A stretch of DNA of 40,773 bases, from contig QMSI01000005.1 of NCBI GenBank assembly GCA_003649615.1, positions 1 through 40,773 on the forward strand, given 5' to 3'. A model generated the notes under the pieces. It made no database searches. It worked only from the letters and a program-made list of their open reading frames with translations, and was not told the DNA's origin. Positions within the stretch are counted from its first letter, which is position 1, and each line of letters begins with the position of its first letter. A program made the position numbers and the translations under genes. Below, piece by piece: positions 1 to 40,773 of this stretch. The DNA is from Thermoprotei archaeon. GTDB lineage: Archaea; Thermoproteota; Methanomethylicia; Nezhaarchaeales; B40-G2.

Positions 1-51
1 CTCTTTGTAATGCTTGGAGGCCTTGTCGCAGCCCTACTACCAGTAGAGTAG
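1..51 (+). CDS. 3' end of an unidentified gene, possibly a membrane protein
   Basis: Reading from base 1, one frame gives sixteen hydrophobic-rich residues (LFVMLGGLVAALLPVE) and stops at TAG 49-51. The start lies outside the window. The hydrophobic composition resembles the last membrane helix of a protein, but sixteen residues cannot identify a family. The frame could be chance, because the other frames are also open for part of this stretch. Confidence 0.3.
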   Translation, partial: LFVMLGGLVAALLPVE

Positions 52-58
52 CGGGCTG

Positions 59-493
59 ATGAAGGCGAGGAGCGTCGACCCCCTCGTCAAGCCACGGATT
101 CCAGCCGCAAACCTGCCGATACAGGCCTCAACCTTAAACCTCCCTTAACTAGAGGGAGGCATAGCTAGGCTGGAAGAGAAGCTCGAGGAAGTTAAGGCAG
201 GTGAGCGGCAGAGGATCAAGGTAATACGCCTGGAGCGCGGCGAAGTCAAGCCGCTCAAAAAGGTTGATGTAAGCCTCATATGCCCACACCTCCAACGCCT
301 CTACCCGTCAAAAGACCAAGAAACTAGAAGCGGCCGTATACGCAACCTCGAGCGTAAAGTATAGGAACTTGAAGCTAGGCTCGAGAGGCTTCAGAGATGG
401 GTCAATAGGCACCTCATGGAGTCAGGGTGGGTTAAGGCGGAAAGGTTTAAGGGGGCTCTCCTTAACCTAAACCTACAGGGGGCCGTAGTCTAG
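59..493 (+). pseudogene. Decayed gene with two internal stop codons, coiled-coil-like product
   Basis: One frame runs from ATG 59 to TAG 491-493 (about 144 codons), broken only by TAA 146-148 and TAG 362-364. The three pieces read like one protein: a short basic start (MKARSVDPLVKPRIPAANLP), then a charged helical stretch beginning LEEKLEEVKAGERQRIK, then after the second stop ELEARLERLQRWVNRHL. The text either side of the TAG continues the same heptad-like pattern, so a single CAG or similar codon may have become TAG. The frame ends inside the D-arm of the tRNA-Trp gene. I do not recognise the family. Alternatives are stop-codon readthrough or a chance open frame; the frame match across both stops favours a decayed gene. 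Confidence 0.5.
444..452 (+). promoter_or_regulatory. Probable TATA box of tRNA-Trp
   Basis: The sequence GGTTTAAGG sits about 30 bases before the first tRNA base (479). That is close to the usual archaeal box A distance. It lies inside the decayed reading frame, which fits loss of coding function there. Confidence 0.4.
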
Positions 494-507
494 CAAGGTA
501 GGACGGC

Positions 508-529
508 ACCGGGTAACACCCGGCGTTAA
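508..529 (+). other. tRNA-Trp intron 1 (22 nt, in the 5' strand of the anticodon stem)
   Basis: This intron interrupts the anticodon stem between positions 28 and 29, a non-canonical site. Exon bases GACG (502-505) can pair with CGTT (524-527, one G-U). A three-base bulge GCA (506-508) sits on one side and AAG (528-530) on the other. The intron hairpin CCGGGT/ACCCGG (509-514 with 518-523) stacks directly on this helix. Cleavage after the second base of each bulge gives exactly the exon ends needed for a paired anticodon stem. No outer exon helix is visible, so the motif is of the relaxed type. Confidence 0.75.
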
Positions 530-538
530 GGGCTCCAG

Positions 539-596
539 AGGAATAGGAGACGAATGGACCATGAGGGATGACGAACCTCTGGAGCTGGGTGGAGAA
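539..596 (+). other. tRNA-Trp intron 2 (58 nt, canonical 37/38 site)
   Basis: Loop bases CTCC (533-536) pair with GGAG (591-594). This leaves two three-base bulges, AGA (537-539) and AAA (595-597), which is the core of a bulge-helix-bulge splice motif at the usual site 3' of the anticodon. The intron also holds CCTCTGGAG (576-584), an exact complement of CTCCAGAGG (533-541) across the 5' splice site, and ATGACGA (568-574), one base away from a box C. In Haloferax and Pyrococcus the tRNA-Trp intron is a box C/D guide RNA. A clear box D (CTGA) is not seen here. Confidence 0.8.
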
Positions 597-632
597 ACCC
601 GTTGGTCGTGGGTTCAAGTCCCACCGGCCCCA

Positions 633-781
633 TTACCCAATCAGTTTCCTGAAAACGCATTAAACGCATTAGATGTAGTGTGCTTTTCCACCAGCCTGAG
701 AGGTATGCTTAACGCATGCCTGCGGAGCTGCTGAGGCAAAGCAGCGGTAAGCTTAGTAAACCCCCAACTGACTATAGTTTC
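633..781 (+). other. Spacer between tRNA-Trp and 5S rRNA
   Basis: No gene is seen in this stretch. It holds a tandem nine-base repeat (AACGCATTA twice, near 654-671) with a partial third copy near 713. It also holds a hairpin, GCTGCT (728-733) with AGCAGC (740-745). Flanking GCTTA and TAAGC could extend the hairpin through an unequal internal loop. The 3' end carries the likely 5S promoter. A small structured RNA is possible, but no box C/D or H/ACA signature is complete. Confidence 0.3.
751..760 (+). promoter_or_regulatory. Probable TATA box of 5S rRNA
   Basis: GCTTAGTAAA is centred about 26 bases before the proposed 5S rRNA start near 782, as expected for an archaeal TBP site. The match to the consensus is moderate. 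Confidence 0.35.
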
Positions 782-914
782 GCGGCCGCACGCCGGCCAT
801 AGGCGGAGGGGGGACACCCGGACTCGTCAGATCCCGGAAGTTAAGCCCTCTGCCGCGGGACCGAGTACTCGATTCCGCGAGGGTCGGGGAAAGGCCCGTG
901 CTGGCGGCGGCCGC
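782..914 (+). rRNA. rrf: 5S ribosomal RNA
   Basis: The centre of the gene holds the conserved 5S core: GGGGGGACACCCGGACTCGTC followed by CCCGGAAGTTAAGCCCTC. A 3' domain closes with CCGTGCTGGCGG. Terminal helix I forms between GCGGCCGC at 782-789 and the same palindrome at 907-914. The gene stands alone downstream of tRNA-Trp, with no 16S or 23S in the window, an arrangement seen in many TACK archaea. The exact ends are set only by the terminal helix and may be off by a few bases. Confidence 0.9.
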
Positions 915-999
915 CTTAATGTTTAAGGCTGTCTTTAAGCGTAATAACTTAATAGGGAGCGTGTAAGGCTAGGAGAGGGTTGAGGGGAAGGGTCTCAGA

Positions 1000-2127
1000 G
1001 TGTTCGCCATGGAGTTAGCACAGTTATTTCCTACAGGAGACCCTTACCAGATGGTGTTTTCGCTCATCTACCTCTTCGTCTTCATAATGTTGTTTATGGT
1101 TTTTAACCAGCACTTCCAGAGGATGTGGTGGACGAGGGATGTCGAGAAGGCTCTAGTTAAGCTCGACCGCTACGTTAAACGTAGCAAGGAGGTTTTACAC
1201 AAAGCAATCATGGATCAAGGCAAGCCAGACACGGATCCTTCGAAGGCGGTAGAGGACTTTTTGGAGTTCTTCGTCATAGAGCCTGTGGACAAAGACCCCT
1301 ACGGGGTCTTGAAGAGGCTAGAGCACATCTTAGATGTAGAGAGGGATAGGTTTAGGTCTTTCATAGCTCACGTCGCCCCTAAGGCTGATCCCACAACCTC
1401 CGCCAACTTAGAGGACTTGCTGGCCGTCTCCATGGCTCTAAACCTAATCTATAAAATAACCAGGCACTACTTGATCCTAAGTAAGAGGACTAAGAGCCTA
1501 CTGGTCTTGATGCAGATAGCCTATGCCGTACCCTTGATCCTTAGGATAGCTGAAGCCTACTACAGCTCCCTCGACGCCTTCTCCACAGGTAAGCCCATAG
1601 GTGACTCCGCGGGACCTATGGTGGCTGGAAGGTTCATGATAGGCCAACAGTGCTTTAAGATAGCCGAGGACGTAGTAGCTTCAGAAGTACCCTTTGAGGG
1701 CAGAAGGTTGATAGTGTTGAAGGCTGACGGCCCAGGAGGAAGAGTTGGTAAGCCTGGAGACGCTGTGGTTAAGGTGGTGGAGGAACATAAGGATAAGGTG
1801 TCTAGGATAATCATGGTGGACGCAGCCGCTAAGCTGGAAGGTGAGCGTACAGGGCAGGTGGCTGAAGGCGTAGGAGCAGCCATAGGCGACCCTGGCCCTG
1901 AGAAATACAAGATAGAAGAAGTGGCGACGAAGTACCATATACCACTAGATGCATTGGCTATCAAGGAATCCATCGAGGAGGCGGTGTCGACCATGAAGAA
2001 GGAGATCGTAGAAGGAGTGGAGACAGCGGTGGAGAGAGTTAAGAACATTATTAGGACTAGGACTAAGGAAGGCGACGTGGTGATCCTGGCAGGCATAGGA
2101 AATACCATAGGTGTAGGTAATGGGTGA
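1000..2127 (+). CDS. DUF1512 family conserved archaeal protein
   Basis: This 375-residue protein fits the archaeal DUF1512 family in length and architecture. The function is unknown. One strong membrane segment lies at about residues 18-35, a second hydrophobic stretch at about 165-182, and a soluble C-terminal half ends in a glycine-rich motif (ILAGIGNTIGVGNG). I chose GTG 1000 because the purine-rich GAGGGGAAG (982-990) is well spaced from it; ATG 1009 would be too far. The next gene begins 5 bases after its stop, so the two are probably co-transcribed with the aminopeptidase gene. TATA-like boxes lie near 932-940 and 947-955. The family assignment is from memory of its pattern. Confidence 0.85.
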   Translation: MFAMELAQLFPTGDPYQMVFSLIYLFVFIMLFMVFNQHFQRMWWTRDVEKALVKLDRYVKRSKEVLHKAIMDQGKPDTDPSKAVEDFLEFFVIEPVDKDPYGVLKRLEHILDVERDRFRSFIAHVAPKADPTTSANLEDLLAVSMALNLIYKITRHYLILSKRTKSLLVLMQIAYAVPLILRIAEAYYSSLDAFSTGKPIGDSAGPMVAGRFMIGQQCFKIAEDVVASEVPFEGRRLIVLKADGPGGRVGKPGDAVVKVVEEHKDKVSRIIMVDAAAKLEGERTGQVAEGVGAAIGDPGPEKYKIEEVATKYHIPLDALAIKESIEEAVSTMKKEIVEGVETAVERVKNIIRTRTKEGDVVILAGIGNTIGVGNG

Positions 2128-2132
2128 GAAAC

Positions 2133-2498
2133 ATGGCGAAGACTACGCTACCAGCCTTAGCTGCGGCTTCAGCAGCTTTAGCCCTCATATTAATAGTCTT
2201 AAGCCTAGTGTTCACCGAGACTAGGATTGGAGCTATGTTATCGCTCCTCTTCCTGCTAGTTCTAGTTAGCATGTCGCTGAGCTTAATAGCTATGGCCGCT
2301 CAGCGTAAACCGACAGCACAGGCTCTTCCAAGCGTGGTGACCGTGATAAGCTGTCTTAACTGTGATTATAGGGAGGAAAGAGAGTATAAAGTCGGAGACT
2401 TCGTGTTCAAAAAACTTGGAAGCTGTGCTCGATGCGGCGGAGAACTGCTTATATCAGCTATTTACGCTGTTAGGCGAGCTGGCGAGAAGCGGTTTTAG
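2133..2498 (+). CDS. Small membrane protein with C-terminal zinc ribbon
   Basis: This 121-residue protein has two membrane helices (about residues 7-27 and 33-55), then a cytosolic or external tail with four cysteines in two CxxC pairs (C74, C77, C98, C101), typical of a rubredoxin-like zinc ribbon. I do not recognise a named family. ATG 2133 is preferred because GGGTGA lies 6 bases before it; GTG 2124 in the same frame would overlap the end of the DUF1512 gene by 4 bases. The placement, tightly between the DUF1512 gene and the methionine aminopeptidase gene, suggests a role linked to one of them, but nothing in the sequence shows which. Confidence 0.75.
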   Translation: MAKTTLPALAAASAALALILIVLSLVFTETRIGAMLSLLFLLVLVSMSLSLIAMAAQRKPTAQALPSVVTVISCLNCDYREEREYKVGDFVFKKLGSCARCGGELLISAIYAVRRAGEKRF

Positions 2499-2509
2499 AG
2501 GCGCAGTGG

Positions 2510-3418
2510 ATGGAGGATTACGAAGTAAAGTGTTATTTAAAGGCTGGAGAAGCAGCTTCAAAGGCTTTGAAGGAGGCGTGTAGCCTCGTCCACGAAGGAG
2601 TACCGGTGAAGGAGCTCTGCGAGAAAGCTGAGGCGGTTATCAGGAGCCTAGGGGCTCAGCCAGCTTTTCCGTGTAACGTTTCGATCGACAGCGTCGCTGC
2701 CCACTACACAGCCTTGGCTGACGATGAAGCCGTGGTTCCGAAGGGGAGCTTAGTCAAGATCGACGTAGGGGCACACGTGGACGGATACATAGGTGATGTG
2801 GCTGCAACCGTATCGCTTAGCGAGGCTTGGGAGCCTCTACTGGAGGCCGCTAAGGTAGCTTTGAAGAGCGCTCTCGAGATCGTAAAGCCGGGCGTAAGCA
2901 TGGTTAGACTGGGAGGAGCCATTGAAGGGGCTATCAAGGCATATGGCTTTAAGCCTATCCGAAACCTGACTGGCCACGGCCTTTCAAGGTTTAACCTACA
3001 CTCAGGCATCTCCGTCCCCAACGTGAAGACGGGTGAGGGAGTGATAGAGGATGGAGCCGCCTACGCTATTGAGCCGTTCGCGACCAATGGAGCTGGCTAC
3101 GTAGTGAACAGCGAAACAACAGTGATATATAGATACGTAGGGGGCAAGAAGGTCAAGGATAAAGCTGCAAAGGAGCTTCTCGAGGAAGTATGGAGAAGGT
3201 TTAATGGTTTACCCTTCACTGAGCGCTGGCTGGTTGATAAGTACCCCCTAAGCGAGCTTAGGAAGCTAGTAAAACTGCTGGTCGACGCTAGAGCTCTTTA
3301 CTGCTACCCCGTCTTAGTTGAGGGTAGAGGAGGAATGGTTAGCCAATTCGAGTGCACCGTAATCCTAGTTGAAGGAGAATGTATAGTAACCACTCCTCAG
3401 GAGTGGATTAAAACGTGA
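2510..3418 (+). CDS. map: Methionine aminopeptidase, type II
   Basis: The enzyme removes the initiator methionine from new proteins in the cytosol using two metal ions. The expected ligands are visible: D85 and D96 (KIDVGAHVDGYIGD), H156 (TGHGLS), E188 (AIEPF) and a final glutamate in SQFECTV. The substrate-contacting H65 is in AAHYT. The insertion between E188 and the last ligand marks it as type II, as in other archaea and eukaryotes, and 302 residues is the usual length. Its stop overlaps the start of coaD by 4 bases (GTGA), so the two are probably translationally coupled. Confidence 0.96.
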   Translation: MEDYEVKCYLKAGEAASKALKEACSLVHEGVPVKELCEKAEAVIRSLGAQPAFPCNVSIDSVAAHYTALADDEAVVPKGSLVKIDVGAHVDGYIGDVAATVSLSEAWEPLLEAAKVALKSALEIVKPGVSMVRLGGAIEGAIKAYGFKPIRNLTGHGLSRFNLHSGISVPNVKTGEGVIEDGAAYAIEPFATNGAGYVVNSETTVIYRYVGGKKVKDKAAKELLEEVWRRFNGLPFTERWLVDKYPLSELRKLVKLLVDARALYCYPVLVEGRGGMVSQFECTVILVEGECIVTTPQEWIKT

Positions 3419-3912
3419 AGTTTAGGTATAGGAGAGTCGCGGTGGGGGGTACTTTCGATAGACTACATAAAGGACACAAAGCTCTGCTATCCAAAGCCTT
3501 CGAGGAAGGAGTCGAGGTCTACCTGGGGCTCTCCTCCGATTCCATGATTGAGGACAAGAAGCTAGCTGAGCGAGTGGAGAGCTTCGAGAAAAGGCTTGAA
3601 GCACTTAAAGCCTTCCTTGAAGAGAGAGGCTGGGTCTCTAGGACTAAGATAGTTGAGCTGAAGAGGCCTGAAGGACTTTTACTGGATGACCCTTCCATAG
3701 AGGCTTTAGTGGTGAGCGAGGAAACCAAGAGGAGAGCTGAGGAAATTAACGAGGCGAGAGTTAAGAAAGGACTCCCTCCCCTAAGCCTCGTGGTAATACC
3801 TATGGTTAAGGCCGAGGATGGGAAACCCATTTCTTCAACTAGGATAAGGGCTGGAGAGATCGATGAAAACGGCAGGTTGCTAAAGAAAACGGTAAACCAA
3901 GAAGAAGGATAG
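3415..3912 (+). CDS. coaD: Phosphopantetheine adenylyltransferase, archaeal type
   Basis: It transfers AMP to 4'-phosphopantetheine to make dephospho-CoA, the penultimate step of coenzyme A synthesis. The nucleotidyltransferase signature is intact: GGTFDRLHKGH with H18 and H21 near the N-terminus and ISSTRIRAG near residue 140, as in the archaeal/eukaryotic branch. At 165 residues it is a normal single-domain form. The GTG start is fixed by the 4-base overlap with map. Its last 33 bases overlap the 3' end of ecfT on the opposite strand. Confidence 0.95.
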   Translation: MKFRYRRVAVGGTFDRLHKGHKALLSKAFEEGVEVYLGLSSDSMIEDKKLAERVESFEKRLEALKAFLEERGWVSRTKIVELKRPEGLLLDDPSIEALVVSEETKRRAEEINEARVKKGLPPLSLVVIPMVKAEDGKPISSTRIRAGEIDENGRLLKKTVNQEEG

Positions 3913-4605
3913 GGCGAGCAACGCGAACGAAGATATCGTCACTAAGTAGTCAACTCCCCTAAACTTCAAGTCGAAGAGCCACGTACGTTTGGGTGAAGCC
4001 CCGAAAGCTCGACTCTCCATGGCTTCAGCAACCCTATAGCTACGGCGCACCGTGTTTATGACTAAAGGTATCAGTATGGGTATGAGGTTCCTGAGCCTTT
4101 TGATGAAGCCTGTCTCCAGGTCTAAACCTCTAGCTCGCTGGGCATCTATAATTAGCTGGGCCTCACGAGCTAAGGTAGGAACGAAGCGGATGGCCATGGA
4201 GAGCTCTAAGGCTAACTCGTACGGTAAACCTAGTTTAACTAGAGCAAGGGACAGGTCATCAGGGCTCGTAGTGAGGAAAAATAGCGAGAGCGAGGCTACA
4301 AGGGTGATTAGCAGGGAAACCATGGAGGCAGCGTAGAAAGCGTCGACGTACCACCAGTTAACGAGGAAGATAAAAACGGATAGTAGGATCAGCCCTTTAA
4401 GGGTCTTCAACCATTGACCTGCACAGCCAGAAGCAACTATCAGCCCTAGAGAAAGGAGGAGTAGAGCTAGAGAAGGGAGAAGGAAGCCCCTGAAGATTAT
4501 GGCTGAAGAGGCCAACGAGAAGACTAGCAGTAACTTGGACCGAGGGTCAAGCCTGTGTATGAGGCTTACTCCCTTCTTGAAGGAAAAGCCCTGTAGTAAG
4601 CTCAG
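3880..4605 (-). CDS. ecfT: ECF transporter membrane component EcfT, apparent CTG start
   Basis: EcfT couples the ATPases of an energy-coupling factor vitamin or metal importer to the substrate-binding S protein. It has several hydrophobic helices and the two coupling motifs ARG (AQRARGLD) and SRAFG (ESRAFG). The first usual start in frame is TTG 4515 (212 codons), but the sequence upstream encodes the conserved family N-terminus HRLDPRSKLL, so translation must begin earlier. The only start-like codon there is CTG 4605. It overlaps the ecfA stop as CTGA and is preceded by GAGGGGG at about 7 bases spacing. I therefore call 241 residues from CTG, which is my inference. Confidence 0.85.
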   Translation of the reverse strand: MSLLQGFSFKKGVSLIHRLDPRSKLLLVFSLASSAIIFRGFLLPSLALLLLSLGLIVASGCAGQWLKTLKGLILLSVFIFLVNWWYVDAFYAASMVSLLITLVASLSLFFLTTSPDDLSLALVKLGLPYELALELSMAIRFVPTLAREAQLIIDAQRARGLDLETGFIKRLRNLIPILIPLVINTVRRSYRVAEAMESRAFGASPKRTWLFDLKFRGVDYLVTISSFALLALSFFLVYRFL

Positions 4606-5435
4606 CTTAAAACCCCCTCGACCAGTTCTTTAGCAAATAGAGAGTAGTCTCTGAAGAGGCGGGGGGAAGGGAGGAGGCCCCGCCTAGCCAAAGCCAAAGA
4701 AAGCTCTACCGAGGGTGGTGGTAGAAGCGAGGAGGTTTTAAGAAGCTCTTCGTTCACTAAAATCTCCTCGGCGCGTCCATCAGCCACAACCCTGCCTCGT
4801 GAAAGCACCACTACCCTCGATATGTGGTCAGCCACGAAGTCCATGTCGTGGGTTATGACCACGACCGTCCTGCCCTCCTCGACCATGTTCTTCACGATGT
4901 GGGCTAGCTCCCTCTTCTGGGCAGCATCTTGACCAACGGTAGGTTCATCGAGTATTAGGACGCGCGGGTCGTAGCTTAAGATAGAGGCTAAAGCCACCCT
5001 TCTACGTTCACCACTACTAAGCGTGAGGGGAGATCTACCCCTAAACCCTTCTAAGCCCAGACGCTTCAACACTCTCTCAACTCTACTAGCAGTCTCCTCC
5101 TTAGGGTATCCGAGGTTCTTTGGAGCGAAAGCCACCTCCTCCTCCACGGTCTCCGAGAAGAGCTGATGGTCAGGGGATTGAAAGACGAAGCCCACATGCC
5201 TTGCAAGCTGAGATACCTTAGCCTTAGACACGTCTAATCCACACACCTTTACGCTACCCCGCTGTGGCTTAAGCAGCCCGATGAAGTGTTTGGCTAACGT
5301 GGTCTTGCCAGCGCCGTTCTCGCCCACTATGGCTAATAGGTCGCCCTCCTCAATTCTCAGGTTAATGCCACGTAGAGTAGGCTCAGTAGAACCAGGATAA
5401 GTAAACCAAAGATCCTCAACCTCTATGACGGCCAA
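4602..5435 (-). CDS. ecfA2: ECF transporter ATPase subunit (second copy)
   Basis: ABC ATPase that powers the ECF importer as one half of the EcfA heterodimer. Walker A is GENGAGKTT (residues 38-46), the Q-loop is FQSPDHQ, the signature is LSSGERR (second glycine replaced by serine), Walker B is LILDEPT, and the switch histidine is in ITHDMD. The C-terminal tail resembles EcfA proteins. The start is TTG 5435, inside the end of ecfA1, with GGTGGAG about 5 bases before it. Residues 4-29 come from a 77-bp stretch identical to one in ecfA1. Of the two ATPases this copy has the weaker signature motif. Confidence 0.93.
   Translation of the reverse strand: MAVIEVEDLWFTYPGSTEPTLRGINLRIEEGDLLAIVGENGAGKTTLAKHFIGLLKPQRGSVKVCGLDVSKAKVSQLARHVGFVFQSPDHQLFSETVEEEVAFAPKNLGYPKEETASRVERVLKRLGLEGFRGRSPLTLSSGERRRVALASILSYDPRVLILDEPTVGQDAAQKRELAHIVKNMVEEGRTVVVITHDMDFVADHISRVVVLSRGRVVADGRAEEILVNEELLKTSSLLPPPSVELSLALARRGLLPSPRLFRDYSLFAKELVEGVLS
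5349..5425 (-). repeat. 77-bp exact direct repeat, copy in ecfA2
   Basis: This stretch is identical base for base to 6181-6257, at an offset of 832 bases. It encodes residues 4-29 of EcfA2, covering the aromatic nucleotide-contacting region before Walker A. The identity stops abruptly at both ends, while the rest of the two genes differs. Confidence 0.97.
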
Positions 5436-6270
5436 GAAACTCCACCAACCCTTCGGCTAGCTCCTCAGAAGTTAGCGGAGGCCTTGCTAGCTTGACGCCG
5501 TGAACCAACAGCTGCTTGAAAAGCCGAATAGGCTTAGGTACCGCTACACCAAGCCTCAACGCCTCTTCTGAGGAGAGAGCTTCTCGTGGGTCGCCTTGGA
5601 CCAGCACGGCTCCACGATCCATCAACACCACCTGGTCTGCGTATCGAGCCACGAGGTCGAGTCTATGCTCGACCAGGATGACCGTTAAGCCTTCTTCGTT
5701 AAGCTCGATGAGGGCTTTGGTTAGCTCCAAGGCGCTTACGGGGTCTAGGTTAGATGTGGGTTCATCGAGCACGAGAACACTGGGCTTCAGGGCGAGAGCC
5801 GCGGCTATAGCCACCTTCTGCTGCTCCCCTCCAGAAAGCTCGAAAGGCGCCTTGTCACGTAGATGCTCGATCCTTAAAGCCTTTAGCGCCTCTTCAACCC
5901 TACTCTTAACTTCCTCGGTGGGGAGGCCAAGATTCTCAGGGCCGAAGGCTATCTCCCTCTCCACGGACAAGCATATAAGCTGGTCTTCAGGTTCCTGAAA
6001 CACCATCCCTACTTCGCGGGCCAGCTCGTGGGTGGAGCGGGATGCGACGTCTATGCCGTTAACCAGTACCCTTCCCCGTAAAGTGCCGCCGTAGAAGTGA
6101 GGTATAAGGCCGTTGAAACACCTACAGAGAGTGGTTTTACCGCAGCCACTAGGGCCAGCTATAATAGTGAAGGAGCCACGCTCAATTCTCAGGTTAATGC
6201 CACGTAGAGTAGGCTCAGTAGAACCAGGATAAGTAAACCAAAGATCCTCAACCTCTACCGCTACATCCAT
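5416..6270 (-). CDS. ecfA1: ECF transporter ATPase subunit (first copy)
   Basis: ABC ATPase partner of EcfA2 in an ECF importer complex at the inner face of the membrane. It shows Walker A GPSGCGKTT (39-47), Q-loop FQEPEDQ, canonical signature LSGGEQQ near 143, Walker B LVLDEPTSNLD and switch histidine VEHRLD. The start is ATG 6270, with GGAGG 10 bases upstream. It lies 30 bases after the DUF3194 gene on the same strand, so the ECF genes look appended to the prefoldin/exosome block. No S component that would define the imported substrate is seen in the window. Its 3' end overlaps ecfA2 by 20 bases. Confidence 0.94.
   Translation of the reverse strand: MDVAVEVEDLWFTYPGSTEPTLRGINLRIERGSFTIIAGPSGCGKTTLCRCFNGLIPHFYGGTLRGRVLVNGIDVASRSTHELAREVGMVFQEPEDQLICLSVEREIAFGPENLGLPTEEVKSRVEEALKALRIEHLRDKAPFELSGGEQQKVAIAAALALKPSVLVLDEPTSNLDPVSALELTKALIELNEEGLTVILVEHRLDLVARYADQVVLMDRGAVLVQGDPREALSSEEALRLGVAVPKPIRLFKQLLVHGVKLARPPLTSEELAEGLVEFLGRHRG
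6181..6257 (-). repeat. 77-bp exact direct repeat, copy in ecfA1
   Basis: Identical to 5349-5425. It encodes residues 5-30 of EcfA1. The bases just outside differ on both sides (6180 versus 5348, and 6258 versus 5426), which marks sharp conversion-like borders. Confidence 0.97.
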
Positions 6271-6300
6271 GTAACTGAAGCCTCCGCCTCTAAACCCCCT

Positions 6301-6585
6301 TTATTCTGGCCTAAGCCTCCGCCTCATCAAGATTAAGTCCGCTTCTTTGAGAGCCTCCTCCACCGCCTCGCTGATTAACCCTTCGAGGTCTACGTCCACT
6401 CCTGGATGTGCATTAAACTCAGCGTCGACATCAACTACTATCCTACCGTCGTCATCCCTATCTACGTAGACGGTAACTGAAAAATCACGGACGCCTCCAC
6501 GAGGTAGGCTTGAATAAATCCTTCTCCTAACCTTCTCCTCCACCCTTAAGGCAAGATCCTCCCAGGATACTTCCTCGGCGCTCAA
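6301..6585 (-). CDS. DUF3194 family protein
   Basis: A 94-residue acidic protein whose pattern (helical start, VTVYVDRDDDGRIVVDVD strand pair, helical end EEALKEADLILMRR) fits the archaeal DUF3194 family, usually found next to prefoldin beta. The function is not known. The only usable start in frame is TTG 6585, 15 bases after the prefoldin stop. The conserved neighbourhood suggests a link to protein folding or to the prefoldin gene, but this is inference. Confidence 0.8.
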   Translation of the reverse strand: MSAEEVSWEDLALRVEEKVRRRIYSSLPRGGVRDFSVTVYVDRDDDGRIVVDVDAEFNAHPGVDVDLEGLISEAVEEALKEADLILMRRRLRPE

Positions 6586-6600
6586 CGAGCAGCACCATGG

Positions 6601-6981
6601 CTAAGCGCCGCCCGCTCCAGTCGATGAAAGCGACTGCGTTATCTTCTGCCTTAACTCCTCTACCTGTTTCCTCGCTAAATTCTCCTGGCGCTCTAGGGTC
6701 TTAATGTGTAGCTCAAGCGTCTCCTTTTTGTCTTGAAGCTCAGCTATGGTCTTGTCTCGGTCAGCTAGGAAAAGCAGCGTACCCACAGACTTGTAGATGG
6801 GCGTTTCAGGACTTAGCTTTTCCAACTCCTCTAAGGCTCTCTGAACTTCCCTAAGCTCCACTTCATACTGCTGCCTCCTCAAGATTAGAGCTCTTAATCG
6901 TTCTTGGCTTTCCTGGAGCTGCATGATCTTATGCTGTAACTCGGGTGGAAGTTCTTGAGACATGACCACTTGCGCCTCCAT
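6601..6981 (-). CDS. pfdB: Prefoldin subunit beta
   Basis: Prefoldin is a jellyfish-shaped chaperone (two alpha, four beta) that holds unfolded proteins for the thermosome. The protein has the expected two long coiled coils with a central hairpin around SPETPIYKSVGTLLF. From ATG 6981 it has 126 residues. ATG 6963 (MSQELPPEL) gives 120 residues, nearer the family length, with GGAGG about 11 bases upstream, and may be the true start. A TATA-like CTTAAATAG lies at 7017-7025. The gene sits between Pcc1 and DUF3194, a common archaeal arrangement. Confidence 0.94.
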   Translation of the reverse strand: MEAQVVMSQELPPELQHKIMQLQESQERLRALILRRQQYEVELREVQRALEELEKLSPETPIYKSVGTLLFLADRDKTIAELQDKKETLELHIKTLERQENLARKQVEELRQKITQSLSSTGAGGA

Positions 6982-7016
6982 GATTATAGGATAGCAGTAG
7001 AAGAGCCTTAGTTAAA

Positions 7017-7025
7017 CTATTTAAG
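7017..7025 (-). promoter_or_regulatory. TATA-like box before prefoldin beta
   Basis: CTTAAATAG on the minus strand would place a transcript start near 6995. That gives a short leader before ATG 6981 and a longer one before ATG 6963. It lies just upstream of the pcc1 stop codon, so prefoldin may have an internal promoter. Confidence 0.4.
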
Positions 7026-7026
7026 T

Positions 7027-7272
7027 TTACCCGACTAAGAAGGAGGTCGCTCCCTTAATGGAAGTTATCCATCTTAAATAAGAGTTTAGGGCAGCTCGAA
7101 GCTTACTTAGACTATGAGCCTCTATGGTCAGCTTCACGGAGAGCTTCGAGAGTTCGATGGAAGCCTTATAGTGTATCCTCGGCATGGAGTCTACCTCCGG
7201 CTTAAGGGCTTCATACATCGCCTTAGCTAAGGACGGAGAGTCTAGCCAGACCTCTATTACGGCTCTATGCAT
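7027..7272 (-). CDS. pcc1: KEOPS complex subunit Pcc1
   Basis: Pcc1 is the dimer-forming subunit of KEOPS, which makes the universal t6A37 modification of ANN-decoding tRNAs. The 81-residue protein shows the small alpha/beta fold pattern of the family, ending in LRAALNSYLRWI, which marks the dimer helix. ATG 7272 overlaps the stop of the Brix gene by 8 bases, so the two are coupled. Kae1, Bud32 and Cgi121 are not in this window. Confidence 0.9.
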   Translation of the reverse strand: MHRAVIEVWLDSPSLAKAMYEALKPEVDSMPRIHYKASIELSKLSVKLTIEAHSLSKLRAALNSYLRWITSIKGATSFLVG

Positions 7273-7825
7273 CTAAATCCTCCACGGGTAAAAGACACTT
7301 CACTCTGATTAAAGGTCCTACAGGCTTTCTCGAGGCCAAATCTAAGAAGTTAAGCGCCCCTAGGTAGCCTCTTCTAGGAGAAAGCAGTACTGCGCTATGG
7401 TAAACATTAGGGTAGGACTGTTCTTCGAGTTTAAGTATTGGTAGGTCTAGAGCCTCAGCCAATACTCTGCCTAAAACCTCCAGCTCCCCCTCACCTTCCA
7501 CCATCACTGCGGCGTTACGTAGAGGAGAAGGCGTAACCCCCATTTCCCTTGCTAATTTAACCCCTAAGCATACAAAGGAGGTTTTAAGTTTCTTAAGGCT
7601 CACGTCGTAGAGGTCTATCCTTCCTGGATTACCCTTCCTAACGTTAACTATAAGCGCATACCCCGCCTTCCTAGCTGAAGCCTCAAGCAATACCTCCTCT
7701 AAGTTCATCTTTCCACGGTTAACGTATGCCGCTCTGGGAAACACCTTTGAGAGCTCTTTACAGAAGCTTCTAACCCTACGAGTAGGCCTACGCGATGTAG
7801 TTATGAAAAGCGGCAAGCCCAGCAC
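7265..7825 (-). CDS. Brix domain ribosome biogenesis protein (Imp4-like)
   Basis: A single Brix domain of 186 residues, as in the archaeal homologues of Imp4/Rpf1, which bind pre-rRNA during ribosome assembly. The N-terminal ITTSRRPTRRVRSFCKEL and the NRGKMNLEEVLLEA segment are typical. GTG 7825 is used here; TTG 7816, with AGGTG 6 bases upstream, is an equally good start and would remove three residues. The gene lies between L37Ae and Pcc1, in the conserved exosome neighbourhood. Confidence 0.9.
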   Translation of the reverse strand: MLGLPLFITTSRRPTRRVRSFCKELSKVFPRAAYVNRGKMNLEEVLLEASARKAGYALIVNVRKGNPGRIDLYDVSLKKLKTSFVCLGVKLAREMGVTPSPLRNAAVMVEGEGELEVLGRVLAEALDLPILKLEEQSYPNVYHSAVLLSPRRGYLGALNFLDLASRKPVGPLIRVKCLLPVEDLDA

Positions 7826-7844
7826 CTATAAAAGAAGAGGGGGT

Positions 7845-8075
7845 TTAACCGATCTCGCTGAACGGTGCGTATGCTCCTCCAGCAAACACCTTGCCACATT
7901 TATTGCAGTACCAAATACCTACAGCCTTACGCTTTAAGGAGCCGACCGTTAGGCAGTAAGGACATTTATGTCTAGCTCTAAGTCTCTCCTCGATCTTTCT
8001 AACCCTCTTCCTGAGAGTAGACCCATATCTAGCTCCGAACCTAGCCGTAGAGCGAGTAAACTTGGTTCGAGCCAC
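7845..8075 (-). CDS. rpl37ae: 50S ribosomal protein L37Ae
   Basis: A large-subunit protein of 76 residues with a basic N-terminus and a four-cysteine zinc ribbon (CPYC then CNKC), the family hallmark. The start is GTG 8075, one base after the rrp42 stop, with a G-rich ribosome-binding stretch inside the end of rrp42. This linkage to the exosome genes is common in archaea. Confidence 0.96.
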   Translation of the reverse strand: MARTKFTRSTARFGARYGSTLRKRVRKIEERLRARHKCPYCLTVGSLKRKAVGIWYCNKCGKVFAGGAYAPFSEIG

Positions 8076-8076
8076 C

Positions 8077-8874
8077 CTAAGTCCCCCCCGCTAAGGTTTT
8101 AAGGTAGGAGTAGAGCTCCTCGCCTTTACTTAAAGCCATCGACGCAGCTTTCTGCAGCTCTTCCACCTCAAAGACCCCTTCTCCACTTTTCTGCGCGGCG
8201 CAGAGTTTGCCTTCAACTACTGATAGAGATAACTTTGCGTCGGCAGCTTCCTCCTCATCCAGCACAGGATCCACCACTAGGGTATCGCCTATCTTAGCGA
8301 TGGTGACGGTTACAGGCATCTTTGATAAAGGAGGAGGAACCTTATCTTCGTAGTTCACCTTTACCCTCTCCTCCTCCACATCAGCCTGAGGGATCCTTGA
8401 CGATAATAAGGCGGCCGAGGTAGCGAGAGCTGAAGCATCTATGAGGTTTCCGTCGTGGTTGAGCACGTAGATGTCGATCCAAGCAATCCATACACTTTTA
8501 CCTGGAACAAGGCATAGCTTAGATAGGTCCACTGCTTCAGCCTTCCTCAAGCTCCTATCTATTACCCTAGCAAGCTCAATAGCGTTTTCATCAGGAGGGC
8601 CTGACTCAAAAGTAGGAGAAGCTAGAGGGAGAAACTCTGCGTTGACAGTTAACACCCCCAGGTCTGGGGTATCAGGGAAAGGAGGGCCTATTTCATACTT
8701 AATGCCAGCAAGCACGAGAGTATCGCCTATACTTACGCGCGCAGAGCCATCAGCCCTGCCTATCAGGTTGGTTTCTACCTTGATATTTCGGTACTGGTCT
8801 AGAGTCCTACCGTCAACTCTACGGCCACTATTCAACAACGATAGGATCTGGGCTTTCTTTACCTTCGATATCAA
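8077..8874 (-). CDS. rrp42: Exosome complex subunit Rrp42
   Basis: An RNase PH-fold protein that is the inactive partner of Rrp41 in the hexameric ring of the archaeal exosome, which degrades and tails RNA 3'-5'. The 265 residues begin with the usual helix and [14 protein letters not shown], and include the family segment [15 protein letters not shown]. The start is TTG 8874, overlapping the rrp41 stop as TTGA. Confidence 0.97.
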
Positions 8875-9620
8875 GTAGACCCTCCTCCTTCAATGCTTTT
8901 TCTAAGCGTAAGGTAGCGTTGTTTTAAGGCCTCCTTCTGCATCATGTATATTCGCTCGCATGCCACCACCGCCATGTCCACCGCCTTAAGAAACTCCTCG
9001 TAGCTTAACTTACCATCAAGCTGGAGCAGGGTTACCTTACGCTTACCGTACATCATGGCGAAGGGCATGTCCACCTCTCCGTTCTTGTCCTCGAGGTCGG
9101 TTAAGTCTACGACTAGGTAGCCGTCGACCTTACCTACAGCACAGGCTGCCACCAGGTCCTTCATAGGTATACCTGCGTCAGCAAGCGCTAGCGAAGCAGC
9201 GTTTATACCTGCACAGCGCGTACTACCGTCAGCCTCCAACACCTCTACGAAAATATCGATGGCTGTCGAAGGGAACTGTTCAAGAAGTATTGCATGGGAT
9301 AAAGCCTCCCTCAGAACCTTTGAGAGCTCCACTTCCCTTCTAGAGGGGGCAGGAGACTTCCTAGTCTCAACAGAGAAAGGCGCCATATGGTAGCGGCAGC
9401 GCACTCTTGCTTTATCAGGGTAAGCTAAGTGCCTAGGGTGGACGCTTCTAGGACCGTAAACGGCGGCTAGGATCTTCGTGTTGCCTTGTTCAACATAAGC
9501 AGAGCCGTTAGCGTTCTTAAGCACGCCTACGCTCATCTTTATAGGTCTAAGTTCATCTGGCCTACGTCCATCGTGCCTTACCCCGTCGTCCGAAATCAGC
9601 CTACGCTGCTCCCCTGCCAT
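8871..9620 (-). CDS. rrp41: Exosome complex exonuclease Rrp41
   Basis: The phosphorolytic, catalytic subunit of the exosome ring. The RNase PH fold starts at [15 protein letters not shown], with the family segment [14 protein letters not shown]. The catalytic aspartates are retained in [20 protein letters not shown] prefer ATG 9620 (249 residues), which matches the family length, has an AGG-rich site just upstream, and lies downstream of a TATA-like CTTTTAAAT near 9675-9683. The frame is also open from ATG 9674, which would add 18 residues. Confidence 0.96.
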
Positions 9621-9699
9621 GTTCAACCTAACCTTCCCTTCACCGAGCTGATACTCCTCTAAGCAAACGCCCATATTTAAAAGTAAATGTAAAGTAAGA

Positions 9700-10407
9700 T
9701 CAGCTCTTCTTACGCTTCTTGTTTTTAAGCATCTGCATGACCCTTGCTGTCAAGCCTGCCACATGAGCCTCCTCAACTATCCTCCTCACAGCTTCAGCTA
9801 CCAGATCTTCATCTTCAGGGTTTTCGCCCACCACCCAGATGTAGCCATTCTGTCCGACCACTACTTCGCATCCCGTCTCGCTCTTTATGAGGCTTATCAT
9901 CGACCGCCGCCTACCTATAAGCCTAGGCACCTTGACCGCCGGTATAGCAATAATACTCCCCTTAGTGATCTTACCTAGCCCCTTCTCCTTACAGGTTAAG
10001 GACGGGTTAAAGGCCCTCTCGAAGGAGATCACCTTAGCCACCAGCATATCGCCCACGTCGTAAAGCTTCCTTAAGTCCTCTTCGTGAAGGTTCAACGGCT
10101 TCACCGAGGCCTCGGACGCGTTTAGAAAAGCTACGTGAGGAGCCCTTATGTCGACCACGTAGCTAGAAGCGGTAATATCGATGACCTCACCTATGACTAG
10201 GTCCCCTACTTTAGGTATGTAGGGGCCGCTTAAAGGAACAACATTGACCACGCCTCGGTTAAACTTCAAGATACCTACAGCATTCGAGTACAGCTTACCA
10301 TCTTCCTTATACACGTTGGAGCCAGGCCTATAGTTGCCTTCGGCTAAGAGCTCTCCTGGCACCACCACATCCCAGTCCTTGAAGTAGACAGGCAAGGTGT
10401 CACACAC
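9700..10407 (-). CDS. rrp4: Exosome RNA-binding subunit Rrp4
   Basis: Rrp4 caps the exosome ring and feeds RNA into it. The 235 residues show the N-terminal domain ([11 protein letters not shown]), a central S1 domain (about 70-145) and a C-terminal KH domain ([20 protein letters not shown]), then a lysine-rich tail. The start is GTG 10407, with a TATA-like box centred about 28 bases upstream, suggesting a nearly leaderless transcript. It precedes rrp41 and rrp42 in the standard order. Confidence 0.96.
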
Positions 10408-10430
10408 CTATATCCTACTAATCCATCACC

Positions 10431-10439
10431 ATTATAACT
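10431..10439 (-). promoter_or_regulatory. TATA-like box before rrp4
   Basis: AGTTATAAT on the minus strand is centred about 28 bases before GTG 10407. That predicts transcription starting at or next to the start codon. It lies in the 33-base gap after the SBDS gene. Confidence 0.4.
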
Positions 10440-10440
10440 A

Positions 10441-11133
10441 TCACCTTACGCTCAATAGCTTTACTTGAGCTGAGCCTTTCGTTAAGGAGTTCAGTTTATC
10501 GATGAGTGAAGGCTGTAAACCAGCAGGCAGCTCCACTTCGCCTTTCCATGAACCGTCGCCTAGCCACTCAGACCTCTTAATGGAGCCCATTTTAGAGACC
10601 ATTGCGTATGCTTTCCCCGCGTAGGGAGGAGGTATCCTTACCTCTAGTACTGCCTGGGCTATCTTTAACGGAAGTATAGCCTTAAGGGCCTTAATGGCCT
10701 CCAACGCCTGTGCTTCAGCGTCTTCGAAGGGGTTAATCGACACTTTAGCTTCATTTAAGGCGTTTTCTATCCTTAGTGGAGGGTGAGGCAGGTTAGTTTT
10801 AGGGTCAACGCAGTTCCTAGAGATGAAATCTATTATCTGCCTCCGCTTCATCTCAATGAGCTCCTTCCTCTGCTGAGCCGTAAGCTGAAGCTCGCCCTTC
10901 CTGATGATCTGCTCAGCCACCTTTAAGGCATCGTCGGTCTTAAAGGCTTTCAGAAGCTCCTCCCTCGAGGCCTTAAGACCTTTACCTACATCTCTATAGA
11001 TTAGTTCTGTTATTAACACGCTCTTGATGTCGATGTCTTTACCTTTCCTTAACTTCCAAGCAAGATCAGGATCCACTAAGACCTCAAACTTCTCCTTACC
11101 TACCGTTAACCTTGCCACCACACCGCGTTCCAA
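10441..11133 (-). CDS. sdo1: Ribosome maturation protein SBDS
   Basis: The archaeal orthologue of SBDS/Sdo1, which helps release the anti-association factor aIF6 from new large subunits. The 230 residues carry the three-domain pattern. The N-terminal FYSH domain includes [15 protein letters not shown] helical middle has [14 protein letters not shown]. The C-terminal ferredoxin-like domain begins at [20 protein letters not shown]. The start is TTG 11133, preceded by GGAGGG at 7 bases. It lies between the proteasome alpha gene and rrp4, as in many archaea. Confidence 0.96.
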
Positions 11134-11154
11134 TAAAGGCCCTCCGAGAAAAGC

Positions 11155-11874
11155 CTACGTTAAGCTAGCTATGTACTTCTCCAGGACCTCCTTGCTGAGC
11201 TTACCAAACTTCCTCGTCTTAATGTCCACTACAGCTAGCTCCACCTTCTCCGGAGATAAGCCCCCCTCCATAGCGACCCCTAAGCTTTTAAGCGAGAGCC
11301 TAATGGCGTCCTCCAAGCTCATGTCCTCCCTATAGTTCTTCTCTAAGATCTCAGATGCTTGTTGCGAGCCTGCACCAATAGCCACAGCGTAGTATCCAGC
11401 ATAAGCTCCGCTAGGCTCAGTCATGAATAGCTTCGGGCCAGCCTTATCCACGCCGGCTATCAGGAAGGACACCCCGAAGGGCCTAACGCCAGCGTGTTGA
11501 GTATATAGCTGTTTTAGGTCGCTTATCTTCCTCGTTAAGATCTCCACGTCTATAGGCTCATCGTAGATCAACTTATTGATCTGAGCCTCCACCCTGGCTC
11601 TATCGATTAAAACTCTGCCGTCGGAAGCTAAGCCTGCGTAAGCCACGCCTACGTGTTCATCTATCTTCCATATCTTCTCCATTGAGGAAGGGTCCACCAA
11701 GGGAAGTATACGTTTCTTCTCTACCGCTAGTACAGCTCCTTCAGGGCACCTTACGCCCAACGTCGTCCAGCCGCGTCTCACTGCTTCAAGAGCGTATTCA
11801 ACTTGAAAGAGCCTACCGTCAGGAGAGAATACTGTTATAGCCCTATCGTACCCCAAACCAGGAGGTGTGAACAT
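11155..11874 (-). CDS. psmA: Proteasome subunit alpha
   Basis: Forms the outer, non-catalytic rings of the 20S proteasome and its gate. The N-terminus FTPPGLGYDRAITVFSPDG and the following FQVEYALEA are diagnostic. ATG 11874 (239 residues) is chosen because GGGAGG lies 7 bases upstream and the family begins at this point; GTG 11892 in frame would place that site inside the gene. A TATA-like CTTATAAG at 11935-11942 predicts a leader of about 38 bases. The beta subunit is not in the window. Confidence 0.97.
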   Translation of the reverse strand: MFTPPGLGYDRAITVFSPDGRLFQVEYALEAVRRGWTTLGVRCPEGAVLAVEKKRILPLVDPSSMEKIWKIDEHVGVAYAGLASDGRVLIDRARVEAQINKLIYDEPIDVEILTRKISDLKQLYTQHAGVRPFGVSFLIAGVDKAGPKLFMTEPSGAYAGYYAVAIGAGSQQASEILEKNYREDMSLEDAIRLSLKSLGVAMEGGLSPEKVELAVVDIKTRKFGKLSKEVLEKYIASLT

Positions 11875-11934
11875 GTAGCTTCCTCCCACCACGATCTTTG
11901 AGTAAAGCCTGCGACAGCTATAGGGTAAGGGGCT

Positions 11935-11942
11935 CTTATAAG
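11935..11942 (-). promoter_or_regulatory. Probable TATA box of psmA
   Basis: CTTATAAG lies about 64 bases before ATG 11874. This predicts a start near 11912 and a leader holding the GGGAGG ribosome-binding site. It sits in the 142-base gap that separates the L2 gene from psmA, the largest gap within this minus-strand block. Confidence 0.5.
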
Positions 11943-12016
11943 TATCTTTGCAACAATAACCTTTAACCTAACGTTTCCCTTTACGGATAAGGCAAGCTTA
12001 AAAGGGTAGGGGGGAG

Positions 12017-12751
12017 CTAGCCCTTCCTTCTACCAGTCCTTCGAGGAGCTATGTGGCCTACCTTTGCCCCCGGAGGAGCCTTACGGCCAGCTGGCGTACT
12101 GCCCGTGGGGTGAGAGCCGCCTCCATGAGGGTGAGCGTAGGGGCTCATGGCCTTACCTCGAACCGTAGGGTATTTCCAGGCTTTAACCTTAGCTAGGTGA
12201 TACTTAGCCCCAGCCTTGAGGAAAGGCTTCTCGATTCTACCTCCACCAGCTACAGCACCTATGGTAGCTCTGCATAGCGGGTTGATTCTTTTAAGTTCCC
12301 CTGAAGGGAGCTGAACTATGGTTTTATCAGGCGCGTGAGAAACAACTGTAGCGTAGCCTCCAGAGGACCTTACAAGCTTTCCTCCATCACCAGGGTTAAC
12401 CTCTATGTTACATACGGAGGTTCCTTCAGGTATGAATTTTAGAGGCATGATATTACCTATCTTAGGGTCAGCAAGCGCACCTATCTCCACTTCTTGGCCT
12501 ACGGTCAGCCCCTCAGGAGCTACCATTAAGAACTTGCCTCCACCTTCAAGCCTAATTAGGGCTACAGGTGCGCCTCTGCCAGGGTCGTGGAGGAGAGCCT
12601 GAACCTTGCCGGTCAGCTTACCTTCAAGTTCCTCCTTACTCAGGCTAAGGTACTTTACCTCCCCCACTCTCTTCCATGAGGGAGCTCTGAACACAGAGCC
12701 TCCACGACCTCTGCGTTGAACGAGAAGCCTCTTACCCACTTTAAACCCCAC
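12017..12751 (-). CDS. rpl2: 50S ribosomal protein L2
   Basis: A primary rRNA-binding protein near the peptidyl-transferase centre. The 244-residue archaeal form shows the basic N-terminus (GKRLLVQRRGRGGSVFRAPS), the internal SH3/OB region and the highly conserved C-terminal loop with MSPYAHPHGGGSH. The GTG 12751 start follows the L23 gene by 37 bases. In almost all archaea rps19 follows rpl2; here the proteasome gene follows instead. Confidence 0.97.
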   Translation of the reverse strand: MGFKVGKRLLVQRRGRGGSVFRAPSWKRVGEVKYLSLSKEELEGKLTGKVQALLHDPGRGAPVALIRLEGGGKFLMVAPEGLTVGQEVEIGALADPKIGNIMPLKFIPEGTSVCNIEVNPGDGGKLVRSSGGYATVVSHAPDKTIVQLPSGELKRINPLCRATIGAVAGGGRIEKPFLKAGAKYHLAKVKAWKYPTVRGKAMSPYAHPHGGGSHPTGSTPAGRKAPPGAKVGHIAPRRTGRRKG

Positions 12752-12788
12752 CTGTAGCGGTAGGACCTCAATTTAAACTATACGTATA

Positions 12789-13055
12789 TTAGAGAATGCC
12801 CATCCTAGAGGCCAAGTCCGATGCTTTATGCTCAGGGCTTAGCTTTATGTAGGCCTTCTTCTCCCCCTTGGTCGTAATACATACGTTCACCCTATCCACC
12901 TTAACGTTGTAGAGAGCTTCGAAAGCTCTCTTAATGGACGGTTTATTGGCCCATTTAGCCACGATGAAGGTCAGCTCATTACCCTTCTCCATCCTTGAGA
13001 GCGAAGCCTCAGAGACTACGGGCCTTAAAATTATCTTGTTGGGGTCCTCCGACAT
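12789..13055 (-). CDS. rpl23: 50S ribosomal protein L23
   Basis: Binds 23S rRNA at the exit tunnel and is the docking site for SRP and nascent-chain factors. The 88 residues match the family, with VVSEASLSRME near the start and VKVDRVNVCITTKGEKKAYIKL in the last half. ATG 13055 overlaps the L4 stop as TGATG; the frame also opens at GTG 13058 just before it. Confidence 0.96.
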   Translation of the reverse strand: MSEDPNKIILRPVVSEASLSRMEKGNELTFIVAKWANKPSIKRAFEALYNVKVDRVNVCITTKGEKKAYIKLSPEHKASDLASRMGIL

Positions 13056-13837
13056 CACTCAAACTCCCTCTCACTGATAAGCTTGGCTAAAGCAGTTTCC
13101 GTGTATAGGGTTAACCTGCCTGGAACACCTCCTGGAGCGAGGTGTTTGATGGAGAGGGTCCTGGCCAAAGCAACGTCTACTCCAGGAAAGTTTCGGAAAG
13201 CCTTGCGAGCGCCACGATCCTCTCCAAGAACCAAAAGTAAGCTTTTAGGCTCCCTATACTTCCTCCCTCTCATCTTCCCTCTTCCAGCTTTTATCTTAAT
13301 GCCATTCTTAGCTCTCTCCACGTCGCTCCATAACCCTAGCCTCACAAGGAACTTCTTTGCCTCTATAGCAGTGGAGATAGCCTCTACATCGTCCACTACT
13401 ATTAGTGGGAAGCTTAAGGAATCGTCGAACCTATGCCCCCTGGCCTTAACCAATTCTTTATTAGCGGTAGCTGCTATGGCTGAGGCTATCGCCAGCCTCT
13501 TCTCCTTCACGTTGATCCTCTCAACCAACACCTTCTCCACCCGCGGTGGATGCGCTCTACGGCCGCCCACCGTCATAGGCGCCAGCGCAGCTCTGCTAGT
13601 ACCCTTAACCCTAGGTACCCTAGCCACACCGTAGCCTACCCCCCAGCTCTCAGCGGTAGTACGCATGCCTGCTTCAACATCTCTACCTTGTGGCTGAAGC
13701 CTAGCCGTGAAGGAAGCCAAGAAAGCTCTTTGAATAAGGTCTGGCCTTATAGAGGTCTGAAACACCTTTGGCAAAGTAAGCTTCTTCGCAGGTTTACCTT
13801 CAAGGTCGTACACGATGGCCTCAGTGATAGACGACAT
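13055..13837 (-). CDS. rpl4: 50S ribosomal protein L4
   Basis: A 260-residue archaeal/eukaryotic-type L4 that lines the exit tunnel. Typical segments are LPKVFQTSIRPDLIQRAF, the extended loop AGMRTTAESWGVGYGVARVP, and KMRGRKYREPKSLL. It starts at ATG 13837, two bases after the L3 stop, and is coupled to L23 downstream. Confidence 0.97.
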   Translation of the reverse strand: MSSITEAIVYDLEGKPAKKLTLPKVFQTSIRPDLIQRAFLASFTARLQPQGRDVEAGMRTTAESWGVGYGVARVPRVKGTSRAALAPMTVGGRRAHPPRVEKVLVERINVKEKRLAIASAIAATANKELVKARGHRFDDSLSFPLIVVDDVEAISTAIEAKKFLVRLGLWSDVERAKNGIKIKAGRGKMRGRKYREPKSLLLVLGEDRGARKAFRNFPGVDVALARTLSIKHLAPGGVPGRLTLYTETALAKLISEREFE

Positions 13838-13839
13838 GG

Positions 13840-14841
13840 CTACGCACCTTGCTTAGACTCTAAGCTTATGAATGAGATCTTAGGGGGCTCAGCTTTCCAA
13901 GTAGGCCCCCTCACAGGGAGACGCAGCTTGACAAGCCTACCCCGAGGGCCAGGTATAGAGCCTTCAATGAGGAGGTAGTCGCCCCTGACCACTCCATAGC
14001 CTACAAAGCCTCCTTTAACCTGAACCTCGCTAGGGTCTGACCCTACCTTCAACAACCGCTTATTGAACTCGGTTCTCTGCTGGAAACCGAGCTGTCCTGG
14101 GCGGGGGATCGTAAACATCATGCTTGGATGTTGCGGGCTTATGGCTCCTACCTTCCTATACCCTTTACGGTGCTTATGCCATCTTGGCATTATCTTCACG
14201 CCGAAGCGCTTAACCACGCCCTCGAAGCCCTTCCCCTTGGTTATCGAGATCACATCGACGTACTGCCCGTCCTTAAACACCTCTGTGACCTTAACCTCCT
14301 TGCCTAGGATCGACTTGGCATACTCAAACTGACCCTTAACCTCTCCCCCACCGATCTTTATTTCGAAGACCTCAGGTTTCTTCTTCCCCAACCCAGACTT
14401 CCTAGGCTGAGTACATACAAGGACACGGATCTCGGCTACACGGTTTAGGTTCGCCTCTATCTCCTCTAAGCTTCCACCCCGCTTCGGTAGAGGCCTAATG
14501 GTCCTTTCAAGGCCCTTAGGCAAATCCTCGGCGAAGCACTCAGTTAAGGTCCTCAGCCCTAAGGGATGCCTCTCATAAGCTCTAACAGCACACACGTAGA
14601 GTGGAGGGGCATCGAGCACAGTACAGGCCTTAACCACCTCTCTGCCGTAGAGGGGGCTCGACGGGTCGCTCTCGACCATTACCACGTGGGTCATCCCCGC
14701 TTTATAAGCAGCAAACCCTAGAAGACAGGGCCCTTCAGAAACCTCCGGCCAAGACCTAATCCTAGGGATAAGCTTCCTAGCCCTAACCCTAGGATAGAAG
14801 GCTAAGGATCCTCTCCTGGGAGCGTGTATTCGCCTACCCAA
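13840..14841 (-). CDS. rpl3: 50S ribosomal protein L3
   Basis: A 333-residue archaeal-type L3, an early assembly protein near the catalytic centre. The N-terminus (RRGSLAFYPRVRARKLIPRI), the AYKAGMTHVV motif and the SITKGKGFEGVVKRFG region with the HKHRKGYRKVGAISP extension are all typical. The only in-frame start is TTG 14841. It begins the L3-L4-L23-L2 run, which is the first part of the archaeal S10-type operon. Confidence 0.97.
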   Translation of the reverse strand: MGRRIHAPRRGSLAFYPRVRARKLIPRIRSWPEVSEGPCLLGFAAYKAGMTHVVMVESDPSSPLYGREVVKACTVLDAPPLYVCAVRAYERHPLGLRTLTECFAEDLPKGLERTIRPLPKRGGSLEEIEANLNRVAEIRVLVCTQPRKSGLGKKKPEVFEIKIGGGEVKGQFEYAKSILGKEVKVTEVFKDGQYVDVISITKGKGFEGVVKRFGVKIMPRWHKHRKGYRKVGAISPQHPSMMFTIPRPGQLGFQQRTEFNKRLLKVGSDPSEVQVKGGFVGYGVVRGDYLLIEGSIPGPRGRLVKLRLPVRGPTWKAEPPKISFISLESKQGA

Positions 14842-14892
14842 CGTCCATCCCTTAAACCTAGGCGCTAGCCTGCAACCTCTTACTGCTTGGAT

Positions 14893-15768
14893 TTAAACCC
14901 TATCTTCAAGAGGGTAGCTGAGCCAGTTAACAATAGATAGCACCGACAGGACTGCCTCCTCCGTTCTCACGGTCTCCACACCTTGGTGAGGGATGAAGTT
15001 AACCGTTAAGTTAGCGACCTCGTCAAGGGAAAACCCTTCACGTCTAAGAATCTCAGCAAGCCCCTCCTTAGGGGAGCCGAAGAGGATGAAGGTGGAGTGG
15101 GAAGATAGGTGCTCCTTGAGCTTAGGTAGGGCTTCATGGAGGCTGATACCTAGCCTTGAAGTAGCTAGGATGAAGCTGTAGTTGCTGGTTTTGACCACCT
15201 TGACCAAGGGGCTCCATTCAAGCTTAGCTTTAAACCCGAAGTAAAAGGGGACTTCACTTAGGCTCGATATGGTAGCCTCTACCTTCCCATCCCTCTTAAC
15301 CAGGTGAATTATTACGCGGTCGCCTCTCTTCAAGCTCGCTTCCACTGCTATAGGCTCCTCCAACCCTACCTCCACGTATACTTTAGAGCCACGTCTACCC
15401 ACCACTACTCCTTCCCTAAAGGAGCTGGCTGGGAGCTCCGAAACCTTGGATTCTAGAGGATGGTTAGGAGTTCTAAGAGGAGGCAAAATACCTACAAATC
15501 TAAGTTCAGGCTTAAGAGGGTAAAGAAGCTTCCTAAGGTACTGTGGACAGTTCATGTAGTTTAATAGGTCCACGAGGAGCTTAGCATCCTTAAAGTCAAC
15601 GTCATCCCTATCCTTATAGACCACTACCTCCTCCACCCTAAAGATGGCGCAAGCCCTACCTATGAAGCCAACCTTAATGGTCTTATCGCGGAGGTGGGCT
15701 ACATCGCTAAGTAGAGAAGCTGGAAGAGCTAAACCTATCTTTCGAGGACGTCGAGGCGGATACTTCAC
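14893..15768 (-). CDS. SPOUT-class RNA methyltransferase (COG2106 type)
   Basis: A putative rRNA methyltransferase of the knotted SPOUT fold, commonly encoded just upstream of archaeal rpl3. The N-terminal LALPASLLSDVAHLRDKTIKV, an inserted OB-like domain (about residues 115-160) and the C-terminal knot segment with FILFGSPKEGLAEIL are visible. The proposed activity on a uridine of the large rRNA is from family knowledge, not shown here. GTG 15768 lies about 28 bases from the centre of a TATA-like GGATTTAAGG, so the transcript may be leaderless. It is the first gene of the minus-strand block. Confidence 0.9.
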   Translation of the reverse strand: MKYPPRRPRKIGLALPASLLSDVAHLRDKTIKVGFIGRACAIFRVEEVVVYKDRDDVDFKDAKLLVDLLNYMNCPQYLRKLLYPLKPELRFVGILPPLRTPNHPLESKVSELPASSFREGVVVGRRGSKVYVEVGLEEPIAVEASLKRGDRVIIHLVKRDGKVEATISSLSEVPFYFGFKAKLEWSPLVKVVKTSNYSFILATSRLGISLHEALPKLKEHLSSHSTFILFGSPKEGLAEILRREGFSLDEVANLTVNFIPHQGVETVRTEEAVLSVLSIVNWLSYPLEDRV

Positions 15769-15790
15769 GGAGTGGTATATGTTGAGATAA

Positions 15791-15800
15791 CCTTAAATCC
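15791..15800. promoter_or_regulatory. TATA-like box in the divergent SPOUT/acyltransferase gap
   Basis: CCTTAAATCC reads GGATTTAAGG on the minus strand, about 28 bases before GTG 15768. Read on the plus strand it would start transcription near 15820, well before the acyltransferase ATG 15907. One site could serve both genes. Confidence 0.45.
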
Positions 15801-15906
15801 TTACGTAGCATACCCTTCTCTGGGCTGATGAAGAGCTTGCCGAGTGTCAACCCTAGAGGGGATGAGAGGCCATTCATGCTCAGAGGCCCCTTAAAAGGTG
15901 TAGTAC

Positions 15907-16617
15907 ATGAAGTACATCTCCCCTAAAGCTAAGATACCGTCCACCACCTTCATAGGAGAAGCTGTAGTGCTTGGACCCACCTTCATAGACGAGGAATGCC
16001 TCATCGAGGACTGGGTTATCATAGGGCACCCCAAGAGAAAAGGGCTTCTTCAGGCATCTACGAAGGCCTTCAACTCCCTTAACAAAGCTCTAGACGAGGA
16101 AAGCAGGGGTGCCAAGGTCGGTAGAGGGGTAATCGTGAGGAGCGGCTCGGTGATCTACGAGAACGTAGAACTAGGAGACTACGTGGAGACAGGGCACTAC
16201 GTATTGATCAGGGAGAACACTCAGATAGGAAGGGAAGTTAAGGTTGGTAGCGGCACGATTATTGATGGTGAGGTAAAGGTAGGAGACCGCACTAACATCC
16301 AGTCCTGTGCCTACCTGCCACCAAAGACCCTGGTAGGTAAGGAGGTCTTCATCGGCCCTAGGGCCGTGATAACCAATGATCGTTACCCCTTCAGCGGTAA
16401 GCTCGTCGAAACTGTAGTGGAGGATGGGGTAGTCATAGGCGCTAATGCAGTGTTGGTAGCAGGGATACGCGTGGGTAAAAGAGCAGTGGTGGCAGCGGGA
16501 GCAGTGGTGACTAAGAGCGTGGAGGAGGGAGTGGTCGTGGCTGGATGCCCGGCTAAGAGGATAATGACTGTGGAGGAATATGAGGAAAAGCGGAGCTATT
16601 ACTTAGGAGAAGCTTAG
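15907..16617 (+). CDS. Hexapeptide-repeat acyltransferase
   Basis: A left-handed beta-helix acyltransferase of 236 residues, with many imperfect [LIV]-G-x4 repeats (for example VKVGDRTNIQ, VVIGANAVLVAGIRVGKRAVV) and the closing VVAGCPAKRI. Such enzymes acetylate or acylate nucleotide sugars or amino acids; WbbJ-like sugar acetyltransferases are the nearest match in pattern. The substrate cannot be read from the sequence. The ATG 15907 start begins the fold correctly. The 3' end overlaps archease by 4 bases on the opposite strand. A surface glycan role, alongside STT3 nearby, is only a guess. Confidence 0.9.
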   Translation: MKYISPKAKIPSTTFIGEAVVLGPTFIDEECLIEDWVIIGHPKRKGLLQASTKAFNSLNKALDEESRGAKVGRGVIVRSGSVIYENVELGDYVETGHYVLIRENTQIGREVKVGSGTIIDGEVKVGDRTNIQSCAYLPPKTLVGKEVFIGPRAVITNDRYPFSGKLVETVVEDGVVIGANAVLVAGIRVGKRAVVAAGAVVTKSVEEGVVVAGCPAKRIMTVEEYEEKRSYYLGEA

Positions 16618-17039
16618 ATATCCAGTATGAGCTGAGCCACGTACCTATCCCCTTCTTTAACCACCTTTATCATAGAGTAGGTGGCTGCCTTAACCTCAGT
16701 CTTAAGGTTGTGTCGGCCAGGATCAAGCTTCTCACCGCGAGCCACTCCCTTAAGTTTAAGGACGTCGTCCTCCCTGTCGATCTTCACCTCGAAGGAGGAG
16801 AAGACCATCTTTTCAATGGAGGAAAGCGCTAATAGCTCGTTTAACCATTCCACGAGGAGGCCTTCCTCATCGAAAGCTTCACAGGAAACCTCTACTTCGC
16901 GCTCTTCCTTAACTCCGCTCAAGTCGACCATGACGCTGAACATGGCCTTAGCCGCGTTTTCAAAGGCCTCCTCAAGCGTGGAGCCGAAGCCTCTAACCCC
17001 TACATCCGCTGTGGTCTCAAAGAGCTCGTAGCTGGACAT
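16614..17039 (-). CDS. Archease
   Basis: A small activator of the RNA ligase RtcB, which joins tRNA exons in archaea. It promotes RtcB guanylylation and multiple turnover. The 141-residue protein begins YELFETTADVGVRGFG, and the conserved acidic residues D12 (TTAD) and the terminal LDI of the family are present. ATG 17039 is exactly about 26 bases from the centre of TTATATAAG (17061-17069), so the message should be leaderless. RtcB is not in the window, but two intron-bearing tRNA genes are. Confidence 0.95.
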   Translation of the reverse strand: MSSYELFETTADVGVRGFGSTLEEAFENAAKAMFSVMVDLSGVKEEREVEVSCEAFDEEGLLVEWLNELLALSSIEKMVFSSFEVKIDREDDVLKLKGVARGEKLDPGRHNLKTEVKAATYSMIKVVKEGDRYVAQLILDI

Positions 17040-17060
17040 CAAGGCTTAAACCTAAGCGAG

Positions 17061-17069
17061 TTATATAAG
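17061..17069 (-). promoter_or_regulatory. TATA box of archease
   Basis: The plus-strand sequence TTATATAAG is centred at 17065, 26 bases from ATG 17039. It is the cleanest TATA element in the window and predicts a leaderless mRNA. Confidence 0.6.
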
Positions 17070-17260
17070 CTCTCAGCTTGAGCTAAGATGCGACCTTGAA
17101 AGGGAAAGCAGAAATGAAGGTTACGTAACCATCGCTCTTTAAGGCTAACGCCTTCCCATTTATAAAGGATGCCCAAGTAAACGATACTCCTAAGGTAATG
17201 ATACTTCAACCTCGTGCTAGAGCTGTCCAAAAACGCGACAAATAAGGCATCGATAAGTAA

Positions 17261-17364
17261 CGCCGGGGGTGGGATTTGAACCCACGCGCCCCAGACGGGG
17301 CACCGGCTTTCTCGCCAAGGAAAAAGCTCAAGGCCGGCGCTTTAGACCACTCAGCCACCCCGGC
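17261..17364 (-). tRNA. tRNA-Ser (anticodon UGA) with an 18-nt intron
   Basis: Read on the minus strand, acceptor GCCGGGG (17364-17358) pairs with CCCCGGC (17268-17262), with G17261 as discriminator, the serine identity base in archaea. The T-arm is GTGGG TTCAAAT CCCAC. A long variable arm GTGCCCCGTCTGGGGCGC makes it class II. The anticodon stem is CCGGC/GCCGG and the anticodon TGA lies at 17330-17328. Mature length is 86 bases after removing the intron. CCA is not encoded. Confidence 0.95.
17309..17326 (-). other. tRNA-Ser intron (18 nt, canonical 37/38 site)
   Basis: Loop bases CTTG pair with intron bases CGAG (one U-G pair), leaving three-base bulges AGC and AAA. This is the core of a bulge-helix-bulge splice motif with the cuts between positions 37 and 38. 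The rest of the intron is an 11-base pyrimidine-rich loop. Confidence 0.85.
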
Positions 17365-17408
17365 TCATTGAAGAAAGCTGAGGGAGCTCCACTTAACCTT
17401 GCTGGTCT

Positions 17409-20400
17409 TTAAGGGGAGGTCAACTTGATACCCATCTCATAGCTTTCACCATCGATAGTCCATCGTTTAACGTAGAAGCCCTTCTCAACCGTCCCTACAC
17501 CTGTCCTCAAGGATAGTTGTCTTACTCGGACCTCTTGGCGTATATAGTCCTCCATCCGTTTAAGCCTTGACAAAGACGCATCGCTAGGGACATTAATGAA
17601 GGCGTCCACGTAAGCCTCCACCGGTAGATCTAGGTTCTTCCTCATCTCTTGCAGCCTCCTAACCACTTCTCTAGCTAAGCTCTCAGCAGCGAGCTCCTCG
17701 GTTACCTCCACGTCTAGGTAGAGGATACCTCCTCGAAACTTAGCCTTAATGAGGCCTTCCTTTAACCTAACCTCCTCCCCAGGGGTTAAGAACTCTAAGT
17801 CCTTGATGTTCATCTGGTCGAGGAGTAGGTGACGTAGGCGTTCTATGCAGTCCTTAACCTTGGTCTCCTCGCTCATGATCAACGCTTTCCCTAGAGGCTT
17901 CCGAAGCTTAAGCCCAGCAGCCTGTCTAGCGCTTAGCGACGCCTCGACGATATTTCTAGCGATGTCCATAAGGGCCTCTAGGTCTTCATCTATCAGTGAT
18001 TCGTCCGGCTCTGGCCAACGGCATAGGTGGATGCTCTTGGGCATCGAGGAGGAGAGAGGCCTAAACATGTGCTGATAGATGTGCTCTGCGAGGAGAGGTA
18101 TGAAAGCAGCAGCCATCCTTAGGAAAGCGTACAGCGCCTGGTAAAGGGCGTAGTATGCTGCAAGCTTGGCAGGGTCAGATTTATCGATCCATGTCCTACG
18201 CCTGATAAGCCTTATGTACCATCTGCTGACGTCATCGAGGATGAAGGAGCTTAAAGCTCTTAAAGCTTCATGGATAGTCAAACCATCAAGCGAGGAGGAC
18301 ACTTGTTTAATCAGCCTCTGTGTCCTTGAAAGCAACCATTTATCTTCAGGTGCCAGCCACTCCCTAACCTCCTCGCCCAATGAGAGCGGGTTAAACCTAT
18401 CCAGGTTCATGTAGAGGCTGGCGAAGTAGAAAGTGTTCCATAGTACGTTAAGGTCGCGGTAGGCCTCCTCGACGCCTCTCCAAGAGAAGTGAAGGTCCTC
18501 CCAAGTGGTGCATGAAAGCTCATACCACCTTAGAGCGTCTCTACCGTACTTCCCGATGACCTCCTCCGGGTATACTATGTTGCCCAGCGACTTATGCATC
18601 GCCCTTCCCTGCTCGTCAAGCGAGAAGCCGTGGACCAGGACGTTACGGTAAGGCGCCTTATCGAACACCACCATGCTCGTGACCAGTAGCGTGTAAAACC
18701 AGCCCCTCGTCTGGTCATGGCCCTCCAGCACTAAGTCGGCAGGCCACCATTTATCCAGCTCATCATCTCTACTAGGATACTTAAGACAAGCCCAAGAGGC
18801 AGCTCCAGAGTCCATCCACACGTCTAGCACGTCAGGCACCCTTCTCATCAACCCACCACAGGAGCAGCGGAGCAGGACTTCGTCTATCCAGGGCCTATGA
18901 AGGTCTAAGGGGTCGGGCAACGGTGAGGCGGCTTCCTCTTTAAGCTCCTTTAAGGAGCCTATCACCTTAAAGGAAGAGCAACGTTCGCAGACCCATACAG
19001 GTAGAGGTACCCCCCAATATCGTTGTCTAGAGATAACCCAATCCTTCGCCTCCTCGAGCCATTTCCTAAACCTCATCTGACCTGCCCATTCAGGAGCCCA
19101 CCTGACACGGTCGTTCTCCTCTAAGAGACGGTCACGTATAGCGGTCACCTTAATGAACCATTGAGTAGCCGCCTTCAGTATTAGCGGCGATTTGCACCTC
19201 CAACAGTGAGGGTAGCGATGCGCGATGGTTCCTTTTGCCAGGAGGAGACCCTTAGCTTCTAGATCTTTTATGATTTCCTCGTCAGCATCAAACACAAACT
19301 TACCAGCATACTTCCCAGCTTCCGCCGTGTATACTCCTCTCTCATCAACTGGCGAAAGTATGGGGAGACCGTAGCTTAAACCCACCTCGAAGTCTTCTTC
19401 ACCATGCCCTGGAGCTGAGTGAACACAGCCCGTACCTTCAGTTAAGGTTACGTACTCAGCGCTCAGTACCACCATATGTGCTGGGCTCACTTCTAGCTGT
19501 TTAGGTACTTCTTCCGCTAGAGGAGGATGGTACCTTAAGCCTTCAAGGTCGCTGCCGGGGAAGGACTCGAGGATCTCATAGCTCAAGCCAGCCTCCTTGA
19601 ATACCTCCTCACACCTCGCCTCAGCTAGGATGTATATTTCATCTCCTGCCTTCACCCTGACGTAGGTGTAGTCAGGGTGAACCATAACCGCCACGTTAGC
19701 CGGTAAAGTCCAAGGAGTGGTGGTCCAGATCAAGATATACTCCTTATCCCTACCCTCTAAGGGGAACTTAACGTAGATGGAGGGGCTCTTAACCTCTCTA
19801 TACTCCTCGGTAACCTCATAGCCAGCTAACACCGTGCCACACCGAGGACACCAGTGGACTACCTTAACACCCCTCCAGAGGAGGCCCCTCTCGTGAGCTC
19901 GTTTAACCACTAGCCATACAGCCTCTATGTAGTCGTTGTCGATGGTTCTGTACGGCTTTTCCCAGTCCATCCACACCGCTAAGTTCTTGAACTGTTTAGT
20001 TAACACCTCTAGGTTTTCTAGGGCGTAGGCTCGACATTCATTCACGAAATGAGCTACACCGAGCTTCTCCTCGATCTCCCTCTTAGAGCCTAGGCCTAGC
20101 CTCCTCTCCACCATAACCTCTATGGGAAGCCCGTGCATATCGAAGCCAGGTTGATCACGGACGTCGTAACCCTTCATTCGATGGTACCGCAGAAACACAT
20201 CCTTGATCAGCTTATTCCAAGCTGTGCCCACGTGGATAGGGTTAGTCACGTAAGGAGGGCCATCTAGGAAGTAGAACTTAGGCCCTCCTCTACCGGCTTC
20301 CTTAGCTTCACGGTATATCCCATCCTCCTCCCACCACTTCAGCAAGGCTTCCTCGTATGACCTAGGGTCAAAGCGTTTAGGCAGGAGACCTATGTAGCCT

Positions 20401-20423
20401 TGGTTTCCCGTCTCCCTCACCAC
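17409..20423 (-). CDS. ileS: Isoleucyl-tRNA synthetase
   Basis: Charges tRNA-Ile and edits misactivated valine. The 1004-residue class Ia enzyme has the HIGH-type motif NPIHVGTAWN (HVGT at 64-67), the editing domain with TEGTGCVHSAPGHGEEDFEV, the KMSKS-type motif MHKSLGN near residue 609, and cysteine pairs of zinc sites (CPRC, CWRC, CERC). GTG 20423 is the first start in a frame that begins with the conserved YEEALLKWWEEDGIYREA region. It is divergent from stt3, with a TTTAAA box between them. Confidence 0.98.
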   Translation of the reverse strand: MVRETGNQGYIGLLPKRFDPRSYEEALLKWWEEDGIYREAKEAGRGGPKFYFLDGPPYVTNPIHVGTAWNKLIKDVFLRYHRMKGYDVRDQPGFDMHGLPIEVMVERRLGLGSKREIEEKLGVAHFVNECRAYALENLEVLTKQFKNLAVWMDWEKPYRTIDNDYIEAVWLVVKRAHERGLLWRGVKVVHWCPRCGTVLAGYEVTEEYREVKSPSIYVKFPLEGRDKEYILIWTTTPWTLPANVAVMVHPDYTYVRVKAGDEIYILAEARCEEVFKEAGLSYEILESFPGSDLEGLRYHPPLAEEVPKQLEVSPAHMVVLSAEYVTLTEGTGCVHSAPGHGEEDFEVGLSYGLPILSPVDERGVYTAEAGKYAGKFVFDADEEIIKDLEAKGLLLAKGTIAHRYPHCWRCKSPLILKAATQWFIKVTAIRDRLLEENDRVRWAPEWAGQMRFRKWLEEAKDWVISRQRYWGVPLPVWVCERCSSFKVIGSLKELKEEAASPLPDPLDLHRPWIDEVLLRCSCGGLMRRVPDVLDVWMDSGAASWACLKYPSRDDELDKWWPADLVLEGHDQTRGWFYTLLVTSMVVFDKAPYRNVLVHGFSLDEQGRAMHKSLGNIVYPEEVIGKYGRDALRWYELSCTTWEDLHFSWRGVEEAYRDLNVLWNTFYFASLYMNLDRFNPLSLGEEVREWLAPEDKWLLSRTQRLIKQVSSSLDGLTIHEALRALSSFILDDVSRWYIRLIRRRTWIDKSDPAKLAAYYALYQALYAFLRMAAAFIPLLAEHIYQHMFRPLSSSMPKSIHLCRWPEPDESLIDEDLEALMDIARNIVEASLSARQAAGLKLRKPLGKALIMSEETKVKDCIERLRHLLLDQMNIKDLEFLTPGEEVRLKEGLIKAKFRGGILYLDVEVTEELAAESLAREVVRRLQEMRKNLDLPVEAYVDAFINVPSDASLSRLKRMEDYIRQEVRVRQLSLRTGVGTVEKGFYVKRWTIDGESYEMGIKLTSP

Positions 20424-20460
20424 CTTAACTAAGACTCGGCTCGTTAAAGAGTGGAGGACG

Positions 20461-20471
20461 CCTTTAAATCT
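20461..20471. promoter_or_regulatory. TTTAAA box shared by ileS and stt3
   Basis: CCTTTAAATCT sits in the 88-base divergent gap. Counting about 26 bases each way from its centre gives starts near 20440 (ileS, 17-base leader) and 20492 (stt3, 20-base leader). No other good box is seen for ileS. Confidence 0.45.
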
Positions 20472-20511
20472 TTGAGCCGCGCTAGCTTTATGAACGCCTA
20501 GTTACCACCAT

Positions 20512-22716
20512 TTGGGAAGCAGGTGGAGGTTTAGGTTGAGGAAGCCAACGTTAAAGTTCACGCTTCCAGAGCTGCCACGTCAATTAAAAGCTGGAATTAA
20601 CGTTGAGAAGCTCGTGATCATAGCAGCCTTAACCACCGTCTTCATCACCGCCCTCCTCTTGAGGCTACTTCGCCTTAAATACGGCATCTACTTGCTCGAT
20701 GAGTTTGACCCTTACTTCCAGTACTGGATGGCTAAGTACGTAGCTGACCGAGGCTGGACGGGGTTCATAGACTGGTTCTATTGGTACAACGACCCTAAGT
20801 TCTGGCATCCCTATGGGAGAGACGTGATTCACACAGCCTTTCCAGGTGTAGCGTTCACAGGGGCGTTCTTCTACCTCCTCCTTAAGTCGGTAGGGATCAA
20901 CATGGACTTGATGAGCGTCTGCGCCTTCCTACCGGCCTTCATGGGCTCCCTGACCGTAGTACTCATGTATAACTTAGGCAAGGAGGTCGAAGGCAAAGCC
21001 ACCGGGCTCTACGCGGCAGTGTTCATGGCATTTAACGCTGCTTACCTAAGCAGGACGCTCTTCGGCTTCTTCGACGACGAGAGCGTAGGTATCTTCGCTC
21101 TAGTATGCTCCCTCATCTTCTACGCGAGGGCCTTAAAGCGGGAAGGGAGAATACTTGACGCTTTACTTGCCGGGCTATTTCTAGGCTACATGGCTAGTGC
21201 CTGGGGTGCTGCCACCTATGCCATTAACCTCTTCGCGTTACACGCCATATTGATGGTTTTTATAGGAAAGTACAGCCGAAAGCTGCTCTTCACCTATTCT
21301 GCAACCATGAGCGTTGCGCTCCTAATAGCCTCCTTGATACCTAAGCATGGGCCAGGCTTCCTAGCATCAGGCTTAAGCTTCCTAGCTCTCGTAGCCTACG
21401 CCACCTTAGCTATAGCTGAGGTTTCCTCAAACCTAGAGAAAAGAAAAGAAAGAATAGCCCTGCTCTCCTCCATCCTTACAGCTCTAATCGTGGGTTTCGC
21501 TGGACTATGGCTATTAGGCTACTTGACAGCACCAGAAAGGTACTTCTCGGTTCTATATCCAACCATCAGGAGCCCACTCGTAGCCTCAGTAGCTGAACAC
21601 CAAGCCATAACCTGGATGCACTTCTTCCTAGATTTTCAGTTAGCATTACCTTTAGCCTTCTTCGGACTATACATAGTGCTAAGAAGAAGAACTGAGATGG
21701 ATCTACTGATAGCCTTAATGGTAGCCACAACAATATACGCTGCAGCCTCCATGGCTAGGCTTCTCGTGTTACTAGCTCCATTGATCTGCCTCTTGGCAGG
21801 GATAGGCTTCAGCCATCTCATTAAACCATTAGCTCAACGGATAATGTCAGAGGAAGGAGGAAGGAGGAGAAGGTATGCGCTTGGGTTGAATAAGAAATGG
21901 AGCTACGCATTAACTGTGCTTACGGTCATTTTCTTCACACCTTTAGCTTCACCAGCTGTCCTACCCATTACCAATAGCAGCCAGGGGCTCGTAGCGAGGG
22001 CTAGTACACCTCAAATGATAGCTACCTCTGCGTTTGCCCTAACTACACCTGTACCAGACTGGATAAACACTTTAGCATGGATGAGAGACAACCTTCCTCC
22101 CGACGCGGTTGTAGCTAGCTGGTGGGACTATGGCTACCATATATCTGTCATGACTAATAGGACCAGCACCTGCGACAACGCTGCGTTGGATCATAAACAC
22201 ATAGCCAAGATAGCTAGAGCCTTCCTCTCTAACGAAACTGAAGCTCTCGAGATATATCGGGAGCTCAACGTAACCCATGTTGTGGTTTTCGGCTATGTAG
22301 TGCCGTATTTAGCCATGCGCATCGGGGAAGGGTACGTATGGTATTATGCTTCTCTAGGCAACCTTGTAGGAGATGACGTGGTCAAGTCAGAGTGGATGGC
22401 CTTAATAGCAGGCCTAGACCCTGACGACTACCTGAAAGACGCGTATTTCGTTCATCCAACTACCAACACCATAACATCCATTAGAGTTCCAGCTGGAGAG
22501 AAAGCTGAGGATGCTATCATCTACCAGATGATCTTCAACAACTATGAAGGCCCACTAGCTGAGAGAGGCCCTATAATAAAGGATATCGTGGTAGACGATC
22601 AATGGAGGCCCGTAAACCTAGAAACATTCAACGTCAGGCCACTAGAACACTTTAATCTAGTCTATGCTAGTGAGCCAAACCACTTCATCCTGGTCTATGA
22701 AGTGGTTTACGACTGA
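20512..22716 (+). CDS. aglB: Oligosaccharyltransferase, STT3/AglB family
   Basis: The catalytic membrane subunit that moves lipid-linked glycans onto Asn in Asn-X-Ser/Thr of exported proteins. The 734-residue protein has about a dozen membrane helices, a metal-binding acidic motif in the first loop (DEFDPYFQYW near residue 63) and the signature WWDYGYHIS near residue 538 in the C-terminal domain. A second acidic pair lies in FFDDESV. TTG 20512 is the only sensible start before the first helix. The gene stands alone between ileS and nop10, overlapping the latter by 10 bases tail to tail. Confidence 0.95.
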   Translation: MGSRWRFRLRKPTLKFTLPELPRQLKAGINVEKLVIIAALTTVFITALLLRLLRLKYGIYLLDEFDPYFQYWMAKYVADRGWTGFIDWFYWYNDPKFWHPYGRDVIHTAFPGVAFTGAFFYLLLKSVGINMDLMSVCAFLPAFMGSLTVVLMYNLGKEVEGKATGLYAAVFMAFNAAYLSRTLFGFFDDESVGIFALVCSLIFYARALKREGRILDALLAGLFLGYMASAWGAATYAINLFALHAILMVFIGKYSRKLLFTYSATMSVALLIASLIPKHGPGFLASGLSFLALVAYATLAIAEVSSNLEKRKERIALLSSILTALIVGFAGLWLLGYLTAPERYFSVLYPTIRSPLVASVAEHQAITWMHFFLDFQLALPLAFFGLYIVLRRRTEMDLLIALMVATTIYAAASMARLLVLLAPLICLLAGIGFSHLIKPLAQRIMSEEGGRRRRYALGLNKKWSYALTVLTVIFFTPLASPAVLPITNSSQGLVARASTPQMIATSAFALTTPVPDWINTLAWMRDNLPPDAVVASWWDYGYHISVMTNRTSTCDNAALDHKHIAKIARAFLSNETEALEIYRELNVTHVVVFGYVVPYLAMRIGEGYVWYYASLGNLVGDDVVKSEWMALIAGLDPDDYLKDAYFVHPTTNTITSIRVPAGEKAEDAIIYQMIFNNYEGPLAERGPIIKDIVVDDQWRPVNLETFNVRPLEHFNLVYASEPNHFILVYEVVYD

Positions 22717-22877
22717 GTGAGGGAAGAGAGCTTCAGCATCCTTCTATACTTACCGTACTTATCCTCCGGAGAGAACTTAGCTGGGTGAGGGTTTTTTAAA
22801 GCCCCACCACAGTAGGGACACCTCCCCTTATCTATCGTGTATCTACCGCACTGGAGGCACTTCATAAGGAGAGGCAT
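22707..22877 (-). CDS. nop10: H/ACA ribonucleoprotein subunit Nop10
   Basis: A small zinc protein of the H/ACA pseudouridylation particle, bridging Cbf5 and L7Ae. The protein has CLQCGRYT and CPYCGG zinc-binding pairs and the Cbf5-contacting segment HPAKFSPEDKYGKYRR. I chose ATG 22877 (56 residues) because GGTGA lies 8 bases upstream at the aIF2-alpha stop; GTG 22889 would add four residues. It ends the L44e-S27e-aIF2-alpha-Nop10 string, a conserved archaeal order. Confidence 0.95.
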   Translation of the reverse strand: MPLLMKCLQCGRYTIDKGRCPYCGGALKNPHPAKFSPEDKYGKYRRMLKLSSLTQS

Positions 22878-22885
22878 AGGTCGCG

Positions 22886-23680
22886 TCACCGTTTATGTAT
22901 AAAGCTGCCATGTCCACCAAGAGACTTAAAGGACTTTAACGCGGTTTCAGCCACCTCCTTCATCACAGCTTCAGCCTTCTTGTAGTCCTCAGCCACCACC
23001 TCGATACCATAGTGGGGCGCACCCGCTAAGTAGATCCTAACGTTATAGCCCTTATCCTTAGCCAACTTTAAGGCCTCTAAAAGAGACTGTTTAATGTGTA
23101 GAACCCCTTTAGGATGGGTGCTTCTAAGCTCCAACATGCCTGAAACTTTAACTAAAGGTATCTCGATATGTTCCTTAGCTATCTCTAGTATGGCATCAGC
23201 CCATTCCTTAGATAAGCCAGCGTTTAAGAGGGCATCAAGCCCATGCCTCACAGCTTCCTCTAACCCAGCATAGATCTCTCCGTATTTATCCTCCAGCTTC
23301 CATCCAGCTTCATCATAAGCCTCGTCAAGCGTTTTACCCAGCTTCTTAGCTGCGAAGGAGAGTAGGGTCTCAGCGCGTTGAGCCCTCTTCCATTCGAACA
23401 TCTTCCTCTCTTTCTCTACGCTTGAAGCTCTCCTTAATGATAGGTCTACATGTCCCTTGGCGGGGTTCACCTTTATTACCTTGAGCACAACCTTCTGACG
23501 CTCCCTTAGGAAGTCTCTTATGTTATGGAACCAGGAAGAAGACACCTCGCTCAGTGGAACGTAGCCTTTCCTGCCTCCATACTCATCGAGGGCCACGTAG
23601 GCTCCTTTATCAAATACCTCAGTCACCGTAGCAACTACCAGCTCGCCCACATCAGGGTAAGGTTTACGCTTCCTAGGCAT
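22886..23680 (-). CDS. eif2a: Translation initiation factor 2 subunit alpha
   Basis: The alpha subunit of aIF2, which brings initiator Met-tRNA to the small subunit. The 264 residues show an N-terminal S1 domain (about 10-85, with VATVTEVFDKGAYVALDEYGG, shown here in part), a helical middle domain and a C-terminal alpha/beta domain ending in SLGGHGSFIHKR. It starts at ATG 23680, 11 bases after S27e. Confidence 0.97.
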   Translation of the reverse strand: MPRKRKPYPDVGELVVATVTEVFDKGAYVALDEYGGRKGYVPLSEVSSSWFHNIRDFLRERQKVVLKVIKVNPAKGHVDLSLRRASSVEKERKMFEWKRAQRAETLLSFAAKKLGKTLDEAYDEAGWKLEDKYGEIYAGLEEAVRHGLDALLNAGLSKEWADAILEIAKEHIEIPLVKVSGMLELRSTHPKGVLHIKQSLLEALKLAKDKGYNVRIYLAGAPHYGIEVVAEDYKKAEAVMKEVAETALKSFKSLGGHGSFIHKR

Positions 23681-23691
23681 CCTAAACCACT

Positions 23692-23901
23692 CTATATCGT
23701 CTTTAAGATCCTAGCCTCTATCCTAGCCTTTCCTCCTGTTGGATAAGCTAAGACTCTGCCACATACAAGGCATTTAACAAGAGTAGAGGCGTGACTAAAG
23801 ATCATCTGGACGTTGCCGCATTCAGGGCATCTCACCTGCAAGAACCTAGACTTTGGTTGAGGTATAAGTTCCCTGAACTTAGACTTACCCGTAAACTTCA
23901 C
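23692..23901 (-). CDS. rps27e: 30S ribosomal protein S27e
   Basis: A 69-residue small-subunit protein with the four-cysteine zinc ribbon CPECGN...[11 protein letters not shown] 23901 overlaps the L44e stop as GTGA, so translation is probably coupled. It has the full family length from this start. Confidence 0.95.
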
Positions 23902-24197
23902 CTCCTAACTACCTCAACAATCTCGAACTTCTTCGCTCTAACTCCTTTACGGTGCAAAACATACCCGCACTTCCTACACGTCAACTTTAACACCTGTTTC
24001 TTAGTTACCTTGGCGAAGCGCTTCTGTTCGGGTTTACGCTTAGAGCCGTAGCCCTCCTTCTTAATGGCGTAGCGCCTCTCACCTTCAGCTAGCGCCCGCC
24101 TCTTCCCCCCTTTATAGAGGGCGACCGAATGTACAGTGTGAGCTTTGCAGCGTGGACAGTAGGTGGTGATAGTCTTAGGTACCTTCACTTCGGGCAC
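23898..24197 (-). CDS. rpl44e: 50S ribosomal protein L44e
   Basis: A 99-residue large-subunit protein near the E site. It has paired cysteines (CPRC and CRKC) and the conserved [19 protein letters not shown] core. It starts at GTG 24197. A TATA-like GGTTATAAAC box (24225-24234) lies about 32 bases upstream, predicting a very short leader and a transcript unit L44e-S27e-aIF2-alpha-Nop10. Confidence 0.97.
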
Positions 24198-24224
24198 CCT
24201 GCATCCGGCTACAGGGTATGGGTG

Positions 24225-24234
24225 GTTTATAACC
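24225..24234 (-). promoter_or_regulatory. Probable TATA box of the rpl44e operon
   Basis: GGTTATAAAC on the minus strand is centred about 32 bases before GTG 24197. It lies in the 53-base gap separating the GINS gene from rpl44e. Confidence 0.5.
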
Positions 24235-24250
24235 TTACCTAGTAATTAGG

Positions 24251-24766
24251 TTAATCCAGTTCTACGGCTGTACCTTCCTCCACGTAACGTTGAGCCACGT
24301 CCCTAGGGAGGTATGCCAGCTCCTCCGCTTCGAAGGGCCCATACTCTACGTCGCCTTCCATCAACCTGGGCGCAGGCTTCAAGAACCTTATGAGCGTCAT
24401 TTTAGGTTCCTCGACGCTCTCTACCAGAGACTTCAAGAAATCCTCTTTGCCTTGAAAAAGCGCTGTTAAAGCAGAGACCACCACTGCACGTTCTTCCTTC
24501 GTTAACAGCTCCGAGACCTGGTAGCCTTCTAAGGTTAAAGCTAAAGCTTTATGGACCCTCAGGTTGAAGAGGTCCTCGATCAGCGCCTTTAAAACAGCCA
24601 TTTCCTGCTCTGCAATTATATAGTTGAGTGAGGAGGGATCTCCTGAAAGCTTAGCTCTAAGTTTAGCTAAGTAGCCACGAGCCCTCTCATAGAGGTCGGA
24701 GGGTAGCTTCTGTAGCCTATAGCTTGATCGCTCCAGCCTCCAGGTGTCCTTCAGTTCACTATACAT
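24251..24766 (-). CDS. GINS replication complex subunit (Gins51/Gins15 type)
   Basis: GINS joins the MCM helicase to primase and polymerase at the replication fork. The 171-residue protein has the helical A domain first (with SLNYIIAEQEMAVLKALIEDL and KEERAVVVSALTALF) and a small C-terminal B domain ending LAYLPRDVAQRYVEEGTAVEL. This order is that of the Gins51/Gins15 class. It is directly downstream of priS and priL, the usual archaeal context. ATG 24766 is the first start in frame. Confidence 0.9.
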   Translation of the reverse strand: MYSELKDTWRLERSSYRLQKLPSDLYERARGYLAKLRAKLSGDPSSLNYIIAEQEMAVLKALIEDLFNLRVHKALALTLEGYQVSELLTKEERAVVVSALTALFQGKEDFLKSLVESVEEPKMTLIRFLKPAPRLMEGDVEYGPFEAEELAYLPRDVAQRYVEEGTAVELD

Positions 24767-24815
24767 TATCCCGTCGACAGCCCCCTTATAAGGTTGGTTT
24801 CAGCTAGTTAATAAC

Positions 24816-26060
24816 TTAAACTAGCCTAGCCAAGCCAGCTCTTAACAGGTATAGAGCTACAGCGCTCGGCAGCCGAACCTTGGAGTTCTTGTAAGGGCCG
24901 AAGCTCATCTCCATTAAAGAGATCTCTGGAGCCTCCTCCACGTAGACCTTCACTTCGCCTTCCCTGAAAGCTACAGCGTCTCTTAGAGGGTCGAAGGTGT
25001 CAAGCTCATTCAAAGTTAAGGGCATGGCTATGAGGCCTGTGTCGCCGTGAAGGGAGCCGGGCATACGTATAAGCCTCCTTATATCCGTAGTTACGCGTTC
25101 ATCGATCTCGCAGTGCTGGAGCTCCACGGCTTTAGCTATCAACCCTTCCCAGAACCTTCTCCCATACTTAAGCAGCGCAGCCCATCTTGGAGGCGAAGAC
25201 TCTATTGCTTTCAAGAGGATGTCCTTGGAGGCTAATATAGCCTCGGCTTCATGCCTCCTTGAAGGCGGAAGTAGGGCTACAAGGTCTTCGAGGCTGGCTC
25301 TGCTAAGGAAACTATAGATCCCCCGAGCTATTCTACCCCTCCAGCCAGGGTTATCGAGAGATGGAGGAGTATAGGATCCCTTAACCGCAAGGTGGAAACC
25401 ATGAACCTCAGGCTTGATGCTAACTGCTTTCACGTAGTCTACCACCTCTCTCCTAGCGTACTGATCGAGCTCCTTCACTGCCTCCGACTCTACATGGAGA
25501 TGGTAGCCTCTACGTCCAGAGAAGGCTAGGTGGATTTCATTAGAGGAAAAGCCGAAGTCTGGCATCAAAAACTCCTCTACAAGTTTGAAAACCTCATCCT
25601 TAGCGGCCTCTAAGCAGCTACGACATAGGTAGAAGCTTTCAGACTTAAGCCTCCTACCTTCACAGTTAGGGCATCTTTCAGGCTGAAGACCTTTACCTAC
25701 GAAGCCGCAGTCTAAGCAAGTCCACTTATCATGCTTCTCCTTACACGGAGTAGGTAGGTGGTCTGAGTCTATGTCAAAGACCAGGTCTGCTCCCATCCAT
25801 CCCTTAAGGTCCATGTCCTTCTCTTCAGGCGTGAGGTAGTAAGCTGATGAGTAGTAGATGTGTGATGGAGGCCCGCTTTTAATAAAAGACCTCAACTTTT
25901 CCTCTGAGTGAAAGCCCACATGCCTTATCATCTCCCCTCGATCGAAGAAGAGGAAAGCAAATTCCCTCTTATCCAGGTTTGATGGAGGCTTAAGCTTACA
26001 GGAAGCACTACTATAGTAGCTCTTAAAGAGAGATTTGACGAAGCGTATGGCTGGATCCAC
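24816..26060 (-). CDS. priS: DNA primase small (catalytic) subunit
   Basis: Makes the RNA/DNA primers for replication. The catalytic DxD is seen at D96 and D98 (ADLVFDIDSDH), followed by an extended zinc-ribbon insertion with cysteine pairs (CLDC, CPNC, CRSC) and the conserved FSGRRGYHLHV motif. At 414 residues it is longer than many archaeal homologues, mainly because of the zinc-ribbon region. The start is GTG 26060, two bases after the priL stop. Confidence 0.96.
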   Translation of the reverse strand: MDPAIRFVKSLFKSYYSSASCKLKPPSNLDKREFAFLFFDRGEMIRHVGFHSEEKLRSFIKSGPPSHIYYSSAYYLTPEEKDMDLKGWMGADLVFDIDSDHLPTPCKEKHDKWTCLDCGFVGKGLQPERCPNCEGRRLKSESFYLCRSCLEAAKDEVFKLVEEFLMPDFGFSSNEIHLAFSGRRGYHLHVESEAVKELDQYARREVVDYVKAVSIKPEVHGFHLAVKGSYTPPSLDNPGWRGRIARGIYSFLSRASLEDLVALLPPSRRHEAEAILASKDILLKAIESSPPRWAALLKYGRRFWEGLIAKAVELQHCEIDERVTTDIRRLIRMPGSLHGDTGLIAMPLTLNELDTFDPLRDAVAFREGEVKVYVEEAPEISLMEMSFGPYKNSKVRLPSAVALYLLRAGLARLV

Positions 26061-26062
26061 GC

Positions 26063-27106
26063 TCAGGAGCTTGCACCTCCACGTAGAGCCCTCTTGTAGT
26101 AGCTTAGAGGATGCTTAATCCTCTGGCATAGAGAATCAGGCGCTACGCATAGGTTAAAGGTCCTTAAGGTCTCACAGTTTGGAGGTGTATACCTGGTCTT
26201 AGCCCCTATCTCACCGGCTATGTGCTTAACATGGTATAACGTCTTCCTCTCATCAAAGTCTGGTAGGCGCCTGAAAACCTCGATAACCTCCTCGATGCTT
26301 TTACCTATGCTTAACATGAAGGAGGCCAGCGTGAAACGAGCCATATGTGGTAGCTGCTTCCCAGCCAGAGCTTCTTCCAAGAGGGTCTTTATACATGGAG
26401 GATAAGCTTCCTCAGAGCTCTTCACGGCTGCTTCAACGATCGGCAGAGGCTTCTTCGAGACCCTGGTTTTAGCAAGCTCCAAGATACGCTCCACACCTTC
26501 ACGGACTGGCTGAGGAGGCTCAGATAGCTGCGGAGCAGCTGAAGCCTTCTCTAAGAGGCGTTCACGTATAGCTTCAGCCATCATTCTAGCTAGTTCATGT
26601 CGCTGAAGGTATACCCTGCCAGACACCAGCACCCTATTGATCAGCTTCCAATGAGGGGACTTGAAGCCTAAGGCTACCTTCAAGTAATCCTCCCATCTAA
26701 CTGAAAATTCGTATATCCTATATCCTACGTTAAGCCTAGCCCTCTTAACGTCCCAGTTAAAGGTACCGCTCGCCAGGGACAACAGCTTATCGGGGGATTC
26801 CTCTCGAAGCAGCGAGAAAGCTCTCTTCGCTTCAGCCTCAGCAAACCTACTGGTGATAATCTTGTCACCGCTGAGGGAAACCATCAACACCGCTACGGGA
26901 TAGGAGAATATCTCTACATCAAGCCGGTCGAGCTTGACGGAGACTAAGGCTTTATTTAACGCCTCCTCAACCCTCTCCAACGCTCTCTTCAACACTTCCT
27001 GGTGTTCAGGGCTTGAGAGCTCCTCAACGGTGAGGCCCCTTGATTTAACGTAGCTTTGAGCTTCAACGCTAAACGGGTATTTGGCTAAGTCCTCTAACGT
27101 CAGCAC
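26063..27106 (-). CDS. priL: DNA primase large subunit
   Basis: The partner of PriS, which regulates primer length and holds an iron-sulfur cluster. The 347 residues are largely helical. Four cysteines fit the cluster ligands: one in PPCIKTLL, one in NCETLR, and two in NLCVAPDSLC near the C-terminus, followed by HPLSYY. GTG 27106 is the first start and begins with LTLEDLAKYPFS, typical for the family. The gene is downstream of PCNA by 29 bases. Confidence 0.95.
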   Translation of the reverse strand: MLTLEDLAKYPFSVEAQSYVKSRGLTVEELSSPEHQEVLKRALERVEEALNKALVSVKLDRLDVEIFSYPVAVLMVSLSGDKIITSRFAEAEAKRAFSLLREESPDKLLSLASGTFNWDVKRARLNVGYRIYEFSVRWEDYLKVALGFKSPHWKLINRVLVSGRVYLQRHELARMMAEAIRERLLEKASAAPQLSEPPQPVREGVERILELAKTRVSKKPLPIVEAAVKSSEEAYPPCIKTLLEEALAGKQLPHMARFTLASFMLSIGKSIEEVIEVFRRLPDFDERKTLYHVKHIAGEIGAKTRYTPPNCETLRTFNLCVAPDSLCQRIKHPLSYYKRALRGGASS

Positions 27107-27135
27107 CCTTAAGCCCCACCTCGCTTTGGTGGGGG

Positions 27136-27885
27136 CTACTCCTCAAGGCGGGGCGCTAGCCAATACTGTATACGTCCACCGCCAGGAAGGTCGAAGATTA
27201 ACGTGAGAGGTATATTGGTTGAGAACTGAAGCTCCATAATATCTGAGGCCGCCGAAGCCTTCATCATGTCAGTGAGGTAGCTTAAGCTATACATAGCCCT
27301 TGAAGGCTCCTTCACGTTGAGCTCAAGTAAAGCACCGCCCTCCTTACTGAAGGTGGTGGAGGACTCTCCTTTATCGCTCGAGGACTGGAAAACCAGTTCA
27401 TCTGGAGTTGCCTGTATCTTGACGTGGTCGCTAACCAGCTCAGCGTCTTTAAGAGCCTCCTCAACAGCATCTGCCAGGAGCCTAGCCTGCACATTAAACG
27501 AGATACGAGGAGTGGGCAGCTCTTCGTAACCTAGATCAAGCAAGGGTACGGCAAAGCCCCTTGTAATCCTACCCCTAAATCTAACCCTGAGCCTACCTTC
27601 ATCTGGCTTCAGCTCCAGCTCTAGCTTCTCTCCTGAAGAAGCTCGTTTAACCAGTTTGTTAAATTGGTCAAGGTTAACGCCTGCCTTCGCCTCAGCTTCA
27701 CAATCATATTCCTCGAAGGAGGTGCTGGGCATCTCGAAGTCGACCATAGCTATCCTTGAAGGGTCCATAGCTCTCATCCTGATGCCTTCAGGGGAGAAGG
27801 TGAAGGTGGCCTCGTCAACCATGGTGGATAAGGCTTGAATGATGCTGCGCCATAGCTTAGCATCGTGAAATACGACTTTAACCAA
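27136..27885 (-). CDS. pcn: DNA polymerase sliding clamp (PCNA)
   Basis: A 249-residue ring clamp that tethers polymerase, ligase and FEN1 to DNA. The two-domain repeat is evident, with FTFSPEGIRMRAMDPSRIAMVDF near the N-terminus shown in part, and the C-terminal LTLIFDLPGGGRIQYWLAPR. The start is TTG 27885, with a strong GGAGGG site 6 bases upstream. A TTTAAATA box (27942-27951) predicts a 36-base leader. Only one PCNA is in the window. Confidence 0.98.
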   Translation of the reverse strand: MVKVVFHDAKLWRSIIQALSTMVDEATFTFSPEGIRMRAMDPSRIAMVDFEMPSTSFEEYDCEAEAKAGVNLDQFNKLVKRASSGEKLELELKPDEGRLRVRFRGRITRGFAVPLLDLGYEELPTPRISFNVQARLLADAVEEALKDAELVSDHVKIQATPDELVFQSSSDKGESSTTFSKEGGALLELNVKEPSRAMYSLSYLTDMMKASAASDIMELQFSTNIPLTLIFDLPGGGRIQYWLAPRLEE

Positions 27886-27941
27886 CTAAGACCCTCCAAC
27901 GAAAGCTTTACGCAGAGCCCCTTATACTTACTGCGGCAAGG

Positions 27942-27951
27942 ATATTTAAAG
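27942..27951 (-). promoter_or_regulatory. Probable TATA box of the pcn-priL-priS unit
   Basis: CTTTAAATAT on the minus strand lies about 60 bases before TTG 27885. It predicts a start near 27921, and the leader then carries the GGAGGG site at 27897-27892. Confidence 0.5.
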
Positions 27952-27966
27952 GCAGTTAGCGGCGTC

Positions 27967-28317
27967 TCAGTCGTATTCACGCCAAGTAAACCCACATTTA
28001 ACGCAGCGGTAGAAGCGGGTGGAGCCCTCATCAGCCCTCCTCGTCTGAAGAAGCCACCAGTAAGCCTCGTTATGTCCACACTTAGGGCAGGAAGCCCTAA
28101 TCGTAGGCATGGTTTTAGAAGTAGAGGTGTCTATCACCGTGGTCCTCTCCTGGGGGCTATGGGCGATATGCTGAGTGACCTTTACCTCAACGGGCATGGA
28201 AGAAGCATCGCTAGTAAAGCCACATACACGGCAGACCAGCTTAAGCTCTCCACCTTCTCTCGAAGGCGTCAGTAGCTTACCGCATCGCGGACAGAAGGGT
28301 AAATCCCTGCTTGTCAA
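27967..28317 (-). CDS. tfs: Transcription elongation factor TFS
   Basis: The archaeal TFIIS-like cleavage factor that rescues backtracked RNA polymerase. The 116 residues hold an N-terminal zinc ribbon (CPRC, CRVC) and a C-terminal ribbon (CPKC, CVKC) with the acidic catalytic hairpin RRADEGSTRFYRC. TTG 28317 is the first start in frame. It sits immediately upstream of PCNA on the same strand. Confidence 0.95.
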   Translation of the reverse strand: MTSRDLPFCPRCGKLLTPSREGGELKLVCRVCGFTSDASSMPVEVKVTQHIAHSPQERTTVIDTSTSKTMPTIRASCPKCGHNEAYWWLLQTRRADEGSTRFYRCVKCGFTWREYD

Positions 28318-28342
28318 GGAGAAACCCTCTCCATTTTCGCAG

Positions 28343-28795
28343 TTACCATCTTTGAGACGAGCTTAGATTTAGACCTTTCCAAGCTCGTGCCAGCTCCTTT
28401 ACTAAGGGGGCTAACATCCTCGCCAACCTTAGAGCTTCAGGTCCTTCTGGCCCTGAGCAGGCTTTAAGTAAGCTTTGAAAATCTGGGTCGGTGAGGCCTA
28501 TCGACTTCACGGCTTCATAAACGTTACCGCTTTCCCTAGAGAACAAAGCTACTGGGCGCTTAAGTCTTTGCCATAGAGCCTCGAGGTCCTCGGAGGATAT
28601 CAATGGCGACGGGAGGAAGATGGCCGTCAACTCCCCATAGTAGGGGGAAGCCTTTAAACACTCCGCGAGCGATGTTAAGTCCCCCTTTACCCATTTAGCC
28701 ACAAAAACCCCGTCGAGCCACAAAGCACCCCTCATAACTACACAGATGGAGAAAACCGAGTTACCCTCCTCAAAGGCCGCGTCAGCTCCAAGCAC
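28343..28795 (-). CDS. DUF99-like protein (endonuclease V fold family)
   Basis: The pattern VLGADAAFEEG, then VVMRGALWLDGVFVAK, then AIFLPSPLISSEDLEALW, resembles the archaeal DUF99 family, which is related to endonuclease V. The role is unknown. At 150 residues from GTG 28795 it is shorter than usual. The frame stays open upstream and encodes family-like residues (LKKLWKPEVR) before this GTG, but offers no ATG, GTG or TTG until a stop. Translation may begin at a non-standard codon, or the N-terminus is trimmed. It follows rpo11 on the same strand. Confidence 0.6.
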   Translation of the reverse strand: MLGADAAFEEGNSVFSICVVMRGALWLDGVFVAKWVKGDLTSLAECLKASPYYGELTAIFLPSPLISSEDLEALWQRLKRPVALFSRESGNVYEAVKSIGLTDPDFQSLLKACSGPEGPEALRLARMLAPLVKELARAWKGLNLSSSQRW

Positions 28796-28836
28796 CCTGA
28801 CTTCAGGCTTCCAGAGCTTCTTTAAGTTCTTAAAGC

Positions 28837-29124
28837 CTACTTCGCCTCCCCGAAAACCTTCTTGGCGGCCTCCTCAAACTCCTTAGTGAAGGTAAGGATC
28901 CTATTGACAGCCTCCCTTAACGCCTCCTCAGGAGACTTAGAGCCATCAGTACTAACCGTGAAGACAGGGCTTGAGATGAGAGGGTGATCTATCCTATAAG
29001 CGGCGAATACCACGTTTTTATCCTTAAGTAAGGCTTCACGCAGGACGTTGCAGAATGTATGTCCTTCTCCTTTCAACTCGAAGACGAGCGTCCTATCATC
29101 CTTGCTAAGAACATTGAGCTCCAC
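28837..29124 (-). CDS. rpo11: RNA polymerase subunit Rpo11 (RpoL)
   Basis: The 95-residue partner of Rpo3 in assembling archaeal RNA polymerase. The family motif LKGEGHTFCNVLREALLKD is intact, followed by AAYRIDHPLISSP. GTG 29124 is the first start and begins the fold correctly. It lies 24 bases after csl4. Confidence 0.96.
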   Translation of the reverse strand: MELNVLSKDDRTLVFELKGEGHTFCNVLREALLKDKNVVFAAYRIDHPLISSPVFTVSTDGSKSPEEALREAVNRILTFTKEFEEAAKKVFGEAK

Positions 29125-29148
29125 GAGCAGCCACCTAGCCTAGAAAGG

Positions 29149-29769
29149 CTAAATCAGGTTTTTAATTAACCTTGCCTCCACGCTCCCCCACTTCAACATG
29201 TAGTTTGAAGAAGTCTTACGGGTTTCATGGGAGCCGCACATGAAACACACCAACCTTCCTCCTTTAAGGAGGAGAGGGTATCGGCATTTGGTGCAGAAAG
29301 CAAGCAATACACCCATACCTTTCTCCTTGATAGATAGGGGGTAGGGGTCTCTAAGGAGGAGCACCTTCGCTTTAACCACATCCCCAGGCCACACAGCGTT
29401 TACAATACGCTCCACATAACGTGTGTCGACTTCGCTTACGTGAAGAGTGGCTTTGTAGGGGTTAGTGAAAGACCTAGCCCCCTCCACCTGGTAAATATCT
29501 ACCTCCGCTATGTCCTTCCTGATCCCTACTACAACCCCTAGCACTGAGTCACCTTTTCTAGGCATAGGTGGGTCCTGTTTCAGCGGAAGTACCGATATGC
29601 GCCGCTCCTCCATGTCACGGACGATGAGGCCCACAGTAGATGAGTACACCATGCCTCGTTCTTCATAGACCCCTTCCCCCGGTGAAAACTCCTCTATTAC
29701 GCTCAGTAAGTCTCCCGGTAGCGCTAACAAGACCTCCTCATCCTCCCCTAAGCGAGCACCTACCCCCAC
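29149..29769 (-). CDS. csl4: Exosome RNA-binding subunit Csl4
   Basis: An alternative cap protein of the exosome ring that also recruits DnaG. The 206 residues contain an N-terminal domain beginning LALPGDLLSVIEEF, a central S1 domain (about 65-150) and a C-terminal zinc ribbon (CTKC, CFMC). The start is GTG 29769. The other exosome genes lie some 19 kb away on the same strand; having csl4 apart from rrp4/41/42 is usual. It is 11 bases from the methylase gene. Confidence 0.95.
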   Translation of the reverse strand: MGVGARLGEDEEVLLALPGDLLSVIEEFSPGEGVYEERGMVYSSTVGLIVRDMEERRISVLPLKQDPPMPRKGDSVLGVVVGIRKDIAEVDIYQVEGARSFTNPYKATLHVSEVDTRYVERIVNAVWPGDVVKAKVLLLRDPYPLSIKEKGMGVLLAFCTKCRYPLLLKGGRLVCFMCGSHETRKTSSNYMLKWGSVEARLIKNLI

Positions 29770-29780
29770 TTAAACCTCTG

Positions 29781-30419
29781 CTATAGGCTAGTTGGGGAAG
29801 CTAAAGCTTTTACCTCATTCCTTGTAAAGCGGTAAAGGTCTACTTCAACCATCCTAGCCTTCTCCACGTGAAACTCGAAAAGAGGCGGAAGCCTAAGCTT
29901 GAACGTAGCTAGTATCGTGGCGTACCCTCCAAGACTCTCCACCAGCTTAGTTATGAAGCGTCTACTCCCCTCCACCCTCTTATGTAGACTATAGACGGTG
30001 GGAGCTATCTTCAACGCACATTCCACGAAAGCTCTATCAGCTCCACGGCGCTGAACACCGAAGGGAGGATTCTGCACAACCACGTCCGCCTTCATCTCAA
30101 CGCGCGGAACACTTGCACAAACCCATGAAACAAGCCTCCCTACGCCTGCCTTCTCTGCATTTCTATGAGCGGTTTGGAGGGCGGCGCGGTCAACATCGAC
30201 GCCCACGACGAATGAAGCCCCCAGTATGGCTGCACCTATGGCTAACCTACCGCTACCGCATCCCAAATCGACTACAACCTTCTCCTCTAAGTCCCCTTTC
30301 ACTATCCATAGCAGCCTAGCCGCCTCCTCTCCACCTATAGTATACTGCTCAAGGAAAGGTGAAGGCGCGGGATGAGGAGCAAGGGTGTCTAAGATCATGG
30401 CCAGCTTCCTAAGCTTCAA
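29781..30419 (-). CDS. METTL5-like N6-adenine RNA methyltransferase
   Basis: A Rossmann-fold methyltransferase of 212 residues with SAM motif VVDLGCGSGRLAIGA (near residue 50) and the N6-adenine catalytic motif NPPFG (near 117) followed by GVQRRGADRAF. This matches COG2263/METTL5, whose eukaryotic member modifies small-subunit rRNA; the archaeal target is inferred. The start is TTG 30419, 18 bases after the JAMM gene. Confidence 0.9.
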   Translation of the reverse strand: MKLRKLAMILDTLAPHPAPSPFLEQYTIGGEEAARLLWIVKGDLEEKVVVDLGCGSGRLAIGAAILGASFVVGVDVDRAALQTAHRNAEKAGVGRLVSWVCASVPRVEMKADVVVQNPPFGVQRRGADRAFVECALKIAPTVYSLHKRVEGSRRFITKLVESLGGYATILATFKLRLPPLFEFHVEKARMVEVDLYRFTRNEVKALASPTSL

Positions 30420-30437
30420 TAAAACCGCGCCTCCAAA

Positions 30438-30842
30438 CTAACAAACCTCGTAGCCCACCTCCTCCCCACTAGGAAGATACACGTGCACGTCCTTGTCTGA
30501 AGCATAGGGACTAGCGATTATGACCATGACTCGCCCTCTACCTACATTTAAGTCTTGGACTGAGGGTCGAGGATTGCCTGAAGGATGAGAGTGAGCCACT
30601 CCAAGTATGGAGAGGTCTAAGGGTAGGAGGTAAGGGTTAAAGCCCGAGAAGCTGTAGCCATAGATAGCCAAGGGAGGGACAATTATCTCTTCAAGTAGTA
30701 AGGCTCCATCCTTCAACTTCCTTCCCCTCAACAGCAGAAGCACTTCCTTAGGATGGACATTGCGGGCTGCGACTAAGAGAGCCTCCACGACCTCCCTCTT
30801 AACTAGTATTCGACGCGTTCTAGAACCCCTCGAACGGATCAT
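30438..30842 (-). CDS. JAMM/Mov34-type metalloprotease
   Basis: A 134-residue single-domain JAMM protein. The zinc-protease motif is intact: the catalytic glutamate in HPKEVLLLL and HSHPSGNPRPSVQD, matching HxHx7SxxD. Archaeal members remove ubiquitin-like SAMP tags or process related modifiers; the substrate here is not shown. ATG 30842 lies inside the end of dph2 (23-base overlap). Confidence 0.92.
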   Translation of the reverse strand: MIRSRGSRTRRILVKREVVEALLVAARNVHPKEVLLLLRGRKLKDGALLLEEIIVPPLAIYGYSFSGFNPYLLPLDLSILGVAHSHPSGNPRPSVQDLNVGRGRVMVIIASPYASDKDVHVYLPSGEEVGYEVC

Positions 30843-31812
30843 AGTCCTCTATGCTCCATCCGCTTTTAAAGGAAAGCATGGCTTCTTGAGGAGTCAGGAT
30901 AGGCTTGCGGTAAGCTTCATAGTCGAAGAGAGGGATGAGGGGACAAGCAGTAATAACGAAAGCTTCAACCTCGGGAAAATTGAGCTCGAGGCTAGGCGTA
31001 ACCTCACGTGAAGCTATAAGGAAGACCTTTCGCCCCTCTGCTCTAATCATATCTACTACCTTCTCGATCAGCTTTGGACGATATTGGCCAAACTTTAAGC
31101 CCACCACTACCCCAAAAACTCTAGCCTTAGAAGCCTCTGCAATATCGGAAACTCTAGCCGCCATCACCTTCTTGGCGTAGGCTTCAACCTCCACCGCCTC
31201 TCCCTTAAAGGGGTCAGCAGCCACTACAGGCTTGCCGGTGACTAGTCTAAGGCCTACAGGATGGATCATCCCTCCGCCTAGAAATAGAAAAGACTCAGCC
31301 TCGTTAGCTACGTCCTTAGCTGTAGAGTAGTCACAGCCAATTATCTGGCCGGGCCTCTTCAACCTCCCTCGAGGAGGACCTATTAACACCTTCTTGCCAG
31401 CGTCTTCAAGGACCTGTCTAGCCTCCTCGCAAGCCCTCCAGTGCTGTATTAAAGTCGCTATGCCTACGCGGTCGCCTTTAAGGAGAGGAAGCGCCTTCTC
31501 CACGGCCTCCTTTACAGGCAGCTTCACCGTAGACTCTACGTATAATGTTGGTAGGTCGACAGATAATAGCTGAGAGTGGCCAAAATGGATGAGCAGGTCG
31601 ACGCCTAGGGTCTTGGCTTCCTGTAGAGCTATGTCACAGGCTCCATAACAAGGATCCGAGAGCACGTATGCTTGACAGTTAACCTCCTCCTCTATCTTTC
31701 TAGCAAGGGATAGAGCGTGAGGCTTCAATCCCTCAGGCAGCTGAAGCGCCACCTTGCCTGCTTTAACTCGCTTAACCTCCTCAACAATACGGTCTAGCTC
31801 AAAGTCGTACAT
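30820..31812 (-). CDS. dph2: Diphthamide biosynthesis enzyme Dph2
   Basis: A radical-SAM-like iron-sulfur enzyme that transfers the 3-amino-3-carboxypropyl group to a histidine of elongation factor 2, the first step of diphthamide synthesis. The three cluster cysteines are in DPCYGACD, IGCDYST and TACPLIPLFD. The 330 residues are full length from ATG 31812. It is divergent from srp54, with its own TATA-like box in a 59-base gap. Confidence 0.96.
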   Translation of the reverse strand: MYDFELDRIVEEVKRVKAGKVALQLPEGLKPHALSLARKIEEEVNCQAYVLSDPCYGACDIALQEAKTLGVDLLIHFGHSQLLSVDLPTLYVESTVKLPVKEAVEKALPLLKGDRVGIATLIQHWRACEEARQVLEDAGKKVLIGPPRGRLKRPGQIIGCDYSTAKDVANEAESFLFLGGGMIHPVGLRLVTGKPVVAADPFKGEAVEVEAYAKKVMAARVSDIAEASKARVFGVVVGLKFGQYRPKLIEKVVDMIRAEGRKVFLIASREVTPSLELNFPEVEAFVITACPLIPLFDYEAYRKPILTPQEAMLSFKSGWSIEDYDPFEGF

Positions 31813-31820
31813 GGGTGTAG

Positions 31821-31848
31821 CTTTTAAACCCCAAGCCTTGTATTAAAG
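31821..31848. promoter_or_regulatory. Paired TATA boxes between dph2 and srp54
   Basis: CTTTTAAACC (31821-31830) would start srp54 transcription near 31852. TATTAAAG (31841-31848), read on the minus strand, would start dph2 near 31819, about 7 bases before its ATG. Each box lies nearer the opposite gene, so the two promoters interleave. Confidence 0.45.
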
Positions 31849-31871
31849 TGTCGCGCTAAGGTGGGAAGTTC

Positions 31872-33203
31872 TTGGTCCTCGAAAAGATGGCGTCATCACT
31901 GCGCACTGCACTCTCTAAGTTCATGGGGGCGCCAGTAGCTGATGAAAAGGCGGTGAGGGAGTTGATACGCGATGTCCAGCGAGCGCTGCTTCAAAGCGAT
32001 GTTAACGTAGAGCTTGTCCTGAAGCTAACCAAGAAGGTTGAGGATGAAGTGCTTAGAAGCAAGCCCCCTCCAGGCTTGACGAGGAGGGAGCTAGCGTTAA
32101 AGGCTATCTATGAAGAGCTTGTTAACCTCCTCGGAGGAGATCGCCCAGCTGAGCTGAGGCTTACGCCTGGAAAACTGAACGTGATTATGCTCGTGGGCGT
32201 CCAAGGAAGTGGCAAAACCACTAGTGCCGCTAAGCTCGCTTTACTCTTAAAGAGACGTGGATTTAAACCAGCCTTAGTGTGCGCCGATAATTATAGACCT
32301 GCAGCCTATGAACAGCTAGTTCAGCTGGGAAAGAAAATCGGCATCCCAGTCTATGGAGGAGACAGGTCGAAGAGCCCCGTAGAGCTGGCTAAGGAAGGAG
32401 TTGAGAAAGCCAAGAAGTCTGGTGTTAACGTCGTAATCATAGACACGGCTGGGAGACACAAAGAGGAGAAGGGGCTGATAGAGGAGATGAAAGAGATAGC
32501 CAGGGCCATACAGCCTGACGAAGTGATACTGGTCATAGACGCCACGATAGGTCAACAAGCTAAAGCTCAGGCCGAAGCCTTTCACGAAGCAGTGAAGGTA
32601 GGCTCTATATTCCTAACCAAGCTTGACGGAGCTGCTAGAGGAGGAGGGGCTTTATCAGCGGTGGCAGCTACAGGAGCCACTATAAAACTTATCGGAGTTG
32701 GAGAGGGGGTAGATGAGCTACAAGCCTTCAATCCTCGCAGGTTCGTAAACCTCCTCTTAGGCATGGGCGACTTAGAAGCCTTAGTTGAAAAGGTAAAGCA
32801 ATTAGAGATAAAGCCTGAGAAGAAAAAGGTCGAAGCCCTACTGACGGGCAGGTTCACACTAAAGGACATGCTTGAGCAGCTAGAGAGTTTAAGGAAGATG
32901 GGTCCCTTCAGGAAGATCCTTGAGCTAATACCAGGCCTATCCCTGAAGCTCCCCGCCGAAGCCATGGAGGTAGCTGAGGAGAAGCTGGAGCGCTGGTCAG
33001 CGGTCCTTAAATCCATGACCAAGGAGGAGATGGAAAAGCCTGAGATCCTCAATAAATCCAGGATCAGACGCATAGCTCGAGGTAGTGGTGTAGACCCGAG
33101 AGAGGTGAGGGAGCTCATAAACCAGTTCAACGCTATGAAGCGTATGTTCAAACAGCTTGTAAGGAGAGGTAAAAAACTCTCCTTGCTAGGTAAACCTCCT
33201 TAA
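31872..33203 (+). CDS. srp54: Signal recognition particle protein SRP54
   Basis: The GTPase that binds signal peptides and 7S RNA. The 443 residues show the N domain, the G domain with GVQGSGKTTSAAKL, DTAGRH and TKLDGAARGG, and the methionine-rich M domain with RIRRIARGSGVDPREV for RNA contact. The start is TTG 31872, with AGGTGGGA 5 bases before it; ATG 31887 is in frame but lacks such a site. Pus10 follows 10 bases later. Confidence 0.98.
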   Translation: MVLEKMASSLRTALSKFMGAPVADEKAVRELIRDVQRALLQSDVNVELVLKLTKKVEDEVLRSKPPPGLTRRELALKAIYEELVNLLGGDRPAELRLTPGKLNVIMLVGVQGSGKTTSAAKLALLLKRRGFKPALVCADNYRPAAYEQLVQLGKKIGIPVYGGDRSKSPVELAKEGVEKAKKSGVNVVIIDTAGRHKEEKGLIEEMKEIARAIQPDEVILVIDATIGQQAKAQAEAFHEAVKVGSIFLTKLDGAARGGGALSAVAATGATIKLIGVGEGVDELQAFNPRRFVNLLLGMGDLEALVEKVKQLEIKPEKKKVEALLTGRFTLKDMLEQLESLRKMGPFRKILELIPGLSLKLPAEAMEVAEEKLERWSAVLKSMTKEEMEKPEILNKSRIRRIARGSGVDPREVRELINQFNAMKRMFKQLVRRGKKLSLLGKPP

Positions 33204-33213
33204 GTGAGGGTTC

Positions 33214-34515
33214 ATGAATCTCCTAGAAACATGTAAAGCCTTGATCAAGGAGGTAGCTCTATGTAATAGCTGCCTAGGTAGGTGCTTCGCTAGGTTAGTG
33301 AGGGGGTTAAGCAATAGTGAGCGTGGAGAGGCTTTAAAGAAGGTCCTAGCCATCGAAGCTGAGCGTTTAAGGAATGAGGGTGAAGAGGAGGGGGGAGAAC
33401 TTCTTGTAGCCTTAGCTAAGTCAGGCTTCAAACCAGCTATGAAGGTAGTGGGGCTAGAAAAGCCTGAGCCCTGCTACATTTGTAGAGGCCTCATGGACAC
33501 GATACCCAGATTCGTGGAGAAAGCAGAGGAGGCCTTGAAGAACTACGAGTTCAACAACCTCCTGGTGGGCACCAAGGTGCCAGGAGATGTAGTTGAGAGG
33601 GAGGATAGCTTATGGTCAAGGCTTTCCTTAAACTACGGCGAGTCCATCAAAAGCGAGGTAAACAGAGAGCTAAGGAGAGCCTTAGCTCAGAGGTTAAACA
33701 AGAAGATAGAGTTCTCCTCGCCAGATATCGTAGTAATAGTGAACCTGGTTTCAGGAGAGATCGAGGTTAAGCCCAGCCCAGTATTCGTCTATGGAAGATA
33801 CCGTAAACTTGAGCCTGGAATCCCGCAGAATAAGTGGTTTTGCTCAAAGTGCTGGGGACTAGGCTGTGAACATTGCAACTGGACTGGGAGAATGTATCCT
33901 ACCTCGGTAGAAGAGCTGGTGGCCTCACCTTTAGCTAAGCTCTTTGAAGGAAGGGAAGCTAAGTTTCATGGGGCAGGTAGGGAAGACGTTGACGTGAAGG
34001 TGATGGGTAAAGGAAGACCCTTCGTAGTTGAGGTTAAGGAACCTAAAAAGAGGTTCCTAGATCTGTCCATGGTTGAGGCGAAGATAAATGAATACGCTAA
34101 GGGAAAGGTCGAGGTACATGAACTTAGATATTCAAATAGGGAAGAGGTACGTAAGCTTAAAATGACAGCTCCGGTCAAGGAGAAGAGCTACGTAGCCAAG
34201 GTCAAGGTGGAAGGAGGAGTAACTGAGGAGCAGTTGAAGAAATTGGAGGAACAGCTCACGGGTATTGTTGTTAAACAGAGAACCCCTACCAGAGTCCTGC
34301 ATCGAAGAGCTGATAAGATAAGGATGAAGAAAGTGTACATGTTAAAAGCAAGGCTGCTGAACAACGATGAGGTGGAGCTGACCATTAAGGGGCAGGGAGG
34401 GCTTTACGTCAAAGAGCTGATAACGGGAGATGGAGGTAGGACATCGCCAAGCGTTGCTGAGCTTCTAGGAAGGAAGGTGGAGGTAGAAGAGCTCATAGTA
34501 ACCCATGTAGAGTAG
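33214..34515 (+). CDS. pus10: tRNA pseudouridine synthase Pus10
   Basis: Makes pseudouridine at tRNA positions 54 and/or 55 in archaea. The 433 residues have an N-terminal cysteine-rich zinc region and THUMP-like half (CNSCLGRC, CYICRG, CSKCWGLGCEHC) and a catalytic half with the aspartate motif HGAGREDVDVKVMGKGRPFVVEV, shown in part. The C-terminal VKELITGDGGRTSPSVAELLG is typical. ATG 33214 is the first start. Its stop abuts the L21e stop on the other strand. Confidence 0.96.
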   Translation: MNLLETCKALIKEVALCNSCLGRCFARLVRGLSNSERGEALKKVLAIEAERLRNEGEEEGGELLVALAKSGFKPAMKVVGLEKPEPCYICRGLMDTIPRFVEKAEEALKNYEFNNLLVGTKVPGDVVEREDSLWSRLSLNYGESIKSEVNRELRRALAQRLNKKIEFSSPDIVVIVNLVSGEIEVKPSPVFVYGRYRKLEPGIPQNKWFCSKCWGLGCEHCNWTGRMYPTSVEELVASPLAKLFEGREAKFHGAGREDVDVKVMGKGRPFVVEVKEPKKRFLDLSMVEAKINEYAKGKVEVHELRYSNREEVRKLKMTAPVKEKSYVAKVKVEGGVTEEQLKKLEEQLTGIVVKQRTPTRVLHRRADKIRMKKVYMLKARLLNNDEVELTIKGQGGLYVKELITGDGGRTSPSVAELLGRKVEVEELIVTHVE

Positions 34516-34815
34516 CTAGGTACTAGTTAAGGGTTTAAGGTGGTCCGCCTCGGTTATGACGGTTTTCCGCTTATCTCCAAGATACACCTCAACTATGTAA
34601 GCTGACCCTCTTCTACCGATAATAGTGCCTGTTAGGCCTTGAAACCTCCCATGAGGCGCTGTTTCAATCCTAGTCGGATCGATATGTATAGAAACCTTCT
34701 GTCCTACCTCGTAGTCCTGAAGCAGCCTACTTAGCCCTCTCATCCCTTTCTCCCTAGGATGCTTGGATAGCTTTTTTCTAGACCTACATCTTAGGCCCTT
34801 GGACTTAGGCCCCAC
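34516..34815 (-). CDS. rpl21e: 50S ribosomal protein L21e
   Basis: A large-subunit protein of 99 residues with the basic start SKGLRCRSRKKL and the SH3-like core VSIHIDPTRIETAPHGRFQG. I chose GTG 34815 because GGAGG lies 7 bases before it; GTG 34821, two codons earlier, would be almost on top of that site. A TATA-like box at 34858-34866 supports a monocistronic transcript. It ends exactly at the base after the Pus10 stop. Confidence 0.95.
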   Translation of the reverse strand: MGPKSKGLRCRSRKKLSKHPREKGMRGLSRLLQDYEVGQKVSIHIDPTRIETAPHGRFQGLTGTIIGRRGSAYIVEVYLGDKRKTVITEADHLKPLTST

Positions 34816-34857
34816 CTTCACCCCTCCGGAAAGACCACGAGCACTTGCAGAAATAGG

Positions 34858-34866
34858 TTTATATCT
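34858..34866 (-). promoter_or_regulatory. TATA box of rpl21e
   Basis: GATATAAAC read on the minus strand is centred about 47 bases before GTG 34815. It predicts a leader of roughly 20 bases carrying the GGAGG site. Confidence 0.5.
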
Positions 34867-34893
34867 TTATCTTCAACAAGGGCCTCTATGGAA

Positions 34894-34902
34894 CGTTTAA
34901 AT
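34894..34902 (+). promoter_or_regulatory. TATA-like box of rpo4
   Basis: CGTTTAAAT is centred 50 bases before ATG 34948. It predicts a 24-base leader with AGGGG (34936-34940) 7 bases before the start codon. Confidence 0.45.
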
Positions 34903-34947
34903 TGAAGCTAGACAAGACTATTTAGGCTTATTCATAGGGGACTTGCG

Positions 34948-35292
34948 ATGAAAGTAAGAAAGATGGATGAAATAACTATAGCACGGGCACGTGAGGTGCT
35001 CGGAGAGGTCAAGGAAAAATGGGGTGAGCTCAAACATTTCCAACAGGTCACCTTAGACTTCCTAACCCGCTTCTCTAAGCTATCAGGTGATAAGGCAGAG
35101 GAATTGGTCGCGAAGCTTTGTGAAAAATTTGGACTCTCAAAGCCTACAGCTACTCAAGTCGTGAACATCATACCTAAGAGTAACGAAGAGCTTAGACAAA
35201 TCCTGATTAAAGAAGGGAAGACCTTCCTGCCCGAGGAGCTTAATGAGATGAGGAAGCTCTTAGAGGAATATTTGGCCGCTGAGGAAGAGTGA
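34948..35292 (+). CDS. rpo4: RNA polymerase subunit Rpo4 (RpoF)
   Basis: A 114-residue helical protein that forms the polymerase stalk with Rpo7. The pattern MDEITIARAREVLGEV, then LTRFSKLSGDKAEELVAKL with an HRDC-like repeat of helices ending in PEELNEMRKLLEEYL, fits the family. AGGGG lies 7 bases before ATG 34948. It heads the conserved Rpo4-DUF655-KsgA-HemK string. Confidence 0.93.
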   Translation: MKVRKMDEITIARAREVLGEVKEKWGELKHFQQVTLDFLTRFSKLSGDKAEELVAKLCEKFGLSKPTATQVVNIIPKSNEELRQILIKEGKTFLPEELNEMRKLLEEYLAAEEE

Positions 35293-35315
35293 AGTAAGCG
35301 AAGGGGAGGCGGGTC

Positions 35316-35891
35316 TTGTCCTCAAAGAAGTTTGAGGAGTATGCCTACGTGTTAGACTACTTGCCACGAGGACATCCTTTTGATCGACGCCCCATCCATC
35401 TCCGGAAACCGGTCGCGCTAGCCGTAGGAGAGGATTTCTTCACTTTATTGGAGCTAGTTCCTAGAGATGGTGTTATATTGACACCTGGAGAAAAAGTGTT
35501 TATAGGTAAAGGTATTCGGGAGAAGGTTGACCATATAAGCAGGAGGATAAGCTACGAAGAGCTTACTTCCTCAGCTAGAGATGAGCTAGTGAAGGTAGTA
35601 GATAGAGTGGTTAGAGAGAACGAGCGTAGGTTCGTGGAGATATTTAACACCGCCCCTGCCTTAACCACTAGGATGCATTCTCTCGAGCTCATCAAGGGTA
35701 TCGGTAAAAAGAAGCTTTGGGAGATTCTTGAGGAAAGGAGGAAAAAGCCGTTTGAGAGCTTCAAGGACTTAGAGGAGAGAGTAGGGCTACGTAACATGGC
35801 TGAGGCCATCAAGGATCGCATTTTGGAGGAGCTTAGAGGAGGACAGCGATACTATCTCTTCGTGAGGCCGGCTCCAAAAAGCTTGGAGTAA
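35316..35891 (+). CDS. DUF655 family protein with helix-hairpin-helix
   Basis: A 191-residue archaeal protein of the DUF655 family: an OB-like N-terminal part starting YAYVLDYLPRGHP, then a helix-hairpin-helix region (LELIKGIGKKKLWEILEERR) expected to bind nucleic acid. The exact function is unknown. The constant position between rpo4 and ksgA suggests a role in RNA metabolism or translation. TTG 35316 is the start, with GGGGAGG about 5 bases upstream. Confidence 0.9.
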   Translation: MSSKKFEEYAYVLDYLPRGHPFDRRPIHLRKPVALAVGEDFFTLLELVPRDGVILTPGEKVFIGKGIREKVDHISRRISYEELTSSARDELVKVVDRVVRENERRFVEIFNTAPALTTRMHSLELIKGIGKKKLWEILEERRKKPFESFKDLEERVGLRNMAEAIKDRILEELRGGQRYYLFVRPAPKSLE

Positions 35892-35898
35892 AAAGGAG

Positions 35899-36741
35899 AT
35901 GGAGGAAGACTTCAAGCTAACTAGAAATGAATTGTTAAGGTATACCAAGCATATACTAGCCAAGTATGAGGTTAAACCGAAGAAGAAACTTGGACAGAGC
36001 TTCACCATAGATCCTTCCCTACTTCTCGATTTGGTAGCTTACGCTGACATACAGCCTACAGATCTTGTTCTTGAGGTAGGAGCTGGAGTAGGTTGTTTAA
36101 CGAGACTCCTCGCCGAGAAGGCGAGGAAAGTAATAGCGATCGAGGTGGATTCACGACTAGTTAAAGCTCTACGCGAGGTGTTCAAGGAAAACAGCAATGT
36201 TGAGGTGGTGGAAGGCGACTTCCTAAAGATGTATGGTTTGAAGGCGGATAAAGTGGTATCTACGGTGCCCTACTCCATAGCTTCTCCCTTCACCTTCAAG
36301 CTCCTTAAAGAGGTTGATTTCAAACAGGCTATTTTAACCTTCCAGAAGGAGTTCGCGGAGAGGCTGATCGCTAAGCCTGGATCACGTGACTACGGAAGGC
36401 TAACCGTGACCACCTCCTACTATGCCGATGTCAAGCTCCTACGCTTCGTCTCTAGACGATGCTTTTACCCAGTACCTGACGTAGACTCAGCTATAGTTGA
36501 GGTTAAACGAAGGGATAAGCCTCCCTTCAGAGTGAATGAGGAAAGCTTCATGAAGCTTGTAATGATACTTTTTAGTCAACGCAACCGAATCGCGCTAAGC
36601 GTATTGAAGAGAGCTTTCCCTAACCTAAATGAAACCGACCTGCCTATCTCCTTAGCCTCTAAGAGGGTCAGGGAGCTTACTATGGACGACCTCTATAAAG
36701 CCTATAAGGCGGTGTACGGAGCCCATGGACATGGAGCTTAA
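35899..36741 (+). CDS. ksgA: KsgA/Dim1-family rRNA adenine dimethyltransferase
   Basis: The expected role is dimethylation of two adjacent adenines near the 3' end of 16S rRNA and quality control of the small subunit. The 280 residues show motif I EVGAGVGCLTRLLAEKARKV, motif II-III IEVDSRLV and EGDFLKM, and a C-terminal helical domain with LFSQRNRIALSVLKRAF. Motif IV, normally NLPY, reads TVPY here (VVSTVPYSIASP), so the adenine-contacting asparagine is replaced by threonine. The fold assignment is firm; full activity is less certain. ATG 35899 follows DUF655 by 7 bases. Confidence 0.95.
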   Translation: MEEDFKLTRNELLRYTKHILAKYEVKPKKKLGQSFTIDPSLLLDLVAYADIQPTDLVLEVGAGVGCLTRLLAEKARKVIAIEVDSRLVKALREVFKENSNVEVVEGDFLKMYGLKADKVVSTVPYSIASPFTFKLLKEVDFKQAILTFQKEFAERLIAKPGSRDYGRLTVTTSYYADVKLLRFVSRRCFYPVPDVDSAIVEVKRRDKPPFRVNEESFMKLVMILFSQRNRIALSVLKRAFPNLNETDLPISLASKRVRELTMDDLYKAYKAVYGAHGHGA

Positions 36742-37324
36742 CCTAAACGGCCTCAAGCTCTCAGTGACGGAGAGAGTGTATCCTCCATCTGACGATACCT
36801 ACCTGTTGATGGACGCTGTGAAGGATATAGCCAAGGGGCTGGTCTTAGACGTAGGAGCAGGGACCGGGGCTGTAGCCTTGACTGCCGCTTCAAAGGGCTG
36901 CTTTACAGTGGCCGTAGATATAGATAGAAACGCCGCTAGGTGCACCAAGCTCAACATCACGGCGAATAAGCTGAGAGGCCTGGCTGATGTATTGGTTGGT
37001 GACCTAGTCTCAGCGTTTAAGGATAGGAGCTTCGACTTGATAGTTTTCAACCCACCTTACCTACCTGTCGAGGAGAAAGGCCTAGGTAGAGCCTGGTCTG
37101 GAGGTAGGAGTGGTAGAGCGGTCTCAGACCGCTTTATAAGCGAGGCACCCTCGAAGCTGAAGGACGAAGGCTTAATCCTGCTTGTCCAGTCGAGCCTTTC
37201 AGGAATAGAGGAGGCAGTAGAGAGGTTTAGGAGGCAAGGGTTAGAGGCTACGGTTAAAGAACGCAAGCGTATAGGCTGGTTTGAGGAGCTTGCATTAGTG
37301 AAGGCTTCTAAGAAGAAACCCTAA
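36725..37324 (+). CDS. HemK/Mtq2-like class I methyltransferase
   Basis: A 199-residue SAM methyltransferase with motif I LDVGAGTGAVALTA and the catalytic FNPPYLPVEE. It resembles the archaeal/eukaryotic Mtq2 (HEMK2) group, which methylates the glutamine of the GGQ loop in release factor 1. Length without an N-terminal domain fits that group. ATG 36725 overlaps ksgA by 17 bases. The tail overlaps trmJ by 17 bases on the other strand. Confidence 0.92.
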   Translation: MDMELNLNGLKLSVTERVYPPSDDTYLLMDAVKDIAKGLVLDVGAGTGAVALTAASKGCFTVAVDIDRNAARCTKLNITANKLRGLADVLVGDLVSAFKDRSFDLIVFNPPYLPVEEKGLGRAWSGGRSGRAVSDRFISEAPSKLKDEGLILLVQSSLSGIEEAVERFRRQGLEATVKERKRIGWFEELALVKASKKKP

Positions 37325-38018
37325 GCAACGCTTTCCTAAAAGCTCCAGCCAGTAAAGTAGCTTCACGTTTAGCCAAGAATCCTCTACCCATCAAGTTCTT
37401 GAGGGCCTTCATGGTCAAGTCCAGCTTAGCTCCATGTATACCTGAAGCTACCATTAAACCCTCGAAGTGCTTTAAGGCAGCTTCCACCACTTTTCTATCA
37501 GCAGGCTTAGCGTAGCTCACCTTACCTTTAGCTTTAAACGCTTTATAGAGCTCGTAAAAAACTACGGCGGCCGCTGTAACCACGTTCAATACTGGGTACT
37601 TGGGGTTTGAAGGTATGGTGACTAATACATCACACCTCTCCAACTCCTTATTGAGCAACCCTATGCTTTCCCTGCCGAAAAGCAGAGCTACCGTACCCCT
37701 TGGAGCCTCAGTTAACCTCTTGGCCAGCTCCTCAGGGAAGATCGTGATCCTTCTAAGGTTAGAGGGGCTTCTACTAATTTTCGCCGTGGTACCTACCACA
37801 CAGTCTACGCCCTCTAAAGCCTCGTCTAGGCTTCCTACGATCTTAGCCTTTTCCAAGACCTCAACGCCATGAGACGCGTAAGCTCTAGCTTCAACCCCAA
37901 CCGTCACCTTAGGGTTGACCAAGTAAAGCTGTGTGAGGCCGAAGTTCTTCATGGCCCTAGCCACACCCCCTATATTACCTTCCTTCTCCGGCTCAACTAA
38001 GACCACCCTGATTCTCAC
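37308..38018 (-). CDS. trmJ: TrmJ-like SPOUT RNA methyltransferase
   Basis: A SPOUT (TrmH-type) 2'-O-methyltransferase of 236 residues. The N-terminal motif VLVEPEKEGNIGGVARAMKNFG and knot segment LLFGRESIGLLNKEL...IPSNPKYPVLNVVTA match the TrmJ group, which methylates position 32 of tRNA. The C-terminal 70 residues are basic and helical. The start is GTG 38018, with GGGGGA 6 to 7 bases before it. A TTTAAA box is shared with rpl10e. Confidence 0.93.
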   Translation of the reverse strand: MRIRVVLVEPEKEGNIGGVARAMKNFGLTQLYLVNPKVTVGVEARAYASHGVEVLEKAKIVGSLDEALEGVDCVVGTTAKISRSPSNLRRITIFPEELAKRLTEAPRGTVALLFGRESIGLLNKELERCDVLVTIPSNPKYPVLNVVTAAAVVFYELYKAFKAKGKVSYAKPADRKVVEAALKHFEGLMVASGIHGAKLDLTMKALKNLMGRGFLAKREATLLAGAFRKALLRVSS

Positions 38019-38080
38019 TTCAATTCCCCCTCAAGTTAATCATAGAGGCTACACCTAAACCTTGTCTCGAAAAGGCTAAA

Positions 38081-38089
38081 GTTTAAATC
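38081..38089. promoter_or_regulatory. TTTAAA box shared by trmJ and rpl10e
   Basis: GTTTAAATC lies in the 112-base divergent gap. Twenty-six bases to the right gives a start near 38111 (rpl10e leader about 20 bases with GAGGTGG). Twenty-six to the left gives about 38059 (trmJ leader about 41 bases). Confidence 0.45.
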
Positions 38090-38130
38090 GAGCTTACAAC
38101 CCCCTCCTCCAGAGTTCGAGGTGGAAAAAC

Positions 38131-38643
38131 ATGCCTCTTCGTCCAGCAAAGTGCTACACGAGGCTAAGCGGCCCAGCCTACACTAGGCGAGAGTATATAG
38201 GGTCAGGGCTCCACCCTAAGGTAGTCAAATTTAGGATGGGAAACCCTCACGGAGACTTCGACGTAGAACTTAAGCTAGTAGCGAAGGAGGCTGGGCAGAT
38301 TAGGCATAATGCTTTGGAGGCTGCTAGGCTCATGGCCAGCAAGTTTCTTGCCACTAGGCTCACGGACCAAAGCTACTACCTGATCATTCATCCTTACCCC
38401 CACCACATACTGCGCGAGAACAAGATGATGGCCTTCGCTGGCGCAGATAGGCTACAGGACGGCATGAGGCTGGCTTTCGGAGACCCTGTCGGCTTAGCTG
38501 CCAGGGTCAACTCTGGCAGCGTCGTTATGACGGTTAAGACGAGAAGCGACAAGGTAAATTTGGCTAAGGAGGCGTTGAAGAGGGCAGCCTCTAAGCTACC
38601 TATACCTTGCAGGATAACCATGGAGCCATTGAAGAAGGATTAA
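38131..38643 (+). CDS. rpl10e: 50S ribosomal protein L10e (L16)
   Basis: The archaeal/eukaryotic counterpart of bacterial L16, between the A site and the central protuberance. The 170 residues begin MPLRPAKCYTRLSGPAYTRR and keep the conserved loop KMMAFAGADRLQDGMRLAFG. ATG 38131 has GAGGTGG 6 to 7 bases upstream. Confidence 0.97.
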   Translation: MPLRPAKCYTRLSGPAYTRREYIGSGLHPKVVKFRMGNPHGDFDVELKLVAKEAGQIRHNALEAARLMASKFLATRLTDQSYYLIIHPYPHHILRENKMMAFAGADRLQDGMRLAFGDPVGLAARVNSGSVVMTVKTRSDKVNLAKEALKRAASKLPIPCRITMEPLKKD

Positions 38644-38654
38644 GGCGTTTTAAC

Positions 38655-39122
38655 GTGTATGCCCGAGGACACCTCGGGCTAGCCCTCTTAATATCGTTTG
38701 GCCTCTTAGTCCTCCTTAAAGTAAAAGACTTTAATGCTGTACTAGTAGCCGCTATCGCAACAGCGCTCTCGACGCTTCCTGACGTAGATCTTAAGCTTGG
38801 GCTTCCCCATAGGAAGTACACCCATAATGTAACGGTTGGCGTCATCGCGGGCGTGGCTGTCGGCATCCTTTTCTTGGACACCTCCATAGGCTTCTTAGGG
38901 GGGTTCCTAGGAGGGTTTGGGGGGGTCCTCCTACACCTAATAGGAGACGCTTTCACTCATAGAAGCTTCAAGCCGTTCCTTCCTTTTTCAGGGCTTGAAG
39001 TAGGGTTTAAGGTCTTCAGGTCTAGTAACCGTTTAGTCAATGAAGGCTTCTTATGCCTAGGTTTAGCTGTCACGGCACTTTACATCATCATCGTCCACGC
39101 CAAGCTCCTTAACCCTTGGTAA
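38655..39122 (+). CDS. Membrane-bound metal-dependent hydrolase, DUF457/YdjM type
   Basis: A 155-residue membrane protein with about four helices. The family's metal-binding motif HRKYTHN follows LPDVDLKLGLP. Homologues are YdjM-like putative hydrolases of unknown substrate. I chose GTG 38655, just after the rpl10e stop, because the alternative TTG 38607 would overlap rpl10e by 37 bases and add an uncharacteristic charged stretch. Sharing a transcript with rpl10e is likely. A glycine-rich segment (FLGGFLGGFGG) lies in the third helix. Confidence 0.85.
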   Translation: MYARGHLGLALLISFGLLVLLKVKDFNAVLVAAIATALSTLPDVDLKLGLPHRKYTHNVTVGVIAGVAVGILFLDTSIGFLGGFLGGFGGVLLHLIGDAFTHRSFKPFLPFSGLEVGFKVFRSSNRLVNEGFLCLGLAVTALYIIIVHAKLLNPW

Positions 39123-39333
39123 TTAATAAGATAACCCTACTGCATGGACGTAGCAATAAAATCTTCGATCACTTGACGCCTTGACCTTAGCCCCTTTTCA
39201 ACTAACTAGATACCATTGAAAGCTCCCTGCCCAACGAAATAGGAGGAGAAGCAGTGGTTATATCTAGGACTATAACAATCAATGACTGTGAAGTACATTC
39301 GCCCAGCATTCATGGTAGAGACAGGGAGAAGCC
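39123..39333 (+). other. 211-base gap before the PAP2 gene
   Basis: No gene of credible length is seen on either strand. It contains GGTTATATC near 39254-39262, about 75 bases before the PAP2 start, and a purine-rich AGGAGGAGAAG near 39241 that is not placed before any good start codon. The sequence is AT-richer than the flanking genes. Confidence 0.5.
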
Positions 39334-40098
39334 TTGGAACTTGAAGTCATGGTCATCTTAACGCAGCTAGGAAACTTCATTACGTGGCTTTTCGCTGCCT
39401 TCATACTTCAATGGAGAGGCAAAGCAAAGGAGGCAAGAACTCTCACCGCTGGCCTACTGGTTTGCTTCATTCTATCTACTGTACTTAAACATTTACTTAA
39501 GCTCCCAAGACCACCCATCGAAGGATGGTTAACAACCGTAGAAGACCCCTATGGGTTTCCAAGCGGACACGCAACAATAGCCTTCTTCGTAGCTACATAT
39601 TTCTCCTTGAAAGATAAGAGAGCGTTGATCCTATACCCTATGGCTATCACGGTCGCCTTCACCAGAGTAGCCCTTGGCGTCCATTACATACACGACCTCA
39701 TCGGTGGAGCACTGCTTGGCATAGCAATAGCTTTCATCTCTAACTACGCGGAGAAGCTTAATCTAAAGATGGACCCAAAGGTTATCTTAGCGCTAACCAT
39801 ACCTCTGAGCATCGCGCTCTACGTCGCCTTCCCTTTGAGACCTAGCCTTGCAAGCGGATTAACGTTGGGGCTGGCACTTTCATACATCATTAAGTCTGAT
39901 GGAAACACGCTTAGCTCTCTCTACATGCTTGTAGGTCTCCTACTTGCCGCCCTATTCCTTGTTTGTTACGAATACTCAGGGTTAGTAGTTGTAGAAGTTA
40001 TTTCCTCGTGTGCTTTCATCCTATATCCGTTGTCGATACATCCAAAGATCTATGAATCGATGCTTACAGAAGACCTATTGGCCGAGCAAGGAGCCTAG
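39334..40098 (+). CDS. PAP2-superfamily membrane phosphatase
   Basis: A 254-residue membrane protein with roughly seven helices and the full PAP2 signature: KHLLKLPRP, then YGFPSGHATIAFF, then TRVALGVHYIHDLIGG. Such enzymes remove phosphate from lipid phosphates, including polyprenyl diphosphate carriers used in glycosylation. A link to STT3 is possible but not shown. The start is TTG 39334, with GGGAG 5 bases upstream; ATG 39349 is also in frame. Confidence 0.92.
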   Translation: MELEVMVILTQLGNFITWLFAAFILQWRGKAKEARTLTAGLLVCFILSTVLKHLLKLPRPPIEGWLTTVEDPYGFPSGHATIAFFVATYFSLKDKRALILYPMAITVAFTRVALGVHYIHDLIGGALLGIAIAFISNYAEKLNLKMDPKVILALTIPLSIALYVAFPLRPSLASGLTLGLALSYIIKSDGNTLSSLYMLVGLLLAALFLVCYEYSGLVVVEVISSCAFILYPLSIHPKIYESMLTEDLLAEQGA

Positions 40099-40193
40099 AA
40101 GACCATGAACTCAAAAGTTAAGATTCAGCAACAAGGAGTTTCAGGACCGAGAAACTAAGTCGTACCCAATGTCCTTGGGTAAAGGCCTTGAAC

Positions 40194-40773
40194 ATGGAGG
40201 ATACACTAAACTTTGTGAAAGAGCTATTAGCATCCATCCCAGGAGGTAAAGGAGTTGAAGTAAAGGTAAAGAGGTTAAAGCTCATCAATACTAGAGCAGG
40301 GTTCTGGAACAGGAAAATCATAGTTACTCAGGGGTTTCTCAAGGCATTAAAAGAGAACTATCTTGAGATAGATGAAGCTAAAGCTATCTTAGCCCATGAA
40401 ATAGGCCACTTAGAGAGCCCAACGTTCAATAGAAACTTAGCTAAGCTAATGGCCATCGCATCTATGATAGGCCTAGCGTTGATCCTTATATTTAAGTACC
40501 TAGTTTCACCATTAATCCAAGGGGCTTTAACCTACATCCTATTCCTCATAGCCCAATTGAGTAACAATCTATTCGAAGCCTTAACGCTGTGGTTTTTCAT
40601 CGCTGTGATACCAACTGCGATGGCAACTACATTAATCATAGTCGCAGTCACCTTAATCATCCTAAGACTAATAACCAAGAAGATCTACTGGCCTGAAGAA
40701 CTCTATGCTGATCAATACGCCGCTAAGACTGTAGGAACAGAAAGCTTGATCAAGGCTCTATCTAAGATCGCAA
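40194..40773 (+). CDS. M48-family membrane zinc protease, 3' truncated by window end
   Basis: The frame from ATG 40194 stays open to the last base. It encodes the zinc motif HEIGH at residues 68-72 (AILAHEIGHLES), two or three membrane helices (about 82-150), and the third-ligand motif EELYADQYAAK near residue 170. This is the order of HtpX/Ste24-type proteases, which clean up membrane proteins or cut CAAX-like substrates. The first 190 or so residues are present. The frame is open upstream to a stop at 40119, with TTG 40188 as an alternative start. Confidence 0.88.
   Translation, partial: MEDTLNFVKELLASIPGGKGVEVKVKRLKLINTRAGFWNRKIIVTQGFLKALKENYLEIDEAKAILAHEIGHLESPTFNRNLAKLMAIASMIGLALILIFKYLVSPLIQGALTYILFLIAQLSNNLFEALTLWFFIAVIPTAMATTLIIVAVTLIILRLITKKIYWPEELYADQYAAKTVGTESLIKALSKIA

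Follow-up and report, generated by a model that had tools for sequence, protein, structure and literature searches.

Probable gene conversion of a short block shared by two strongly diverged ecfA genes in two related archaea

Two adjacent and strongly diverged ATPase genes of a predicted archaeal ECF transporter share a block of 77 nt that is 100% identical between them, and a relative from another genus carries an island of its own over the same 25 codons (two out of two family genomes). We put at roughly 0.87 the probability that gene conversion has homogenised this block in the two lineages, either continuously since their ancestor or in separate events. Gene conversion between paralogues is well known, and the ecfA repeat is a new case of it. 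Throughout, the window denotes the whole stretch of 40,773 nt that was analysed, which belongs to a 1.58-Mb draft genome (G000), probably that of an archaeon from the class Methanomethylicia (Thermoproteota), and G001 denotes the relative, the sole other genome of the same family that was compared.

Results

An identical block in two diverged ATPase genes

A repeat search of the window with an exact seed of 16 reproduces the exact 77-bp identity noted in the original prediction and places the two copies at a start-to-start spacing of 832 (Table 1). This pair is the sole direct or inverted repeat of at least 28 nt in the window, and a search of the draft genome finds two copies of the block, both in the window. 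The copies are read in the same codon phase and hold 25 whole codons, which encode the peptide EVEDLWFTYPGSTEPTLRGINLRIE; in both ecfA genes the block ends 24 nt short of the Walker A codons. The ecfA2-type gene has a TTG start and overlaps the 3' end of ecfA1; the final codons of ecfA1 and its stop codon lie within the 5' end of repeat copy 2.

The genes adjoin a gene for the transmembrane component EcfT, as expected of tandem ABC ATPases that serve ECF transporters. PF00005 matches the two ATPases at 108.5 and 118.8 bits. The best NCBIfam model is TIGR04520 for the first (251.3 bits, below the equivalog cut-off of 315) and TIGR04521 for the second (256.1 bits, below the equivalog cut-off of 330). 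The best match of the first ATPase among solved structures, 4mki_B, is annotated EcfA2.

Table 1. Positions of the genes and exact repeats discussed in the text; coordinates without a locus prefix refer to the window.
Feature	Position	Strand	Details
Repeat copy 1	6181..6257	(-)	codons 6-30 of first ECF ATPase gene
Repeat copy 2	5349..5425	(-)	codons 5-29 of second ECF ATPase gene
ecfA1-type ATPase gene	5416..6270	(-)	Walker A GPSGCGKTT, 284 aa
ecfA2-type ATPase gene	4602..5435	(-)	Walker A GENGAGKTT, 277 aa
ecfT (CbiQ family) transmembrane component	3880..4515	(-)	PF02361, 90 bits, cut-off 25
G001 repeat	L113:7639-7747 and 8471-8579		exact, 109 nt, spacing 832
Cdc48-like gene, D1/D2 Walker A regions	L138:18969-19025 and 19788-19844		window genome contig 2, 57-nt exact repeat
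Adjacent NuoM-like/NuoL-like genes	L144:12835-12899 and 14771-14835		window genome contig 9, 65-nt exact repeat, HVWLPDAHSEAPAPVSAMLS
In-frame exact repeat, other Thermoproteota	L261:2599 and 5701		192 nt, flanks diverged
In-frame exact repeat, other Thermoproteota	L265:9633 and 10373		42 nt, flanks diverged
In-frame exact repeat, other Thermoproteota	L271:18128 and 19492		111 nt, flank up to 0.65 identical on one side
In-frame exact repeat, other Thermoproteota	L289:943 and 5191		60 nt, flank up to 0.87 identical on one side

Outside the block the window pair shares 42% protein identity and 48% DNA identity, in agreement with the diverged remainder that had been described for these genes. Where the two proteins have the same residue, the codon is identical at 25/25 positions within the block vs 40/102 outside it. 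With the peptide taken as given, the probability that every synonymous choice agrees by chance is log10 P = -11.0 (codon usage taken from 12 window genes), and chance is thus excluded as the source of the 77-nt identity (about 1e-11 from codon choice alone). The ungapped identity in the 150-nt flanks is 0.37 and 0.22. The sharp borders and the identity at third codon positions that were claimed earlier are therefore both recovered. GC at third positions is 0.32 in the block vs 0.59 in the remainder of both genes, and values as low as that of the block are found in 3.8% of 583 overlapping 25-codon windows from the 12 window genes. Exchange by conversion within the ecfA pair offers no explanation for this low value.

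The relative carries its own repeat at the same place

The ecfA1 proteins of the window and G001 are 70% identical. G001 has an exact repeat at the place homologous to that of the window repeat, which encodes the peptide VVEDLWYSYPNHPEPVLKGVDLKID. Between the two genomes the block is identical at 53% of DNA positions, 52% of residues and 20% of third positions, and the remainder of the orthologues is identical at 0.71 and 0.65 of residues, at 65% and 65% of DNA positions, and at 39% and 44% of third positions. Within each genome, the block is shared between paralogues with an identity of 1.00 (window) and 0.99 (G001), vs 0.53 between genomes. Codons of the G001 block agree between paralogues at 24/25 positions, the 150-nt flanks there are 0.33 and 0.20 identical, and GC3 of the block is 0.72 and 0.68 in the two genes vs 0.60 in the remainder.

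Paralogues that match within a genome, with orthologues that do not match between genomes, are the mark of concerted evolution. The original prediction of recent gene conversion thus holds as regards conversion, which is the best reading, and is incomplete as regards a single event, given that G001 has a 109-nt repeat of its own. Relatives that retain the same identity at ancient depth had been named there as grounds for refutation. Identity is indeed kept within each genome, but the sequence itself is not kept between genomes; this supports repeated conversion rather than selection on sequence, in line with the original claim that the identity does not reflect selection on protein.

The shared stretch stands out among tandem ABC-ATPase pairs. 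In a survey of 86 such pairs parsed from 137 records, over the region from 200 nt ahead of Walker A to 500 nt past it, the longest shared stretch is 77 nt in the window pair, 109 nt in the G001 pair and 8-23 nt in the other 84 pairs. These 84 include two further tandem ABC pairs from the same two genomes, one in each, with a shared stretch of 11 nt apiece. Across 216,001 nt of G001, the ecfA repeat is the sole exact repeat of at least 25 nt.

Donor and direction of the probable conversion

The G001 tract starts 38 nt ahead of the start of the conserved block. At the ecfA1/ecfA2 junction of G001 these 38 nt encode the C-terminus of ecfA1, AEELVGFLERYS, which matches the end of ecfA1 in the window, AEGLVEFLGRHR; at the start of ecfA1 the same 38 nt are positioned ahead of the conserved block. 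The presence of an ecfA1 3' end at the ecfA1 start indicates a transfer to that site, which also took along the presumed ecfA2 start (TTG). In G001, the ecfA1/ecfA2 junction was thus the donor and the ecfA1 start the recipient.

The composition of the blocks was scored against profiles of 55 other A1/A2 pairs (84 pairs parsed, 27 dropped for a Walker A unlike both types, and 55 left besides the two family members). The A1/A2 log2 odds are +7.0 for the window block and -14.3 for the G001 block, and the leave-one-out medians are +26.3 (55 A1) and -28.0 (54 A2), with 1/55 A1 and 3/54 A2 on the wrong side in this control. Both blocks contain an ecfA2-type W (elsewhere in 0/55 A1 and 14/55 A2) and an ecfA2-type G (elsewhere in 1/55 A1 and 37/55 A2), together with an ecfA1-type extra residue, at which a gap is found in 0/55 A1 and 51/55 A2. 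This same A1/A2 mixture in both blocks suggests that a homogenised patchwork block was already present in the ancestor of the family; convergence over 25 residues could be an alternative source of the mixed signature. To the earlier question of which copy was the donor, G001 thus gives an answer, with the direction running from the junction to the ecfA1 start; the window block is mixed and scores between the two types.

Cdc48 D1/D2 and other duplicates

Exact repeats of at least 25 nt are found at two further places in the window genome, among ten 20-kb stretches and the window. They lie in a Cdc48-like gene, where a 26-nt repeat stands beside the 57-nt one, and in adjacent NuoM-like and NuoL-like genes (Table 1), all three names being assigned from translations. 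The antiporter island is present in 2/14 loci returned (L171 and L184), both from the window genome and both the same island; these loci reach 1.5 kb past the match, and neighbours may be cut. In the case of the Cdc48 island, the ten best Cdc48-like orthologues (L157-L166) all have exact runs of 42-121 nt, with 121 nt in G001, and a second Cdc48-like gene (L170) has a longest run of 12 nt only.

Two control groups were compared with the Thermoproteota: the order that contains Methanococcoides, which we take to be Methanosarcinales, and a set of five Baldr-, Thor-, Loki-, Sigyn- and Prometheoarchaeal genomes, presumably all Asgard. A D1/D2 run of at least 40 nt occurs in 21/38 Thermoproteota Cdc48 genes (median 45, maximum 121, mean of the codon-resampled null 13.5), these loci being best matches to the query that include close relatives and are not independent. 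No such run is found in 29 Methanosarcinales genes (median 13, maximum 26, null 10.7) or in eight genes from the five Asgard genomes (median 13, maximum 17, null 11.6). Eight loci (four Thermoproteota, two from the Asgard set and two Methanosarcinales) were excluded from these counts because they yielded no ORF that carries two motifs at the required distance. Runs are shorter than 40 nt in the remaining 17/38 Thermoproteota genes, and 18 nt or less in 11 of these. The run exceeds all 300 resampled nulls in 25/38 Thermoproteota vs 1/29 Methanosarcinales genes (26 nt), and codon agreement is in excess (z above 3) in 15/38 vs 3/29. In 11 genes picked for carrying an island at Walker A, D1 and D2 of the same genome use the same codon at 233/241 same-residue positions, and the same domain does so between families at 741/2267.

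A gene-blind scan for exact repeats of at least 40 nt, 150-5000 nt apart, gives no clear separation of Thermoproteota from Methanosarcinales. It covered 62 Thermoproteota stretches (1,256,774 nt; G000 and G001 supplied 22 of these, among them both ecfA regions, which were chosen for the finding) and 40 Methanosarcinales stretches (800,000 nt), and returned 20 repeats in the former vs 89 in the latter. One Methanosarcinales stretch with a repetitive 5,715-nt frame accounts for 73/89 and one low-complexity Thermoproteota stretch for 10/20. In-frame pairs of ORFs with flanks below 90% number 20 in Thermoproteota vs 7 in Methanosarcinales, and examples from other Thermoproteota are included in Table 1.

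Occurrence of MutS

Hyperthermophilic archaea have been described as devoid of MutS and MutL homologues, proteins with an antirecombination role elsewhere, and short-patch conversion is reported from Sulfolobus (excerpts of PMC4471258). In our searches the MutS_I domain is found in 0/11 near relatives and in 0/61 Thermoproteota genomes, where G000 is in both sets and some genomes are incomplete. The domain is found in 25/40 genomes of the order of Methanococcoides and in 5/5 genomes of the Asgard set. Its absence therefore parallels the Cdc48 runs of at least 40 nt across groups, a parallel that is confounded by descent. We further note that 7/29 Methanosarcinales Cdc48 genes come from genomes without a MutS_I match (L234, L238, L239, L241, L246, L247 and L250), and none of them has a run of 40 nt. 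Missing MutS was accordingly rejected as a sufficient cause; as a cause of the islands it is possible but confounded.

These observations lead us to a broader proposal, which we hold tentatively and with somewhat more doubt than belief: in Thermoproteota, which lack MutS_I in the genomes searched, short-tract conversion between diverged duplicates roughly 1 kb apart may be pervasive, with patches of ~40-120 nt over shared motifs being repeatedly rewritten. If so, EcfA pairs, the D1 and D2 domains of Cdc48 and complex-I-like antiporter subunits would evolve partly in concert, with their remainder diverging freely. This wider pattern in Cdc48 and other duplicates is a more interesting lead than the window repeat itself, and the Cdc48 pattern offers a simple way to follow, in nature, how diverged sequences recombine in archaea that lack MutS.

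Discussion

Proposed mechanism of homogenisation

The ecfA repeat is most simply explained by short-tract conversion within a single molecule. One copy would serve as the template for rewriting the other, at a distance of 832 nt on that molecule, through homologous strand invasion or template switching, with short flanking similarity and the already identical block serving as a possible foothold. Longer conversions would be removed by selection because the subunits need different Walker A residues (PSGC vs ENGA), which may also be why the tract stops short of Walker A. We infer both the enzymology of conversion and this selective trimming of borders. The ecfA block halts before the subunit-specific Walker A, whereas many Cdc48 islands cross a Walker A that is common to both domains, and this contrast fits selection that trims tracts over subunit-specific residues. 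A crossover between the two copies would remove 832 nt; since the copies share the same phase (offsets 13 and 10), one intact ecfA2-like gene would be left.

Alternative explanations

The shared features of the two blocks lead us to think that homogenisation would have begun before the split of the two genera. A narrower version of the conversion account, not exclusive of the main reading, has one recent conversion in the lineage of the window and an unrelated one in that of G001, from an ancestor without a homogenised block; with only two lineages of the family compared, a single separate event in each would fit as well. The 77 nt without a mismatch imply that the last event was recent relative to mutation, and the G001 tract differs from that of the window in borders and length, both as this version expects. 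Against it stand the island over the same 25 codons in both family members and the combination, present in both blocks, of an ecfA1-type extra residue with W and G of the ecfA2 type, and we consider it rather unlikely. It is very improbable that both genes took the block from elsewhere, for instance from a further ABC ATPase gene or from foreign DNA. The low third-position GC of the window block would agree with such an origin, but the genome search finds no third copy, the G001 tract holds the 3' end of ecfA1 itself, which makes the junction the source there, and GC3 of the G001 block (0.72/0.68) does not lie below that of the remainder (0.60).

Selection for an identical protein segment or RNA element in both subunits would be in keeping with the location of the segment at the start of both proteins, and the inclusion of the presumed TTG start of both genes in the G001 repeat could equalise the translation of subunits of one complex. 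Such selection would, however, have to explain why synonymous sites are identical as well, why the sequence differs between the two genomes (third positions 20% alike) and why 84 other tandem pairs show no such identity, and we regard it as most unlikely. Word lengths of 77 are common in assembly. The genome is a draft of 170 contigs with 6.26% contamination, and the original prediction had raised an assembly artefact as an option, taken here as an error of assembly or consensus by which one copy overwrote the other. We find this extremely improbable, since a separate genome, G001, has a 109-nt repeat of other sequence at the same place, and since the copies lie in frame at homologous positions, show no indel and run into distinct genes that have orthologues in G001. 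The longest exact Cdc48 D1/D2 runs, moreover, extend from 12 to 121 nt (34/37 genes with one listed) and follow no single word length.

Relation to known cases of gene conversion

The probable gene conversion in both ecfA lineages has its closest parallels among paralogues of prokaryotes. The methanogen genes mtrA-1 and mtrA-2 are likewise archaeal tandem duplicates in one operon that have undergone recurrent conversion over a long time; there the MtrA domain is homogenised, whereas in ecfA only ~25 codons of strongly diverged genes are affected (excerpts of PMC4632066). Similarly, the bacterial release-factor genes RF1 and RF2, examined by maximum-likelihood phylogeny and sliding windows, are anciently diverged paralogues that swapped one segment of common function by partial gene conversion, in opposite directions in two cases, although nearly a whole domain was converted, unlike in ecfA (excerpts of PMC4530459). 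The 26 recurrently concerted genes described in prokaryotes resemble the present case in that recurrent conversion keeps paralogues alike at synonymous and non-synonymous sites, and differ in being nearly identical between copies (excerpts of PMC6053082); the terms ABC transporter, ATP-binding and ecfA are absent from the main text of that paper. The short discontinuous tracts of Sulfolobus acidocaldarius, an archaeon without MutS/MutL homologues, are also similar, but arose upon laboratory transformation with DNA carrying few marker differences (excerpts of PMC4471258), whereas the ecfA case is a natural exchange between diverged paralogues of uncultured archaea. If the link to mismatch repair is true, it is genetically testable in Sulfolobus.

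Among the matches listed in our literature searches, there is no report of conversion in ecfA or archaeal Cdc48. In the available excerpts of PMC8046335, the one paper listed that mentions ecfA1 as well as gene conversion, the converted genes are rpsN and tuf rather than ecfA. No paper was retrieved by a search on archaeal ectopic conversion with direct repeats. The ecfA repeat means that two strongly diverged transporter subunits share a segment that evolves as one sequence, and trees of such genes can therefore mislead.

Finally, the starts of the G001 genes may be read in more than one way. In both ATPase genes the G001 repeat covers the presumed TTG start along with the DNA immediately ahead of it, and translation of the two could thus begin at one and the same sequence. 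If an in-frame GTG in G001 were used as the start instead, the 38 nt would become an N-terminal extension, read in another frame.
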